A stretch of 64,000 bases of DNA from Methanoculleus chikugoensis (lineage in GTDB: Archaea; Halobacteriota; Methanomicrobia; Methanomicrobiales; Methanoculleaceae): contig NZ_AP019781.1 in NCBI RefSeq assembly GCF_019669965.1, positions 1,240,001 to 1,304,000 of the forward strand. The letters run 5' to 3'. This document shows positions 1 through 64,000 of the stretch, one piece after another. Position 1 is the first letter of the stretch. The number at the start of each line of letters is the position of its first letter. The position numbers were made by a program, and so were the translations under genes. Under the pieces are notes generated by a model. That model ran no database searches. It saw nothing but the letters and a program-made list of their open reading frames with translations, and was not told the DNA's origin.

Positions 1-288
1 GTCGGGGGCGCGATCGCGAACGCCCCGGTGATCGACTTCGCGATGGACATCGTGGAGATGAAGGGCCGGCCCTACGCGAAGCGCGGGAAGCGGAGCAGTA
101 CAAAGCAGGTCTACGACCTCCCCGGCGGTCGGCGCCTCGTGCTCCCCGCCCGCACCCCGGCGCCGAAGGGCGCGGTGCCGCTCCTCGCGCCCTGCATCAA
201 GAACGGCGTCGCCCTCGTGCGCCCGAAGATGGAGGATGCGCGGGAACGGGTGCTCTCGCGGCTTTCAACCCTTGCCGGGGAGGATTAG
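1..288 (+). CDS. Nicotinate phosphoribosyltransferase-like, C-terminal part
   Basis: The frame is open from base 1 to the stop at 286-288, so only the last 95 codons are in the window. The stretch NAPVIDFAMDIVEMKG followed by AKRGKRSS resembles the C-terminus of archaeal nicotinate phosphoribosyltransferases, which make nicotinate mononucleotide from nicotinate and PRPP in NAD salvage. An internal GTG at 28 could be mistaken for a start, but family-like sequence continues upstream of it. The GC-rich coding bias matches the backbone, not the AT-rich island that starts just downstream. The active site is outside the window, so the call rests on the tail only. Confidence 0.7.
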   Translation, partial: VGGAIANAPVIDFAMDIVEMKGRPYAKRGKRSSTKQVYDLPGGRRLVLPARTPAPKGAVPLLAPCIKNGVALVRPKMEDARERVLSRLSTLAGED

Positions 289-345
289 GGGGCGGCCCGC
301 CCCAATCCTTATTATGTGATCGCGATCAACATTGTAGGGTAACAG

Positions 346-417
346 GGGCCGATAGATCAGGGGTAGATCGCTTCCTTGGCATGGAAGAGGCCGCGGGTTC
401 AATTCCCGCTCGGTCCA
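346..417 (+). tRNA. tRNA-Ala (anticodon GGC)
   Basis: A full cloverleaf can be folded by eye. The acceptor arm is 346-352 with 410-416, the D arm 355-369, the anticodon arm 371-387 with loop TTGGCAT and anticodon GGC at 378-380, a 5-nt variable loop, and the T arm 393-409 with loop TTCAATT. The acceptor contains G3:U70 (348 and 414), the identity element of alanine tRNA. The discriminator is A417 and CCA is not encoded. The 3' half is duplicated at 12301, marking this gene as the integration site of a genomic island. Confidence 0.96.
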
Positions 418-424
418 TGTTGTT
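374..424. repeat. Proximal 51-bp attachment-site repeat
   Basis: These 51 bases, from the anticodon stem of tRNA-Ala to just past its 3' end, recur exactly at 12301-12351. One mismatch follows and then another shared TTTTG. Identity stops abruptly at 373/12300, inside the anticodon stem. Repetition of a tRNA 3' half downstream of the intact gene is the classical trace of site-specific integration by a tyrosine recombinase. This copy lies in the intact tRNA. Confidence 0.92.
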
Positions 425-844
425 TTTTTGGGATGTTGTTTTCGCGGAGTGAGTTCTATAGATTGCGTCTTTTGTTGATGTGCAGGGATTTCTGCTGGCC
501 GGCGTTGATGCGGTTTTTTTAGGTAGGCGTGGATTTCCGGAGAAGAGTGGTGTGCAGGCGTCGCCGGATACGTTTTTCGTGAGGTTCGTTTGGTATTTTC
601 TCTCTCTGATTATTCCCTTTCAAGCGTACGTAAACTTGCATTTTTGTACGTACACTCCAGCGATCACGCGTGGGCGGCAGGAGGCCTTAGGGAGGTAGTA
701 ACATTCATGAGAGGTAAGGGTGTGTCATGATACACTCTGTCTGGTTTTCTGGGAATTCTCTATAACACCAGGTTTTGGCTTCATATTACAGCGGAAATGG
801 TTCTCTGATGGCCTTTACCCCTTAAAAGTAAAAACAAAACCTTA
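418..844. other. Intergenic region with paired GTACGTA sites
   Basis: No convincing gene is seen; the small open frames here look like chance. GTACGTA occurs twice (626-632 and 646-652), the second inside the perfect palindrome TGTACGTACA at 645-654. The 20-bp spacing, about two helical turns, would suit a dimeric regulator. A-rich sequence at about 823-840 precedes the gene starting at 845. Confidence 0.4.
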
Positions 845-2890
845 ATGGGAAGTGCTTATTACAATACTCCTTGCCGTATGCCAGAAGAAGTTAAAATCAC
901 CACAGACGGTATCATTACTGCCTTGAGCAAATTAAATTTTACTGATAAGAATTTCCCCAAAGCAGTGGCCGAATATATTTGGAATGGCTTTGATGCTCGT
1001 GCGTCCATAGTTGAGATCGACTATGAATTTAGCGCAGGGGGGTTACGAAGGCTTGTTGTCAGGGACAATGGTCATGGAATTCCCCAGGATCAACTCAATC
1101 TTAAATTTCAACCCATTTTTGAATCGGATAAGCTCAAAGACGACAGCAATAACCGAAACACATCACAGTACCATGGGAAAAATGGATTGGGTAGGTTGAC
1201 GTTTGCTACTTTCGCACAAAGAGCTCGATGGGAAACGGTGTACCAGCAAGGGGAGAAGACATACTCATATTCTATTGAAATATTAGGTAGCAGGCTTGAA
1301 TTATTCTCGGGATTGGATGAAATGCCCGAAGAATCCAATAAACAATCAGGCACAATGGTGACATTTTCTGACTTTAAAGAATACAATCACAATAAATATG
1401 GGAAAAACGTAGGGGAAACTGAATTATTAGATTATTTGAAGCGGGAATTTTGCTGGTTCTTGGAGCTGAATAAGTATAAGGGCTATAAACTAATTGTTAA
1501 TGGCGAAGAGTTAGATTATAGTCCACTTATAGAAGATGAAGAAAACTTTACATTAACAGGGAAACGACAAGGAGAAAAGTTTTCCATACGTTATGTTAGA
1601 TGGAAAATACCCCTAAATCAAGAATATTCAAGGTATTACTATTTAGATCATAATTACACCGAACTCCATAAAGAGTACACGACACTGAATAAGAAGGGAG
1701 ATAAGTTTTATCACAGCGTTTTCATCGCAAGTAAATACTTCAGTGACTTTAAATTCGACTCCACGGAAGATCAAGAGAATATCACTGGATTTGGGCGCTC
1801 GGATGAGACGTTCAAGCAATTAACTGATCAACTACATGGATACTTACGAAGAAAAAGGAAGCCATTTTTACGAAAACACGCCAAGCAAGTCATCGCAGAA
1901 TTTGAGAGAGAAGGTATCATCGTAAAAAAAGATGCAGATTCCTTTCAGTTAATCCAGATAGAAGATCTGGAAGAAGTTATCCGAGAAATATATACTACCC
2001 AACCGCGAATTTTTTCGAATTTAAGTAAAGAACAACAAAAGGTGTTCGTAGACCTCCTAAATGTTGTATTAAACTCTGAAGATAGGGATAAAATTCTGAA
2101 AATTATTGAGGAAATTGTTGAGCTTGATGCTGACGAGAGAGGAGAATTGGCCGAGCTGCTTAAAGTAACTGAAATGCAGAAAATTGTTAAGACAATAAAA
2201 TTAATCGCCGATAGACAAATGGTACTGAAATTGATAGAAGAATGTCTATTTAATGACTCCTTTGGAGCAAATGAGGTAGACCACATCCAAAAAATTGTGG
2301 AAAGCAATACATGGCTTTTTGGGGAACAATATGCCTTGGTGGCGGCAGCTGAAGACACCTTTGAGAAAGCCCTTCGAAATCATATTCGCATACTATCGGC
2401 AAAGGATGAAGAAGTTCACATTGATAATCCTGATAAGAATAAACAGGTTGATGTCTTCATCTGTCGGCAAAATAAGCACCAAAAAGGGGTTCACAACGTT
2501 ATTATCGAACTTAAACACCCAAAAAAGCGAATTGGGTTAGAGCAACTAAATCAAGTGAAGACCTATTTAAGCGTGATATTATCTGAATCCCGGTTTAATG
2601 GTGATAGTTTTTCGTGGGAATTCATCTTAGTCGGGACGAAATACGATTCAAGGGGTCTCATTGTGAGAGAGATAAAAAGTTATGAGGGGAAGGGAGAAAG
2701 AGGGATAGTCCAAGATTTAGAAAATTCTAAAATATACATTCGGAAGTGGAGCGATATATTAAGCGATTGTGAAATCAGGCACAGTTTCATAAATAATCAG
2801 CTTGACATCCAAAAGAACAGGCTCATTGAAAAAACGAAAACCGCAGATGATGCAGTTAAACAAGCAAATGCCTCTTCAGCGGCGATATGA
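845..2890 (+). CDS. GHKL ATPase fused to Shedu-like (DUF4263-like) nuclease
   Basis: A 681-residue protein with two recognisable ends. The N-terminus is a GHKL (Hsp90/MutL/MORC-type) ATPase: N-box EYIWNGFDA with E43 and N47, DNGHG at 74-78, and the lid motif GKNGLG at 111-116. A long helical middle (about 370-500) follows. The C-terminus contains ESNTWLFGEQY, then VDVFICR (D536) and IIELKHP (E555, K557), the D...ExK pattern of PD-(D/E)XK nucleases, with the NxWLFGEQY signature of the Shedu/DUF4263 family. Shedu proteins are stand-alone antiviral nucleases with variable N-terminal sensors. I infer ATP-dependent dimer closure regulating DNA cleavage. First cargo gene of the tRNA-Ala island, transcribed alone. 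ATPase call strong, Shedu call good but from motifs only. Confidence 0.75.
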   Translation: MGSAYYNTPCRMPEEVKITTDGIITALSKLNFTDKNFPKAVAEYIWNGFDARASIVEIDYEFSAGGLRRLVVRDNGHGIPQDQLNLKFQPIFESDKLKDDSNNRNTSQYHGKNGLGRLTFATFAQRARWETVYQQGEKTYSYSIEILGSRLELFSGLDEMPEESNKQSGTMVTFSDFKEYNHNKYGKNVGETELLDYLKREFCWFLELNKYKGYKLIVNGEELDYSPLIEDEENFTLTGKRQGEKFSIRYVRWKIPLNQEYSRYYYLDHNYTELHKEYTTLNKKGDKFYHSVFIASKYFSDFKFDSTEDQENITGFGRSDETFKQLTDQLHGYLRRKRKPFLRKHAKQVIAEFEREGIIVKKDADSFQLIQIEDLEEVIREIYTTQPRIFSNLSKEQQKVFVDLLNVVLNSEDRDKILKIIEEIVELDADERGELAELLKVTEMQKIVKTIKLIADRQMVLKLIEECLFNDSFGANEVDHIQKIVESNTWLFGEQYALVAAAEDTFEKALRNHIRILSAKDEEVHIDNPDKNKQVDVFICRQNKHQKGVHNVIIELKHPKKRIGLEQLNQVKTYLSVILSESRFNGDSFSWEFILVGTKYDSRGLIVREIKSYEGKGERGIVQDLENSKIYIRKWSDILSDCEIRHSFINNQLDIQKNRLIEKTKTADDAVKQANASSAAI

Positions 2891-3450
2891 TTCGATGTCG
2901 AATATGGCATTGAAAGTCAGAGCGATTCAGGGTGTCAGAGTGAAGAGATGTCTCACTGAAAAAAACGATTATAACAATTAGATATTATTGATATCCTATA
3001 CTGTTAGTAGTAGGCGCTTTTCCTAAAGGTTTCCGGGAGTTTCTCGATAAAATATAGCAATCCTCTGTTTCTGTGGATGTCGGTAATGGAGTGACACCGA
3101 TCACAACCCCTACCGTTTCACGCCTTCTAACAGTCTTTCAGGCAGTGAACCTGTCAAGGCTGACCGAACCACTCACACATGGGATCTTACCTATTTCGAA
3201 TTATGACATCAGCATACAGGGATTCTCCTGTCAAAGACGGAGTTTCTCAAGCACTTCTCGGAGATCATCCTCAAGCGCTGTAATGTCCTCCTCTTCTCAG
3301 AGGATAACCAGATTGGTTCTCCTTCGGGTGTTCTATTTCTGTGAAAGATTCCCCTGAAACCTACACAAAGAAAAAGGAGGTTTCACGGAGATATCTGCTC
3401 ATCTTAGGGTAATCGCCGAATAAATCTAATGGTAAAGTATAGTTAGTGTT
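2891..3450. other. Convergent intergenic region with a possible antitoxin remnant
   Basis: Between convergent genes. On the minus strand, about 3335 to 3231, a frame reads TNLVIL, an in-frame TGA, then EEDITALEDDLREVLEKL and a stop. This vaguely resembles the C-terminal half of a Phd/YefM-type antitoxin with a nonsense codon. No start or toxin partner is seen. The rest holds nothing I can support. Confidence 0.25.
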
Positions 3451-6033
3451 TCAGAATCCATATTTTTGCCTTCTCATATCGAATGCGTCTTTACCCCCTT
3501 CAAGAATGGTTTGTACATGGGTTTTAATTGTATCCTTATCGATAACACCCCTGTCATTCACAAACCCATTCAGCCCATTAGACCTCATAACTAAAATTAA
3601 CTCTGCATCGCCCAAGACTGGGATGTTAGCATTATGTGTTGCTATTATTAATTGCCGGTGATTTTTGATTTCCCTAAGAATCTTCACGACTTGGCTATAA
3701 ATGAACGAGTTATCGAGCGAATCTTCAGGCTGGTCAATTATTAATGGAAAATCCCGCTCACACATGGCAATAGCAAGGATGGTTGTACACTTTTGACCAT
3801 CGGAACACTTAGAAATTTCCTTCCAAGAATGATCGTTTAATTCAATTGTTATCCTATCCTCAAGTTCGACAATCTCTAATTCAAATACTGCACCTTGAGC
3901 TAAAATAAGTGTTTTACCAGCTACATCTCCGGAAATGTGAGTTTTTGTCACCAACGAGTTGCTATCTCTATTCTTGATAATATTACATAAGTCCAATGGC
4001 TCAATGTTATCCGCAATTTTAACCCTATCATCCTTGTTTATTCTTATTTTAGAACTGCTTAATATCGTGTCTACTAGCAACTCTCTATATTTTGAGTTAT
4101 CACCGTTTTCCTTAATTTTAATACGGACAAATCCTCTCAAAGAATGGTTAATATTTCGGATTAGCTCTAATCGTCTAAGATAAATTCTCTTTCGGACATT
4201 TATTAACTTTTCAAGGAGGGCTATACGATCAGCGCTCAACAATGAGAGATCGGCCACATGGGTATCAACCTGTTGAGCCATGCTCTCTAATCTTTGTTTT
4301 TCCTGTTCTAAACGGAGATACTCTTGATAGTTCTTTATGGGTACACCGTTATTCTCTAGATTTGACAATAGGATATTGAGTTCTTCTTTCTTTTTGTTAT
4401 GCAACTGATTCCAGTTTCCTCGAACATCTAGTGTCTTTTTGTGACAATCATTTAAGCAATCAACTTGTTTTTGAATAGCATCTCTAATCTCATTTTTTGC
4501 TGCGATTAGAAGGCCAGTACAAATTTCTAAAAGGTCTTTATTGGGTAATAGGTCAAGATTTTCAATTTTAGGTGCTATAAGATCTTCTTGCTCAAATTTA
4601 ATTAATTCAGCCTGTTTCGAAGAAATCTCCGAAGTGATTATTGTCTCAATATTACTAAGAATGATTTCCTCCTGACTCCACAAGGGGTGATCTTTAAGTT
4701 GTTCTTTAATTCCTTGGGATTCAAATACCCTTAGTTGTTCACGTATTATATCCAAGTTTGATATTTTTAAATGCAAATCATCAACTTGATCAGATATTCT
4801 CATAATTTCCGCTTGATTGGTTTTAAGCTCGTTTATTATACGAGCCTTTTCCTCATTTAAGTCGTTTAAATTAATGTATTGATCAATCATTATTAACTGA
4901 TTTTTAAAATTCCGTGCAATATCTAATAATTCATTTTGACTGTAGACTTCAAAATGGAAAAACTCGTCACAAAATTTATGGAGATTTATCGTCGTTTCTT
5001 CACCATCTTCGCGGTAAATCTTTGGATTTTCATTATATCTTCTCTCAATTATGTATCTTTCCTGATTTTCTGCCTCAAGATAAAGTGCTACCTTTGCGTC
5101 GTGCAGGGCATATGCGATGTGAGACTCATGGTTTTGCTTAACTGTGGTACTAGAGGAAGATACACCTAAACAATACCGGATTAATTCAATAACGGTTGAT
5201 TTTCCTGTCCCCTTTCCACCTATAAGGCAATTTAAGTTTTTATTGAATCGTATCGGTTGACCATCAAGAAAGCCACCTTCGACACTCATGCCTAAAAAAG
5301 ACGGATGGTATAACTCTTCATCACCAGTTAAGCAGATTCTAGAACCGGGGTCACGGAGTGCTTGGCGAATCCCCTCAAAACTAGGTTTTCCCATTTTTAT
5401 TAAACAATACCTACGTCCGATATCTGCCAATGAATGAGCATCAGAGCTCTGTAGACAAGCGTAATCAGGGAATTTGGACTGTGTATCAGGTTGAGTTATC
5501 TCGATGCCATTTAACCATTCAGATTTGAGTATTGCTTCTTTTGTTGGGGTCAATTTTTTAATTTCGTAATCTAAGCCGGATTCTGAATCAATATGGGATA
5601 GTAACGCTATGCCATTGAATTTATAAATTGACTCCATTATATCAGGAATCGTTTTATTTGAAACGGCTTCAGACTGCCCTCTTAGATTGTGATAGATTCC
5701 AATATCCGATAGCAAATCGCTTATTGCCAGATATTCATTAGGGTCAAACAGGGCTAGCATATGTATTTGTCTCTCTCCCCCTTGAGAGGTGGTGATCTCA
5801 ACCCCAGGGATGACAAATAAGCGTGTACCCTTTGCGGCTTCTGCAACTTCTATGTATAAGCCTTCGGAGTTATGATCCGTTATAGCAATAATATCAAGGT
5901 TTTTGGCGAGCGCCGCTTTTACAATTTCTTCTGGTTGGACTTCCTTATCGCTATAGCATCCAGATTTAGGGGTATGAACGTGCAAGTCACAGCGATAGAA
6001 TCTTGCACCACTTTCAATGTTGGAGAGATCCAT
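3451..6033 (-). CDS. TrlF-like PHP-domain AAA/SMC-type ATPase
   Basis: An 860-residue protein. The N-terminus is a PHP metallo-phosphoesterase: CDLHVHTPKSG near residue 15, ITDHNSEG near 50, PGVEITT near 75, and SSDAHS near 195. An ABC/SMC-type ATPase follows: Walker A GGKGTGKST near 270, a long coiled coil (about 370-600), signature SDGQK near 745, Walker B LIIDQPEDSLD near 765 and H-loop ATHNANIP near 795. This order is that of the TrlF family, related in layout to RloC/PrrC-type ATPases with a nuclease module. I infer a nucleic-acid-sensing defence ATPase whose PHP domain is the effector. The ATG at 6033 directly precedes the PHP domain. Very AT-rich; island cargo. Confidence 0.75.
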   Translation of the reverse strand: MDLSNIESGARFYRCDLHVHTPKSGCYSDKEVQPEEIVKAALAKNLDIIAITDHNSEGLYIEVAEAAKGTRLFVIPGVEITTSQGGERQIHMLALFDPNEYLAISDLLSDIGIYHNLRGQSEAVSNKTIPDIMESIYKFNGIALLSHIDSESGLDYEIKKLTPTKEAILKSEWLNGIEITQPDTQSKFPDYACLQSSDAHSLADIGRRYCLIKMGKPSFEGIRQALRDPGSRICLTGDEELYHPSFLGMSVEGGFLDGQPIRFNKNLNCLIGGKGTGKSTVIELIRYCLGVSSSSTTVKQNHESHIAYALHDAKVALYLEAENQERYIIERRYNENPKIYREDGEETTINLHKFCDEFFHFEVYSQNELLDIARNFKNQLIMIDQYINLNDLNEEKARIINELKTNQAEIMRISDQVDDLHLKISNLDIIREQLRVFESQGIKEQLKDHPLWSQEEIILSNIETIITSEISSKQAELIKFEQEDLIAPKIENLDLLPNKDLLEICTGLLIAAKNEIRDAIQKQVDCLNDCHKKTLDVRGNWNQLHNKKKEELNILLSNLENNGVPIKNYQEYLRLEQEKQRLESMAQQVDTHVADLSLLSADRIALLEKLINVRKRIYLRRLELIRNINHSLRGFVRIKIKENGDNSKYRELLVDTILSSSKIRINKDDRVKIADNIEPLDLCNIIKNRDSNSLVTKTHISGDVAGKTLILAQGAVFELEIVELEDRITIELNDHSWKEISKCSDGQKCTTILAIAMCERDFPLIIDQPEDSLDNSFIYSQVVKILREIKNHRQLIIATHNANIPVLGDAELILVMRSNGLNGFVNDRGVIDKDTIKTHVQTILEGGKDAFDMRRQKYGF

Positions 6034-6483
6034 CTTTCTGTACCATCCATTTCAACTTTAGGGGGATGAGAGGGAATTCTAGTGGATTAAGTGATTGTAA
6101 TAGTCCAAGCGTATAAATGCGTTTCTAATTGATATACTGGATAGCCTCCTAGAAAATGAAGTGCAAAGCAAATTCCTCTCTCAAAAATCGGAAAAGACAA
6201 CTTTTAGAACCCTATCTCTCTCAAACATAATGTACTCAACACGTTCAACGCGTTTATTCTGGAGAAGAACAGATTCGGCACTTGCATCGATAAGCACGAC
6301 AGTTTTAAAACTCAAATTTCATTATTTGTTAACTTTCAAGCCTTTAGAGAATGCTTTGTTCCACACAATTGACAGAATCCATGTCCACAACTGTTGTCCC
6401 ATATAAAAAGGTTAATGGTTATCCTGATCAATCCAACACTAATCACGGTTGTGGATGAGCAGTCTGTGGGACGGGGAAACACT
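6034..6483. other. Divergent promoter region
   Basis: Separates the minus-strand TrlF-like gene from the plus-strand propeller gene. AT-rich with several TATA-like stretches but no element I can assign with certainty. The frame of the downstream gene is open to 6394, but the methionine at 6484 is preferred as its start, so this stretch is probably untranslated. Confidence 0.35.
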
Positions 6484-9030
6484 ATGGGGCTTCTGGATTG
6501 GCTAAAGGGTGGCAATAAAACCACGCAAAGCGTTGATCAGGCGTCGGATTCTAAGAATACTCAATCAATAAAGAAATCTCAATCACCACAACCAGTCAGA
6601 AATAGTGAAAGGTATGTAATTTCGGCTAAAACACCCAGATTTAGAAAACTAAAGACGCTATCAACGAGTTCATCAAACGGCCTTTCTCTGGAAAACTTCT
6701 TCATCTCTGGTAAAGTCAATGATAAACTTCCAGGATTCATTTTCAGGTCAAAAAACAAGGTAAAACTGCTCTCATACAATAATCATAGTTTCACTCTGGG
6801 AGTGAGTAACTCAATCATCGTTTTTGACCAAGAGAATGGAACACAATTCAGTATTGATGAAGCGACTTTAAATCGCGCGAATGTGATTGATGCGAATCGT
6901 TATGGCGCAATTTTCCAGTCAGAGAATACAATTGGGTACATTGAATTCAAATCTGGGACTCTTCATCTCTTCCAATTCAATTGGCAGCCCTTCCGAATGG
7001 CGATGAATGACAGCAGCTGGTTCGTTGGAACAAGAGAAACAACGGAGGGTCCGGGTGAGCTTTATTGCTTCTCCTTAAGTGGAGATTACCTTTGGGGTCT
7101 CCAGTTTACTGAGCAGTTTAATACTCTGTTTGGTTTGATCAAAGCTACTCCTTACCATTTAAGCACCGTTGAGAATAGCGCGGATGTTATGGTGTCCACG
7201 ATGGACAGGCTCTATCGCATATCCCCGGAAGGAACACTTCTTACGAGGATTGCAATATCTGATCTACGAGAGGCTGATATTAAGGAAAAAGAATGCAGAA
7301 GAAGGGCAAATCTCCCCCAAAACCCTAAAACACAGGAAGAAGTAATCCAAGTTCTTGCCACGGAAATGGCAGAGGAATTCATTTCGGGAATGGAGCGGGC
7401 GTCGATAAATAGTCCTTTTGCTGGTTATACCTATGATCCACAGACAGATACCTTGTTTATCCTGGAAGCAGATGGGCGGCTTACTGCTTGGAACTTATCA
7501 GGTACCTTATTGTGGACGCACTCTTTCCGTGAAAGCGGGTGTTTCATATCGCTAGTGGAAAGTTTAATAGTAATATCTTTTAGGTCAGGCAATACATTCT
7601 GGATCAGCCAAGATGGCGCTATTCGTTACTTTGCGAAGACCCCTGCCCAAGCGGTATCGGTAACACCCATTCCTGGCAGTGAAAGATATCTGATGATTTG
7701 TGATAACGGAAGACGATATGAACTTGACCGGCATACGGGCGAAGTAACAGAAGGTCCTGAAGGAAACCGGAACATGCGGTTATTCCAGTATCAGAATCAG
7801 CTGTTCTTTTATGATGGATATCTCTGGGCTACGCCGAGTGGGCAAGAGTGGCGGACATTCGAAATTAAACCGGTTGAAAATGCGACTAGCATTTCAGATC
7901 TATCCATTGACTCGTCTTCTCCACAAATAAAGGCAGATAAACCTTTCGAAGAACTTTGGTGTTATAGCAACCCTGATGAAAAACGGTTTGATTTTTTCGC
8001 TCTCGATAAAGAGAATAAACGGATTTGCATTGGGAAACCCAAATCCTCGCTTACTGCTCAAGAGAAAAAGCAGGAGGAGGCATCACGAGAGAATGCCTTT
8101 GCGTACTGGCACGAAATTATTTGTTATGATTATGCCCTGAATCAAATCTGGTCAAAAGCCTATCTATCCGAGTTGACCTGTCTCGCTGTATCACCAGAAG
8201 GCGACGCAATTTTTATTGGCTTATGGCATAATGGATTGGCATATGATCCAGCAGAATTGATAGTACTGAACTCAAAGGGTAAAGAGTACGCACGATTCAC
8301 GACCCCGGCAAACCCTATCTCGATTGTTTTTGAAGCGCCCGAATCCGGCGTTTTCACCGACTTTAATGGAGCACAAAACGTTCTTAAGCGTTTGAAGCCA
8401 GGGGAATGGATCCCTCTAGACACAATTGAAGTTGATGATGTACATCAAGAAAAGGAATATGGTGCTGGGATTGACCAAATAACTCGGGGAAGTTTCTCAT
8501 TGAAAAGAACCGGAAAGAAAAGTTATCAGGTAACTAGCCAGCAGACAGTTTTTGATCTGAAAGTTAGTGCAGCTATATACGAAGCCATAACGGTTCCCGG
8601 ATCTGACAACCTCCTCTTACGTGTGGGAAATAAAAGTATCAGAGTAATATCACCTACAGGTGAGGCCATCTGGGAATTGAAAACTAAGAATAATATAAAA
8701 GGAATTGTTCCCGACGGAAAGGGATACCTTCTCCTTGGAAAAGACGACATCATATACGTATCTGAGGACGGTAACCTACTCTGGAGAGCAGGGTGCCCAC
8801 CAAATACTATCTCAAATAAAGCGCTCTGGTCACCGGGTCACAATGCCTATCTCTGGTATGCAGGGGATTCGTATAATTTTCAGGTTACACTAGTGACTCC
8901 TCAAGGGGATGTTAAACGAAGTCAGATCTTTGAGGGTGTGCCAGTGAAATACGACCAAGAGATTGACGTTGCTGATGACTCCTTCGTGGTCCCGATAGGT
9001 CGTGCTAAAATTTGCTGTTTTAAGATCTGA
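6484..9030 (+). CDS. Beta-propeller (PQQ/WD-like repeat) protein of unknown function
   Basis: Encodes 848 residues from the ATG at 6484 (MGLLDWLKGG), which follows a G-rich stretch at about 6470-6478. A longer frame opens at 6394, but its extra N-terminus is unconvincing. After a Ser/Gln-rich linker (about 10-50) the protein is almost all beta, with blade-like repeats such as LTAWNLSGTLLWTHSF, IRVISPTGEAIWEL and IYVSEDGNLLWRAG, typical of PQQ-like or quinoprotein propellers. No signal peptide or membrane segment is seen, so it is probably cytoplasmic. A helical insertion sits near 265-310. No enzymatic motif is recognised. It sits alone between TrlF-like and unknown genes in the island, so a ligand-sensing or scaffold role is a guess. 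Confidence 0.6.
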   Translation: MGLLDWLKGGNKTTQSVDQASDSKNTQSIKKSQSPQPVRNSERYVISAKTPRFRKLKTLSTSSSNGLSLENFFISGKVNDKLPGFIFRSKNKVKLLSYNNHSFTLGVSNSIIVFDQENGTQFSIDEATLNRANVIDANRYGAIFQSENTIGYIEFKSGTLHLFQFNWQPFRMAMNDSSWFVGTRETTEGPGELYCFSLSGDYLWGLQFTEQFNTLFGLIKATPYHLSTVENSADVMVSTMDRLYRISPEGTLLTRIAISDLREADIKEKECRRRANLPQNPKTQEEVIQVLATEMAEEFISGMERASINSPFAGYTYDPQTDTLFILEADGRLTAWNLSGTLLWTHSFRESGCFISLVESLIVISFRSGNTFWISQDGAIRYFAKTPAQAVSVTPIPGSERYLMICDNGRRYELDRHTGEVTEGPEGNRNMRLFQYQNQLFFYDGYLWATPSGQEWRTFEIKPVENATSISDLSIDSSSPQIKADKPFEELWCYSNPDEKRFDFFALDKENKRICIGKPKSSLTAQEKKQEEASRENAFAYWHEIICYDYALNQIWSKAYLSELTCLAVSPEGDAIFIGLWHNGLAYDPAELIVLNSKGKEYARFTTPANPISIVFEAPESGVFTDFNGAQNVLKRLKPGEWIPLDTIEVDDVHQEKEYGAGIDQITRGSFSLKRTGKKSYQVTSQQTVFDLKVSAAIYEAITVPGSDNLLLRVGNKSIRVISPTGEAIWELKTKNNIKGIVPDGKGYLLLGKDDIIYVSEDGNLLWRAGCPPNTISNKALWSPGHNAYLWYAGDSYNFQVTLVTPQGDVKRSQIFEGVPVKYDQEIDVADDSFVVPIGRAKICCFKI

Positions 9031-9350
9031 GACGTCAAGATGACTTGATAGCCAATAAAATTTTCAATTTTACTAGGAAATCTACGAAAAATCCTCAATC
9101 CACTCCTGCGAAACAGGACAATTCCCGTAATGAGATTCTTGCTTAGACTTCCGATATTCTAAAAAGGCCCATGAATGGAATTGCAGATACCTGCATAAGA
9201 GATTTTTCATTTGTCTAATCGCAAAATGAAAATATTTCTAATTATTTAGACAGAGCAATTAAGTTAGGAAGATTTATCGAATTTCACAAAATCAGTAGTA
9301 TTTCGCCGATAGAATATTAGATTGATGATTGGCTTCGGCTTTGCCTCCAT
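9031..9350. other. Intergenic, no gene seen
   Basis: AT-rich spacer between convergent genes. It contains CTGCATAAGAGATTTTT at 9191-9207, which has a close relative at 23683-23700 in another spacer between defence genes. Confidence 0.3.
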
Positions 9351-10079
9351 TTAGTCGATTGGTTTGCCCGGATTATTTTTCGGGTCTTTTTCAATATACA
9401 ATATCGCCGATTTTAAAGTGTTTTCTACGTCCAAAGTGATACCAGAAATCGTACACTCCATCGAAGTGAATACTTTTTCAATATACCCAATCCCTTGGTT
9501 TCTTAGTTCCTCGTTATTATGGGCAGGATACAGCGACCAATATGTACTCATCAGCCAACAAGGATGGCACGATTCGCATAAGAAACTGTAAGTATCTTCC
9601 ACTTGAGGATAGGTATCTTTCAGGCATCTGATAAAGTCCATCACGTGTACCGACTTTGTACTAGCTTTCCCCCCCCAAGGAAGATCGATCGGGTAACGAG
9701 CTCCAAGTAACAATTTGTGACTTTTCTCTAGTGCCCTATGCACATCACCTGTCTCTTCCATATAGACTAATATCTGGTTTGCGTAATGAGCTGCACCCCA
9801 TGATTCGAGCATAATACGTACTGGAAACGATATCATACTTAGAATTCTGCCTTCGTATAGCGTATTGAATGCCAAAAGTGCCTGATAAGTTGGAGTAAGA
9901 CAACCATTGAGGACATAAACCGCCAGTTGAACTGAGAGTAGACCCTCGTTGGATATTTGGTATTCGATTGGTATTTTGGGCAGTCTACTAACCAAATTGG
10001 TAAATTCAGGCTTCCATTTTTTCGCTTCTTCCAATCGGCTGTCAAACTGACATAACTGTTGTTCCCAAGGTTCTTGCAT
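9351..10079 (-). CDS. Hypothetical protein, possibly DUF5677-like
   Basis: 242 residues, predicted mostly helical, no signal peptide or membrane segment. A CESCHPCWLMSTYW stretch near residue 165 is reminiscent of helical proteins of the DUF5677 type, found beside defence genes, but I do not recognise the family firmly. The gene is AT-rich like the rest of the island, starts at an ATG at 10079 and is monocistronic. Its neighbours are the propeller protein and a degenerate hicB, both on other transcription units, so context adds only that it is cargo of the tRNA-Ala island. Confidence 0.5.
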   Translation of the reverse strand: MQEPWEQQLCQFDSRLEEAKKWKPEFTNLVSRLPKIPIEYQISNEGLLSVQLAVYVLNGCLTPTYQALLAFNTLYEGRILSMISFPVRIMLESWGAAHYANQILVYMEETGDVHRALEKSHKLLLGARYPIDLPWGGKASTKSVHVMDFIRCLKDTYPQVEDTYSFLCESCHPCWLMSTYWSLYPAHNNEELRNQGIGYIEKVFTSMECTISGITLDVENTLKSAILYIEKDPKNNPGKPID

Positions 10080-10315
10080 ACATCCAATTCAACCCTTAAT
10101 GAAATATGATTAACTGGAAATTTTTGAACCTTAAAGGAAATCAAATAGCAACGCCACGAGACACATCTTAACTGATTTATGAGATGTGAGAAAGGCCCGT
10201 GGCCGCATAAGAGTGACCAATACCATGTACACGCCTCTGCAGAGATAATCGGTCTCTCCTCGCCAACCTGGCCTGCTTGCCAATCTCCAAGGGCATGCCG
10301 TTAGGGAGTTCACAT

Positions 10316-10545
10316 CTAGACTTCGATGGTAATGGTGTACTCCAACAGCCCTTCCTCGGTGGGAATCTCCCTGCCCTTCTCCTGAAGATCCTCAACATAG
10401 ACCCCGACGGCTTCCCGTGTCATTGCTATTGCCTCATCGACGGTCTTCCCGAAGGTGATGCACCCGGGCAGGGTCGGTACAGTAACGGTGTATACCCGCC
10501 TTCCGGCTCCGTCTGGAGGAGGATACGGCACTGCAGGTGGTTCAT
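10316..10545 (-). pseudogene. hicB antitoxin, frameshifted (locus 0), with hicA vestige
   Basis: A HicB antitoxin relic. The N-terminal part starts at the ATG at 10545 (MNHLQCRILL). After EPEGGYT the frame is lost, because TATACACC replaces the expected TATACC (a two-base insertion near 10495), and the rest VTVPTLPGCITFGKTVDEAI continues in another frame to the stop at 10316. Downstream, about 10180-10315, there is no intact hicA, only a faint KQARL stretch like a HicA C-terminus. The sequence is GC-rich and strongly related to the loci at 28.1, 30.3 and 33.2 kb, so it is a degenerate copy of a repeated TA module dropped into an AT-rich island. Confidence 0.7.
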
Positions 10546-10802
10546 CGAGGTATATCCTGCAAATTATTCAAGTGAGTCGATTCGAAATGTTTCTAGTATT
10601 GAGTTTCGTGTTTCATTGTAACTCCCTAATTTGATGGTATATTCGAGTTTGGCCTCATCCAACCGAGATATCCTATTGGGTCCAGAATCTGGCTCTATTT
10701 TGTACTCTGGTTCGTTAGAAGCCTCTATTTTCTATTTATAGTTTAAATGGATATTATAATGTTATTTGAAGATTAAATAGGGATATACGGGATGAAATAC
10801 TC
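10546..10802 (+). promoter_or_regulatory. AT-rich promoter region of the membrane/RNase III-like pair
   Basis: Several TATA-like segments occur at about 10730-10790, including TATTTATAG and TTAAATAGGG, within 75 bases of the ATG at 10803. The G-rich run near 10785 could act as a ribosome-binding site. No operator symmetry is obvious. Confidence 0.4.
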
Positions 10803-11483
10803 ATGGGATTCTTAGAATACTACTTAGCTTGGGTGATTCCGATCGGTGTTGCGTTTTCGGTAATTCGACTACTCACATATTTTATTTCAGAACAAAAAAC
10901 TCCTCATCGGCTACTGTATCGGCAATTATTAGCATTTTTCCTTGCAGGAGCCTTAGTTGGTGCAGGTATAGCATTGTTCATGTTGAGTCAACAATTGCCT
11001 CTTCCCGATACAGTAACACAAACTGAACGCCTTGGCTTCTCATTTGGAGTTTCAAGCATAATTCTCGCCCTATTTGCTATAGCACTTACCATAGTGTATC
11101 AGAGCCAGTCTAACGATGAAGAGCTGTTAGAGGTAAATCAGTTTAAGGGTAAGCAGACAGAAATTTCCCAAAAGTTATCTGATATTGAAAACGGTTTATC
11201 TTTACTTACACAATCTGTTCACGATCAAAAAGAAAATTGTACCAAGAATATTGAATTATGGAAAAATCTTCAGGACGTCAATCAGAACCTTCAGAATATT
11301 ATTCAAAGGTTAGAACAACAAAATTCCTTGAATTCACATATTCTTGATGAAATGAAATGTCTGCGTTGTGAATTACATTACAATATGCAATTTGCAGGCA
11401 TCAATGAGAAAATTTCAACAATTGAGCATAAAATCACGCAGATGGAAAGGAAGAACGATGAGATCAACGATGGTGATGCGTGA
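10803..11483 (+). CDS. Three-TM membrane protein with cytoplasmic coiled coil
   Basis: 226 residues. Three hydrophobic segments are seen at about 8-28, 42-62 and 75-98. A long amphipathic coiled coil of Asn/Gln/Glu/Lys-rich heptads follows (about 105-225). No enzymatic motif is seen. The stop at 11481-11483 is three bases before the start of the RNase III-like gene, so the two form one transcription unit. Membrane anchor plus coiled coil beside a predicted dsRNA binder suggests a tethering or effector subunit in a two-gene system. That is inference; I do not recognise the family. Confidence 0.6.
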   Translation: MGFLEYYLAWVIPIGVAFSVIRLLTYFISEQKTPHRLLYRQLLAFFLAGALVGAGIALFMLSQQLPLPDTVTQTERLGFSFGVSSIILALFAIALTIVYQSQSNDEELLEVNQFKGKQTEISQKLSDIENGLSLLTQSVHDQKENCTKNIELWKNLQDVNQNLQNIIQRLEQQNSLNSHILDEMKCLRCELHYNMQFAGINEKISTIEHKITQMERKNDEINDGDA

Positions 11484-11486
11484 CTT

Positions 11487-12179
11487 ATGAATGAGTCCCG
11501 TAAGAAGCAGCTACTCGATATTCTCAGCGGTCCTTACTTCGGAATTGAGAAAGCCTCTGAAGAATCTCTCGCTCTCTATGAGATCGCGCTCACACATAGT
11601 TCATTCGCCAATGGGACGGATGTCCCTTGCGAAGATAATGAGAAATTAGAATTCTTTGGCAATTATCTTCTTGATTTTGTGGTTGCTGAATATCTGCACG
11701 GCTTAAAATTGTATGAGCCCAAAGAGATGAATAAAAGGATTAAGGTGACAGCAAATTCAAACCTGGCAGATATCGTCGCTAAGTATGATCTCGAGATTGA
11801 CGAGGCAATACATTTCCGGGGAAAAGAAAAGCCAACGGTGAAGATGACTGCCAATGCATTTGAAGCATTCATCGGTGCAATTCATTGTGCTGAAGGGATA
11901 GAAAAAGCGCGTGAGGTTATCCTTGGCATATTTATCGAAGAACTCAAGACCTTCGACCCGGAAGGCAATTATAAAGGCAGACTTAAAGAGCATGTTGAAC
12001 GGCACTCGTTAGGGGTATTGAAATACAGCCCTTCTGACGAAGGCCCCGGCCACAAGAAGGGATGGAGAGCAACAGTCAGTCTCAACGGGGAAGAGATTGC
12101 GCAAGGTGTCGGTTTCAGCCTAAAACAAGCAGAAATGAATGCCGCACGCGAGGCGTTACAGAAGCTGAATGTTGAGTAA
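11487..12179 (+). CDS. RNase III-like protein with two catalytic Asp-to-Asn changes
   Basis: 230 residues with the full RNase III layout: RIIID domain (about 25-150) and dsRNA-binding domain (about 160-228, ending in SLKQAEMNAAREALQKL). The signature is NEKLEFFGNYLL, where the family has ERLEFLGDxxL, so E55 is kept but the metal-binding Asp is N59. The second site reads ANAFEAFIGAI instead of ADxxEALIGAI: N123 replaces Asp and E126 is kept. These correspond to D45 and D114 of the E. coli enzyme. Loss of both should cripple two-metal catalysis while leaving dsRNA binding. Coupled to the membrane coiled-coil gene. Archaea rarely carry RNase III, so acquisition by transfer is likely. Confidence 0.85.
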   Translation: MNESRKKQLLDILSGPYFGIEKASEESLALYEIALTHSSFANGTDVPCEDNEKLEFFGNYLLDFVVAEYLHGLKLYEPKEMNKRIKVTANSNLADIVAKYDLEIDEAIHFRGKEKPTVKMTANAFEAFIGAIHCAEGIEKAREVILGIFIEELKTFDPEGNYKGRLKEHVERHSLGVLKYSPSDEGPGHKKGWRATVSLNGEEIAQGVGFSLKQAEMNAAREALQKLNVE

Positions 12180-12300
12180 CCGATTCAAGAGACTCCCAAC
12201 CACTTTCCCGCGACATCATGCCGCGCACGTATTCCCTAGATTGTATTCAAACGATAGATTCCGCGGATTTATTCCATCCGAGGCTGTAAAGGGGAGAGCG

Positions 12301-12351
12301 CCTTGGCATGGAAGAGGCCGCGGGTTCAATTCCCGCTCGGTCCATGTTGTT
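12301..12351. repeat. Distal 51-bp attachment-site repeat (tRNA-Ala 3' fragment)
   Basis: Exact copy of 374-424: half the anticodon stem, the loop, variable loop, T arm and acceptor 3' strand of tRNA-Ala(GGC), plus flanking bases. The 5' half of the tRNA is absent, so no functional tRNA can be made. It marks the far end of the island. About 240 bases of unassigned sequence separate it from the operator at 12590. Confidence 0.92.
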
Positions 12352-12589
12352 CTTTTGAACCTGTTTTACCGTGAGCTGCATCTCGCGTAGCCTCTGCCCG
12401 CAAGGCGTTTCTATCAACTGTTCCAGCACTTCTCTTGCTCTGGAGAACGGTCGCCACCGCTCCCGGGGTCGCCTGCTGTCGCGGTCCATTGTCATTCTTC
12501 CGGTCTCCTGTCCAGGTGCCGCTCGCGTATATACTGGCATTGAGGTGGTGCCGGCCCCCCTGCCCTCCCCCGGCAGACCCGCCCGGAGA

Positions 12590-12621
12590 ATAACGAATCT
12601 GTTATATAACAGATTTGTTAT
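12590..12621. promoter_or_regulatory. 32-bp operator-like palindrome
   Basis: The sequence is a 32-base inverted repeat centred at 12605/12606: left arm ATAACGAATCTGTTA, centre TA, right arm TAACAGATTTGTTAT, with one mismatch between arms. It overlaps the only AT-rich stretch upstream of the ATPase pair and contains TATA-like TTATATAA, so a bound dimer would occlude the promoter. The next methionine is at 12647 with AGGTG at 12636-12640 as ribosome-binding site, which decides that start over the longer open frame from 12371. Confidence 0.75.
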
Positions 12622-12646
12622 ACACTTGATCTGTCAGGTGTCATAC

Positions 12647-13834
12647 ATGCTGCCCGTAGGAAGCCCCGCAACAGGAGACGATTTCGTCGACCGCGAGCGC
12701 GAGACCGCGTTCATCCTGAGCACCATCAAGAACGACCACGTCATGCTCGTCGCCCCCCGGCGGTTCGGCAAGACCTCGATCATGCGAAAGATCGAGAGAG
12801 ACCTCGAGAACAAAGGCCAATCATGTGTATTCCTCGAGGTCGAGAACGTCAACTCGCCGGGGGAGTTCATCACCGATCTCGTCACGGCGCTCGTCGAGTG
12901 CGAGGGAGCGAGTGTCAAGGCCCGGATCTCCTCGGCACTCGGCAGGGCGTTTGCCCTGGTGCAGGAGAATATCGACGAGATCGAGACCCCGGCCTTCAGG
13001 GCAAAGCTCCGGAGCCGGCTGAGAGCGGAGTTCTCGGACGACTGGCACGAGAAGGCAAAGAAGGTGGACGAGATCTTTGCAGGGCTCACCGGGCCGGTCT
13101 GCATCATCCTCGACGAGTTTCCAGTTGCCATACAGAATATGGAGGAGGACGATGCGAGGAAGTTCCTGCAATGGTTCCGGCGGCTGCGGCAGGTCTCGCC
13201 CGGTGTGAGGTTCATCGTCGGGGGCTCGGTCAGCATCGACCACGTCGTCTACCATATCGGCGGGACCCCGGTCATCAATGACTTCCGGAGGGTCACCATC
13301 GGCGGGTTCAGCGAAGATGTCGCACTCTCCGTCGTCGAACGCATCTTCCGGGAGGAAGGGTGGGAGTATTCTCCGGATATCGGGTGGGCGGTTCTCGACT
13401 GCGTGGGCGAGCCCTACATCCCCTACTTCCTCATGATCGTCCTCTCTGGCTTAAAGGAAGAGGTGGAGATCTCCGGAGGGGTGCCCTCCCCGGCGCTGGT
13501 CGAGAGGGTCTACAACAGGAGGATCCTCGGCAGCGAGGGTCGCCACTACTTTGAGCACTACTCGCGCCGTCTCCAGACGACCTACTCCGGGCAGGAGGCG
13601 AAGGCTGCCCGCGCCATCTTAAGCAGGGTGAGTCTCGCGGAGTCCCTGCCCGCGGGTATTGCCTACGAGATCTTTCGGCAGAGCACCGCATCAGAGAGCG
13701 AGGATGCTTTTTTAGCGCTGCTGGCACAGCTGAACCACGACTTCTACGTCACTTCGGAGACTCCCGGCGAATTGCGGTTCTACTCGAAGATGCTCCGGGA
13801 CTGGTGGAGGATCTATTATGCCGGCACCTGGTAG
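12647..13834 (+). CDS. Archaeal AAA/STAND-type ATPase, first of a pair
   Basis: 395 residues from the ATG at 12647. The frame is open to 12371 but runs through the operator and the attachment repeat flank there. P-loop APRRFGKTS near residue 40, Walker B CIILDEFPV near 150, and an arginine-rich sensor region follow. The layout is that of the archaeal ATPase group (MJ/SSO-type, AAA_35/STAND-like), single-domain NTPases often in defence or mobile contexts. The last 17 bases overlap the start of a second ATPase, implying translational coupling and a heteromeric product. GC-rich, unlike the island upstream. Function unknown beyond ATP hydrolysis. Confidence 0.7.
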   Translation: MLPVGSPATGDDFVDRERETAFILSTIKNDHVMLVAPRRFGKTSIMRKIERDLENKGQSCVFLEVENVNSPGEFITDLVTALVECEGASVKARISSALGRAFALVQENIDEIETPAFRAKLRSRLRAEFSDDWHEKAKKVDEIFAGLTGPVCIILDEFPVAIQNMEEDDARKFLQWFRRLRQVSPGVRFIVGGSVSIDHVVYHIGGTPVINDFRRVTIGGFSEDVALSVVERIFREEGWEYSPDIGWAVLDCVGEPYIPYFLMIVLSGLKEEVEISGGVPSPALVERVYNRRILGSEGRHYFEHYSRRLQTTYSGQEAKAARAILSRVSLAESLPAGIAYEIFRQSTASESEDAFLALLAQLNHDFYVTSETPGELRFYSKMLRDWWRIYYAGTW

Positions 13835-15476
13835 GTGTTACCGCTACTTCCCCGCGGCCCTTGAGGGGGAGACGCTCCGGCACCTTCTCGTCGGCCGGCA
13901 GGAACTCCTGGAGAGCCTCTTCGACGAAGCAGACCGGGCGTCCGGCTCCAGAACGCCGCGGTTCTTCCTCCTGGTCGGGGACCGGGGCGCCGGGAAGTCT
14001 CACCTGATGAGCCTGCTCTGCCGGAGGATACGCGACGAACTCTCCGACCGGGTGATCCCCGTAGACCTTGCAGGGGAGGAGTACTCGATGTTCAGGGCGT
14101 CCGACTTCTTTCTCCGGGTGCTCGCGGGGATGGGGGTCGAGACCGCGGACGTGGCCGCGCTCGGCGAGGATTCACTGGTCCGCGAGGCCGCGGTCGAGCG
14201 GATCGCCGCATCGGCCGGGGAGAGGCAGGTCGTGGTCTTCGTCGAGAACATCCACGAGGTCTTTTCCCAGATGGGGAGGCCCGAGGTCCGGGCGCTGCGG
14301 TCGGTCTTCCAGCGGGCAGATAACCTTTCGGTCATTGCGTCGGCACCGTCGCTCTTCCCCGGGGTCCTCGACCATGAGGAACCGTTTTACAACTTCTTCC
14401 GGGTCTTTCACCTCCGGGAACTCGACTGCGCCGGATCGAAGGACCTCATGCGGAGGGTCGCGGAGGTCGACGGCAACACCGCCTTCATCGAGAACTTCGG
14501 GGACTACGAGCCCGGCATCGAGGCCCTCTGGCACCTCGTCGGCGGCAACCCGGGGCTGGTGGTCCGGCTGTACGAGATCCTCTCGCAGTGCGGGGCCGGC
14601 AAGGTGGCGGAGGCCTTCTTCAGGCTGGCGGACGAGCAGACGCCCTACTACCGGGAGGTCTTCCGGAGGCTTCCGGGGCAGCGGCGGCTCATCCTCGATA
14701 CGATCCTCGCCGCAAAGACCCCGCTCACCCCGAAAGACGTCGCAGAGCGCGCCCGGCTGAACCTCGCGACGGTGAACGCGCAGGTCCGGAGGCTGGAGGC
14801 CGAGGGCTACGTCGTCTCCCGCCCGATGAAGAAGAGGACGACCTACGAGGCCCGGGATCGGCTTTTTAGGCTGTGGCGGGCGCTGCGGAGGCCGGCCGGC
14901 CGTGACCGGGTGTTTGGTCTCATCGGGTTCCTGGAGGCCTGGCATGAGCGGCCGGGGGCCGTCGATATACCATACCGGGGGACGCCGGGTGTTATGGAGG
15001 GCGAAGCCCTGCCGGACCGGACCGCGGCCGGGAGGCGGGAGGATGTGCTGGCGGCGCTGCAGGAGGCCGGGGAAGAGCCCGACGACCCGGGCCGGTTCGT
15101 GCGCCTCGCGCTCGATCTGGCGGGGGAGGAGTTGCTGGCCGGGAACCGGGCAAACGGCCTCTCGCTGATCCGGGCGGCATATGCGCACGCGAGCCGCCTG
15201 GACCCGGCAACGGCACGGAGGATGACGGCCGGGTTCCTGAAGCGGCTCGCAAGGAAGGGGGAGGTCTCCGCGGTCGGGAGCGCCGTTCGCGAGATCATCG
15301 CATCCGGGGGCACCGGGTGGGAGGGGTTCCTGAAGCTGGTCGCGGATGCCGTGGCGATCGTCGAGGCGAAGAATACGCGACTGTACTATACGAGGCTGCA
15401 GCCGGAGGAGCGGGCGGTCGTTGCCGGGATTGTCCGGGCGATCACGGGGTCGGAGGAGCTGGGGGTGGGGGGTTAG
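13818..15476 (+). CDS. AAA ATPase with winged-helix domain, second of a pair
   Basis: 552 residues. P-loop VGDRGAGKSHL near residue 55 and Walker B-like VVFVENIHEV near 140 give an AAA core with Orc/Cdc6-like character. A winged helix at about 290-350 (LTPKDVAERARLNLATVNAQ and the following wing) should bind DNA. The C-terminal 200 residues are helical, possibly TPR-like, and look like a sensor. The start lies inside the 3' end of the preceding ATPase gene (17-base overlap). The pair shares the palindrome-controlled promoter. I infer a two-ATPase complex with DNA recognition; a defence role is suggested only by neighbours. Confidence 0.65.
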   Translation: MPAPGRCYRYFPAALEGETLRHLLVGRQELLESLFDEADRASGSRTPRFFLLVGDRGAGKSHLMSLLCRRIRDELSDRVIPVDLAGEEYSMFRASDFFLRVLAGMGVETADVAALGEDSLVREAAVERIAASAGERQVVVFVENIHEVFSQMGRPEVRALRSVFQRADNLSVIASAPSLFPGVLDHEEPFYNFFRVFHLRELDCAGSKDLMRRVAEVDGNTAFIENFGDYEPGIEALWHLVGGNPGLVVRLYEILSQCGAGKVAEAFFRLADEQTPYYREVFRRLPGQRRLILDTILAAKTPLTPKDVAERARLNLATVNAQVRRLEAEGYVVSRPMKKRTTYEARDRLFRLWRALRRPAGRDRVFGLIGFLEAWHERPGAVDIPYRGTPGVMEGEALPDRTAAGRREDVLAALQEAGEEPDDPGRFVRLALDLAGEELLAGNRANGLSLIRAAYAHASRLDPATARRMTAGFLKRLARKGEVSAVGSAVREIIASGGTGWEGFLKLVADAVAIVEAKNTRLYYTRLQPEERAVVAGIVRAITGSEELGVGG

Positions 15477-15637
15477 GGGTTGTGGGTTTCGTGCCGGCCT
15501 CCGATAGTGACAGTATCCCGGCATGTCTGTGAGAGAAGACCACCGGGATTGACGGTTTAACCCGGTTATACCCCGATGAAAACAAGCGTCTCTGCCGGGA
15601 TATAATCCAGCGAATTTAAAAATGGGGGATACAAATC

Positions 15638-17149
15638 CTATCCAGTTCTTAGCAATGCTTTCAATTCATCCAGATTGTCCAGGATCTCTTTCTCCAGAGC
15701 CTCAATCTTCTCGATGATAACTTCCGGAGACTCGTACTCGACTTCCTCGTATTCGATCTCCTTATAGCGAGAGATCGAGAGGTCATAGTTATTCGCCTGG
15801 ATCTCCTCGACCGGCACATGGAAGCACTTCGCCTTTCTGTCTGTCGGGTTTGTGTCTCTCCGCTCCCTGAATTGCTCGATAATGTCTGGAATATCTCCTT
15901 TGCCGTCGATGAACGTCCTCTTGTCGTCGAGCGAATACCCATCCGCCTCCATGTCGTAAAACCAGACCTTCCCGGTCTTTCCGCCCTTCACGAAGATCAG
16001 TACGGCGGTCGAGACTCCGGCATAGGGCTTGAAGATCCCGGAAGGCATGGAGACGATACCCTCCAGTTGATTCTCCTCAAGGAGCATCCGGCGGAGCTCT
16101 TTGTGTGCTCTTGAGCTCCCGAAGAGCACGCCGTCCGGCACGATAACGCCACACTTCCCGCCTATCGTCAGGAGTTGTATCATCCGCTCGACTAAGAGCA
16201 GTTCGGTCTTTGTCGTCGCAAGCGAGAGGCTGTCGTTTATGTCGCTCTTGTCGATGCTGCCCTTGAAGGGGGGATTGGCGAGCACGACCGTGTAGCGCTC
16301 TTCTTCAGTGTATCGCTTGGAGAGGGTATCCTTGAGCTCGATGTGAGGCGCTTTGATGCCGTGGAGCATCAGGTTCATGAGCGATATCCGGGTCATTGTC
16401 GAGTCGAAATCGAATCCGTAGAACGTATCGCTCCAGAGTTTCTCCCAGTGCTTCTGGTCGGTGATGTTGTCGCCGATGAGGTTGTGATACTCCCCCTCGC
16501 TGTCGACTTCAAGGAGGTCGGGGCTCGTGTACTTTCGTATGATGTGCTCGTAGGCGTTGATGAGGAACCCGGCCGTGCCGCACGCAGGATCGCAGATACG
16601 GTCGGTGATGTCGGGGTCGACCAGCTCGACGATCATCCGGATGATATGACGCGGGGTGCGGAACTGTCCGTTCTTCCCGGCGGTGGAGAGTTGGGAGAGG
16701 AGGTATTCGTAGATGTCGCCCTGGGTATCCCGGTTTTGCGCCGTGATATTCATATCGTCGATGAGAGCGACCGCTTCCTGGAGGAGCGAGGGCTTCGGGA
16801 TCATAAAGACGGCGTCCTGCATCTGCCGGGAAAAAAGCGTCTTCTCGCCGTTATGGAGCGATTTGATGAAGGGAAAGACCTTATCCCGGACGTGCTCCAG
16901 CATCTGCTCGGCAGGGTAGTGCTTCCAGCTCGACCACCGGCACTCCTCATGCCCCTCGAAGACTGACGTATACGGCACCCCCCGCGCCCGTGCTCGATTC
17001 TGCTCGACGACATCCATATCTTCGAGGCGCTTCATGAAGATGAGATAGGACATCTGCTCGATGGACTGGAGCGGGTTGGACATCCCGCCGCTCCAGAAGC
17101 GATCCCAGAGGGTGTCGATCTTTGATTTTAGGTCGGGGGCGAGTTTCAC
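15638..17149 (-). CDS. hsdM: Type I restriction-modification methyltransferase subunit
   Basis: 503 residues. An N-terminal helical HsdM_N domain precedes an N6-adenine methyltransferase: SAM motif DPACGTAGF near residue 190 and catalytic NPPF near 291. It methylates the adenine in the sequence read by HsdS and protects host DNA from HsdR. It is the last gene of the operon hsdR-hsdS-hsdM on the minus strand, starting in a four-base overlap with the end of hsdS. Length and motifs are complete, so it should be active. Confidence 0.95.
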   Translation of the reverse strand: MKLAPDLKSKIDTLWDRFWSGGMSNPLQSIEQMSYLIFMKRLEDMDVVEQNRARARGVPYTSVFEGHEECRWSSWKHYPAEQMLEHVRDKVFPFIKSLHNGEKTLFSRQMQDAVFMIPKPSLLQEAVALIDDMNITAQNRDTQGDIYEYLLSQLSTAGKNGQFRTPRHIIRMIVELVDPDITDRICDPACGTAGFLINAYEHIIRKYTSPDLLEVDSEGEYHNLIGDNITDQKHWEKLWSDTFYGFDFDSTMTRISLMNLMLHGIKAPHIELKDTLSKRYTEEERYTVVLANPPFKGSIDKSDINDSLSLATTKTELLLVERMIQLLTIGGKCGVIVPDGVLFGSSRAHKELRRMLLEENQLEGIVSMPSGIFKPYAGVSTAVLIFVKGGKTGKVWFYDMEADGYSLDDKRTFIDGKGDIPDIIEQFRERRDTNPTDRKAKCFHVPVEEIQANNYDLSISRYKEIEYEEVEYESPEVIIEKIEALEKEILDNLDELKALLRTG

Positions 17150-18357
17150 GCGGTCATCTCTCCAGAGAATACGTTATTCGTTAGGGATTCAAATAGCATA
17201 GTTATTCTTTGTTTAGAGCTGCCCTGTTTGCGTTTTACTACCTCAACCCTCTTTACGAACTCTGAAAATTCATACTGTAATTCTAAGGGTGGAAGGAAGG
17301 TAGGGAAATTCTTTAGTTGCGTTGAATTTATACTTGCAATTCCTGTGGTTTGTTTGGCTGATTTGAGAAAATACGTTTTACCGTATGTGCTTCCGGTAAG
17401 CATACTCAGATATTCAGGGGTCAGAAACTCTGGATTTACCCTTACTCGGAAGATATGGTTTTGGTGAAGGCATAACGGGACTTCACCATTCCAAACAGCA
17501 CCCCTTCCCAGTTTATCACGGTCTCCACCTTCTGTTAAAAGCACATCCCCTGGAGTTAATGCATACTTGTCTACATCAGACTCTAACACTTCTATCTCTT
17601 TAATCTCAGCCAGATCTAAATATCCATCCTGTACATTTGCGACACGGAGATAAGAGACCCAGATTGTCGCTTGATCTTTAAATTTCCTGCCTTTTGTGAC
17701 ACCAGATACGATTTCTGAAACGTCTTCGAGTCGTTTGACTTTCCAGCCAGACGGATTTTCTAACGGATTACCAAACAAATTGATAAAAGCACTTTCGGAA
17801 AGGCTCTGCATCAGCGCATCCGCCTCTGCCCGCAGGCGCTGCGTTGCCTCTGCCTTCTCAAGAATGGCGACTATTTTGCGCTGGGTTTCGAGAGGAGGAA
17901 GAGGGAATTGTTGACGTAACAGTTCAGAGTCAGATATTGCAGGGTAATTCGCTCCCCGGTAGTACCTCTTTAGTTCACTCAAAAATGCGTCTGACTTAAG
18001 GTAATAGAACAGGTATTTATTATCAACCCCTTCGGTCACCCTTATTACGCAAAAACCGGTAGATGCGACCTGACTATCATATATTTCATCAATTAGTGCG
18101 ATATTTTTTAAATACGGACGCACTGTAGAGAATAAAATATCATCCTTTTTGATAATTTGGCGAGCTCGTGAAGGAGCTTCTTTCCCGGTAATTAACTTTG
18201 GATTCTGAATTGTCTGGTTAGAATTATCGATAGAATCGATGTCAATATAGCAGAATCGCTTTGTGGAGCTCCTCGTCGGGTCAATAGAATCGACTTTTTT
18301 GACAAAATCTCTTATTCTCCGCCATTCCCACCCTTCAGGCAACCTTTCTCCACTCAA
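17146..18357 (-). CDS. hsdS: Type I restriction-modification specificity subunit
   Basis: 403 residues with two target-recognition domains. TRD1 starts at PEGWEWRRIRDFV and TRD2 at PSGWKVKRLEDVSEIVSGV, each ending in a helical spacer (KIVAILEKAEATQRLRAEAD in the first). The central spacer sets the distance between half-sites of the bipartite target. Base composition drops in the TRDs compared with hsdM and hsdR, as usual for these fast-exchanging modules. Six bases separate it from hsdR and it overlaps hsdM by four. The target sequence cannot be read from the protein. Confidence 0.93.
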   Translation of the reverse strand: MSGERLPEGWEWRRIRDFVKKVDSIDPTRSSTKRFCYIDIDSIDNSNQTIQNPKLITGKEAPSRARQIIKKDDILFSTVRPYLKNIALIDEIYDSQVASTGFCVIRVTEGVDNKYLFYYLKSDAFLSELKRYYRGANYPAISDSELLRQQFPLPPLETQRKIVAILEKAEATQRLRAEADALMQSLSESAFINLFGNPLENPSGWKVKRLEDVSEIVSGVTKGRKFKDQATIWVSYLRVANVQDGYLDLAEIKEIEVLESDVDKYALTPGDVLLTEGGDRDKLGRGAVWNGEVPLCLHQNHIFRVRVNPEFLTPEYLSMLTGSTYGKTYFLKSAKQTTGIASINSTQLKNFPTFLPPLELQYEFSEFVKRVEVVKRKQGSSKQRITMLFESLTNNVFSGEMTA

Positions 18358-18363
18358 AAAATC

Positions 18364-21198
18364 TCACGCCTCCGCAAACAATTCCCGCTCCAGCCCCTGA
18401 CAGATGCCGATAAACGCCTTCAGGTCGTCCTCGTCAAACATCGGCTTAGGTGCAGTACTGCCAAAGTTGATGAAAGGGGCAAGGTATAGATCGTCCATTT
18501 CTATACGCCTCTTACGCATAAAAACGGTCTGAATCGTCCGGATGAAGTGGAGTTGGTCGGCGTTGTAGTGCTTATTACTCTCGATCATGTAGGTCTGAAA
18601 CGCCTCTTCGATCTTCTTCTTCGGATCAGGCGCTTCATAGAGACCGAAGAGCGACCGGATAAACGTCACGAGCGAGCCATACGGGTGATGCGGCGAGGTC
18701 TGCAACATCTCTTCGGTGACGTTCACCCCGGCCTCCGCCAGCGCCTCTTCGAGATCGTGAAGGTCGGCTTCGGTGATCGGGTCATCACGGAGGATCTTCT
18801 GGATGACCGGGTTATAGTCGGCCAGCTCCGTAACCCGCTTCTCGACCTTCTCCCTGAATGCCGTCACGTACTCCGGAGCATCCTCCTTGAACATCCAGAG
18901 CGTGCGCTGCTCAATGATATCCCCCATGTCGATGACGATCGGCTCGTGTGCCTCCTTCGACATGTACTTCATGAGCGGGGCGATATCCCCGACAAGCCCG
19001 GTAGCGTCCTCAAACGAGAGACCCTTCCAGAACGCACGGGTGAGCACCTCGTCCAGCCGCTCTTCCATCTCCTTGACGATGTTGAGCGTCCGGGGGAGGT
19101 GATCGACCATCTCCCCGATCTCCGGCTTCAGTCGCTCGATCTCCTTCTCATTGCCTTCCAGCACCGCCAGCCCCAGCCGCTCCGCCTTGACGGTGAAGGA
19201 CGCCTCCTTGAGATTAACACCGGTCTGGAAGCGCATGAGGGGCATGATTGTGCTCTTCAGGTACTCCAGAGGGTCAAGCCCGACATTGTCCCAGAGTTTC
19301 GGGGAGAGCGCTTTGGCGATCTCCCGCTCGTGCTCCCGGACGGTTACAGAGTCCATCGGAAGCGAGCGGATATCCTCTTCCAGCCTCTGCCGGACGACCG
19401 CCGCCCGCTCTCCGTCGCCCTGCGCGAGGAGCCGCTCCAGCTGCTTCAAGCGGAGGAAGAAGATCCGGCTCGTGATGGCTTCGGTCGGCTCGTTCTTCAC
19501 TCCATCTGGATTCATATTCCAGTACTCGAAGTTATTCCAGAAGTCAAAGACCTTGAAATACTCTTTATGCCCATCCGGCAGCCATTCCCGGTGTTTACAT
19601 GCGGCGTCCGACCGTGTCCCGCGCCCCAGCATCTGCCAGAACTTGATCTTTGAGAAGACGGGTTTGGCGAAGACGAGGTTGCAGACCTCCGGGACGTCGA
19701 TGCCGGTATCGAGCATATCCACCGAGATTGCCACGCGAGGGAAGGACTCGTGTTCGAAGTCGTGGATGAGGGCCTCGGCGCGGGGGTCGTCCGAGACGAT
19801 GATCCGCGCCAGCCGTCCTTTATACTCGGGATACAGGTCGTCGAATGCCTCATGCAGCCTTCGAGCGTGCTTCTTTGAGATGGCGAAGAAGATCGACTTT
19901 GCCGGAAGCGTCCCGGCCTGGTCCATCTGGCAGCCCTCCATGAACTCCCGCACGATCGCTTCGGACGTACCTTTGACGGCGACCTTCTTCTCCAGCTCTG
20001 TGCCCTCGAAGTTAATCTCGTCCGGGTCGATCCCCTGCTCGATCAGCCGGTTGCGCTCACTCTCCGTCAGGTCGGAAGGTCGGAGACCTTCGATCTGGAA
20101 GTGCGTCTGCGCTCCGATGATGCTTTTGCGGAAATCGACCAGGACGCCATCCTTCACCGCCTCGTCATACGAGTAGAGCGCGGTCGGCATATTGTCGTTA
20201 CAGTGGAAGAACCGGAAGGTGTCCCGGTCGACCAGTTCGGCGGGTGTTGCCGTCAGTCCGATCTGCATGGCGTCCAGGTAGGTGAAGACGTCTCGCCACT
20301 TGTTGTAGATGCTCCGGTGCGCCTCGTCGGAGAAGATCAGGTCGAACTCGCCGGGAGAGATGCGGTACTGCCCACGCTCGTCCTTCTGGGTATAGATCTC
20401 CTGAAATGTCTGAATGGTCGAGACGTACAGCCGTTTCTCTTTATTGTATATGCCGTGCAGGATCTTGTCCTTGGCCTCGTGGGGGAAGAACTCCAGAAAG
20501 CCCTTATTCCACGCCTGATCGCGGAGCGCCTTGCGGTCGGCGAGGAAGAGTACCTTCTGCACACGGTTCTCCCGGAGGAGGGCATCTATGATCGCCATCG
20601 CCACGCGGGTCTTGCCCGTCCCGGTCGCCATGACGATCAGCCCTTTGCGGTGGCCTTTACGGATATGCTCCAGCACGCGCTTGACATTCTCGATGCTCTT
20701 TGAGCGGTCGACAATGCGGGTATTGATCTCGATCGATCGGGCGGGATCGATCTTCTGAATCTGGAAACGGAGCCGCTCCAGGTCTTTCTGCGCGTAGAAG
20801 CCCTTCAGCAGCCGGAGCGGGTAGCGCTCCCGGTCCCAGAACCATATCTCATAGCCGTTGGAGAGGAAGATGAAGACGTCTCTCCCGGTCTGCCGCTTGA
20901 TATCGTCGGCGTACTGCTCCGCCTGCTTCTGCCCGATGAGCGGGTCTTTTAAGGTACGTTTGGCTTCGATGATGGCGAGCGGAGCGCCCAGGCTGTCAAG
21001 CAGGAGGTAGTCGACGTACTTGCTCTCCAGATCGTTCTTGAGCGTCTCGGAGACGGTCTTATAGGAGTGTGCGAGAAAGTCTGACTGTTCGGTATCGACT
21101 TCGGGAATGACAGAGGCGCGGTTGGTGACGTCCCAGCCCTGCTCGGCAAGGTAGACGTCTATTTTCTCTTTACGCGTCTGAAATTCGTTTAAGTCCAT
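18364..21198 (-). CDS. hsdR: Type I restriction endonuclease subunit
   Basis: 944 residues. The N-terminal PD-(D/E)XK nuclease shows YLLLDSLGAPLAIIEAKR near residue 65-80. The SF2 translocase follows with Walker A MATGTGKTR near 193, DEAH near 290, LTATP near 315, and a helicase C half with MLDTGIDVP and GRGTR. The C-terminal helical domain binds HsdM/S. It cuts unmodified DNA after ATP-driven translocation. It is the first gene of the operon; upstream, an AATAAC/GTTATT inverted repeat (21229-21234, 21250-21255) lies in the presumed promoter. Full length for the EcoEI/EcoR124-like group. Confidence 0.95.
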   Translation of the reverse strand: MDLNEFQTRKEKIDVYLAEQGWDVTNRASVIPEVDTEQSDFLAHSYKTVSETLKNDLESKYVDYLLLDSLGAPLAIIEAKRTLKDPLIGQKQAEQYADDIKRQTGRDVFIFLSNGYEIWFWDRERYPLRLLKGFYAQKDLERLRFQIQKIDPARSIEINTRIVDRSKSIENVKRVLEHIRKGHRKGLIVMATGTGKTRVAMAIIDALLRENRVQKVLFLADRKALRDQAWNKGFLEFFPHEAKDKILHGIYNKEKRLYVSTIQTFQEIYTQKDERGQYRISPGEFDLIFSDEAHRSIYNKWRDVFTYLDAMQIGLTATPAELVDRDTFRFFHCNDNMPTALYSYDEAVKDGVLVDFRKSIIGAQTHFQIEGLRPSDLTESERNRLIEQGIDPDEINFEGTELEKKVAVKGTSEAIVREFMEGCQMDQAGTLPAKSIFFAISKKHARRLHEAFDDLYPEYKGRLARIIVSDDPRAEALIHDFEHESFPRVAISVDMLDTGIDVPEVCNLVFAKPVFSKIKFWQMLGRGTRSDAACKHREWLPDGHKEYFKVFDFWNNFEYWNMNPDGVKNEPTEAITSRIFFLRLKQLERLLAQGDGERAAVVRQRLEEDIRSLPMDSVTVREHEREIAKALSPKLWDNVGLDPLEYLKSTIMPLMRFQTGVNLKEASFTVKAERLGLAVLEGNEKEIERLKPEIGEMVDHLPRTLNIVKEMEERLDEVLTRAFWKGLSFEDATGLVGDIAPLMKYMSKEAHEPIVIDMGDIIEQRTLWMFKEDAPEYVTAFREKVEKRVTELADYNPVIQKILRDDPITEADLHDLEEALAEAGVNVTEEMLQTSPHHPYGSLVTFIRSLFGLYEAPDPKKKIEEAFQTYMIESNKHYNADQLHFIRTIQTVFMRKRRIEMDDLYLAPFINFGSTAPKPMFDEDDLKAFIGICQGLERELFAEA

Positions 21199-21594
21199 AC
21201 AAGTTCTCCACGCTGAGGAGAATAGGAGAATAACGAGCCCTATTCATTAGTTATTAAAAACAGCCGTGTAAATAAGGGTTGTGGAATCTTCATGACCGAT
21301 CGTGACCCAATTGACCTTTGCTAAAGGAGAATTATGGCAAAGGAGGAAAGTTGGTGATAAAATCGAATTTTGGAGAAAATGCAATGCATTAAATGTAGAC
21401 TCGATCACCTGCAAAAAGCCTCATTGCGCAGGAGAAAATCGCACTATATATAAACTCGACCGAGCCAAAGACATATTAACCATGTATCCAGGGTTTACAC
21501 GACAAACACCACACTTCTCTCGCATCTTGACTGCTATCACGCAGTTATTCCGGGATAAACGCAATCTACGGGGATCTTTTGGAGGCCTTCGCGG
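21199..21594. promoter_or_regulatory. Divergent regulatory region hsdR / DUF262 gene
   Basis: Separates the minus-strand hsd operon from the plus-strand DUF262 gene. The inverted repeat AATAAC...GTTATT at 21229-21255 is close to hsdR. A good TATA box, CTATATATAA, lies at about 21443-21452 for the rightward gene. A 98-codon frame at 21302-21598 ends in a four-base overlap with the next start, but its protein is not recognisable, so I leave it out. Confidence 0.45.
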
Positions 21595-23391
21595 ATGACC
21601 ATTCAAAAGTACGCAGTAAACCAGTACTCAGTTCAGGCACTCTTGACCTGGGTGCAGACGGGTGCGATCGCCATCCCGGAGATCCAGCGACCGTTTGTCT
21701 GGTCAGCCACACAAGTACGTGACCTCATCGATTCGCTCTATACGGGCTACCCGGTAGGATACCTGATAGCATGGAAGAATCCTCATGTCCGTCTTAAGGA
21801 TGGAAGCATATCTGAAGGAAAGCGGATTCTGATCGACGGACAGCAACGGGTTACCGCGCTTATGTCGGCACTTCTGGGTATGAGCGTGATCAACAAAGAT
21901 TACAGAAAAGTGAACATCACCATTGCCTTCAATCCCATCGAGCAGAGATTCGAGGTGACTAACCCGGCCATCCGGAAAGATAAGCAATGGCTTCCGAATA
22001 TTACGGATGTACTCTCGCCTGATGTGAAGATGCTTCGACTTGTCAAAGAGTATTGCGAGCAGAATGAAGGTACAGATCAAGACGAGATCTACGAAAGTAT
22101 TGAGCTGTTACGTGGGATCGTTAACAATCATATCGGGCTCATAGAATTAGATTCGGATCTGGATATCGAGGCGGTAACGGAGATTTTTATCCGTATTAAT
22201 TCGAAAGGGACAGTCTTAAGCCAGGCAGATTTCGTCATGTCGAAGATTGCGGCTAATGATGTCTATGGCGGCAACCTTCTTCGGAAGTGCATCGATTATT
22301 TCTGCCACCTGGCAATCGCACCTGAATTCTATGAGCAGATCAAGGAGTCGGATACGGAGTTTGCAAACACAGACTATTTCTCAAAGATGAGCTGGCTCCG
22401 CAAGGAAAATGATGATCTGTATGACCCCTCCTATACCGATATGCTCCGTGTGGCCTTCATGTCGGAATTCCAGCGTGCGAAGCTGGGAGATCTGGTTGCG
22501 CTCCTTTCGGGGAGAAATTTCGAGACACGCGAGTATGAGGAGACGATTGCGGAGCAGTCATTCCGGACGCTTGAGAAAGGCATCATGCGATTCATGAACG
22601 AGACGGACTTCAAGCGCTTTTTGATGATCATACGGTCGGCAGGATTCATCGAAACCTCGATGATACGGTCTCGAAACGCTCTAAACGTTGCATACACTCT
22701 CTACCTGACAATGCGAAACCAGAATGAGTGTGCCAATGATATTGAATCGTGTGTGCGGCGGTGGTTTGTCATGTCCTTACTGACCGGACACTATTCGGGC
22801 TCTGCGGAGAGCACGATGAACTTCGATATCAAGCAGATCAATGAGTGTGGAGCAAAGGCCTATCTCCGTGACCTTGAGGAGGCAGAACTCTCCGATGCTT
22901 TCTGGGATGCAGGCTTACCTCAGGCAATGAATACATCTGTCGCAACCAGTCCGTACTTCTATGCGTATCTTGCCGCCCAGGTGCATGCCAACGATAAGGG
23001 ATTCCTCTCGAAGGATATCACTGTCCATGACCTGATAACTCATCGCGGTGACATACATCATCTCTTCCCCCGGAGTTACCTCAAAAAACACGATTTAACG
23101 AAGGGCAAATACAATCAGATCGCGAACTATGTGATGATGCAGAGTGAGATTAACATCGCCGTCGGAGATCAGGCTCCAAAAGACTACTTTACTCAGATAC
23201 TGGAGCAGTGTGTTGCTGGACAAGCAGCATATGGCGGGATTACCAGCCTGAATGAGATGAAGGCGAATTTTGCCGCACACTGTATCCCGGAAGGGATAGA
23301 AACGATGGATGTCAGCGATTACGAGGATTTTCTATACATGCGTAGACGCCTCATAGCAGACAAAATCCGGCATTACTACCAGAATATCTAA
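21595..23391 (+). CDS. DUF262 (GmrS-like) protein with C-terminal HNH-type motif
   Basis: 598 residues. The N-terminal DUF262/ParB-like NTPase domain reads [22 protein letters not shown] and [13 protein letters not shown] near residues 13-90. The C-terminal region carries [12 protein letters not shown] near 483 with downstream Asn, resembling the His-Me/HNH finger of DUF1524. The combination is that of GmrSD-type type IV restriction enzymes and relatives, which use nucleotide hydrolysis to gate cleavage of modified DNA. It is transcribed alone, divergent from the type I system. The full-length fusion of both halves suggests it is functional; substrate is unknown. Confidence 0.8.
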
Positions 23392-23810
23392 AGTGGCTTA
23401 ATTTTAGGACTACTTCGTGGCTAGCGAACTTCAAGAGAGGTTTTTAAGATCCAGTCAATACTCTGTGACTGTTCCCATCAAGACTTATCAATAATACATT
23501 TTGTTTTTTGTGCTCTTTCCATTCAGATTGGTGAACAGTGCGAATAGGACACTTAAAGATAAATCTTGAAAACCCCAATTTTCACCCTATGGGCAATTCC
23601 CGAATTGGAATGGAAAATGAAAATAATCCTGACTCCTTGAAATAAGTTCAACGGTTAAAAGGGATTGGCTTAAGTACCACATCTGCATATAAGAGATTTT
23701 ATTATAACATTGTCTGCGGATAGGGCAATTCACTGTACAGTCATGCTCTGATTAGATTGATCAAAGAAGTGTTGTGAGCAAATATAACACACTGTGGCGA
23801 GGGGAGACAT
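23392..23810. other. Intergenic, no gene seen
   Basis: AT-rich spacer. CTGCATATAAGAGATTTT at 23683-23700 resembles 9191-9207. A strong ribosome-binding site, GAGGGGA at 23799-23805, precedes the TTG start at 23811. Confidence 0.35.
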
Positions 23811-24662
23811 TTGGAAAACGATGGTGACAGAATACCAACCACTCCAGTTGAGATACTCCCTGATGCTTACTCTGCCGACTTTTTTGATTTTACGGAGGAG
23901 AAATGGGAAGAATACGAAGAGTATCACGCCTCAAAATTGGCAATAAAAATTGAAGATCTCCAAAGTGCCATGAAAGAGATAGGTGTAGATGATATTACAA
24001 TAGATAAGAGAATAACTGAGTTAAAGGCTGATTTAGAGAAAATTGGGGCTTCAACAGATGCAAAGGGAAATTTTGGAGAGGCTCAGTCTGCGTATTATCT
24101 TGAAAAAAAGAAAGGTTATGTTATTCTTCCAATCGGATGGGCTGAAGAACCCTTTAAAGGTCACGGACTTATCGATCTATATGGCCTTGACGGGACTCGC
24201 CAATTTATTACCTATATCGAGTGCAAAGCTGCGGTTACAAGCTCATCGTATTCCGGCTTGATTAATGACCTTGTAGAGAACCAATTAAGATTGAAGAGAA
24301 TAATGCCACAAACTCGAATCGGAGATACAAGCATTGCAGCTATTTCTAAAGCGCTTCAGTCCAGACTCATTTCTGATCCGGATTTTTCAATCAGGAAAGA
24401 GGAACTGGAGAGTATAAGTGATAATCCCATTATGAGAATCGGGGTGATATTGCATAGTAAAAAGAGGAAAAACGATTATAGTGGGAGTTTAAAGCATCTC
24501 TATCGAGATGAAATGGAGTGGCGAAGTACAACCCTAGACGGAAGGAAGTACGAGTGTATACCAACGAGGATCATTGATCTTAAGAACCCAAGCGTTAAAG
24601 AATGGTATGAGAAATGGGTTTTTCTGGCAGATTTGGCATGCAAAATAAGACCTAGGTGTTAG
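23811..24662 (+). CDS. Hachiman-like HamA (DUF1837-like) nuclease
   Basis: 283 residues from a TTG codon, chosen because GAGGGGA lies just upstream and no in-frame ATG fits. After a helical N-terminus, residues 86-140 show GNFGEAQSAYYLE (E90), then HGLIDLYGL (D122) and TYIECKA (E137, K139), the GE...D...ExK layout of PD-(D/E)XK nucleases. The spacing and the HGxxDL context match HamA of Hachiman, where HamB helicase holds HamA inactive until it senses aberrant DNA. The next gene starts in a seven-base overlap and begins as a helicase, which supports the call, but that partner is broken. Low GC suggests recent transfer. Confidence 0.6.
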   Translation: MENDGDRIPTTPVEILPDAYSADFFDFTEEKWEEYEEYHASKLAIKIEDLQSAMKEIGVDDITIDKRITELKADLEKIGASTDAKGNFGEAQSAYYLEKKKGYVILPIGWAEEPFKGHGLIDLYGLDGTRQFITYIECKAAVTSSSYSGLINDLVENQLRLKRIMPQTRIGDTSIAAISKALQSRLISDPDFSIRKEELESISDNPIMRIGVILHSKKRKNDYSGSLKHLYRDEMEWRSTTLDGRKYECIPTRIIDLKNPSVKEWYEKWVFLADLACKIRPRC

Positions 24663-26675
24663 TTTTGTCAAACATTCTAGAACCTGATAATTATTCCCAC
24701 TTTGTTCATGTTGAAAAAATCAAAGCTGTAGATGAAGCACTTTTCAAAATAAAAATAGAAGGTTCTGGAACACAAGATGATGGATTATTCCTCGACTTCA
24801 AGCAAAAATTTGAAGAGTTAATTAAGGAAACTGAAATTCTCTCAATTTATGCAGAATCAATTGAAAATAGTCATCCAGAACCTTCTAGTGAAATCAAAGA
24901 TCCTGATGTCTATCTGCTAACAGCCTCCCGACACTTTTTGAAGATTGTGGAATTAATTAACGAAGCGAAAAAACTTGGAATAGAGGTAAATGAAAATTTA
25001 ATCTTCAGATTCCGGCTTTACTCGGCAATAGGCTTTTTTGCATGTAGGAGACATGCTATATCCGCGGCATTAAGTAATCGACTTATAGAGGATATAGAGA
25101 GCATAAATGACGATGACACCATAATTAAGGACCTGTTTAGCCTAGTCATCCACTTTATCGGAGGAAAGTTCGTAGAATGCCAAGAGATTTCAAAAAAACT
25201 AATATCATCAGTAAGATCCAAACTTGAGACTCAGTCAGGTGATGAGAACTGGTACTATTTGCCATTTATCGGAGTGATTGCAAAAAGGATGTCTTTTGTC
25301 GTTGATTCTCTGATTAAAGGGGATTTGAACGATATTCCAGAACACAATGCCAAAATTCGGGAAATTGCGATAAAACTAAACGAATTGGGGTTTACGGAAA
25401 TCTCTTCTATTCTTCTTAAATTGTCATCCTCAATAGGATACTTGGTCCGGTATTCTGTATGGAATTTGCGCGAAGTACTGCCCTATATCACTCATAGGCA
25501 GAAATCAGAAGTTAATATTTTCATTGAAGCGAGAATCGAGGAGAAGAAGTATTTCATTTTTCATTCACAATATGAGGCATTATTTGAATGGCGAATCCTT
25601 GATAAATCTTCGAATCAGCTAATCTCAATGCCCACAGGGGCAGGGAAAACGCTTTTAGGACATCCAGAAATATTTAAAATCCACTTCTAAAGATATATCT
25701 GTGGCAAAAAACCCTATTGAAGTCCTAATTGATAAAAAATCCAGAAATGTAATGGATACCACGTATAAAATCATTCTAGGCACTCTCGAATCATTGCTCC
25801 TCGCGGGGATAGCTGAAGGAACTGTTGATTGGTTGGAAAACAATAAGCGATTAGTTGAAATTTTATCTTTTGGGAGTAAATCAATGGAATATCACAGAGA
25901 GGTGTCAACTCTCCTGTCAGAAATTCAAAGCAGATTTCTCCAAGAATACAGGATTGTTGAGATCAGATCCGAAAAGTTGGTGCTAAACAGGCGGGGCGTC
26001 GTCTTCTACAAATCTGGTTCCACTCCTTTAAGTTCACTAGAACAAATTAATTGGCTTAGTAGTAATATGGCGCTAATACGGGAGTTAGTTTATATCGATT
26101 TTAATGTCTTTGACCGTAGATTTGGAGAATTGTGGAAAAGACTATTGTATAATTTATTGTCAACTGTCGAGGGGAATACATACCTTGACTCTGACAGAGT
26201 AAAGGAGAAATGGGTATGGGGATCTTTGTCTTGGATTAAGGAAGACCCAATCGAAACTATTGCAGAGAAAGGTTACAAAAATGATCTATTAAATGCGTAT
26301 TCAGAACTTGAGGGAAGTTTGTCCGGTTTCATTTCGTGGGGTCTGTTTGCGATGGGTAAGTGGATGTCGCTTCTCAACATTCCAAATAGCGAGACCATTG
26401 AGAAGAAGTTTATTGACTTATCTAAATGCGTGTGGTATGGCGCAAATGATCCTATCGCACTGCAAATTATGTCAAATGACATAAGTAAGAGATTGCTAAG
26501 GGATGATGTGATACGGATTGAAAAAGCGATAAAAAGTAGAATGGTTAAAAATTTCGTAAGAGAACCGAACCTGCTGAACGACGAAGCCGTGATTGACTCG
26601 TTATATAATCTTGATAGGTTTAAATACGAAAATTCAGAAATAGTTTCGATTTTAAAGAAGATTTATGGAATTTAG
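24656..26675 (+). pseudogene. HamB-like SF2 helicase with internal deletion
   Basis: The first open frame (24656-25690, GTG start) encodes a 300-residue helical N-terminus and then the Q-motif/motif I region FHSQYEALFEW and MPTGAGKTLL, but stops 12 codons after Walker A. The second (25701-26675, other frame) begins NPIEVLIDKKSRNVMDT and looks like the post-helicase C-terminus of Ski2/HamB-type proteins. Motifs Ia to VI are missing, and the two frames can be joined without a stop near 25680 by a frameshift. I read this as one helicase gene with a large internal deletion removing the motor. The N-part could still fold and hold the nuclease inactive. Alternative: two real short genes. Confidence 0.6.
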
Positions 26676-26795
26676 TTATTGATGTTCGCATATCTTCCAC
26701 TCTATCCATACATATGGTTAGATTCTTAGAGGAGTCGGGAGATCTTATCTTTGCTATTAATAAATTATTTAAGCACTGGTTCCACGAAATTAATT

Positions 26796-27611
26796 ATGAA
26801 TGCCACATGGCAAGCACTATCACGAGAAGCGGCCACAGCTTCTGAGCACTTAGCAATAGGTGTCACAGCACTAGGAAAAGCTAATTATGCACAACCCGCA
26901 TATTATGGGCAGGCATTCTTCGCGCTTACAATCGGTATTGAACGTTCTGCAAAATTAGCTCTGATTATAGATCACTTTTTGACTCAGGAAAAATTTCCTC
27001 CCATTAGCGAGATTCGTAAACATGGACACAACATAAGAGAGCTTCTTGAGAGAATAGATGAAATCGCCTCGCGCTATAATCCCTCAGAACGACTTCCGCG
27101 TTTAGTTATTCATGATCAGATCATTGCTATCCTTTCAGACTTCGCTACAAATATAACTCGATACTATAATTTTGACCTAATTACTAGTAAGTCAGGTTCG
27201 GTAAGCCAGAGCGATCCGAACAGTGCATGGTTTCAGCACGTTATGTTACCAATGATTAAAGAACATTCATTAAATCGTCAGATGGAAAAGCGTGGTTACA
27301 ACGCGCTTATCATTGATGAACTCATTAACGGCAAAGCTTTGGTATCATACCACAGTGAAATTGGTGAGAACATTACCTCCGTTTATGAAGCTTCGATGAA
27401 GAAGGCTATAGCAGACATAACGATACCCTATGTCCGATTACATGTCATGCAGATTGTTCGTTTTATAGGACGCTTACTTAGTGCGTTAGGCTACTCTGCA
27501 CAAGAGACAGGATCGGAGGTTATTCCGTACATGGCTGATTTCTTCCGAATTTACAACAACGATGACAAATACTTCAAGACGCGGAAGACATGGTCTATTT
27601 ATCGGCTGTGA
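26796..27611 (+). CDS. Hypothetical helical protein
   Basis: 271 residues from the ATG at 26796 (MNATWQALSREA). The frame is open to a TTG at 26751, but a TATA-like ATAAATTATTTAAG at about 26759-26772 lies about 25 bases before the ATG, which favours a leaderless transcript starting there. The protein is all-helical with no signal peptide. Stretches such as YYGQAFFALTIGIERSAKL recall HEPN-like helical proteins, but the RxxxxH nuclease motif is not seen, so I make no assignment. AT-rich, next to the decayed Hachiman-like genes. Confidence 0.55.
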   Translation: MNATWQALSREAATASEHLAIGVTALGKANYAQPAYYGQAFFALTIGIERSAKLALIIDHFLTQEKFPPISEIRKHGHNIRELLERIDEIASRYNPSERLPRLVIHDQIIAILSDFATNITRYYNFDLITSKSGSVSQSDPNSAWFQHVMLPMIKEHSLNRQMEKRGYNALIIDELINGKALVSYHSEIGENITSVYEASMKKAIADITIPYVRLHVMQIVRFIGRLLSALGYSAQETGSEVIPYMADFFRIYNNDDKYFKTRKTWSIYRL

Positions 27612-27780
27612 TGGAAATTTTCAAGGACTATTTGCCAGTGATATAGAGATAAAGAATTTGAGTAAAACCCAGGGAGCGCTCTGTAGAAATACGTTCAGAA
27701 GAATGACCTTGGGGAACTAGGCTACGTGTACTCAGGCTTTGGTTCAGATCATAAGATAACCTGGATGGCGGGGCGTGAAG

Positions 27781-27873
27781 ATGGGCAAAAAGACCTATAA
27801 GAATGCAGAGGGTCTGACAAAATACAGGCATCTACGCAAGCGGCAGATAGAGTATCAAGATATCATGAACTGA
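27781..27873 (+). CDS. Possible 30-residue peptide
   Basis: ATG at 27781 to TGA at 27871-27873 encodes MGKKTYKNAEGLTKYRHL and twelve more residues, highly basic. GTGAAG just upstream is a weak ribosome-binding site. It could be a remnant of a longer gene or a real micropeptide. No family recognised. Confidence 0.25.
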   Translation: MGKKTYKNAEGLTKYRHLRKRQIEYQDIMN

Positions 27874-27887
27874 AATATATGGCCTTC

Positions 27888-28113
27888 TCACAACAGATCC
27901 TCAATCTCCTCCCGCTCAATCCCGGCCTGCTTGAGGATCTCCAGGAGCGTGCCGGTCGGGACGTCCCGCCCGTGCACCGGGACGACGGCCCGGCGCTTCG
28001 TCTCCGGGTGATAGAAGAGGTGATGACTTCCCTTCACCCGGTTCAGCACAAACCCCTTCCGTCTCCAGAATCTTGATGACGTTCCGGGGCGTGAGTGCCG
28101 GAAGTTCAGGTAT
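27888..28113 (-). pseudogene. hicA toxin with lost start codon and frameshift (locus 1)
   Basis: HicA mRNA-interferase relic downstream of hicB. Reading IPELPALTPRNVIKILE, the first codon is ATA at 28113-28111, where the sister loci have ATG inside the same ATGCCTGA overlap with the hicB stop. After TEG one extra G (run of four at 28053-28056) throws the frame. Removing it restores FVLNRVKGSHHLFYHPET, with the HicA catalytic His in GSHH, and a normal end EEIEDLL. Length is 75 codons plus one base. Two independent lesions argue for true decay, although a sequencing error could explain the homopolymer. Confidence 0.8.
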
Positions 28114-28342
28114 GGGCTTTGACGGTGAGGGTATATTCCAGGAGCCCTTCCTCGGTGGGAATCTCCTCGCCTTTCTCCCGGAGCTCTTCAATATAAATCT
28201 CAACAGCCTCCCGTGCCATCGCTATCGCCTCGTCAACGGTCTCCCCATAGGTGACACAGCCGGGAAGGCTCGGCACAATAACAGTATACCCGCCTTCCCG
28301 CTCCTTCCTGAGGAAGATTTGGTAATTCAGGCTTCTCATCAT
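28106..28342 (-). CDS. hicB: HicB-family antitoxin (locus 1)
   Basis: 78 residues from ATG at 28342 (an alternative ATG is at 28339). The HicB fold signature YTVIVPSLPGCVTYGETVDE is followed by AIAMAREAVEIYIEEL and PTEEGLLEYTLTV. It would neutralise a HicA toxin and may repress its own promoter. It is intact while its hicA is broken, making it an orphan antitoxin. It is the best-preserved copy of the minus-strand hicBA family repeated in this window. Confidence 0.85.
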   Translation of the reverse strand: MMRSLNYQIFLRKEREGGYTVIVPSLPGCVTYGETVDEAIAMAREAVEIYIEELREKGEEIPTEEGLLEYTLTVKAHT

Positions 28343-28472
28343 ATTATACTCGGCTCGTGAATGGTACAGGCCCCGATGGGGTATAATGGGCGTCTGTGCC
28401 TGTCCCCATAGGGGGACCATCCTTTTTTGGGTCGACGAAAAAGCATATGAAGAATCGAAACAAGCAGGTTGT

Positions 28473-28601
28473 ATGGCAAAGAACCAGCGTGCGGACGTTA
28501 AGAACCCCAACAACCCCTCACACAAAGCAGCAGCGGACAACAGGGCGAATCAGCTCAACCCGGACAACACGGTCATGAAGTCCGGCAGATCTAAGAAGTG
28601 A
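28473..28601 (+). CDS. Small Asn-rich protein
   Basis: 42 residues, MAKNQRADVKNPNNPSH, then ADNRANQLNPDNTV and a basic tail SGRSKK. The NPNNP / ANQLNPxN pattern resembles small Asn/Pro-rich proteins common in archaea and bacteria with no known function. The ATG at 28473 is the first codon with this composition; the upstream open frame lacks it. It stands alone between the hicB locus and the MazF unit. Confidence 0.55.
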   Translation: MAKNQRADVKNPNNPSHKAAADNRANQLNPDNTVMKSGRSKK

Positions 28602-28747
28602 TTACCTGAAAAACGTCCTGCCTTTCTCCAGGATGTGCGGCTTGCCCACATCAGGCCGGGCCTTTACTCCATAGCGGAGCAATCCGCAGATCTCCGAACC
28701 CTTTATCACCTCCCGCTCCAACATCTACTCAAAGTTGAAAGTCACCT

Positions 28748-29089
28748 ATGCCTGACGATCTCATAGCAATCGTGGAAGAGTCCGAGGACGTGAACAGCGC
28801 TCTCATCTCCCGGGTGCGCCTGGAGATACTCTGGGCGCTCTCCGAGCTCGGCGAGGACGGGGCCACCGCACGGCAGCTCAAGGCCGGGCTGAACCTGAGC
28901 GACGGCGTGCTCTACGCTAACCTCAAGAAACTTGTCGAGATGGGATACCTCCGCTCCGAGAAGGTGACGCTCGAAGGGAAGGAACTGGAGCTCTACGCCA
29001 TCACCCCGGAAGGACTCGCCGAGTGGCGGCGTGTCCGGGGCTGGCTCTGCAAACTCCTGGGCTGCGAGGGTGATACCTGTGAACGATAG
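28748..29089 (+). CDS. Winged-helix transcriptional regulator
   Basis: 113 residues. A PadR/MarR-like winged helix: RVRLEILWALSELGEDGATA, the recognition region LNLSDGVLYANLKKLVEMGY, and the wing LRSEKVTLEGKELELYAIT. The stop overlaps the GTG start of the next gene by eleven bases, and a MazF gene follows, so this is probably the autoregulator of a three-gene toxin-antitoxin operon. GC-rich, backbone-like. Confidence 0.75.
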   Translation: MPDDLIAIVEESEDVNSALISRVRLEILWALSELGEDGATARQLKAGLNLSDGVLYANLKKLVEMGYLRSEKVTLEGKELELYAITPEGLAEWRRVRGWLCKLLGCEGDTCER

Positions 29090-29609
29090 AAGCAAAGTCA
29101 TTGCCTGCTTCCGGGAAGCGGGATTCCGGATGAATACGGATCTGTTCGAGCACCGGCTCATCGCCCAGAAGCTCGTCTACCTGCTGAGGCTGAAGGGCGT
29201 CGAACTTGCGTATCCATTCCGCCTCTACGTCCGGGGGCCATATTCACCGCTCCTTGCACGGGAGTACTACCAGCATGCCGACGAGTTTTCCCGGTGCGAG
29301 ACGGAGAGCATGCTCTCTCCCGCCGAGGCGGATGCCGTTGCCGGACTCACCGGCCTCTTCGATAAAAGCCCGTCCCTGCTTGAGATCGGAGCGACCTACG
29401 GGTACCTGGCCTACGAGATGCGCCAGCCGCCGGAGCAGGCATACCGGATGGTCCGGAGAATGAAGTCCTTCTACTCAAATGAGCAGATCGTCAAGGGCGT
29501 CAACCGGGCGAAGCAGTACCTCTTCGTTCCCACCGACGAAGAGAAGGCGGCGCTCGACGCCGAACTGCAGGAGTGGCAGCGGGCCGGTATCCGGTCGATG
29601 AGGCATTAG
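29079..29609 (+). CDS. Panacea/SocA-like antitoxin candidate
   Basis: 176 residues from GTG at 29079, inside the end of the regulator gene. The N-terminal half reads LFEHRLIAQKLVYLLRLKGV and YVRGPYSPLLAREYY, close to the QKLxYL...YGPY pattern of the Panacea (DUF4065, SocA-like) domain. Panacea is a promiscuous antitoxin fold that partners with many unrelated toxins. Two bases after its stop comes a PemK/MazF-like toxin, exactly the arrangement expected. The C-terminal half is helical and unrecognised. Antitoxin role is inferred from fold hints and order. Confidence 0.55.
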   Translation: MNDRSKVIACFREAGFRMNTDLFEHRLIAQKLVYLLRLKGVELAYPFRLYVRGPYSPLLAREYYQHADEFSRCETESMLSPAEADAVAGLTGLFDKSPSLLEIGATYGYLAYEMRQPPEQAYRMVRRMKSFYSNEQIVKGVNRAKQYLFVPTDEEKAALDAELQEWQRAGIRSMRH

Positions 29610-29610
29610 G

Positions 29611-29946
29611 ATGGGCCGGAGCAGGGGTGATATCTGGTTCGTCGATCTCACCGACGCACGGGGGCACGAGCAGAGCGGGCTCCGGCCTGCCGTGGTGCTC
29701 GCCGTCTCTCACGGGGGGATGACAATCGTGGTCCCGCTCACGACGACTCCGGCGGCGTTCGGGTTCCCGCACACCTACGGCGTCGAGAAGAGTTCACAGA
29801 ACGGGCTTACGGTAAATAGTGCGGCGCTGGTCTTCCAGATTGTTGCCCTCTCAGAGGACCGTTTCGTCCGAAAGATCGGAGAGTGCTCGGTCGAAGATAT
29901 GGAAGCAATAAGCGTTCTGTTGAAGGACCTGTTATTGCTGGAATAA
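29611..29946 (+). CDS. PemK/MazF-family toxin
   Basis: 111 residues. GDIWFVDLTDARGHEQSGLR, PAVVLAV and IVVPLTT form the MazF SH3-like barrel core; the GHEQ-x-G-x-RP motif holds the active Arg. MazF toxins cleave mRNA or rRNA at specific short sequences. It directly follows the Panacea-like gene. Complete in length, so probably active and needing its antitoxin. Confidence 0.88.
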   Translation: MGRSRGDIWFVDLTDARGHEQSGLRPAVVLAVSHGGMTIVVPLTTTPAAFGFPHTYGVEKSSQNGLTVNSAALVFQIVALSEDRFVRKIGECSVEDMEAISVLLKDLLLLE

Positions 29947-29947
29947 C

Positions 29948-30021
29948 TGCCAGACAACCTTGTTCCGGGAACGCTGAACAGTGTTCTCAAACAGGCAGGG
30001 CTGAAAGGGAGGGATGAATAA
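29948..30021 (+). pseudogene. hicA C-terminal fragment (locus A)
   Basis: Only the last 22 or so codons of a hicA remain: PGTLNSVLKQAGLKGRDE and stop. The sequence is nearly identical to the end of the intact hicA at 32728. The upstream part was lost at a junction right behind the mazF stop. The stop overlaps the start of the following hicB (TAATG). Confidence 0.85.
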
Positions 30022-30239
30022 TGTATCGATTTCTTGTCATCGTCGAGCAGACCGACGGCAACTACTCGGCATACTCCCCGGATCTCCCGGGGTGCGTGGC
30101 CACCGGGGCAACTCGTGAGGAAGTGGAAGAGCGGATGCACGAGGCGATCGAATTCCACATCGAAGGGCTCCGGGAGGACGGGCTCCCGATTCCGCCGTCA
30201 CGGTCCTCAGCTATCTACGTAGCGGTCGGTAGAGGGTGA
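30021..30239 (+). CDS. hicB: HicB-family antitoxin (locus A)
   Basis: 72 residues, MYRFLVIVEQTDGNYSAYSP, LPGCVATG and a truncated tail ending AIYVAVGRG. It differs by one residue (Val/Ala in REEVEER) from the hicB at 32940, its duplicate. Its hicA is only a fragment, so it is an orphan antitoxin. It converges on the minus-strand hicB of locus 2. Confidence 0.85.
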   Translation: MYRFLVIVEQTDGNYSAYSPDLPGCVATGATREEVEERMHEAIEFHIEGLREDGLPIPPSRSSAIYVAVGRG

Positions 30240-30265
30240 GCCTCCTCGATCACCGGTTCCTTCTT

Positions 30266-30316
30266 TTACAGAATCCAGATGACGTCCAGGGCTGTGAGTG
30301 CCGGAAGTTCAGGCAT
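30266..30316 (-). pseudogene. hicA N-terminal fragment (locus 2)
   Basis: Starts at ATG 30316 inside the hicB stop (ATGCCTGA) and reads MPELPALTALDVIWIL, then TAA. The remaining three quarters of hicA is missing, replaced by the convergent hicB of locus A. Confidence 0.8.
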
Positions 30317-30566
30317 GGGCTTCAACGGTGAGGGTGTATTCCAGGAGCCCTTCTTCGGTGGGAATGTCCTCACCCTTTTCCAGGAGATGCTCGATGTAGA
30401 GCTCGGTAGCCTCCCGTGCCATCGCTATCGCCTCGTCGACGGTCTCCCCGAAGGTGACGCACCCCGGAAGGGTCGGCACGGTGACGGTATACCCGTCTTC
30501 CGGCTCTCTTCGGAGGAGGATACGGTAGTGCAAGCCTCTCGCTTCATGCTTGCCGGCAGGGCTCAC
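30309..30566 (-). CDS. hicB: HicB-family antitoxin (locus 2)
   Basis: 85 residues from GTG at 30566, which overlaps the stop of the upstream DUF4062 gene by four bases. The core is YTVTVPTLPGCVTFGETVDE and EEGLLEYTLTVEAHA. In sister loci the protein starts MRSL; here the Met codon is GCG, so the present start and coupling to the DUF4062 gene are secondary. The toxin is reduced to 16 codons. Confidence 0.75.
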   Translation of the reverse strand: MSPAGKHEARGLHYRILLRREPEDGYTVTVPTLPGCVTFGETVDEAIAMAREATELYIEHLLEKGEDIPTEEGLLEYTLTVEAHA

Positions 30567-32056
30567 GGAGTGTCTCCTCCGGAACCGTGTTTCGCTGCCG
30601 TAGCCCGACCCTTCTCAGTCAGGCGGTACTTCTGATGCCGACTGCCGGGTTTCTCAGGGATGGTGTACTCGAGCATCTGATCGGCCAGTAGTTGACGGAC
30701 GACCTTATTCAGCTGACCGGAGATCTCTTTCTGTCCGAGCCCCCTTGATAATTCTGCTTTAGACCTGGGGGCAACACTCAGGAGCACCAGAACTCTCGCT
30801 TCAAGTGACTCTGGCTGTGACTCTGGCTGTGGTGTCTGGCCGGGAGCCAGAGTCCGGCGAATAATCGTCCGGAACCCATCGCTGACGGCAAACTCCGGCT
30901 CGGGCAGCCCGGCCTCGGTGCAGTGCCGGATCATGTCCCGCGTCCCCGTGCCCATCCGCTCGATGTAGCCGGCGAGATACATCGGTTCGGCGAGGAGGGG
31001 GTTCGCCGGCACCGACCCGTGGGCCTGCCGGAGTTTTTCGAGCGTCAGGGACGGCGGGAGGATGCCGGGGTTCCAGATCTCCAGGCGGTCGGAGAAGAGC
31101 ATCACCTGGACACTGCCGTTGCTCGTGTAGTCGCGGTGGGCAACGGCGTTCACGATCGCCTCCGCCACCACCTCTTTGGGAATCTCGTAGCGCACCGGGG
31201 CCTGCGGGCCGGCCTCGCGGGTGCCGACCGAGAGGGCGATCTTGCTCAAGACGAAATCCACCGCCGCGTCCACAAGATCGAAGACCGTGCCCTTGTAGAC
31301 CTGGTATGAGGGGATCGGTTTGGCCACCTCGGTGCCGTGGAAGTGGGCGCACTTGATCTCGGAGGAGATCAGGAACCGTTGCGGTTGTTTACCGAAGAGG
31401 AGGGCCGCGGCGTTCGTCACCCGGCCGTCGTCGAGCAGGTTCAGGTGCTCCAGCAGGTCGTGGGGAGAGGCATCGGGGGCGATGGGGAACCGGCGGGTCG
31501 CTCGGGCCGTGCGGATGAACCACGCCATCCGTTCGGGATCCAGGTCGTCGAGCGTCGCCTTCATGCACGGGGCCGCGTCGAAGGGGCTGGAGCGGATGAG
31601 CTGCTTCTCCTCCAGGTACTCAACGAGCGCCGCATACAGCCCGGCGACCAGTTCCGAGGGGGTGTTAAACCGCTTCCGGATCAGCCCGCCCTCCGCCCTG
31701 CGAACAAGCGCACGCATCTTCGGGTGGCGGGCGGCGTCGTCCGTGCCCCTGACGTAGATGAGCCGGTACTTCCCCTCGGCGGTGGCGAGGTCGAACTCCC
31801 GCTCGGTCGGGGAGAGCCCTCCGGTGTTCTCGTAACCATAGTCGTTCCCGAAGAGCCCGACATAAATGTCGCAGCGCCGGACTTCGTCGAGGTATGCAAC
31901 GTCGGTGCGGCGGTCGGCGGCCGGAAGTTCCTCAAAGAGGAAGACCTCGAAGAACCGCCGCATCAGTGCGTCGCCCCGCAGGTAGTCGCGGAGAGCCGCC
32001 CGCTCGTCGGCGAACTCCTTCTGCACGCTGCTGATGAAGATGCGGACGGGGTTCAT
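30563..32056 (-). CDS. DUF4062 / HATPase-like (AAA_4-related) regulator
   Basis: 497 residues. The N-terminus, MNPVRIFISSVQKEFADER with VGLFGNDYGYE and SPTEREFDLA, is a DUF4062 domain, a TIR/SIR2-neighbour Rossmann-like domain frequent in NLR-type and defence proteins. The middle shows EAIVNAVAHRDY near 305 and GTGTRDMI near 390, the HATPase_c_4 region that follows AAA_4/Schlafen-like domains. A C-terminal winged helix (about 420-490) ends the protein. Probably a signal-responsive transcription factor or sensor. GC-rich; the downstream hicB overlaps it by four bases. Confidence 0.75.
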   Translation of the reverse strand: MNPVRIFISSVQKEFADERAALRDYLRGDALMRRFFEVFLFEELPAADRRTDVAYLDEVRRCDIYVGLFGNDYGYENTGGLSPTEREFDLATAEGKYRLIYVRGTDDAARHPKMRALVRRAEGGLIRKRFNTPSELVAGLYAALVEYLEEKQLIRSSPFDAAPCMKATLDDLDPERMAWFIRTARATRRFPIAPDASPHDLLEHLNLLDDGRVTNAAALLFGKQPQRFLISSEIKCAHFHGTEVAKPIPSYQVYKGTVFDLVDAAVDFVLSKIALSVGTREAGPQAPVRYEIPKEVVAEAIVNAVAHRDYTSNGSVQVMLFSDRLEIWNPGILPPSLTLEKLRQAHGSVPANPLLAEPMYLAGYIERMGTGTRDMIRHCTEAGLPEPEFAVSDGFRTIIRRTLAPGQTPQPESQPESLEARVLVLLSVAPRSKAELSRGLGQKEISGQLNKVVRQLLADQMLEYTIPEKPGSRHQKYRLTEKGRATAAKHGSGGDTP

Positions 32057-32237
32057 GCTACTGCTCTTACAGATGCTCCCAGACGAGTCCGAGCGCCGAT
32101 CTTTTCGACTGCCATGTCTCCCCTCTGTATACCTCTGATTTCTTTCTGAGTAATCTCTCGGGAGTGAAGAAGAATCTAATGCCGGTCGATCGCGGCATCC
32201 TCTCGCAAGAGGGGTGTCGTCGCGCTACCATATCACA

Positions 32238-32681
32238 TCATGTATCCGCCGCCGGCGAGAACCTCGATCGCCCGGCGAACTTCACCGCGCATTGGACAGC
32301 CCCGCACGAGGGGAAGAGCGGGGCGGATACAGCCTCCCCGCACGCCACCCGCCGAAAGGAGACGAACGGGACGATCCAGGCCCCCGCCCGGGTCCGGATC
32401 ACCACCGCTCTCCCGGCGGGATTCACCGCCGCATGCCCCTCGATTGTCAATCCAGTTCCACCTTCATGTCGCTCCCGCACGACCGGCGCCGGCCGGCCGG
32501 AGAAGATCAGGCTCTTCACATCCCCGGCCTCGATCCGGTAGCGTTCCCCCTCCACATCGACGACGAGCCCGCCTGCGGGTATGAAACCGGATGCGAGTCT
32601 CTCGATACGGGCCGGAGGTTGGATCGGAACGCAAGAATCATGAACATCCTCATACAGTATTTCATACGGGGCAAACAGCAT
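32238..32681 (-). CDS. Hypothetical protein
   Basis: 147 residues from ATG at 32681. The composition looks coding (GLVVDVEGERYRIEAGDVKS, AVNPAGRAVVIRTRAGAWIV), suggesting a small all-beta protein. No family recognised. The open frame continues upstream to 33077 but that part is a shadow of the plus-strand hicAB, so the Met at MLFAPYEILYE is chosen. Confidence 0.4.
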   Translation of the reverse strand: MLFAPYEILYEDVHDSCVPIQPPARIERLASGFIPAGGLVVDVEGERYRIEAGDVKSLIFSGRPAPVVRERHEGGTGLTIEGHAAVNPAGRAVVIRTRAGAWIVPFVSFRRVACGEAVSAPLFPSCGAVQCAVKFAGRSRFSPAADT

Positions 32682-32727
32682 AGCGGCCACCCGGGGCTCC
32701 CGGAGGTTTCGATCGACGTAAGGTAAA

Positions 32728-32940
32728 ATGGGCAGGGAAAGAATGAAAGTGAAAGACTGCATAAAGATGATCGAAGCGGACGGGTGGTACCTGGTGGCGA
32801 CCCGGGGCAGCCACCGGCAGTATAAGCATCCGTCAAAACCAGGCCGGATCACCATCGCCGGGCATCCGGCGGACGATCTTGCTCCGGGAACGCTGAACAG
32901 CGTTCTCAAACAGGCAGGGCTGAAAGGGAGGAATGAATAA
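32728..32940 (+). CDS. hicA: HicA toxin (locus B), intact
   Basis: 70 residues: VKDCIKMIEADGWYLVATRG, SHRQYKHPSKPG, then PGTLNSVLKQAGLKG. This is the HicA double-stranded-RNA-binding-like fold with catalytic His in GSHRQY. It degrades mRNA without ribosomes. It is the only full-length hicA in the window. TAATG overlap with hicB means coupled translation. Confidence 0.9.
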   Translation: MGRERMKVKDCIKMIEADGWYLVATRGSHRQYKHPSKPGRITIAGHPADDLAPGTLNSVLKQAGLKGRNE

Positions 32941-33158
32941 TGTATCGATTTCTTGTCATCGTCGAGCAGACCGACGGCAACTACTCGGCATACTCCCCGG
33001 ACCTTCCGGGGTGCGTGGCCACCGGGGCAACTCGTGAGGAAGCGGAAGAGCGGATGCACGAGGCGATTGAGTTCCACATCGAGGGGCTCCGGGAGGACGG
33101 GCTCCCGATTCCACCGTCACGGTCTTCAGCAATTTACGTGGCGGTCGGTAGAGGGTGA
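32940..33158 (+). CDS. hicB: HicB antitoxin (locus B), intact
   Basis: 72 residues, partner of the upstream HicA, near-identical to the copy at 30021. Core LPGCVATGATREEAEERMHE. It lacks a long C-terminal DNA-binding domain, so the complex may rely on another repressor. Its 3' end overlaps the degraded hicA of the convergent locus 3. Confidence 0.88.
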   Translation: MYRFLVIVEQTDGNYSAYSPDLPGCVATGATREEAEERMHEAIEFHIEGLREDGLPIPPSRSSAIYVAVGRG

Positions 33159-33235
33159 GCCCCTTCGATCACCGGTTCCTTCTTTTTCAGAATCCGGATG
33201 ACGTCCTGCGCCGTGAACGCCGGAAGTTCAGGCAT
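33134..33235 (-). pseudogene. hicA N-terminal fragment (locus 3)
   Basis: MPELPAFTAQDVIRILKKKE is genuine HicA sequence; after that the frame runs into the antisense of the convergent hicB and stops after 33 codons. Compared with locus 2 it lacks the TAA after IL, so the two truncated copies have diverged since duplication. Confidence 0.75.
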
Positions 33236-33460
33236 GGGCTTCAACGGTGAGGGTGTATTCCAGGAGTCCTTCCTCGGTGGGAACCTCCTCGCCCTTATCC
33301 TGGAAACCTTCAATGTAGACCTCGATGGTCTCCCGTGCCATCGCTATCGCTTCATCGACGGTCTCCCCGAAGGTGACGCACCCGGAAGTGTCGGCACGGT
33401 GACGCTATACCCACCTTCAGGCTCTCTTCGGAGGAGGATACGGTATTGCAGGCTTCTCAT
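33228..33460 (-). pseudogene. hicB antitoxin, frameshifted (locus 3)
   Basis: MRSLQYRILLRREPEGGYSV, then VTVPTLPG, where one base is missing (CACCCGG against CACCCCGG at locus 2, about 33380-33386). Restoring it gives CVTFGETVDEAIAMARETIE and the usual end EYTLTVEAHA. Length is 78 codons minus one base. Part of the duplicated block. Confidence 0.78.
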
Positions 33461-33637
33461 CCGATTGCACCCCTGCTCGTGATAGTTCATTACCCGATGA
33501 TGCATAAAGGGTATCCGTGCGGGTGCCAACCTGCAGTTGAGACCCACGAAGAACACATTACAGACGAGACGACCGGCCAGGATATAGTGGTCAAGTATTA
33601 TCACGACAAGGAGAGATGCAATTCTATCGGTGAGATC

Positions 33638-33874
33638 ATGAGGACGTTTACGGCCGTGCTTTACAGGGAAGAGGATATGTATGTCGCGGAGTGCCCGGAG
33701 GTTGGCACCGTCAGCCAGGGCAGGACGGTTGAAGAGGCGGTGGCCAACCTCAAAGAGGCTACGGAGCTGTACTTAGAAGAATTCCCGCTGGAAGACGGGA
33801 GGCGGCCGATCATCACGACGTTCGAGGTGGCCGAGGGTGCCCGGGGAGGGTGTGGTCTGCCGGCTGAGGGATGA
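33638..33874 (+). CDS. HicB-family protein, second subtype, orphan
   Basis: 78 residues from ATG at 33638: RTFTAVLYREEDMYVAECPE, GTVSQGRTVEEAVANLKEAT and EFPLEDGRRPIITTFEV. This is the HicB subtype that normally overlaps a downstream hicA. After TTFEV the expected end is altered and no HicA follows, so it is an orphan and its last 15 residues may be non-native. Confidence 0.7.
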   Translation: MRTFTAVLYREEDMYVAECPEVGTVSQGRTVEEAVANLKEATELYLEEFPLEDGRRPIITTFEVAEGARGGCGLPAEG

Positions 33875-33934
33875 CGACCAACGGGTTTTCCTTGAGTACA
33901 AGTTTAATCTGGTAAGACTCTCTGCGAGGTGCCG

Positions 33935-34145
33935 GTCTGAACGAGCGGGAGCTGCAGGCCATGTCCTTTGCCAGGGAAAACGGCGGTATAACTGCTGTGG
34001 ACTATGCATCGATTGCCCCGGGTATCAGAGAAGACCCGGTACCGCGATCTTCTCGATCTCGTCCACCGTGGCTTGCTCGAAGCAATCGGTGCCAAAAAGG
34101 GCAGAAGATACGTTTTAGCCCGACTACGTCCCGGGAAAGCCTGAT
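33935..34145 (+). pseudogene. C-terminal winged-helix fragment of AAA_4/RecG-like regulator
   Basis: GLNERELQAMSFARENGGIT continues to APGIRE; a frameshift near 34030 then leads to KTRYRDLLDLVHRGLLEAIG and KKGRRYVLARLRPGKA with a stop. This is the standard C-terminal wHTH of Schlafen-like AAA_4 regulators. The rest of the gene is not found. Confidence 0.65.
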
Positions 34146-34225
34146 GTGTCGAGAGTATACCCTGCAAGATAACGGACATTTATCGGACATCTTCTGTTTT
34201 GGTGTGTGTCCGATATCCGACGTGT

Positions 34226-34611
34226 TCACCGCACCCCCTCCCCCGTATTCCACTCCCGCACGAGCCTCGCATAACACCCTTCGAAGCCTGATGGCTTCTC
34301 ATGCTCGCTCTTGCTCGCACCTCGCACCTTCGGTGCTCGAACTCCGCCCCTCCAGAACATCGCACCTCCTACACCCTCGCCTGCGCCTCCGGCGAGCGGT
34401 AGACCGCCTTCTTCTCCCTGCAGACGTCGCACCGGCCGATCCCCACCTCCACCCGCGCAAACGCCCGGTGGACCGGGAAATCAGAGATTTTCCTCACTGC
34501 GTTCCAGCACTTCCGGCAGGGGCTCTTGCGGCACGCACCCCCGCTTTGCACCGGTTTCCAGCGCGTTGCAGCCGGCGATGTCACATAACGGACGATTTTT
34601 CGACGCCCCAT
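34226..34611 (-). pseudogene. Zinc-ribbon protein gene split by an insertion
   Basis: MGRRKIVRYVTSP starts at 34611. The protein has CRKSPCRKCW and IGRCDVCREKKAVYRS, zinc-ribbon-like cysteine pairs. It reaches a stop at 34369. About 88 bases further the missing end reappears as EGCYARLVREWNTGEGVR with a stop at 34226, supplying the last Cys. The intervening segment is listed separately. Intact relatives would read straight from QARV into CEGCYARLV. Confidence 0.55.
34283..34371. repeat. Short hairpin-rich insertion
   Basis: About 88 bases interrupting the zinc-ribbon gene. It contains two perfect hairpins, GAAGCCTGATGGCTTC and GCACCTTCGGTGC, plus CTCGCT-like repeats, with no coding capacity. 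Size and hairpins suggest a miniature repetitive element; boundaries are taken from the interrupted reading frame. No second full copy was seen in the window. Confidence 0.45.
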
Positions 34612-34956
34612 CAGGGTTTCCTCCCCTGGCTGCCGTATCGTGAGATCACTTCCGGCATTCCGGATTTCGCACACATACGCACCCGCACCCACCCCGGCAC
34701 CGGTGCCGGGGACTGTGTGTGCCTTCTGCTGTACTTCAGTACTAGGAGAGACGCATCTCTCTATCTGTACAGGTACTCTCAGATCCGGTGCTCATCACTC
34801 ATCTTCGATCAGCTCTTCTTATTCATCGTATCTCTCAATCATCGTTCATTCATCTCTCATTCATCCATCACCTATCCATGCCGGGCGGGGAATCCCCCCG
34901 GTTTCAGGCCCCGAATAGCCCCTATTTCGCAGGAACGCTCTGGAAATCTCCACACT
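34612..34956. other. Low-complexity spacer
   Basis: No gene supported. CATTCATC/TCATTCATC simple repeats occur at about 34845-34870. Probably debris between two pseudogenes. Confidence 0.3.
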
Positions 34957-35618
34957 TCATGATGGCCTCTCCCGCAGGACATATCGTGTATTCCTCCTCG
35001 ACGGGCTCACCTGCTCCAGGATACCACGGTCAACCAGGGCCTTGAGATCCCTGAAAGCCGTCGCTGCCGAGACGCCGGTGAGTGATTGATAGGCACCGCT
35101 CGTGATGCTCCCCTCGACCTTGACCCGTTCCACCGCAAGGATCTGCCGTTCATTCAGTTCCATCTTCCGAAGGGAACTCTCGTTCAGCATATCCATCCGC
35201 ATCGTCAGGGTGAACCCAAGCGGGCTGCTGGCGAAGGCGGGAACCGGCATCCCGGCGCTGCGGAAGGCTGTAATGATCCGCCCGATGCCCGATCCGTAGC
35301 GTTCGACAAACCCGGCACATGATGGACTCGAACCCCTCGTCCAGCGTACTCGATGCCCGATCCGTAGCGTTCGACAAACCCGGCACGGTAGAAAATCTCG
35401 GCAACCTTCGGGTTGCGGTGGTAAGAGTAGTGCTCTTTGAGGATCATATCGATGGTAACGCCTTCGGGGAGATGGCCGGGATTGTGGAAGCGGATATGGT
35501 CGTCAAAGATCTTGACCTGCGTCTGGACCGTGTTGTTGAAGTAATCGCGGTGGATGAGCGCGTTGAGAAGCGCCTCCCGGATCGCCGGCACCGGAACCCT
35601 GCTCGGCACGACGATCAA
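34957..35618 (-). pseudogene. AAA_4/RecG-like regulator, N-truncated and interrupted
   Basis: From 35618 the frame reads VPVPAIREALLNALIHRDYF, then NPGHLPEGVTIDMI and FYRAGFVERYGSGI, the HATPase_c_4 region of Schlafen-like AAA_4 proteins. A 68-base insertion at about 35283-35350 then shifts the frame; the C-terminus resumes as MPVPAFASSPLGFTLTM and a wHTH (LNERQILAVERVKVEGS) ending at 34957. The N-terminal AAA_4 domain is missing; the sequence joins a GNAT fragment at about 35615. Confidence 0.75.
35283..35386. repeat. 36-bp direct repeat with 32-bp filler
   Basis: 35283-35318 and 35351-35386 are identical 36-base copies. Between them are 32 bases not found in the expected gene. The net insertion is 68 bases, not a multiple of three, and it breaks the regulator gene. 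Pattern fits a templated-insertion repair event. Confidence 0.85.
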
Positions 35619-35859
35619 ACGGGTTTTCGTGCACCCCTCCCGCCAGCGCAGGGGATACGGCGCCCTCCTGATGCATGCCCTGGAGAGCGAGGCGCTCCGC
35701 CGCGGGATACGAAGAGTCGATCTCTCCGCCTCGCTGCCGTCGAAGCGGTTCTATGACCGGCTGGGATACGCGACGGAATGCGAGGATTACATCCCCGTCG
35801 GGAACGGGAAAAGGCTGGACTACTACGCGATGGCAAAGACCCTGGACGCAGGCCGGTAG
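35617..35859 (+). pseudogene. GNAT acetyltransferase C-terminal fragment
   Basis: IKRVFVHPSRQRRGYGALLM is GNAT motif A (R-x-x-G-x-G/A acetyl-CoA loop); FYDRLGYATE is motif B. Motifs C and D before it are absent, as the sequence switches at about 35615 to the antisense of the regulator pseudogene. Probably inactive fragment from a rearrangement. Confidence 0.65.
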
Positions 35860-36182
35860 GCCGCGTGTTCCGGGGGCCTGGGTGCCATGTTCCGGTTCCT
35901 TCGTATCCCGATATGCCGAAAGATACTCACTCTTCCGCCGGTTGCCGCCCGGCGACATCCCGGCGCTCGCCGTGGATCGAGAGACCGGGCCGGAAGAGTC
36001 GTTCGCACCCGTTGCCCCGGATCTCTTTAGGATCCGGGTGCAGGGAGTGGCTTTCACCGTTTCCGGGAGCGTGAAGAGTCGCTTCTCGCGGACAATGACC
36101 GGCTCCGACCCGCGTCCCTCCCCGTGAAGCAGGTTCCCGTCGTTTCCGGAAAGGATAACTCCTCGCGGGGTGAGGACGTACT
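35860..36182. other. Spacer with no supported gene
   Basis: GC-rich; several open frames exist on both strands but none has recognisable protein sequence. GTGAGGA at about 36170-36176 may serve as the ribosome-binding site of the next gene. Confidence 0.3.
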
Positions 36183-36491
36183 ATGGAGCGCACCACGTCC
36201 GGGGCAGGCCGGTGTACGGCGGGGTCGCCGGCGCCAAAGGCGGACCGAACGGCCCTCCTCGCGGAGATCGCCGCGTTCGTCCGCGAGCACGGGGATATCC
36301 TTGCCCGATACCACCTCCATTCGATGGAGGACCTCAACCGCATCGAGCAGGAGTGCTGGAGGCTGCACGACGCGGCGTGCAGCAGGGGCGCCTGCGGGAG
36401 CGCCGGGGAACTCGTGGAACTCGAGTACCTCATCGGCAGGGCGAAGGAGATGAAGGCGAAGAGGATGGAGGGCGAGAGGGGGCCGGGTTAA
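36183..36491 (+). CDS. Hypothetical helical protein
   Basis: 102 residues from ATG at 36183. After a low-complexity start, LLAEIAAFVREHGDILARYH and MEDLNRIEQECWRLHDAAC look like a real helical domain with four Cys overall. No family recognised. Convergent with the end of the Ehr operon, 11 bases apart. Confidence 0.45.
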   Translation: MERTTSGAGRCTAGSPAPKADRTALLAEIAAFVREHGDILARYHLHSMEDLNRIEQECWRLHDAACSRGACGSAGELVELEYLIGRAKEMKAKRMEGERGPG

Positions 36492-36502
36492 GCCGGCATC
36501 CT

Positions 36503-37006
36503 TCAATTGGTCATCAGAGCGAGAATCCCCCGCAGGATATCGATCGGTTCGGGCGGGTTGCCCGGGATCTTCAGGTCGACGGGGAGGACGGCATCGACCC
36601 CGCCGAGGACCGCGTAGGTTCCCCGGTAGATCCCGCCGTCGCAGGCGTCGTCGCCGACCGCGACGACGTACTTCGGGGCGGGCATCGCCTCGTAGGTCTT
36701 CTTCACCGCAACCTCCATGTTCCGCGTCACGGCGCCCGTGACGAGGAGGAGATCCGCGTGGCGGGGCGACGCGACGAACGAGACGCCGAACCGCTCCACG
36801 TCGTAATGCGGAGACGAGAGGAGGTTGATCTCGATCTCGGTCGCGTTGTCGCTCCCGGAATCGAGCTCGCGGATGGCGAGGCTCCGCCTCATCCGGGCGT
36901 CGACGGCTCTCTTCAGCGCTCTCCCGACCGCCTCGACCTCCGGGTCGCAGGGGGAGATCTCTTCGGTCGGCCTTCTGGATACAATATTCTTCAGTATCGG
37001 TAGCAT
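36503..37006 (-). CDS. Ehr complex small subunit (NuoB/EchC-like) lacking Fe-S ligands
   Basis: 167 residues. The ATG at 37006 is chosen because GAGGTGA sits five bases before it; a GTG at 37015 is the alternative. The fold follows NuoB/EchC: SPRHADLLLVTGAVTRNM, YVVAVGDDACDGGIY, GGVDAVLPVDLKIPGNPPEP. In active relatives four Cys bind the proximal/N2 [4Fe-4S] cluster. Here GSCNGCxIE reads GSDNATEIE, GxCAxxGG reads GDDACDGG and PGCPPRP reads PGNPPEP, so at most one ligand remains. Last gene of the operon, one base after the large subunit. Confidence 0.85.
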   Translation of the reverse strand: MLPILKNIVSRRPTEEISPCDPEVEAVGRALKRAVDARMRRSLAIRELDSGSDNATEIEINLLSSPHYDVERFGVSFVASPRHADLLLVTGAVTRNMEVAVKKTYEAMPAPKYVVAVGDDACDGGIYRGTYAVLGGVDAVLPVDLKIPGNPPEPIDILRGILALMTN

Positions 37007-37016
37007 TCTCGTCACC

Positions 37017-38600
37017 TCAGAGATCCGTCCCCGCGTAGGAGAGGTCGAGGCTCTTGTTGATCACCGGGAAGTCCGCCACGATGTTGCCCATCACCGCGTG
37101 CTGGATCGCCTGCCAGTTGCAGAAGGATGCGGTCCTGACCGAGTAGCGGTCGATCCTGCCCTCCCTCACCCGGACATGGTGGACGTTCTGCCCGCGGGCG
37201 GACTCGACCATCGCCCGGGCATACCCGTCCGGCACGCCGCCCACATCCGCCATCACCGGGCCGTCCGGCAGGCGTTCGAGGCACGCCCGGATCATCGCGA
37301 GCGAGTCCATCACCTCGGACGCCCGGAGGCTGAACCGGGCGAGCACGTCCCCGCCCGTGAGCATCCGCACCGGTATGGCGAGATCGGCGTAGGCGCCGTA
37401 GGGGTGATCCCGGCGGACGTCGCGGATCGAGCCCGACGCACGGGCGGTGGGACCGGTGAGGTGGAGCGGGCGGATGAACCGCGGCTCGACGACCCCGGTC
37501 GTCGCAAACCGGTCGATGACCGTCGGGGAGGCGAGGACGACCCGCAGCGACTCCCGGAACCGCTCCTCCGCACCGGGCAGGAAGTACGAGAGCGCCCGGA
37601 GCCGGTCGTTTGATGGGTCCGCGCCCACGCCGCCGATCCTGACGGCGCCCCGCATGAACCGCGACCCGGTCAGGTCGCGGTTGAGGCGGAAGATCTCCTC
37701 GCGGAGCACCGTGAACCGGCTCGCGCCCACGGGGTAGGCGACGTCCACGAGCATCCCGGCCAGGCTCCCGAGATGGGAATGGATGCGCTCGAGTTCGGCG
37801 TAGATCGTCCTGAGGTACTCCGCACGTCCGGGGACGGCGACGCCCGCGATCCGCTCGACCGCAAGTGCAAAGCCGAGGGCGTTCGCGACACTCTCGTCGC
37901 CGCTGACCGCTTCCGCGACGGCGACGCACTCGTCCGGCCTCTTCCCCTCGGCGAGTTTCTCGATCCCCCGGTGCTTGTAGAACATCCGCACCTCGAGGTT
38001 CACGACGGTCTCCCCGACCGCGCTGAACCTGAAGTGGCCCGGCTCGATGATCCCGGCGTGCACCGGCCCGACCGGGATCTGGTACACGCCCTTCCCCTCG
38101 ACCGGCATGAACTGGTACTCCTCCTCCGGCGGGATGGCGGTCACCGGCGAGAACGGCCTGTTCGGGACCGATTTCTTCATCGGATGGAACCCCTCCGGGT
38201 AACACTCGTGGAGGACGAGCCTTCGCCGGTCAAACGCACCGGGAAAATCAATCCCGAAGAGATCCCGGATCTTTCGCTCGTACCACGACGCCGACGAGAA
38301 GACGCAGTCCACGGACGGGGCCGATTCGCCGTCGAGCGTGCACGAGAGCGTGAGGGTCCCCGGGATGCCCGCCTTCTCCATGCAGTAGAGCAGGCCGGCC
38401 GTTCCTTCCCGGTCGAACCCCTCGACGCAGGTGAGGTCGACGAGTTCGAAGCCCCGTTCCGCGGCCGTTCCGCAGAGCCTGACGACGTCGCCGGGCGCGA
38501 CCCGGAGCAGGACCTCTCCCGGCCGGACCTCTTCGGGGACGGCGCCGGGGGCGAGCGCCCCGGCCTCGGCAACCATCTCTCTCCCCGTCACGTCAGACAC
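37017..38600 (-). CDS. Ehr complex large subunit (HyfG/NuoCD-like) lacking NiFe ligands
   Basis: 527 residues: a 30-kDa NuoC-like domain (about 20-150, YERKIRDLFGIDFPGAFDRR) fused to a 49-kDa/hydrogenase large-subunit domain. YKHRGIEKLAEGK is conserved, but the N-terminal CGxC of hydrogenases reads AEAVSGDESVANAL and the C-terminal DPCxxC is absent, the protein ending INKSLDLSYAGTDL. No NiFe centre can be bound. This matches the Ehr group rather than a hydrogenase. GTG start, eight-base overlap with the upstream antiporter-like subunit. Confidence 0.88.
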   Translation of the reverse strand: MSDVTGREMVAEAGALAPGAVPEEVRPGEVLLRVAPGDVVRLCGTAAERGFELVDLTCVEGFDREGTAGLLYCMEKAGIPGTLTLSCTLDGESAPSVDCVFSSASWYERKIRDLFGIDFPGAFDRRRLVLHECYPEGFHPMKKSVPNRPFSPVTAIPPEEEYQFMPVEGKGVYQIPVGPVHAGIIEPGHFRFSAVGETVVNLEVRMFYKHRGIEKLAEGKRPDECVAVAEAVSGDESVANALGFALAVERIAGVAVPGRAEYLRTIYAELERIHSHLGSLAGMLVDVAYPVGASRFTVLREEIFRLNRDLTGSRFMRGAVRIGGVGADPSNDRLRALSYFLPGAEERFRESLRVVLASPTVIDRFATTGVVEPRFIRPLHLTGPTARASGSIRDVRRDHPYGAYADLAIPVRMLTGGDVLARFSLRASEVMDSLAMIRACLERLPDGPVMADVGGVPDGYARAMVESARGQNVHHVRVREGRIDRYSVRTASFCNWQAIQHAVMGNIVADFPVINKSLDLSYAGTDL

Positions 38601-40074
38601 CTCCGAACCCGAGTTCGGCGACGATATCGGTTATCACCGAGACCTCCTCTGCCGGGAACCAGAGGCCCTGGACAGCGATGATGACGATGAGCAGGACAAA
38701 CGACAGGCGCATCCCGAGCGGAACGACGTACCGGGTCGGTCTCGGGGCGCCCGGCCCCGACCTGGCCGAGAACTCGCGGATCAGGAACCGCGCCATCCCC
38801 GCGACCGCGACCAGGATCAGCAGCAGCGTCGCCACAAGGAGCCAGGGGGAGACGGTCGCCACCTGGACGAGCAGGAAGAACTTGGTGAAGAAGATGGGGA
38901 ACGGCGGTACCCCGGCGATGGCAAGGGTGCCGATGATCACGCCCCAGGCTGCCGAGGGCTGCAGGTCGAAGACGTCGACGATCCGGTCGTCCGCCCCCGG
39001 GTCGTGGCTCCGGTACTGCCGGTGAAGGATCCCGGCCGAGAGGAAGAGCGACGCCTTCGTGAGCGAGTGCGCGAGCATGTGGACGACCGCCCAGAAGATC
39101 GCGAGAGGCGATGCGACGCCGATCCCGATGAGAAGAAGACCCATGTTCTCGATGCTCGAGAACGCGATCAGTTTCTTGAGGTTCTTCTGGTAGAGCATCG
39201 CAAAGGCTGCGATGCCGACCGAGAGGAGACCCGCAACGATCAGGAGCAGGGAGACCTTCTCCGCGAACGCCGTCTGGTGGACGAGGGCGAAGACCCTGAT
39301 GATCCCGTAGATGCCGATGTTCAAGAGGACGCCCGAAAGGACGGCGCTCACGGCCGACGGTGCCTTGGAATGGGCCTCGGGAAGCCAGGTATGGAACGGG
39401 AAGATACCCGATTTCGCGGCGAACCCGATGAAGAGGAGGACGAACGCGGCAAAGAGCAGCGTCGGCGACAGAGAGGAGGCGTGCTTCATCAGCGTCGTCC
39501 AGGCAAGCGTCCCTTCGCCGAGGGTGCTCCGTGCGGTCTCGAAGAGGAAGATGATGCCCGCAAACGAGAAGAGCATCGCGGCCGAGACGATGAAGATGTA
39601 CTTCAGTGCGGCGTCGATGTTCTCCCGTGCAGCCAGGATCGCCACGAGCAGGGCGGAGAAGACCGTCGTCAGTTCGGCGAGGATCCAGAAGACCCCGAGG
39701 TTGTTCGCAAAGAACGCGAGGGTGACGAAGACCTGGAGAAGCGCAAGGCCGCTGTAGAAGAGCCTGAGGTTGTTCGGGTTGAGTTCGCCCGTCTCCATCA
39801 GCCGCTCGGTGTATCCCCCCGCATAAAGGCTTGCGAAGAAGAAGACGATGCCGGAGACTGCGGCGAGGAATACCCCGAGATGGTCCGCGAAGAATATCCC
39901 GGTCCCCGGGCCGAGGTCGGCCGCGGGCAGGGGTACGGTCATGGCGATGACGCCCGTCACGACGAGGGCCGCAGCGCTCTCGGCGGCGGCGAGGATATGC
40001 AGGACGCGGCGGGACGGTATCAGCACGAAACCGATGATCGCGGCAAGCGCTATAGCGAGGTAGGCCAGGATCAT
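38593..40074 (-). CDS. Ehr antiporter-like subunit (HyfF/NuoM/MrpD-like)
   Basis: 493 residues, about 14 membrane segments. It has the proton-channel signatures of the Mrp/Nuo family: a TM5-like FSALLVAILAARENIDAALK and TM7-8 Lys/His as in FIGFAAKSGIFPFHTWLPEA. Moves H+ or Na+ across the membrane. Four-base overlap with hyfE-like and eight-base overlap with the large subunit. Confidence 0.9.
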   Translation of the reverse strand: MILAYLAIALAAIIGFVLIPSRRVLHILAAAESAAALVVTGVIAMTVPLPAADLGPGTGIFFADHLGVFLAAVSGIVFFFASLYAGGYTERLMETGELNPNNLRLFYSGLALLQVFVTLAFFANNLGVFWILAELTTVFSALLVAILAARENIDAALKYIFIVSAAMLFSFAGIIFLFETARSTLGEGTLAWTTLMKHASSLSPTLLFAAFVLLFIGFAAKSGIFPFHTWLPEAHSKAPSAVSAVLSGVLLNIGIYGIIRVFALVHQTAFAEKVSLLLIVAGLLSVGIAAFAMLYQKNLKKLIAFSSIENMGLLLIGIGVASPLAIFWAVVHMLAHSLTKASLFLSAGILHRQYRSHDPGADDRIVDVFDLQPSAAWGVIIGTLAIAGVPPFPIFFTKFFLLVQVATVSPWLLVATLLLILVAVAGMARFLIREFSARSGPGAPRPTRYVVPLGMRLSFVLLIVIIAVQGLWFPAEEVSVITDIVAELGFGGV

Positions 40075-40778
40075 GGCGCATCCTCCCGCGCCTTCCAGAG
40101 CGAGTTCCAGAGCGAATATCGCCGTATCTTCTCTTCGTAGACTTCAATCGTCGAATCGATGCCGACCGTGAGGATTGTCGTCAGGAGTACCAGGATGATG
40201 AGGTCGATCATGATCATGACGTCCATGATGAACGGGAGTTCGGTGACGCAGATGCCGAAGATGAGGACTCCGTTCTCCATCGAGAGGTAACCGAGCACCT
40301 TGGTGATCGCCTTCTTCCTCGAGAAGAGGACGAGCATCCCCATCAGCATCAGCGAGATGCCGATGACCGCGCCGAAGAAGAATATCGGTTCGGCGTCTGC
40401 GTGGACCGGTGAGAGGATGTTGCCGAGCGAGAGGTAGACGCCGACGATCAGCGCTATGGAGACCAGTATCGAGCTCGCGGGCGCCAGGTAACGGAACTCC
40501 AGGTCACGGCGGATGCTGATCCGCTCCTGGATCTCCCCGATGAAGTACGGGATGACGAGCACCTTGCTCGCGACCGTGAGGGCGGCTATCCAGAGGAGAA
40601 CCGTGCTTCCTTCCGCGAAGAAGATGGCCACCGCGAGCGCCGCAAGCAGGAGCGACTGCAGCCGGTAGGTCTGGAGCAGGAAGGGGAGCGACCGAGCCGA
40701 GATCAGGAAGACGGCCGTGATGACGATCGCGACGAAGATGAACCGGACGATGCCGTCGACGAAGGGTGCTTCTATCAT
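40071..40778 (-). CDS. Ehr subunit HyfE-like (NuoK/MrpC-related)
   Basis: 235 residues with six or so membrane segments. ISLMLMGMLVLFSRKKAITK and VLGYLSMENGVLIFG carry the NuoK/MrpC-like glutamate (LSMEN) implicated in ion transfer. ATGA overlaps on both sides tie it to hyfF-like and nuoH-like genes. Confidence 0.88.
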   Translation of the reverse strand: MIEAPFVDGIVRFIFVAIVITAVFLISARSLPFLLQTYRLQSLLLAALAVAIFFAEGSTVLLWIAALTVASKVLVIPYFIGEIQERISIRRDLEFRYLAPASSILVSIALIVGVYLSLGNILSPVHADAEPIFFFGAVIGISLMLMGMLVLFSRKKAITKVLGYLSMENGVLIFGICVTELPFIMDVMIMIDLIILVLLTTILTVGIDSTIEVYEEKIRRYSLWNSLWKAREDAP

Positions 40779-41716
40779 GCAAACACCTCGATGAAGATCG
40801 TAAGTACCGAGAAGAAGTAGGCGATGATGAAGAGGTTCGGGAGGGAGAAGAACCGCATCTTCGCTATCGACGACTCAAAGAGGCCGAGGATCACCGAGAC
40901 GACCGATCCTTTCACCACGAAGAGGCCCATGGCGAAGAGGACGCCCGCCGCCGAGAGTTCGGTCACGGGCCCGAAGGGCATCAGCACCGAGACCATGATG
41001 GCGATGAAGAGCGTCTGCTTGATGGCGCCGGCGTATTCCATCATGGCGAGGTTTCTTCCCGACTGTTCGAGAACCATGCCCTCGTGCACCATCGTCAGTT
41101 CGAGGTGGGTCTCGGGGTTGTCGACCGGGATCCGGCCGGTCTCGACGACCAGGATGATGAAGAGCGAGATCCCGATGAGGATCATCGTCGCGGATGCCGG
41201 AAAGAGCATTCCCGCATTATTCCGCGCAATTTCAAGGAAGTTCAGGGATCGGGCCACGACGGCGAGCGCCGCCATGACGACGATGGAGGTCGGTTCGATG
41301 ACGGCTGCAAGGCTCATATCCCGCGAGGAGCTCATCCCCCCGAAGGTGCTCCCGGCGTCGAGGCCGGAGAGCGCCGTGAAGAACCGGGCCAGCCCCAGCA
41401 GGTAGAGGAAGAGGATGACGTTCCCGAACCCGGCCACCGGTTCGGGGATGTACAGCAGGGGTACGAAGAGCGCCGCGACGACGGCCATGCTCAGGCAGAC
41501 ATAGGGGGTGGCCCGCATGACCCACGAGGAGACCGGGGAGTAGATCGTCTCCTTCCGGAGGAGTTTGGCGAGGTTATAATACGTCTGCAGGAGGCGCGGT
41601 CCGCGCCGCCCCTGTGCCCGGGCCTTCACGATCTTGATCAGGCTCATGAAGAGCGGCGAGACCAGGAGGACGAACCCGATGTTCAAGACTGCAAAGACGG
41701 CGAAGGAGACGCTCAT
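40775..41716 (-). CDS. Ehr subunit NuoH/HyfC-like
   Basis: 313 residues from the ATG at 41716, which forms an ATGA overlap with the preceding stop; a GTG nine bases upstream is less likely. Eight membrane segments. KARAQGRRGPRLLQTYYNLA and LVVETGRIPVDNPETHLEL are the NuoH signatures of the loop facing the hydrophilic arm. It anchors the NuoCD/NuoB-like module to the membrane. Confidence 0.92.
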   Translation of the reverse strand: MSVSFAVFAVLNIGFVLLVSPLFMSLIKIVKARAQGRRGPRLLQTYYNLAKLLRKETIYSPVSSWVMRATPYVCLSMAVVAALFVPLLYIPEPVAGFGNVILFLYLLGLARFFTALSGLDAGSTFGGMSSSRDMSLAAVIEPTSIVVMAALAVVARSLNFLEIARNNAGMLFPASATMILIGISLFIILVVETGRIPVDNPETHLELTMVHEGMVLEQSGRNLAMMEYAGAIKQTLFIAIMVSVLMPFGPVTELSAAGVLFAMGLFVVKGSVVSVILGLFESSIAKMRFFSLPNLFIIAYFFSVLTIFIEVFA

Positions 41717-43659
41717 ATGAACCACCCCAGCCCGAGCACCAGGATGACGATGATCACGAAGGTGTAGAGCATGTACGTGTCCAGGGTTCCTGCGTGGAAT
41801 CTCCGGACGAGCGAGGAGACGGCGAGGGCTCCCCGGGCGACCGGGAGGTAGAGGTACTCCTCGAAGAACCTGATGAGCGACATCTCGATCCGGGCCCCCG
41901 CAACGATCGTCCGGTCGGGGTCGAGCCAGGTCTTCTCGATCTTCTTCTCTTTCCTGTATATCGAGGAGAATATGGTGACCACGGGTTCAGCGTAGCCCGT
42001 CTCCGTATACTCCATCCGGCTGTTCTGGGAGAGGATGCCGCATCCCCAGGTCTCCGAGACCCGGGTCTTTGGGGCGGTCCTCGCCGCCGCGAGGAAGACG
42101 ACGACGAGGGTGGCGGCCATCAGCGTGCCGACGACGAGCATGTCGGGCAGAGGGAGGTCGTAGCCGAGGGCTCGGAAGATCTGGAACGAGCCGACGCCCG
42201 CGACGACGCAGAGGCCGGCCAGGATCGCGGGGCCGAGGAGCATCGGCCTGCACTGTTCCTCTGCATCCGCGGCGCTGGCCGACCGGGGATGGGCGAGGAA
42301 GGCGATCCCGAAGACCTTGACGAAACAGGCCGCCGTCAGGGCTCCCGTCAGGGAGAGGAGCGAGAGGGTGGAGATGAGGAGGACTTTCGTGAGCGGGTCG
42401 ACGGCCTGGAGGCCGAAGAAGAACGACTCAAAGAGCATCAGTTCGCTGACGAACCCGTTCAGCGGCGGGAACGCGGCGATGGCGACGGCCCCGGTGCAGA
42501 AGAGGCCCGCGGTGAGCGGCATCCGGTGGACGAGCCCGCCCATCTCCTCCACGTTCCGGGTGCGGGTGGCGGCGACGACCGATCCCGCCGTCATGAAGAG
42601 GAGGCTCTTGAAGAGGGCGTGGTTGAAGGAGTGGAAGAGGGCTGCAAGGAGGCTGAGCGTCGAGAGCGCCGGCATCCCGAGGTCGGTGAAGATCACGGCA
42701 AGACCGATCCCGCTGAAGATGATCCCGATGTTCTCGATGCTGTGGTTGGCGAGGAGGCATTTGATATCGGTCTCTTTATACGCGTAGATGATCCCGAGGA
42801 TTGCACTCGCGGTGCCGAAGAGGAGGATGACGGCGCCTATGGCGAAATCGAGCGTGAATATGTCGAGGACTGCGCGAACGAGGCCGTAGACGGCGACCTT
42901 AAGCATCACGCCCGACATCAGGGCGGAGATGTTCGAGGGGCTGGCCGGGTGGGCGTACGGGAGCCACTTGTGGAACGGGACGATGCCTGCCTTGACCGAG
43001 AAGCCGATAAAGAGACAGAGGAACGCCGCGATGGCCGCGGGGGAGGCGAGCGGCGCGGCCGGGACAAGGGCGAACGTGCCCGTCTCGCCGTAGAGGAGGA
43101 TAAACCCGATGAAGAGGAAGACCGTGGAGAACTGGGACATCACCGCGTAGAAGAGGCCCGCCCGCCCGACTCCTTCGTCTTCAACGTCGTACAGGACGAG
43201 GAAGAGCGACGCAATCGCCATCATCTCCCAGAAGACGAGGAACTGAACCGTGGTTCCGGCGAGGATCACCATCCCCATCGAGAGGATGAAGAGGTTCATC
43301 AGGGAGACAAGGAGGTTCCTGCGGATCGGGTGGTTGCAGTGCTCCACGTAGCCGAAGGAGTATACCGCGTCGGCGATCCCGACGACGCCCAGGATGAGCA
43401 GGAAGAGGGCCGAGAGCCGGTCGAGCACGACGGTGAAGTCGATCCCGGGGAGCATCTGCCAGAGCGTCGCGGAGACGGTCGTGGCGTGAAGGAGCACCGG
43501 GAGTGCGGCTCCCGCGAGTAAGGCCGACCCGAGAAGGGTCGCCGTGAGCGAGGCGGTGCGGACCGGCGTATCTTCCCGCCGGATGAGGAGCGGGAGGATC
43601 GTGCCGAGAAGGAGCAGAGAGAAACCGGCAGCCAGGAGGGAGAGAATCACTCCGATCAC
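41713..43659 (-). CDS. Ehr antiporter-like subunit (HyfB/NuoL-like)
   Basis: 648 residues, about 16 membrane segments plus an amphipathic C-terminal helix region. FIGFSVKAGIVPFHKWLPYA and FWEMMAIASLFLVLY are Mrp/NuoL signatures with the conserved Glu and Lys of the ion path. First structural gene of the complex, overlapping the GNAT gene by four bases. Intact, so ion translocation capacity is kept even though the redox subunits are not. Confidence 0.92.
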   Translation of the reverse strand: MIGVILSLLAAGFSLLLLGTILPLLIRREDTPVRTASLTATLLGSALLAGAALPVLLHATTVSATLWQMLPGIDFTVVLDRLSALFLLILGVVGIADAVYSFGYVEHCNHPIRRNLLVSLMNLFILSMGMVILAGTTVQFLVFWEMMAIASLFLVLYDVEDEGVGRAGLFYAVMSQFSTVFLFIGFILLYGETGTFALVPAAPLASPAAIAAFLCLFIGFSVKAGIVPFHKWLPYAHPASPSNISALMSGVMLKVAVYGLVRAVLDIFTLDFAIGAVILLFGTASAILGIIYAYKETDIKCLLANHSIENIGIIFSGIGLAVIFTDLGMPALSTLSLLAALFHSFNHALFKSLLFMTAGSVVAATRTRNVEEMGGLVHRMPLTAGLFCTGAVAIAAFPPLNGFVSELMLFESFFFGLQAVDPLTKVLLISTLSLLSLTGALTAACFVKVFGIAFLAHPRSASAADAEEQCRPMLLGPAILAGLCVVAGVGSFQIFRALGYDLPLPDMLVVGTLMAATLVVVFLAAARTAPKTRVSETWGCGILSQNSRMEYTETGYAEPVVTIFSSIYRKEKKIEKTWLDPDRTIVAGARIEMSLIRFFEEYLYLPVARGALAVSSLVRRFHAGTLDTYMLYTFVIIVILVLGLGWFI

Positions 43660-44279
43660 GTCCGCTGAAGTTCTCCGGCCTGCGAGCCCGGTTCCCGCTT
43701 CATGGGCGTGATCCCGAGGGCTTCCACCTCTCCGGTATGGAAGATGAACCGCTCCCGGATCGTCTTCGGGAGTTCCCTCCTGGAGATGGGGGAGAAGCCG
43801 AAGGACGCGTAGAAGTTGATGAGCCCGGTACGGGAATGCAGGTACAGGATATCCCGTTCACCGCATTCGCGGACGAGAAGATCCATCAGTTGTCGGTCGA
43901 TTCCCCGGCCCCGGTATTCTGAGAGGACGTAGACCCTGTCCACCTCGCAGCCGTCCGGGTGTTTGCGGCACCGGGCAGTGCCGACGAGGTATTCTCCAGC
44001 CAGCGCCCCGAAGATCCTGTCGCCGCCCGGATGCACCTTCCGGTCGCGGTAGTGGCTCCACACCTCTTCTTCGACGTGCGGGAACTCGTGGGGGAAGAGT
44101 TCGCGAACCACGAGGGAGCCTTCGATCCTGGTGGGCGGCTGCGCTGCATCCGTCCTGAGGAGCCTTCTCCTCAGGCCACCGGCAGTCCGGAAGTCCTCGG
44201 CAACGATACTCTGGAGCGTGAGGAGAGACCTGTCCTCATCGTAAGTACGGCTGGTATACTCTGGCATTTCGGGGATCAT
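43656..44279 (-). CDS. GNAT-family N-acetyltransferase at the head of the Ehr operon
   Basis: 207 residues. Acetyl-CoA motif CEVDRVYVLSEYRGRGIDRQ near 130 and FYASFGF near 165. Substrate unknown. It overlaps the first Ehr subunit gene by four bases, so it is co-transcribed and may modify the complex, but that is inference from position. Confidence 0.8.
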   Translation of the reverse strand: MIPEMPEYTSRTYDEDRSLLTLQSIVAEDFRTAGGLRRRLLRTDAAQPPTRIEGSLVVRELFPHEFPHVEEEVWSHYRDRKVHPGGDRIFGALAGEYLVGTARCRKHPDGCEVDRVYVLSEYRGRGIDRQLMDLLVRECGERDILYLHSRTGLINFYASFGFSPISRRELPKTIRERFIFHTGEVEALGITPMKREPGSQAGELQRT

Positions 44280-45185
44280 CGGTGTAGTTAACCTCGCAAG
44301 GCTTTGCTGTGGAGTTACAGGGTTCGTAGGGGATCACGGCGTGCATGTCGAGCAGCATGGTGCCGGCTCGGGGACCTTTGAAGCGCCGGCGGGAGGATGC
44401 GTGCTTGAAACGCCTTCCGATCTTAATTCAGCAACATCAGGATAGTCATTTTGGTTAAATTCCAGGCACATCACCGGCGTTTGTCCTTGGCTAGTTATGC
44501 TCTTTCGTGCTATTTATATCTATTTCACAAAAACAGCGTTCTCTCCGCCCCGATCCTGATTTGCATGATTTTTATGTCTTTTATCGATGGGACCTTCTCT
44601 CTCGTGGGGGATCGGGTTGAATGAGCGGCGCCGTTTGCCTCACCGCGCGCCATAGCGCCTCCGACTGCCACTGCGCGCCCCAAAGGCGGAGCGCCCTGCC
44701 GTCCGGCTCCGATGGGTGCGGCTGAGACCGTTGTGCCGGCCGTTCCATCCTCCGGCGTTCGTGCGGCCATCGACGCTCGTTGCTCACATCTCGATTCGAC
44801 TGCCCGCGTTTCGGCCTGTTTCATCTGGAGACGCAGGCGTCCCGCGTGTTAATGAGATTAAGATGACCATGAGCGTGATGGGAAAGCATCCTCGCCATCA
44901 CCTTCACCTTCCCGTACGGAGGTGGGGAGAGCGCTCCGGGACGGCTTCATTAATACCCTGATGAGGCACTCGCGCCCATACTCTCCGGGAAGTGCCGGGA
45001 TGGATTGTGCGGCGTTCGTTGGGGATGGGGCATCGACGCCGGGTCTCGCATCTCCCCATTTCACCCGGGGTGTTGTATTCCGGCAGGCACACGCCGAAAT
45101 CACCATAGAGGCGCAAACAGCCGCGATGAATTTGCGAGTCTTTAAATTTTCGCTTCTGCAATAGAACCAGAAAGGAGTATCGGGT
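44280..45185. other. Long intergenic region with TATA box
   Basis: 906 bases without a recognisable gene. CTATTTATATCTATTT at 44508-44523 is a good TATA element for a rightward transcript, but only a 19-codon frame follows. 44640-44830 is GC-rich and hairpin-prone (GGCGGAGCGCC and similar), possibly a degenerate repeat or structured RNA. GAAAGGAG just before 45180 is the ribosome-binding site of the next gene. Confidence 0.4.
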
Positions 45186-46556
45186 ATGACAGGCCAGAAC
45201 ATTCTGATAGCCGCCGTTATCGCGCTGATCGTCGTTGCAGCGGGGATTATGATCGCATTTGCGCCCGGCGCGACCGGACCGACCCCCGGCGAGATCGTGC
45301 CGGTGCAGAAGGTGCCCACGCTGGACGGGATGAAGGCTCTCGCGGTGGAGATTGCGGATAAGATCGACGGGGACGCTCTCGCCGTGCTCGAGCCCGGAGA
45401 CGAGAATACGTCGGCGTATACCGCCATCCATGATCAGCTCAACGCTTTCCGGTCCGCAAACCCTGAGATCGTCTACATCTCTACGATGCGCAGGGTGGGG
45501 AACGCCATCGAGCAGGTCGTTGACGGAGACTACGGCAGTGCCGGCGGATACGCTATCGGCGGGGGATACCACGTTGCGGACCCGGGAGCCCCGTACCTCG
45601 CCGGGTTCGCGGAACCCTTCGCTGAGGTTTACTCCGCCGTTTACGGGTACGCTCCGGTGAGGAATGCAAGCGGTGTCGTCGTTGGAATAGCCTGCCTCGA
45701 ACCAAACGGCCCGATCGGGCAGGAGCGGCTCGAAGCTCTCGCGGCGGAGATTGCAGGACAGATCGACGGCGACGCTATGGCGGCGCTCAAACCCGGCGAT
45801 GAGAATACGTCGGCGTACATCGCGATTCGCGACCGGTTCGAGGCCTTCCGGGCCGAGAACCCCGAGATCGCCTACATCTATACGATGCGCAAAGCCGGGA
45901 ACGCCACCGAGTACGTCGTGGATGCCGACTACGGCAGCGACGACGGGGTTGCGATAGGCGAAGGCTACACCCTGACGGCTCTCGACACCGTCCTCCTCGC
46001 CGGCTTTGAGGAGCCCACCGCTGAGATTTACTCCATCATTTATGCGTATGCTCCGATAACGAACGCGAGCGGCTCCAGCGCCGGGATGGCGGGCATCCAG
46101 GCAGGGAGCCCGGTGACAGAGGAGCGGCTGAAGGCCCTCGCGGCGGAGATTGCGGGCGAGATCGACGGCGCTGCAATGGCAATGCTCAGGCCCGGCGACG
46201 AGAATACCACGGCATACATCTCGATCCGCGACCGGCTCGATGCCTTCCGGGACGCAAACCCCGGGGTCATCTACGTCTATACCATGCGCAAGACCGATAA
46301 CGCCACCGAGTACGTCGTAGACGCCGATTACGGCGACGGGTACGCGCCCGCGATAGGCGACACCTACGTGCCCACGGAAGAGGACGTCGCGTTCCTCGCC
46401 GGATTTACGGAACCCTCTGCCGAACCCGGGTTCTACGTCGACGAATGGGGCAATGAAACCGCCACCCTCCTCTCCGGGTATGCCCCGGTCAGGGACGCGA
46501 CCGGCGCCGTCGTCGGGCTCGTCGGCGTCGATGTGGGATTCGTTCACCAATCATAG
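45186..46556 (+). CDS. Membrane-anchored protein with three cache/PDC-like repeats
   Basis: 456 residues. An N-terminal hydrophobic anchor (about 5-26) leads to the outside of the cell. Three repeats of about 130 residues follow, each with ALAxEIAxxIDGDAxA, PGDENTSAY, a stretch like IRDRFEAFRAENPEIAYIYT and then YVVDADYG. This is the pattern of single PDC/cache sensor domains, which in sensor kinases bind small ligands. Here there is no cytoplasmic output domain, so it is a free-standing surface binder. Start ATG preceded by AAAGGAG. Repeats are more alike at protein level than expected by chance, implying tandem duplication. Confidence 0.75.
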   Translation: MTGQNILIAAVIALIVVAAGIMIAFAPGATGPTPGEIVPVQKVPTLDGMKALAVEIADKIDGDALAVLEPGDENTSAYTAIHDQLNAFRSANPEIVYISTMRRVGNAIEQVVDGDYGSAGGYAIGGGYHVADPGAPYLAGFAEPFAEVYSAVYGYAPVRNASGVVVGIACLEPNGPIGQERLEALAAEIAGQIDGDAMAALKPGDENTSAYIAIRDRFEAFRAENPEIAYIYTMRKAGNATEYVVDADYGSDDGVAIGEGYTLTALDTVLLAGFEEPTAEIYSIIYAYAPITNASGSSAGMAGIQAGSPVTEERLKALAAEIAGEIDGAAMAMLRPGDENTTAYISIRDRLDAFRDANPGVIYVYTMRKTDNATEYVVDADYGDGYAPAIGDTYVPTEEDVAFLAGFTEPSAEPGFYVDEWGNETATLLSGYAPVRDATGAVVGLVGVDVGFVHQS

Positions 46557-46736
46557 AAGATAGTCGGGAAGCGGGGTCGCCGGGACGGGCGAACTCCTCG
46601 TTCCGGCGAGGCAAAGGGGAGGATACCCCTTCACCGCCCCCGGCCGGTATGGCCGTTCCGAATCGCTTTTTTTGCCTGCCGGCGCGGGTGCCGGGACAGC
46701 ACCTTCGGGAGTTTGCCGGGGTTGCCCGCACCCGTC

Positions 46737-49130
46737 TTACCAGACTTCCCGGCCCCCGGCAAAACGTGCGGTGAAGATCCTGCCCGGATCGTCCGTCTCC
46801 TCCACGTTGGGGATCTTCACACCCGCGAGACTCCCGAACCCCGCGGGCACGTAGAGGGTGAAGTCCAGGGGAGCCGCACCGTTTGAGGCGGCCTCGAAGT
46901 ATAGAGCGACGGCGCGGGGGTCACAGACCGCCTGATCGACGCTTCTGGTATACGCACCGTTGTTCCGGGTCTTATCGGCGTACCTGAACGCCGTCCCATA
47001 GAGTGAACCGGGGCTGACCAGGTCGGGGGAGATTCCGCCGTATACGAACCCGGAGAGCAGGTGCCACGTTGCGAGGTTCCAACCCGGCCACATCCCCCTG
47101 CCCCACTTCATCCCCGGCACGAAGGGGTCGTCGCTCACCGTTTCGGCCTTCGACATCTCGTAAGCCCTCGTCGCGATCCAGACGAGCATGTACTCGCGGG
47201 CGAAGTCGTGACCCTGCGGGTTCCATCGCGGATCGGTATGCTTCAGGGAGTAGTTTGCCGTCCGGTAGAAATCCCCTTCGAGCATACCGTAATCCCCGGC
47301 CATCTGGAGGTCCAGCGCATGCGACAGGATGCTGAACCCCGGTGTCCAGAACCCTTTCCGCCCGTTCTCGTCGTAATCGATGATGCCGTCACGGTTCTCG
47401 TCGAATCCTTCCATGAACTGCTCGACGAGCGAGGAGCCGGTCAGGCGATCGTGCGCCTCCGCGTAGCTCAGGAGGGTCTTCTGCATATCCCACAGCATGC
47501 AGGAGGGGTTGTAGTACATCGTCTTCGTCATGAGTTCGACGAACGCCGTGCCTTTAATCCTCCCCGGGTGCCCGGCGAGAGACGCGAGCGGCGTCCCTGT
47601 GGTGCCGTCCCAGCCCGTGACGTAGTACTGCTGCCGGCCCACCCCCCGCTCTTCGGCATACCGGTAGAGGTTGTACCGGAAGAGGGGCGAGTCGAGCCCT
47701 TCTACGGTCACGATGTTTCGCCCTTCGACGGTCGCCACCGGGACGTGACGGACGAACTCCGTGACCCAGCCGTTCTCCTCCTTAAGCTTCAGCCCCTCGG
47801 CCATGGGGACGGTCTTGAAGCAGTACCGCGAGCAGAGATGATCCAGTGCAACGCAGTCGAGAGATGCCCAGATGTAGCCTTCGGGGACTCTGACGGCGAT
47901 GCCCTCGGGGTTGTGGTTGAGGTTGATCGTGTCGATCGCGTCGGAGACGTGCAGCATGAAGACCTGCTGGTTCTGCACCGCCCTGATGACGTCGGCCTGG
48001 GTTCCCGGCATCCCCGCGGTCCTCGTCGCGGCGTATGCTCCGTTCTCGTCCTTGACCGGCAGGTTTGCGGCGGTATCCATCTCGACGACCCAGGGCATAT
48101 GCGGCAGTTTCGCCTTGAAACTCGGCGTTGCGGAGGGGGGCAGCGCGTACTTCCACGAGGTCCGCCCGGGGCATGCGCCCGAGGGGCACTGCGTCGGGTA
48201 GAGGCCGATACCCAGGTTCTTTATCGCGTTGGTGATGAGGTCCTGTGCGTGGATCTTCAGTTTCGGGACGTTGACCAGGACGCAGCCGGGATAGTCCCCG
48301 CGATCGTCGGCGTCGCCGCCCACGATCACCTTGTGCAGGGTGATCTCCGGGAAGTTCGCTCCTCCGGGAACGGGGACCGTCCTCCCCCGTGACGGGTCGT
48401 CGCCCAGCTTGTTCAGGTCGTAGACCATCAGCCGGTCACCCGCCCTGCCCGGCGGGAGGTACCTGCCGGCCACGCTCTCCTCGTACCCCCTCATGGGGTC
48501 GTCGGTGTGGGAAGGAGGGTGGCGCTGTGCGAGGTAGCGGCGAACGAAGTAGAAGCCCCAGCCGCCGTAGAAGTCCCCGCTCCGCCCCTCGAAGATCGCC
48601 TCGGAGGTGATCGTCCGCCTGGCCTGCCGGCTGAAGGCGCTCTCGAGAAGGAGGGAAGACGTGGAGGCTTCCCCGAGTGCCATCCGGTGGTAGTCGATAT
48701 CGAGGTTGTCGTGGAACCACCGCATCAGGGCGGCTATCACCGACCAGTCGGTGCAGACGGGGGCGCCGAGGTCTTCGCCGTGCGTCCCGGGATCGATGAC
48801 CTGCGGTCCGACCAGGTTGGGCTTGAAGAGGAGTATCCTGCCCGATCGCACCCGGGACCTGACCGCGGCGATAAAACCGGTCTCCCGGTCGAGAGTGCTC
48901 AAGGCGTAACCGATATGCGTGTAGATGTAGTCGATCTTCTCTGTAATCTCCGCCCAGGCGGCGGTGTCGTTCTCGTCGATCACCTTCCGGAGCAGCGCGG
49001 GGATGCCGGCATAGGCCCGCGAAGCGTCCAGCCTGGCGCCGCAGACGGGAGATCCCTCCGCGTCGGTGGGTCTCCTCCCGATATCCGAATCGACCGGGGC
49101 TCCTTTTACGTACTGTTCAGGTGCAGTCAT
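46737..49130 (-). CDS. DUF362-domain protein with EF-hand-like loop
   Basis: 797 residues. The DUF362 core includes ILLFKPNLVG near 115, LVNVPKLKIHAQDLITNAIK near 295 and a long loop with GEASTS. DUF362 proteins are often ferredoxin-linked or act in metal/cell-wall related processes, function unproven. Near 600 DENRDGIIDYDEN is a textbook EF-hand calcium loop. No signal peptide is seen. Transcribed alone; convergent with the sensor-repeat gene. Longer than typical DUF362 proteins because of the C-terminal 350 residues. Confidence 0.75.
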   Translation of the reverse strand: MTAPEQYVKGAPVDSDIGRRPTDAEGSPVCGARLDASRAYAGIPALLRKVIDENDTAAWAEITEKIDYIYTHIGYALSTLDRETGFIAAVRSRVRSGRILLFKPNLVGPQVIDPGTHGEDLGAPVCTDWSVIAALMRWFHDNLDIDYHRMALGEASTSSLLLESAFSRQARRTITSEAIFEGRSGDFYGGWGFYFVRRYLAQRHPPSHTDDPMRGYEESVAGRYLPPGRAGDRLMVYDLNKLGDDPSRGRTVPVPGGANFPEITLHKVIVGGDADDRGDYPGCVLVNVPKLKIHAQDLITNAIKNLGIGLYPTQCPSGACPGRTSWKYALPPSATPSFKAKLPHMPWVVEMDTAANLPVKDENGAYAATRTAGMPGTQADVIRAVQNQQVFMLHVSDAIDTINLNHNPEGIAVRVPEGYIWASLDCVALDHLCSRYCFKTVPMAEGLKLKEENGWVTEFVRHVPVATVEGRNIVTVEGLDSPLFRYNLYRYAEERGVGRQQYYVTGWDGTTGTPLASLAGHPGRIKGTAFVELMTKTMYYNPSCMLWDMQKTLLSYAEAHDRLTGSSLVEQFMEGFDENRDGIIDYDENGRKGFWTPGFSILSHALDLQMAGDYGMLEGDFYRTANYSLKHTDPRWNPQGHDFAREYMLVWIATRAYEMSKAETVSDDPFVPGMKWGRGMWPGWNLATWHLLSGFVYGGISPDLVSPGSLYGTAFRYADKTRNNGAYTRSVDQAVCDPRAVALYFEAASNGAAPLDFTLYVPAGFGSLAGVKIPNVEETDDPGRIFTARFAGGREVW

Positions 49131-49384
49131 GGTATTGCCACCTCTCTGAACGTTTCAGGCAAGGGCATTCAGATTATCCTCAATATCGCCCGGATACTGG
49201 TCCTTCCGGGATCCTTCCCGGTTTGCGGCGCATTAAGCCTTCATCGATCTGCCCTGGTAGTTCGATTTCCGCATCTGGAGATATACTTTCTGCTTTTTCT
49301 CTCTCCGTTACTCACGGTGATACCATGAACCGGGACATCTTGGGGGGCGTTTGGGGAAAACAGGGTAGTGTGGCCGCGGCCGCT

Positions 49385-49990
49385 TCATCCCAGTTTCAGG
49401 AGGATCGATGCCAGGGCGAAGAGGAGCAGGCCGTTGATCACGACGATCCCCGCAATGACCATCCCCGGAACGAGGCCCGGCAGCAGCATGCTGATACCGA
49501 ACGCGATCGCCACGACGTTCAAGACCGTCAGGGTGACCAGGAGCCGTTTGAGGATGGGCGGGAGAGGAGCCGGTTCGGCGGCACCCTGCAGCATCGGGAG
49601 GAACCGTTTCCCGAGGAGTATCGCGCCCCCGGCGATGTTCAGGATCGCAAGGAGCTGCCGGATCACGTCGGTCAGGATGCCCGGAACGATGCAGGAGAAG
49701 ATCCCCATGGCGGCGAAGGCGATCCCGATGACGATCAGGAGCCGTGAGCGCCTGTACTGGCCCATCGGGGTCTCGCCCAGGGCCAGCATCTGGATGGCCA
49801 TGATGACGAGCAGCAGGCCGAGCTGGCCGTCCGGGGAGAACGGGATCAATCCGAGGTTCACCGGGAAGAGCAGCAGCCCGAGGAGGACCAGGAGGGCGCC
49901 GACCGGGATGACCAGGGCGATCGAGAGCGGGAGGGATGCCTCCCGGAACAGGCCGGTGCCTGTGGTTGTCCGGGGATCGTTCGAGATCAC
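49385..49990 (-). CDS. Six-TM membrane protein, paralogue 2
   Basis: 201 residues from GTG at 49990, chosen because it overlaps the upstream stop as GTGA and a GGAGGGAT ribosome-binding site precedes it; a longer frame to 50203 is only the shadow of the neighbour. Six hydrophobic segments. Sequence pattern IMAIQMLALGETPMGQYRRS parallels IVSFQIITMGKTPFGDLRRS of the upstream gene, so the two are tandem paralogues. Function unknown. Confidence 0.65.
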   Translation of the reverse strand: MISNDPRTTTGTGLFREASLPLSIALVIPVGALLVLLGLLLFPVNLGLIPFSPDGQLGLLLVIMAIQMLALGETPMGQYRRSRLLIVIGIAFAAMGIFSCIVPGILTDVIRQLLAILNIAGGAILLGKRFLPMLQGAAEPAPLPPILKRLLVTLTVLNVVAIAFGISMLLPGLVPGMVIAGIVVINGLLLFALASILLKLG

Positions 49991-50619
49991 GCCGATCCCT
50001 CCGGGGGGTACAGCCGGTTGGCCTTCTGGATGCACCAGGCGAGGTAGAAGAAGCCGATGCCGTATACGATGAGGAGGACTGCGGTCACGGAGTCGGTCGT
50101 GATGCCGGGAAGGAGCGTGACGAGGCCGAGAACGATCGAGAGCACGTACACGATGATGCAGGCGATCGTCAGGTGCCGGAGGATCCCGGGGATTTTCAGC
50201 CACAGCCGGGCCTTATCTTCGGAGATGAACAACTGCGCGAGGAGCGCGGCCCCTCCGGCAGAGAGGAGGATTCCGACGAGGATGCGGACCGGCCCGGCCA
50301 GCAGTCCGGGGATGAAGCAGGCGGTCATCCCGATGACCGCCGTGCAGACTCCGATGAGGATGACCGCCCACGAACGCCGGAGATCGCCGAACGGGGTCTT
50401 TCCCATCGTGATGATCTGGAACGATACAATTACGAGAAAGAGCCCGTAGGTGCTGTCCGGGGCATACGGCAGTTCGCCTGTATGAATCCTGAAGAGAAGC
50501 AGGCCGAAGAGGAGCATGAAGACCCCGAAGACGAGCAGGATGACGACCTCGAGGGAGAGATCGGACTCCGCTCTCGCGACTGGATCGCTCTTCTCTCCTG
50601 GGTGGCTGACTGATCCCAT
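49987..50619 (-). CDS. Six-TM membrane protein, paralogue 1
   Basis: 210 residues, six membrane segments, no recognised motif. It is coupled by a four-base overlap to a paralogue with the same topology, suggesting a heterodimeric membrane complex. Family not recognised. Confidence 0.65.
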   Translation of the reverse strand: MGSVSHPGEKSDPVARAESDLSLEVVILLVFGVFMLLFGLLLFRIHTGELPYAPDSTYGLFLVIVSFQIITMGKTPFGDLRRSWAVILIGVCTAVIGMTACFIPGLLAGPVRILVGILLSAGGAALLAQLFISEDKARLWLKIPGILRHLTIACIIVYVLSIVLGLVTLLPGITTDSVTAVLLIVYGIGFFYLAWCIQKANRLYPPEGSA

Positions 50620-50938
50620 AATTGCATCTCCCCGGTTCTATCCGGAGACCGATGGATAATTACCGTCGATAGAGTAAATACTCTGATCTGAATTATCGAT
50701 TTATTTATACGTTTGTATTCTGACGCCGGCTGGCTCTGTCGCACCATGAGCGGAGCCAGTTCTCGATCTCTTTGCCGGGTTACGGCGCTGATCCGACGAC
50801 GTTGTCGCGGATCGCGGAAATTGCCTCTGGTTGGAAAAGCGGGGTTTAAAATGAGGATTTTTGGAATACAGTGCAGGAGAGATGATATTCAAAAGGTATA
50901 AGCCTTATGGGATGACATGAAGCAGATTGGAGAACAGT
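50620..50938. promoter_or_regulatory. Divergent promoter region
   Basis: Between the membrane-protein pair and the acetoacetate-decarboxylase-like gene. TTATTTATACG at 50701-50711 is a TATA-like element. GGAG at 50930-50933 precedes the ATG at 50939 and decides that start over a TTG at 50927. Confidence 0.45.
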
Positions 50939-51733
50939 ATGTTCCGACCACAGGACGATTTTACCTACTTGATGCCGGTTCACTTCGGAGGGGGGAAGTT
51001 CGACCCGGAGACACTGGTCACGCAGAGGGCGACCGGTCTCGTCATTAGTTTTGAAACCGAGAGAGACCTTCTTGAGAGATACATCCCCGAGGGATTCGAA
51101 CTCCTGGCCCCCGAGGTGCAGGTCGCGTTCAACAAATTCACCGAGATCAACTGGATGCACGGGGGCCAGTACAACCTGATCAACGTGGCGGCGCCGGTCC
51201 GGTTCCACGGCAAGAAGGACGAACTCGACGGCGCCTATACGCTGGTGGTCTGGGAGAACAAGACCGCACCCATCCTCGGGGGACGGGAACAGACCGGCAT
51301 CCCGAAGATCTATGCGGATATCGAGGACCTGCATATCGTCCGGCCCAACTTCGCCACGGCCGTCAGCTACGAGGGGAACACCTTCCTCAACATGAACTTC
51401 GAGGCCAGAGGATCGATAACCGGGCGGGATCTCGATGCCCTGAAGGCGCAGTTCCTCTCCATGAACACCCTCGGGTGGCGGTACATCCCGAAGGTGGGGG
51501 CTCCGGGAGCGGAACTCTCCCAGTTCGTCCTCTACCCCCAGGGCATGGAGGTGGAGACGGCACAGGTCGGCAAAGGCAGCCTGAAGTGGACCGAACTGAC
51601 CCCGATGCAGAACCCGGCCCAGTACTACATCGTCAACAGCCTCGCGGCCCTGCCCATAAAACGGGTGACGCAGGCGGTAATGGTCGAGGGGAGAGCCATC
51701 CTCCGCGCGATGGGCGCAAGGGTGATTGAGTAA
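50939..51733 (+). CDS. Acetoacetate decarboxylase-family protein
   Basis: 264 residues. [32 protein letters not shown] and TGRDLDALK follow the ADC fold. The Lys in GIPK sits where the family has its Schiff-base lysine region (GxPKK). Catalyses decarboxylation or aldol-type chemistry of beta-keto acids; true substrate unclear. Fourteen bases later an SDR gene starts on the same strand, so they likely act in one short pathway on keto acids. Confidence 0.75.
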
Positions 51734-51747
51734 GCGAGGCGAGGATT

Positions 51748-52581
51748 ATGGATTCTGATTATTATACGGGTAAGGTCTGCATCGTCACCGGTGCGAACTC
51801 CGGGATCGGGTACGCGATCAGCGAAGAACTCCTGAAGCGGGGAGCAATCGTCTACATGGCCGGCCGCAGCCGGGAGAAGGTTGCCGCGGCCGCGGGGCAG
51901 CTCTCCGCCTACGGAGGCCGGGCACGCCCGCTTGTCATGGACGTGACGAAGCAGGAAGAGGTGCAGAAGGGCATCGAGGATACGGCGGCAGAGGCGGGCA
52001 GGCTGGATCTCCTCTTCAACAACGCGGGCGTCGGGGGGACCATCCCGTTCGAGATGGCCACCCTCGAGGACTGGAAGGCGATCATCGATACCAACATCTG
52101 GAGCGTCGTCTACGGCGTCCATGCCGCCGTCCCGATCATGCTCAAACAGGGGTTCGGGCACGTCGTGAACACCAGCTCGATAGCGGGCATCGTTCCGCCT
52201 CCGTTCCAGGCACTCTACTCCCTGACGAAGTACGGCGTCACCGGCCTCACCGAATGCCTGAAGTACGAGTTTGCGGATAAGGGGCTCTATTTCTCGACGA
52301 TCTGCCCGGCGAACATCGCCACCCCGATCTTCAACAAGGGTATCGACGGACAGGCCCGCGGCGAACTCCGGATCCCCGACGACGCGTACCCCGCCGATAA
52401 GGCGGCGTCGCTCATCCTCGACCGGGTCGCTGAGCATAAAGGGATCATCGTCGTGCCCGAAGAACCCTACACCGACCTCTGGAAGGGGTATATCCTCGGC
52501 ACCCCGGAGGTGGAGGAGCGGCTGCGGCAGATGGCACGCGAGCGGCGGGAAGCGTTCGCGAAGGGCGGGACATACTTCTGA
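51748..52581 (+). CDS. Short-chain dehydrogenase/reductase
   Basis: 277 residues. Cofactor motif TGANSGIG near 15, NNAG near 92, catalytic Ser in NTSSIAG and YSLTK near 160. Classical SDR with NAD(P)H. Downstream partner of the ADC-like gene; together they could reduce and decarboxylate a keto acid or the reverse. Confidence 0.9.
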   Translation: MDSDYYTGKVCIVTGANSGIGYAISEELLKRGAIVYMAGRSREKVAAAAGQLSAYGGRARPLVMDVTKQEEVQKGIEDTAAEAGRLDLLFNNAGVGGTIPFEMATLEDWKAIIDTNIWSVVYGVHAAVPIMLKQGFGHVVNTSSIAGIVPPPFQALYSLTKYGVTGLTECLKYEFADKGLYFSTICPANIATPIFNKGIDGQARGELRIPDDAYPADKAASLILDRVAEHKGIIVVPEEPYTDLWKGYILGTPEVEERLRQMARERREAFAKGGTYF

Positions 52582-52840
52582 CCCTCTCTTTTTGCCCCCG
52601 TCGGGCAACAATCATACCCGGTTGCCTGTACGGATACCGAACGGATCTCCACGCTGCACCGCATACGATCCTGGTGGATTATGCAGTCGGCATCACGGCA
52701 CTCTTCGCGGTCATGCTCCTGCGGCATTCCAGAGCGTGCTGAACTTTTTGGCGCCTGTCACGAGCATCCCCTGCTATAAAGGGGTTCGGGTTCTGCTCCG
52801 GCCGGAAAGGTTGATGTTCCCCTGTGGTATATTGTGGTGT

Positions 52841-53083
52841 ATGGGTGTGGAAGCAACGATCAAGGTGACCCCGGAAGTGAAGGGGAGGCTGGATAAACTG
52901 AAAAACTACCCCCGGGAGACGTACAACGACGTGATCGACCGTCTCACCCGGGACGCCCTGGAGGAGGCTGCCGGAGAACTGACGGATGAAGACATCCGTG
53001 ATATCGAGGAGGCGATTGCGGATATCAAGGCGGGGAGAGTCTACACGACGGAGGAGTTGAAGCTGGAACTGGGGATCGATTGA
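52841..53083 (+). CDS. RelB-like / DUF7557-type antitoxin
   Basis: 80 residues from ATG at 52841. ATIKVTPEVKGRLDKLKNYP and ETYNDVIDRLTRDAL form a ribbon-helix-helix-like N-terminus. The C-terminal tail DIKAGRVYTTEELKLELGID is of the toxin-wrapping type. TGA abuts the ATG of the toxin. Confidence 0.8.
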   Translation: MGVEATIKVTPEVKGRLDKLKNYPRETYNDVIDRLTRDALEEAAGELTDEDIRDIEEAIADIKAGRVYTTEELKLELGID

Positions 53084-53341
53084 ATGGCCTATACGGTGAT
53101 CTGGACCGAAAAAGCCCTTAAAAACCTGAAACAACTCCCCCGCGAAACTGCTGCGAGGATCGTTGCAGCCGTCGAGAAGATCCGCGACAACCCCCTCGAT
53201 CACCTGCACCCGTTGCGAGGATCTCCCTACTTCAAACTGCGGGTAGGAAATTACCGCGTCATTCTGGACTTACGAAAGAAGATCATGATTGTGTACGTGA
53301 TCAAGGTCGGGAAGCGGGAGAATGTGTACGACAGGATCTGA
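53084..53341 (+). CDS. RelE/ParE-family toxin
   Basis: 85 residues: YTVIWTEKALKNLKQLPRET, HPLRGSPYFKLRVGNYRVIL and VIKVGKRENVYDRI are the RelE core with basic catalytic residues. It cleaves mRNA on the ribosome when free. Forms a standard type II module with the preceding antitoxin. Confidence 0.9.
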   Translation: MAYTVIWTEKALKNLKQLPRETAARIVAAVEKIRDNPLDHLHPLRGSPYFKLRVGNYRVILDLRKKIMIVYVIKVGKRENVYDRI

Positions 53342-53640
53342 GAGTCTCCCTTGAATATTTTATGGATGACTTTCAAGTGCTGCCGCTCGATCCACCACCC
53401 TCGAGGTGAGATCGCCGATCAGAATATCCCCGGAACGATCGCTCCGGAAGAAGCGGGCCTTGAACCGGTCGCCGGTGGATTCACCAGCCCCGTCGCGCTT
53501 GCGTCTCCCGGCAATGGAACCGGACGGCTTTTCGCCGCAGACCTCCCGGAGGACGGCAGGGTCTCCCGGCTCGTTCCGCCCGGGGTCGTTCCGTCGCACG
53601 GACGAAAGGTGTCTGCTGCCGTTGTAGTACACCCGTGCTG
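53342..53640 (+). pseudogene. Fragment of PQQ-dependent sugar dehydrogenase-like gene
   Basis: At about 53450-53560 a plus frame reads GLEPVAGGFTSPVALASPGN then GTGRLFAADLPEDGRV, the conserved N-terminal blade of soluble glucose/sorbosone dehydrogenases. Nothing of the remaining 300-plus residues follows. Remnant left between the TA module and the CPBP gene. Confidence 0.6.
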
Positions 53641-54192
53641 TCAGGACCGGCGGGCGAGCGTCGTCGGCCCCCAGACGGCCACCACCACCGCCGCGACCGC
53701 TACCGCGATCGCCCCGGTGACGACCGGGTCGTAGTGGGAACCGAAGTTCGGGAACGAGAACCCGGCAACGTTCACCATGCCGTGGAAGAGGGTCGCGGCA
53801 AAGACGCTTTTATGGGTGTTGTTGTAGAGCCAGACGATCAGGACCCGCAGCGCGACCGTCGAGAGGGCCTGCCCCGCCGCCCAGACCGGGCTGTTCTGCA
53901 GGAGCCAGGGGATGAAGTGCCAGGCCGCCCCGATCGTCCCGATGATGAGCGCGGCGGAAAGAGCGCTCCGCCGCTCCTGCAGGGGGTCGGTGGCGTATCC
54001 CGTCCAGCCCACCTCCTCGAATGCGGCGGCGATGAAGAAGAGGAGGACGAAGACCGGGATCGTGAGATACGGGACAGAAGGGTCGGCGGGGAGCGGCCGG
54101 CCGGCACGCATATCACGCCGGTAGCGCACCGCGACCGCCACCCCCGCGACGGCGATACCGAGCAGGACGAGGACGATCAGGACGTCGGCCAT
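53641..54192 (-). CDS. CPBP-family intramembrane protease, short
   Basis: 183 residues, about five membrane segments. Motif 1 FFIAAAFEEVGWTGY, motif 2 AAWHFIPW and motif 3 LFHGMVN supply the Glu-Glu and His residues of the Rce1/CPBP active site. Typical members have 220-300 residues, so this one is N-terminally short but catalytically complete. Confidence 0.85.
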   Translation of the reverse strand: MADVLIVLVLLGIAVAGVAVAVRYRRDMRAGRPLPADPSVPYLTIPVFVLLFFIAAAFEEVGWTGYATDPLQERRSALSAALIIGTIGAAWHFIPWLLQNSPVWAAGQALSTVALRVLIVWLYNNTHKSVFAATLFHGMVNVAGFSFPNFGSHYDPVVTGAIAVAVAAVVVAVWGPTTLARRS

Positions 54193-54235
54193 AGGAATAA
54201 CCGCTGCCGGCCACGCCGGGTCTTCAGGCGCCGGG

Positions 54236-54736
54236 TTATCTCCGCGAGAGTTCCTTCAGGAGTTCTGCGAGTTTGTCGAGGGACTCGTTCCAGCCGGCCT
54301 CGGCCATATCCCGCATCTCGCCCGCCGGGATGCCGGGCTCCCGTATGGTCAGTTTTGTCCCGCCGTCGCCGTCCTCGAACGTCACCGTCGCCACCAGTTC
54401 CAGCGGCCAGTCTCCGGTCATCCCGTAGTCCGAGGCCGGGACCACGTTGCCCTCCGCATCCGCGAACGAGTCGGTGGCGACGATCCGCTCCGCGGGGGCG
54501 ATCTCGCGGTAAACGCCCGTGCTCCAGAAGTCCCGGCCCTCGGGCGACCGCATGCCGTACAGGTACCTCGCTCCCACGCGGAGATCGATCTCGATGACGG
54601 GCGCGGTGAAGCCTTTCGGCCCCCACCAGCGCTTTACGCACCCCGGCTCTGTCCATGCCTTCCAGACGAGTTCGCGCGGTGCATCGAAAACACGCTCGAC
54701 GAGGATCTCCGACCTGATCTGCTCTGCTTCTTCCAT
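54236..54736 (-). CDS. SRPBCC/AHSA1-family protein
   Basis: 166 residues from ATG at 54736, with GAGGTG eight bases before it. [20 protein letters not shown] and RWWGPKGF are the START-like AHSA1 signature; hydrophobic-ligand or chaperone-cofactor fold. A paralogue with the same orientation lies at 57079 on the other side of the AT-rich operon. Confidence 0.88.
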
Positions 54737-55036
54737 AACGTATTCACCTCTGGCGTGCTCTATGACGGTCCGGTGGTTATTAACCCGTCGGCGAATACCC
54801 GACAACTCTTGATGAGGTTGTCGCAGTGGCTTAGCCCGTCCCAAGTAGACCTTGCTTTCTCTGGAAGTAACTTGCTCTGACAGTGGATTCAGATCATTGT
54901 CATTGTTTTTGGAAGAAGTAAGTGAAGGCCTTTCTTAGTGCGAAACGTGCTTCGAAGATGTTTACAACTAACTTTGAGTATAAAAGTATAGCTTTATATG
55001 TCCTTGCGTTAACACCCCCTTTAAGAGTAATCGACG
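54737..55036 (+). promoter_or_regulatory. Promoter of the QueC-like operon
   Basis: The base composition turns AT-rich after about 54845. TATAAAAG at 54979-54986 is a strong TATA box; TTTATATG at 54993-55000 is an alternative. The ATG at 55037 follows 36-50 bases later with only a weak ribosome-binding site. Confidence 0.6.
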
Positions 55037-55489
55037 ATGGGTAGTCAGAATAGATCAAGTCTAAGCGCTACAGGGCCTGGAATTGCTCATTATCCAAAAC
55101 GCCAGATCGGTCAAATTGAAACCGCAGTGAGTGATACTCCCACTGAGGCTGGCCGGGTAGTTGCTGCAAAAATTCTATTGAGCGTATTTGCCCCCGCAAG
55201 TTCCTTCTTTGCAATCGCAGTTGCTGCTATCCTTTTGATTACCATTCTACAAAAAGTCGCTCATTATGCAGAAATAGCTGAAAGGGAGGGTACCGACGCA
55301 GCAATGTCTGAAATTATGGAGGATGTCGCAAAAGGGGTGATTCACCAGTATCTAACCGATTCTGCTATGGATTTAATCGTTGATTCAGAAAACATATCTC
55401 CACAGTACAAGGAGCAACTGGAAACGATCATGGGAATGGTCATCGATCAGGGTATTGATAGTGTTGAAGAGGCGTTTTTGAATGAGTAA
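55037..55489 (+). CDS. Single-TM protein with Met-Gly-Ser N-terminus (QatB-like candidate)
   Basis: 150 residues starting MGSQNRSSLSATGPGIAHYP. A flexible, Ser/Gly-rich N-terminus (1-45) precedes one strong membrane segment (about 47-75) and a helical cytoplasmic tail. Met before Gly is normally removed, leaving an N-terminal glycine. Substrates of QueC-like enzymes in Qat and type IV CBASS systems, as I recall them, also present an N-terminal Gly after Met. The stop overlaps the next gene by eight bases. Role as substrate of the downstream QueC-like enzyme is inference; no family recognised. Confidence 0.6.
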   Translation: MGSQNRSSLSATGPGIAHYPKRQIGQIETAVSDTPTEAGRVVAAKILLSVFAPASSFFAIAVAAILLITILQKVAHYAEIAEREGTDAAMSEIMEDVAKGVIHQYLTDSAMDLIVDSENISPQYKEQLETIMGMVIDQGIDSVEEAFLNE

Positions 55490-55772
55490 TAAATTTGACA
55501 CAAAATTTGAAGAAGTCTTATATGTTATTTTAGTCGATTACGCAGCAAAAACGCTGAACTCTGAAGAAATTGCTCCAAAGTTCAAGTCAAGGGCTGTCGA
55601 AGAAAGAAGGGCCATAAAGGAAATGATTCTAAAAAAATTGCAGGAAGCCGTAAAAAGGATCGGGAAAGAGCTTTCTGAACACAGTCTTTCGGATCCACAA
55701 ATGATTGTCACGCACAAAGAAGAGGTAAGGAAAATAATTATCCAAGTTGTCAGAGGCAATCATGAAAATTGA
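55482..55772 (+). CDS. Small helical protein of the QueC-like operon
   Basis: 96 residues, all predicted helical (KFEEVLYVILVDYAAKTL, AIKEMILKKLQEAVKRIGKE), no membrane segment. It overlaps both neighbours (8 and 11 bases), so the three are translated together in stoichiometric amounts. Probably an adaptor. Unrecognised. Confidence 0.6.
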   Translation: MSNKFDTKFEEVLYVILVDYAAKTLNSEEIAPKFKSRAVEERRAIKEMILKKLQEAVKRIGKELSEHSLSDPQMIVTHKEEVRKIIIQVVRGNHEN

Positions 55773-56991
55773 CAAAGCGCTAGTTGAAAATTACAAACTG
55801 AATATCAACAGTGGGCAGATAAATCGTTTTTTCTTTAGTGAAGGAAAGAACGCTCCAGTACGAAAGAGGTTGCCTGCAAGGCTTGATGATTTTGTCAGAA
55901 TAATCATGTATTGCAACTTCATTGATCGACTAAATGTTTGTGCGAGAGATGAGCAACACCAAATTGAAATTCCCGTATACGATCTCCCATTTTGGAAGGG
56001 TGAAGAAGAACAGCTGATTAAAATCTTATGGTCTCTTTATCGACGAGATTTTTCTCTGGACTTTCTTTGTGATACATCGCAGAAGCCAAAAACACAGATT
56101 CAAATGAAACTTTTTGATGAGGGTCAACGAGAACTTCTATTGTTTTCTGAAGGATTGGATAGTATCGCGGCAGCGACTGAGTTTCCAAAAGCAACATTAG
56201 TCCATGTCGTAAAATCCACCTACACAGAATCACATATGAAAAATGTGATGAATCTTTTCCCTGAACGGAAAATCGAAACGATCACTTATGGTTTAAGGGG
56301 AGAAAATTTGCCTCTCGATACTGGTATCTCGAATTCAAGAGGTTTAATTTTTCTCGGATTGGCATCGATTCATCTTTACTTGAATAAATCAAATACGCTT
56401 ATTACCGGGGAAAATGGAGTGATGATGCACAATCCTCCCCTATTCGAAGGTTCAAAACCCACAAGAACAATGGATCCTAATTTTGTTCGCTTACTGCAGG
56501 GATTATTGTCCGATATTTATGGAGAAGATATTCAGATCAAAACACCTTTCTTAAAGATGACGAAAAAAGAGGTCCTTGAAATTGCAAAACAAAACCTGAA
56601 AGAAAACTTCAAAACAGCAATTGAATGCAGTTATTCATGTTTTAGCCAGCAGCCGCGGGGGAATGAAACGAAGATGTGCGGACGATGTTGTGCTTGTTTA
56701 CTGCGTACAATTTCAATACGATCTCTTCAGGGGTATGATAACTCAACGTATGAGCGATCTCCCTTCTCAGAAGACTTCAGCGATGGGAAAGGCGCAGTAA
56801 ATGTAATGGACTTAATGCGTTTTTCAAGGGGTGTCTTGCAATACAAGCTCCCTTATGTTGCTGCAAAAATTGTTAAGCAGGATGAAGAGCTGTTTCACCG
56901 ATTCGCCCAAGATGTTATGGACACAATAAGAAATGTCCCGGAAAAGTCTTACCACCTGAAAATTGAATCCGAAAGGCCTATTTTTCTGTGA
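55762..56991 (+). CDS. QueC-like enzyme (QatC/Cap9-type)
   Basis: 409 residues from ATG at 55762. The PP-loop reads LLFSEGLDSIAAA near 129-135, a variant of SGGxDS with Glu in place of the second Gly. Near 288-313, CSYSC...MCGRCCAC gives the C-terminal zinc-binding cysteines of QueC (7-cyano-7-deazaguanine synthase). The 125-residue N-terminal extension is absent from housekeeping QueC and typical of defence-associated QatC/Cap9 proteins. No other queuosine or archaeosine gene is nearby. So it more likely modifies a protein or nucleic acid in a defence role than makes preQ0. Low GC, inserted between two SRPBCC genes. Confidence 0.75.
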   Translation: MKIDKALVENYKLNINSGQINRFFFSEGKNAPVRKRLPARLDDFVRIIMYCNFIDRLNVCARDEQHQIEIPVYDLPFWKGEEEQLIKILWSLYRRDFSLDFLCDTSQKPKTQIQMKLFDEGQRELLLFSEGLDSIAAATEFPKATLVHVVKSTYTESHMKNVMNLFPERKIETITYGLRGENLPLDTGISNSRGLIFLGLASIHLYLNKSNTLITGENGVMMHNPPLFEGSKPTRTMDPNFVRLLQGLLSDIYGEDIQIKTPFLKMTKKEVLEIAKQNLKENFKTAIECSYSCFSQQPRGNETKMCGRCCACLLRTISIRSLQGYDNSTYERSPFSEDFSDGKGAVNVMDLMRFSRGVLQYKLPYVAAKIVKQDEELFHRFAQDVMDTIRNVPEKSYHLKIESERPIFL

Positions 56992-57078
56992 TATACTGTT
57001 TGCACACGGTCCGCGCCGAGGCTGCCTCCGGGTTTCTCCCCGGAGGCAAAATCCATGTGTTACGGTTATGGACCGCCG

Positions 57079-57570
57079 CTACCTTGCCGACGCCGCCTGT
57101 TTCAACGACTGCAGGAGCCCGGCAAGCCGTTCCAGGGGCTCGATCATCTCTTCCTGCGATCCCGCCTGGAGCATCCCGTCGCGGTCCTCGACCGACTGGA
57201 AGATCAGGTGGTCGGTCAGCTTCGTCCTGCCGCCGCCAAGGTCTTCGAGCGTCTCCGTCTCGAGCAGGACATGGCCCGGCATGGCATCGTACTCGAAGGT
57301 GTCGACGATCCGCCCGGGCGTAACCTCATGGTATACGCCGTGGAACGCGTACTCGTTTCCCTCGGCATCGCGCTGGACGGCACGCCACATCCCGCCGGGC
57401 CTCGTGTCCATCTTCTCGACCGTGGTCGTGACGCCCTTTGGCCCCCACCACTGCGATACCAGCCCCGGGTCCGTGCATGCCTTGAACACGAGGTCCTGCG
57501 GGGCATCGAACTCCCGTGAGATGACGATATCCTGTTTTCCCGATTCAGCGATGAGATTTGTTTCTGCCAT
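57079..57570 (-). CDS. SRPBCC/AHSA1-family protein
   Basis: 163 residues from ATG at 57570 with GGAGGGAGAA upstream. EFDAPQDLVFKACTDPGLVS and QWWGPKGV are the AHSA1 signature. Paralogue of the gene at 54236, both minus strand. They flank the AT-rich operon, suggesting that operon was inserted between once-adjacent genes. Confidence 0.88.
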   Translation of the reverse strand: MAETNLIAESGKQDIVISREFDAPQDLVFKACTDPGLVSQWWGPKGVTTTVEKMDTRPGGMWRAVQRDAEGNEYAFHGVYHEVTPGRIVDTFEYDAMPGHVLLETETLEDLGGGRTKLTDHLIFQSVEDRDGMLQAGSQEEMIEPLERLAGLLQSLKQAASAR

Positions 57571-57757
57571 TGTATCGTTCTCCCTCCGATGGTTCCCGGG
57601 CTTCATCCCTTCTCCATGATATATTTTTCCCGTCACGGGTACGCCGGTGAAAACAATGATAAAGCCGGCAAAATCGGAATACCCTCCGGGACGCGGCACT
57701 TCCGCGGTATGCCCCGGGTGCGGGCGGAGGCTCCCATCCGGAGACGTGCTCTCCCTC

Positions 57758-58717
57758 TTACCAGAACCAGGCCAGCAGGAAGATCGTTATCAGCAGGAGG
57801 CCGTCTTGGAGCGCGACCGAGAGGATCATGATCTCGGCACCCAGCCTCGGGCCGAAGATCGCGGCGTAGAACGACCCGAGCCATCGCAGGTAGGTGACGA
57901 CGCTGGTGAGCAGGTTCGCCACGAGCAGCGTGATGACGATATCCCTGCCCGCCATATCCCCCGCCGCAAGCAGCCCGGACGCAAGGCTTGCCGCGGCGAC
58001 GTACGACCCGAACTTCGCGGCGACGATCGCGAGCCCTTCGGGCGGTATGGGGAAGAGCCGGCTCGCGCTCTCCAGGTACGCGGCGACGGCGTCGAAGACC
58101 CCCGCCTCGACCAGGAACGCCACGACGACGATCGTCGGGATCATGATCCCGAGGATGCGGCGGAGGGTCTTCGCGGTCGGTTTAAGAGATGCCCGCAGAG
58201 CCTCGCGAACGGACGGGGTCGGCCCGGAAGACTTCTCCGGCGGCCCGGACGCGGGAGGCGGGGAGAGCAGCACCCTCCCGGCCGCCATGACGATCCCGGT
58301 CTTGAGGAACCCGATCCCCATCAGTATGCCGAAGTAGATCAGGCCGAAGACCCCGAGCAGCGGCACGTAGACCGGGATGAGGTAGCGCCAGTGCATCACG
58401 ACGGACGGGAAGGAGTTGATGAGCGCCGCGACGACGAGCTCGCTCCTCCCGATCATCCCCCTGCGGTGGTAGTCGACGAGCATCGCGTCGGCCGCCTGCG
58501 GCGAGACGAACGCCAGGAGGAAACTCGCCCCGCACTCGCGGGGGAGGTGGGAGAACGTCGTGACCGGGTAGGCGACGCTTGCTATCCTGTCGGTGATTTT
58601 GAGAGCAATCAGGACTTCGGCGATCAGGACGCCGGCGACGACGATCGGAACCGTCCGAACCAGGAGTTCGAGCGAGAGGCCCAGTGCCGCTGAAATGATC
58701 TCCGCCGTGCCGTCCAT
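57758..58717 (-). CDS. Gate/nucleoside-recognition-domain membrane protein
   Basis: 319 residues from ATG at 58717; a GTG at 58786 would add 23 unremarkable residues. Eight or so membrane segments. Two related halves contain the Gate (PF07670-like) motif, for example LLVRTVPIVVAGVLIAEVL. Such proteins are found in nucleoside transporters and spore-maturation-type proteins; substrate here unknown. Confidence 0.7.
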   Translation of the reverse strand: MDGTAEIISAALGLSLELLVRTVPIVVAGVLIAEVLIALKITDRIASVAYPVTTFSHLPRECGASFLLAFVSPQAADAMLVDYHRRGMIGRSELVVAALINSFPSVVMHWRYLIPVYVPLLGVFGLIYFGILMGIGFLKTGIVMAAGRVLLSPPPASGPPEKSSGPTPSVREALRASLKPTAKTLRRILGIMIPTIVVVAFLVEAGVFDAVAAYLESASRLFPIPPEGLAIVAAKFGSYVAAASLASGLLAAGDMAGRDIVITLLVANLLTSVVTYLRWLGSFYAAIFGPRLGAEIMILSVALQDGLLLITIFLLAWFW

Positions 58718-59117
58718 GACCCGCCCCGCCTTGCGGCGTTCGTCCCGCTCCGAAACAACATTCGGTACGTCGTCCGGGGATATCACCGTTCTGGATGGCC
58801 GCGAGCGGAGTATGCCGGTGTCATTGCAGTCGTTACCCCGATCAGGGCTCTCATGCGCGAGGAATTCGGCAGTGGTGCGATCTCCCTCCGCCTCTCCGGC
58901 AGCAATATCGTATGATTTAAATACAATGGATCTGGATGCTGTTTAGGTACTCGATGATTGGCAACGATTTAGAGTCCTGTTGCACATATGTGCAGAACTG
59001 TCCGAACGTGCGGTGCACGTTTGCGCAGAACGCATTCTTCTTTAGATAGGGAACCGGCCCTTTTGCTGAGTTCCCGTGTAATGTAACGGTTTTTCCGCTA
59101 CCGTCAGGTGGTTTGTC
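58718..59117. promoter_or_regulatory. Symporter operon control region with paired operators
   Basis: TGCACATATGTGCA at 58981-58994 is a perfect 14-base palindrome followed by GAAC. TGCACGTTTGCGCA at 59014-59027 is a degenerate copy also followed by GAAC. The start-to-start distance is 33 bases, three helical turns. TATA-like GATTTAAATAC lies at about 58913-58923. Probably the operator of the symporter operon starting at 59118. Confidence 0.6.
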
Positions 59118-59246
59118 ATGTTTGGCATTACCGATCCCGCGATCTGGGTTGGATATCTGCTTGCGCTCGGCTTCACGCTCGCATGCTTAGTGTACGGCCT
59201 GTTGAACTGGAATAAAGGAACGGAGGAGGAACGGGATGGCAGTTGA
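59118..59246 (+). CDS. Symporter small accessory protein
   Basis: 42 residues, MFGITDPAIWVGYLLALGF, one membrane segment and a charged tail NKGTEEERDG. This is the tiny protein that commonly precedes sodium:solute symporter genes. Its last eleven bases overlap the symporter start, so synthesis is coupled. Confidence 0.75.
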   Translation: MFGITDPAIWVGYLLALGFTLACLVYGLLNWNKGTEEERDGS

Positions 59247-60819
59247 TACCGGGCTCTTCATCGCGGTGACGCTGGTTTACCTCGCCGCCACCATCGGCCT
59301 CGGCTATCTCGGCTACCGCCAGACGAAAGGAGACGACGACTATATGGTGGCCGGCAGAAAGGTCAATCCTGTCGTTCTTGCCCTCTCCTACGGCGCGACG
59401 TTCATCAGCACCTCCGCCATCGTCGGGTTCGGCGGGGTTGCGGCGCAGCTCGGCATGGGGATGATCTGGCTGACCGTCCTCAACATCGGGCTCGGGATCT
59501 TCATCGCGTTCGTCGTCTTCGGGAAACGGACCCGCAGTATCGGGAGCAAACTTAAGGCCGTCACCTTCCCCGACCTGATGGGGAAGTGCTATCAGTCGCC
59601 GTTCATGCGGTATGCCGCAGGGCTCGTCATCGTCGTCTCCATGCCGCTCTACACGGCGGCGATCCTGATCGGCGGCGCCCAGTTCATCACGAGCACGCTG
59701 CAGATCCCGTACGCCACCGCGCTCATCGCGTTCGCCGCGGTCGTCGCCCTCTACGTGGTGCTCGGCGGGCTCATCGCCGTCATGTACACCGACGCGCTCC
59801 AGGGCGGGATCATGCTCGTCGGGATGACCATCCTCCTCGTGCTCACCTACATCCAGCTCGGGGGGGTCATCGAGGCGCACACCGCCCTTGCCGCGATGTC
59901 GGACCTCGTCCCCGGGACGCTCGCCGCCGGGGGGATGACCGGGTGGGCCTCCATGCCGGCGCTCGGGTCGCCGATCTGGCTCACGCTGGTGACGACGCTC
60001 GTTCTCGGGGTGGGCATCGGGGTGCTGGCGCAGCCCCAACTCGTCGTCCGGTTCATGACCGTCAAAGACAGCCGGTCGCTGAACCGTGCGGTCCTCGTCG
60101 GCGGGCCGTTCATCCTGATGATGACCGGAGTCGCCTTCACGGTCGGCGCGCTCACGAACGTCTACTTCTACCGGACGGGAGGCGTGATCGCTCTTGCGGC
60201 GGCTACCGACGGCAACATCGACACGATCATACCGAACTTCATCAACGCGTCGATGCCGGACCTCTTCGTCGTCATCTTCATGCTGACGCTCCTCGCCGCT
60301 GCGATGTCCACGCTCAGTTCCCTTCTCCATGCCATGGGCACGTCGCTCGGGTTCGATATGATGCGGCACACCGGTTCCCGGGGGGCGTCGATGAAGAGGA
60401 TTCAGGCGGCGACCGTCGTCATGATCGTCGCGAGCGTCATCCTGGCCTTCATCATGCCCGGCAGCATCATTGCGCGGGCGACGGCGATGTTCATGGGCCT
60501 CTGTGCGTCGGCGTTCCTGCCGGCCTACGCTCACGCTGTCTACAGCAGCCGGCCGTCGCTCCTCGCGGCGAAGTTGAGCCTGGTCGCCGGAGCGGCCGCC
60601 TGGTTCGTGTGGACCGCCTTCGTCCACGTCAAGGAGTCGGCGGCGCTCGGGCTCTCGAACCTCCTCTTCGGGGTGCCGGCGGTTCTCTCCGCCCCGTGGC
60701 AGGACGTGGACCCGCTCGTCGTTGCTCTCCCCCTCTCGATGGCTGCACTGCTGGTCGGGTGTGTACTCGACCGGCACCGGGTGCATGCAGATCAGGATGA
60801 ACCGGCCGGGGCTGCCTGA
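59236..60819 (+). CDS. Sodium:solute symporter (SSS family)
   Basis: 527 residues, about 13 membrane segments. LGYRQTKGDDDYMVAGRKVN and SYGATFISTSAIVGFGG are the SSS N-terminal signature with the Na+-site residues; a second site lies near TLLAAAMSTLSSLLHAMGTS. Drives uptake of an organic solute with Na+. GGAGGAGG precedes the ATG. Substrate not predictable. Confidence 0.92.
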   Translation: MAVDTGLFIAVTLVYLAATIGLGYLGYRQTKGDDDYMVAGRKVNPVVLALSYGATFISTSAIVGFGGVAAQLGMGMIWLTVLNIGLGIFIAFVVFGKRTRSIGSKLKAVTFPDLMGKCYQSPFMRYAAGLVIVVSMPLYTAAILIGGAQFITSTLQIPYATALIAFAAVVALYVVLGGLIAVMYTDALQGGIMLVGMTILLVLTYIQLGGVIEAHTALAAMSDLVPGTLAAGGMTGWASMPALGSPIWLTLVTTLVLGVGIGVLAQPQLVVRFMTVKDSRSLNRAVLVGGPFILMMTGVAFTVGALTNVYFYRTGGVIALAAATDGNIDTIIPNFINASMPDLFVVIFMLTLLAAAMSTLSSLLHAMGTSLGFDMMRHTGSRGASMKRIQAATVVMIVASVILAFIMPGSIIARATAMFMGLCASAFLPAYAHAVYSSRPSLLAAKLSLVAGAAAWFVWTAFVHVKESAALGLSNLLFGVPAVLSAPWQDVDPLVVALPLSMAALLVGCVLDRHRVHADQDEPAGAA

Positions 60820-60898
60820 CGGCGGCTCCCCGTTTTTCCCGCATCCGGAGTCGCAACCGTTATCCTCCGGCAGAACGGACGATCTGCAGAAAGGCGCC

Positions 60899-61771
60899 AT
60901 GACCATGCGTTACTACATCGTCGATGTCTTCGCGGAGAGGAGGTATGCCGGCAACCCGCTCGCCGTGGTGCTGGACGCCGGAGCGCTCTCCGATACGGCC
61001 ATGCAGGCGATTGCCCGGGAGATGCACCTCTCCGAGACCGCGTTCGTCCGGTCGGGCGGGGGAGAAGACCGTGCCTATGACGTGCGCATCTTCACGCCGG
61101 AGCACGAGGTTCCCTTCGCCGGGCACCCGGCGCTCGGCACGGCCTACGTGATCCGGGAGGAAGTCCTGCAGGAACCCGTCCCCGAGGTCCGGCTGAACCT
61201 TGCGGCAGGGCAGATTCCGGTCTCGTTTGCCCCCGATGGGATCGCCTGGATGCGGCAGAACCCGCCGGTCTTCACCGGAGAGTTCTCCCCGGATACGCTC
61301 GCGGGCGTCCTTTCGCTCCCGGAAACCGCGATCGATCCCCGCTTCCCGGTCGAGGAGGTCTCCACGGGGCTCCCGTTCATCATCGTCCCGGTGAGGAGCC
61401 TTGAATCCGTACGGCGGGCGACGATCGATCGCGACGCCTACGAAGCCCTCATCCGCACGACGGCGGCAAAAGCCGTCTTCATCTTCTGCCCGGAACCCTA
61501 CCGGCCGGAGAACACGTTCAACGCACGGGTCTTCGCCGACCACTTCGGCGTCCCGGAAGATCCGGCGACCGGCAGCGCGAACGGGTGCCTTGCCGGCTAC
61601 CTCCTCCGGCACGGCTACTTCTCCGGCGATTCGCTTGATATCCGCGTGGAGCAGGGTTGCGAGATACACCGCCCGTCCCTGATCCGTTGCAGGGCGGCGC
61701 GGCGCGGGGAGTCCATTGCGGTGCAGGTCGGCGGCAGGGTCATTCCGGTTGCCCGGGGGGAGCTCCTGTAG
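60899..61771 (+). CDS. PhzF-family isomerase/epimerase
   Basis: 290 residues from ATG at 60899. YYIVDVFAERRYAGNPLAVV, MHLSETAFVR with the catalytic Glu, FAGHPALGTAYV and DPATGSANGCLAGYLL are all PhzF signatures (diaminopimelate-epimerase fold). Substrate unknown. Converges with, and overlaps by 32 bases, another PhzF gene. Confidence 0.9.
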   Translation: MTMRYYIVDVFAERRYAGNPLAVVLDAGALSDTAMQAIAREMHLSETAFVRSGGGEDRAYDVRIFTPEHEVPFAGHPALGTAYVIREEVLQEPVPEVRLNLAAGQIPVSFAPDGIAWMRQNPPVFTGEFSPDTLAGVLSLPETAIDPRFPVEEVSTGLPFIIVPVRSLESVRRATIDRDAYEALIRTTAAKAVFIFCPEPYRPENTFNARVFADHFGVPEDPATGSANGCLAGYLLRHGYFSGDSLDIRVEQGCEIHRPSLIRCRAARRGESIAVQVGGRVIPVARGELL

Positions 61772-62657
61772 AAAGGACGTATTCCCCGTCGATCCGCACC
61801 CGGCCTCCCCCACCGAACATGAGCCCACCGTCTTCGGGGCGGAGCAGGCGGACGATGTTCGGGTTCTCCCGGTCCGGCCCCTGCTCGATGACGAGCGTCC
61901 GGTTCTTCCAGAGGTTCTGCCGGATGAGGAAGTTTCCGAGGGCGGCGTTCCCCGAACCGGTCGCTGGGTCTTCCAGGTACCCGAACGTCGGGGCGAAGAC
62001 CCGGCTGTGCAGGTCGTGCCCTGGAAAGGCCGTCTCGCGGGTGTAGACGACGACCACGTCGACGGCATGGGAGAGGGAGAACGCACGGAGCGTCGCGTAG
62101 TCCGGAGAGCACCGGATGCAGGCGTCGAGCGAGGCGAGGGGGACGAGCAGGGTATCGAGGCCGGCGTTCACGACGCCTATGGGTATCGCGGGATCGATAT
62201 CCCGGACGTCAAGTGCGAGCGCGGCGGCGGTCTCTCTGATCTCGGGGCGTGTGTCGGAGAACTCCGGTTCGGGAGCCCGGATGTAGACCATGCCGTCCTC
62301 GCCCGTCCGGTTCAGGACCGTGACGACACCTCTGTTCGTCCGGAGGCGGAGGCTCTCCCGGTTCCTGAACCGGTCGTCGCTACGCACCACGTCGTCCATG
62401 ATGGCTATCGTCGCGTGGCCGCAGAACTCGACCTCCCGCTCGCAGGAGAAGTAGCGTATCGAGAGGTCGCACTCGCCCGGCGTGCCTTCACGGAGAAAGC
62501 CGGTTTCCGAGACAAAACCCTTCAGTTCGCGGGCGATCTGCTGCATATCGCGGTCGGTGATCTCCTCCCCGGGGGAGAGGCGGACGTATCCCGCGGGGTT
62601 TCCCGACGACCCGGCGACTGCAAAGGCATCGATCTTCTTGAACCGGTAGCGTTTCAT
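61740..62657 (-). CDS. PhzF-family protein, second copy
   Basis: 305 residues from ATG at 62657. FKKIDAFAVAGSSGNPAGYV, KGFVSETGFL with catalytic Glu, FCGHATIAIM and DPATGSGNAALGNFLI. Distant from the neighbour in sequence, so not a recent duplicate. The 3' ends of the two genes overlap by 32 bases on opposite strands. Confidence 0.88.
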   Translation of the reverse strand: MKRYRFKKIDAFAVAGSSGNPAGYVRLSPGEEITDRDMQQIARELKGFVSETGFLREGTPGECDLSIRYFSCEREVEFCGHATIAIMDDVVRSDDRFRNRESLRLRTNRGVVTVLNRTGEDGMVYIRAPEPEFSDTRPEIRETAAALALDVRDIDPAIPIGVVNAGLDTLLVPLASLDACIRCSPDYATLRAFSLSHAVDVVVVYTRETAFPGHDLHSRVFAPTFGYLEDPATGSGNAALGNFLIRQNLWKNRTLVIEQGPDRENPNIVRLLRPEDGGLMFGGGGRVRIDGEYVLSTGAPPGQPE

Positions 62658-62826
62658 AAATCCACCCGCACTGCCTGCCGTGAGACCGAAGACCGGCTCC
62701 GTCTGTTCATGAGCACCCGTCCTCCTCTGGAGGAGAAAGAACTTGCTGTCCGTTCGGACAGGATAACGGCGGCAGATTGCTCCGCTGTGGGGACAACGGG
62801 CAGGAGTCACGAAAAAAGAGTGAGGG

Positions 62827-63504
62827 TTAGTTCTTTCTCCCGGTAACCAGCACCAGCCCGGCAATCAGCAGGGCGACGCCGGCAAGGGCTGGAGCGAGGG
62901 GCGCCTGCTGCGTGGGGGGCGCGGAGCTCAGGTTCACGTAGAGGTCGACGGTCTCGCCCCTGGCGGGGTACTGGTCGACGGCCGCCGTGTAGGGGAGATA
63001 CCCTTCCTTCGTCACGGTGTAGGTCTTATACGGTGTTCCGGTCGTGTAGACCTGCACGGTGAGGACGCCCTGGCTGGTGACGCCCTTGACCTCGTTGTCG
63101 AACTGGACGGTTGCCCCGTCGACGTTGACGTGGACGGCGTACCACCCGACGTCGCCGCCGATCGGGGCGGGCGGTGCAGCGGGGTTGAGGGTCGCGTAGA
63201 GGTCGAAGACCTCTCCTTTACTCGGAACCGAGGTTACGTCCCCGTAGTGGGTCGCGTATCCGTCTTTTTCGACACGGAACGTCTTGTAGGGTGCACCGGT
63301 GGTGTAGACCGGGACATAGAACACGCCGTTCTCGATCGTGCCCTTGTATTCGTCTCCGAAGTAGACGTCGGCTCCGTTCACGTTACAGTTGACCGCATAC
63401 CATCCGTTGTCCCCGCCTACGGGCGGCTGAGCACTCGCAGGAAGGACAAGAAGGAAGCAGGCGATGAGAGAAAAGACCAGAAGATTGCGTACAGCGCTCT
63501 GCAT
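62827..63504 (-). CDS. Secreted PEGA-domain protein
   Basis: 225 residues. Signal peptide (1-25, ending PASAQ), two PEGA-like repeats (NVNGADVYFGDEYKG and NVDGATVQFDNEVKG, each followed by PYKTxxVxKxGY), a Pro/Ala linker and a C-terminal membrane anchor ending GRKN. A typical methanogen surface-layer-associated protein. Confidence 0.85.
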   Translation of the reverse strand: MQSAVRNLLVFSLIACFLLVLPASAQPPVGGDNGWYAVNCNVNGADVYFGDEYKGTIENGVFYVPVYTTGAPYKTFRVEKDGYATHYGDVTSVPSKGEVFDLYATLNPAAPPAPIGGDVGWYAVHVNVDGATVQFDNEVKGVTSQGVLTVQVYTTGTPYKTYTVTKEGYLPYTAAVDQYPARGETVDLYVNLSSAPPTQQAPLAPALAGVALLIAGLVLVTGRKN

Positions 63505-63816
63505 AAAAGCCTCCGTTTTCAGTTAATAAATTATCTTCTGACGGATATACCTTTCTCTCTTTTATCGGCAGAATTGTGAGTTAAACGGGATTTACAAAAA
63601 TCCTGTGGTTTCTCTGTCCAATAAGGGCACATCCGATGAGATGAAGCACACCGGAGAAGAGGGCTGCGTTCCGGTTCCCGGTAAATAAGGCACGGCTCCG
63701 CGATTTCCGGAATTCCCGGACACCGTGCTGAAAACTGCGGCAAATCTTCGATAACCTGCGGAGAAAGCCCCGCTGGAATAAAAAGATTTTTAATTGTTCC
63801 GCATCTTCTCTCTACT
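63505..63816. promoter_or_regulatory. Divergent promoter region
   Basis: AT-rich around 63775-63795 (AAATAAA-like and TTTTTAATTG), about 25-40 bases before the ATG at 63817. No gene seen. Confidence 0.4.
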
Positions 63817-64000
63817 ATGAGATATCATGCGATCACCGCTCTCCTGGTTGCCTCCGTCCTGCTCCTCATCGCTGCAGCAGGATGCATCGCCACAACGGAC
63901 GAGAAGAACAATACTGTTGCACCGGCCGACGAGGCCTACGCCCGGGGGCTCGCCGAATACGGAGCCGCCAACTACCGGGTCGCCGAAGAACGATTTGCCG
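63817..64000 (+). CDS. Lipoprotein, N-terminal part
   Basis: 61 codons to the window edge. Signal peptide MRYHAITALLVASVLLLIAA with lipobox AAGC, then a linker and AYARGLAEYGAANYRVAEER, which looks like the first TPR helix pair. Likely a surface lipoprotein with TPR repeats; rest outside the window. Confidence 0.7.
   Translation, partial: MRYHAITALLVASVLLLIAAAGCIATTDEKNNTVAPADEAYARGLAEYGAANYRVAEERFA

Follow-up and report, generated by a model that had tools for sequence, protein, structure and literature searches.

A three-gene archaeal operon that pairs a QatC-like enzyme with a probable split QatB: a candidate minimal Qat-like immune module

The window analyzed here is a stretch of 64,000 nucleotides from Methanoculleus chikugoensis (contig NZ_AP019781.1, positions 1,240,001 to 1,304,000), a genome of ~2.6 Mb in one contig. 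It carries a compact operon of three genes, termed p1, p2 and p3, within an acquired cassette. The features are as follows, in window coordinates:

54801-57084, no strand: acquired cassette, 41% GC, approximate ends from blastn against the flanks of G004, G012, G008, G010 and G005
54988-54999, plus strand: TATA-like AT-rich stretch (CTTTATATG region) 5' of p1, read from the sequence; a possible archaeal promoter
55037-55489, plus strand: p1, 150 aa, N-terminus MGSQNRSS (Met-Gly-Ser)
55482-55772, plus strand: p2, 96 aa, helical
55762-56991, plus strand: p3, 409 aa, QatC-like enzyme

The three open reading frames are those given in a first-pass annotation of this DNA, and the ORF list of the window confirms that p1 overlaps p2 and that p2 overlaps p3. 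An in-frame TAA three codons upstream of the ATG at 55037 fixes the start of p1, so that its true N-terminus is Met-Gly. For p3, an alternative TTG start lies upstream at 55747, and the ATG at 55762 agrees with the start used in a relative. Slightly 5' of the cassette is a ParE-type toxin gene (53084-53341; Pfam 6.4e-12), and the ORF before it ends in a likely antitoxin.

The first-pass annotation also took the operon to be horizontally acquired, a view that comparison with related genomes bears out. The cassette has a GC content of 41% against 54.7% for the window, and it is flanked on both sides by SRPBCC/AHSA1-type genes. In G004, a close relative whose flanks are 94-96% identical, blastn finds ~54801-57084 absent and ~114 bp in its place; the same comparison of flanks shows the cassette to be absent from the site in G012, G008, G010 and G005 too. 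Its distribution is sporadic: among 35 genomes of the genus, two have the cassette, at an identical site and with p3 proteins that are 87% identical. No integrase or transposase gene lies within the cassette, and the only repeats at the insertion ends are 8 bp long and likely due to chance.

p3 matches the Pfam QueC profile (3.9e-11) and the PADLOC QatC profile (3.8e-22), and scores 94.7 bits against NCBIfam QatC (NF041925), below the equivalog cut-off of 280. The features noted in the first-pass annotation are all present, namely an extension at the N-terminus, the SEGLDS PP-loop and zinc cysteines (C289/C306/C309/C312), as are a C-terminal extension and a T234-R235-T236 motif. An AlphaFold model built from an alignment of 26 related sequences (mean pLDDT 75.9, pTM 0.81) matches the solved QatC structure 9y01_B over 403 columns in a structure search (E 8.3e-14, TM 0.63), with weaker matches to QueC 2pg3 (1.6e-5) and to Cap9 9nto (3.5e-5), the latter in the core only. 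The alignment retains the PP-loop Ser/Gly/Asp/Ser, the adenine-side Arg, the conserved Thr-Lys and the zinc cysteines, and T234 and T236 align with the QatC threonines, placing Thr-x-Thr where QueC has its Tyr/Asp (YPDC) site. The roles of the QatC active-site residues, including the Thr-x-Thr that replaces the QueC Tyr/Asp site, have been described (PMC13279940). Together, the sequence and the predicted structure indicate that p3 resembles QatC over its full length and is more than a simple QueC. Because the Thr-x-Thr site is unlike that of QueC and Cap9, any group that p3 attaches need not be a 7-deazaguanine. The variant PP-loop singled out earlier is indeed found in p3, but it is a local variant: the second position is variable, with SEGLDS in the window, SGGADS in Methanosarcina and SGGLDS or SDG[L/I]DS in haloarchaea.

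The p1-p2-p3 order recurs in 14 complete copies, comprising those of two Methanoculleus genomes, that of Methanosarcina sp. KYL-1 (L009/L029) and 11 haloarchaeal copies from 10 genomes. Its return in such widely diverged archaea shows that the arrangement is more than chance. The unit is nevertheless rare: enzyme matches occur in 13 of 391 haloarchaeal genomes, in 1 of 238 from the class of Methanosarcina and in 2 of 232 from the window's own class. The second position of p1, the glycine to which the first-pass annotation drew attention, is kept in 15 of 15 p1 genes, that is, in the complete operons and in one Natrinema salinisoli plasmid copy (L115) that has an in-frame stop in p2 (3843-4250) and an intact p1 and p3; this last copy may be decaying. 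Large plasmids of Natrinema, Halobiforma and Halolamina bear some of the copies, and the genes are annotated there as hypothetical proteins or as 7-cyano-7-deazaguanine synthase. Natrinema sp. DC36 has near-identical operon copies on two separate plasmids (L119 and L120). Scans of IMG/VR returned no three-gene copy; QatC, QueC and the Met-Gly-His family described below were found there. Among phage and plasmid records matching a window protein, the neighborhoods examined were full qatABCD loci.

All 14 complete copies are without QatA and QatD, and neither gene adjoins any relative's three-gene copy. A KAP ATPase of the QatA type is absent from the operon and from the whole M. chikugoensis genome; no QatD TatD nuclease lies in the operon, and the sole TatD gene of the genome is ~142 kb distant. 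Gene content and conserved order thus agree with the reduced Qat-like system, lacking QatA and QatD and equipped with a Met-Gly partner, that the first-pass annotation had proposed. Qat itself is a bacterial system of defense against viruses, whose enzyme is proposed to tag a partner protein at its first amino acid.

Several lines of comparison suggest what p1 and p2 might be. Their summed length is 243-300 aa, compared with ~228-300 aa for QatB in the loci studied. Against QatB, a profile of p1 covers columns 1-167 and one of p2 covers columns 146-246, and each exceeds 150 of 150 column shuffles in score. Joined in genomic order, p1+p2 aligns over positions 1-295 to QatB columns 1-249 of 251 with a score of 36.5; the best of 60 shuffles reaches 15.0 and the reversed sequence 23.7, and with the order swapped to p2+p1 only the p2 portion aligns (27.7). 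When a QatB model made from 35 diverse proteins was run on 9,244 ORFs from the loci, the haloarchaeal p2 proteins were the top non-QatB matches (E 0.0037-0.077, columns 158-237), followed by one p1 (E 0.25, columns 1-116); with a redundant model of 45 sequences, p2 could not be told from noise. We therefore consider that p1 is probably the N-terminal half, and p2 the C-terminal half, of a QatB equivalent. The p1 of Methanoculleus is reached by a haloarchaeal p1 model at E ~1, yet is among the best remaining matches, and the window p1 and p2, taken singly, have no significant match to the 35-protein model among the 9,244 ORFs. Since these two proteins are too diverged to reach significance alone, it is from their gene order, size and Gly2, together with weak similarity, that they are assigned as a split QatB. 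The putative substrate that had been read as a new membrane protein would thus probably be one part of a divided QatB, as the half-matches of haloarchaeal p1 and p2 suggest. The description of p2 as a small helical protein holds, and it missed the probable kinship with the C-terminal half of QatB.

The foremost alternative is that neither p1 nor p2 is related to QatB, and that the operon is a separate QueC-based system whose two small partners share only a convergent Met-Gly start. The insignificance of the window p1 and p2 matches taken alone favors it, as does the enzyme tree, which places the three-gene enzymes outside the QatC clade. In that tree the haloarchaeal set forms one supported clade and the Methanoculleus and Methanosarcina p3 proteins sit on long branches; a single origin of the three-gene enzymes (p-AU 0.21) is neither rejected nor shown. 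The model of p2, which has four helices (pLDDT 80.6), likewise found nothing significant and no QatB in a Foldseek search of the PDB, a search made with a generic helical shape that was modeled from an alignment of two sequences. By contrast, the joined p1+p2 is co-linear with the entire QatB, above the shuffled, reversed and swapped-order controls, and in the search with the QatB model the best-placed proteins below QatB itself are haloarchaeal p2 and p1, each in the matching half. We regard convergence as rather unlikely on this balance. A related scheme, in which p2 presents the acceptor p1 (membrane-anchored in Methanoculleus) within a separate QueC-based protein-tagging immunity and modification of p1 is the immune switch, seems to us similarly doubtful.

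In our judgment the operon is probably a minimal Qat-like immune module with a split QatB, p3 modifying Gly2 of p1 while docked via p2. In Pseudomonas QatB, Gly2 is essential and lies in an unstructured N-terminal tail, and helices 6-8 pack against QatC; QatB and QatC alone protect against some phages, and the reaction of QatC has yet to be reconstituted (PMC13279940). If p1 and p2 are the QatB halves, p1 would carry the acceptor and p2 would supply the larger part of the docking surface. From this we infer a modification of Gly2 and its chemistry, a p1-p2-p3 complex and an antiviral effect, along the following course. Removal of the initiator Met from p1 would leave a free amino group on Gly2. 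p2, as the equivalent of the QatB C-terminal half, would dock on p3 and so bring p1, with its flexible Met-Gly tail, to the p3 active site. With ATP, p3 would activate a carboxylate, either 7-carboxy-7-deazaguanine or a related compound, and couple the activated group to the Gly2 amino group of p1; the modified p1-p2-p3 complex would then be the antiviral unit, without QatA or QatD. The 7-carboxy-7-deazaguanine pathway is available in this genome, since queD-queE-queC is present.

It had also been proposed that p1 is a single-TM protein and that the system is a membrane-acting version of Qat. As a rival to the split-QatB module, this would make p1 a membrane effector: anchored in the membrane and switched or targeted by Gly2 modification, it would act on that membrane when the cell is infected. 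The window p1 does contain one strongly hydrophobic segment of 19 residues (Kyte-Doolittle 2.4), and a transmembrane-grade helix is found in p1 of both Methanoculleus carriers (2.4-2.5). The remaining p1 proteins, however, peak at ≤1.3, so that a membrane anchor is dispensable for the family. The helix therefore stands as a feature of the Methanoculleus lineage, membrane action is rejected as a general principle, and we hold a membrane effector to be a less probable explanation than convergence on a Met-Gly start.

The genes found beside the three-gene copies point indirectly to defense. In one haloarchaeal locus (L117) a CD-NTase with a Cap15 effector, by profile, adjoins the operon, and the same genes lie by L010 and L114. 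Mrr endonuclease and ThsB (Thoeris) are neighbors in L118, type I restriction and GmrSD in L009, and a Dsr1-like protein and a restriction endonuclease in L149. The CD-NTase and two-TM Cap15-type effector form a short CBASS (L117 5668-7220, L114 5943-7492, L010 9595-10491) that starts within ~60 bp after the haloarchaeal three-gene operon.

An addiction pair on a mobile element, like a toxin-antitoxin system in which p3 modifies and neutralizes p1, would suit small overlapping genes, an acquired insert and carriage on haloarchaeal plasmids. We think it very unlikely, as p1 and p2 are without a toxin-like domain, the neighbors are antiviral systems and the nearest relative of known function is a defense system.

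Least credible of all is a metabolic role, in which p3, as a member of the QueC superfamily, synthesizes preQ0 or a different 7-deazaguanine destined for tRNA or DNA, with the small genes as accessories: the same genome has a canonical queD-queE-queC run elsewhere (C1:2571933-2573561), to which p3 is not linked, so that archaeosine does not need p3; the p3 site is the Thr-x-Thr of QatC and not the Tyr/Asp of QueC; QatC failed to substitute for QueC in E. coli (PMC13329287); and within the genus p3 occurs in just two of 35 genomes. On the strength of the separate queDEC genes we rejected p3 as an archaeosine supplier. Neither of the two findings that the first-pass annotation had named as fatal to its own reading, homologues without Gly2 and an enzyme making preQ0 for archaeosine, was therefore borne out.

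A literature search turned up no description of a split-QatB form or of one in archaea; archaeal QueC clusters 7, 8 and 10 have been mentioned in one study and left unanalyzed there (PMC13329287). Our comparison indicates that the QatB-QatC core, recently shown to suffice for defense in the laboratory, occurs alone in nature and in archaea. A divided substrate would allow acceptor and docking part to change independently, and a small three-protein system may serve the question of which reaction QatC catalyzes. Current annotation misses the module, as its copies are labeled hypothetical protein or preQ0 synthase and fall under the NCBIfam QatC cut-off.

Among known systems, canonical QueC, the preQ0 synthase, shares with p3 the core fold, the PP-loop and the zinc cysteines; p3 differs in lacking the Tyr/Asp site and in having extensions, and the genome has a separate canonical gene. 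Type IV CBASS (PMC11996544) likewise couples a QueC-fold enzyme, Cap9, with a partner that has an N-terminal glycine acceptor. There, however, Cap9 is a short enzyme that retains the Tyr/Asp site of QueC, the substrate is a CD-NTase and the system has Cap10. Neither a Met-Gly CD-NTase nor a Cap10 TGT-like gene adjoins the window operon. Some haloarchaeal copies do have a neighboring CD-NTase, but this protein begins with MISRAKL and has Cap15 as its partner.

Two further arrangements came to light in the loci. In a second QueC-like family, a partner of ~260 aa that starts Met-Gly-His-x-x-Leu/Val-Gly-x-Leu-Pro, and has no Pfam or PADLOC model, lies directly 5' of a QatC-related enzyme of ~570-700 aa; these two-gene units occur in many phyla and on contigs classed as viral (L028 5148-7860, L030 5082-7566, L037, L039, L041, L043, L044, L049, L074, L078, L079 and L081; from IMG/VR, L126-L128, L130, L135 and L137), and their enzymes form one clade in the tree. 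Chryseolinea sp. H1M3-3 (L018 4304-7700) has a QatC-like gene with a short, 184 aa Met-Gly-Thr-Ser partner, a FokI-like gene upstream and an overlapping 207 aa gene without known identity downstream, and is possibly another variant.

Actinomycetes commonly have QatB-QatC pairs without a QatA or QatD gene detected in the vicinity (L019, L021, L045, L048, L050, L051, L060, L064, L070, L075, L082 and L091-L095), and the enzymes of these pairs form one clade. Four that we compared with the archaeal operon (L019, L021, L050 and L064) share with it the lack of a nearby QatA or QatD, and their partner starts Met-Gly-Thr-Ser, of which Met-Gly is common to p1. The actinomycete pairs differ in being bacterial, in having a single-gene QatB of ~260 aa and in having enzymes that fall inside the QatC clade.

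The closest comparison is with qatABCD itself (PMC13279940). Both have a QatC-type enzyme with both terminal extensions, Thr-x-Thr and zinc cysteines, and both have a gene for a Met-Gly partner directly 5', where p1 and p2 together match QatB in length and order. The archaeal unit differs in that it is without QatA and QatD and has its QatB equivalent in two genes, and in that p3 scores far under the NCBIfam QatC cut-off and belongs to lineages outside the QatC clade. As QatA and QatD were looked for and are absent, we call the operon a Qat-like variant and not a member of qatABCD; this absence does not weaken the proposal of a mode of action like that of the QatB-QatC core.
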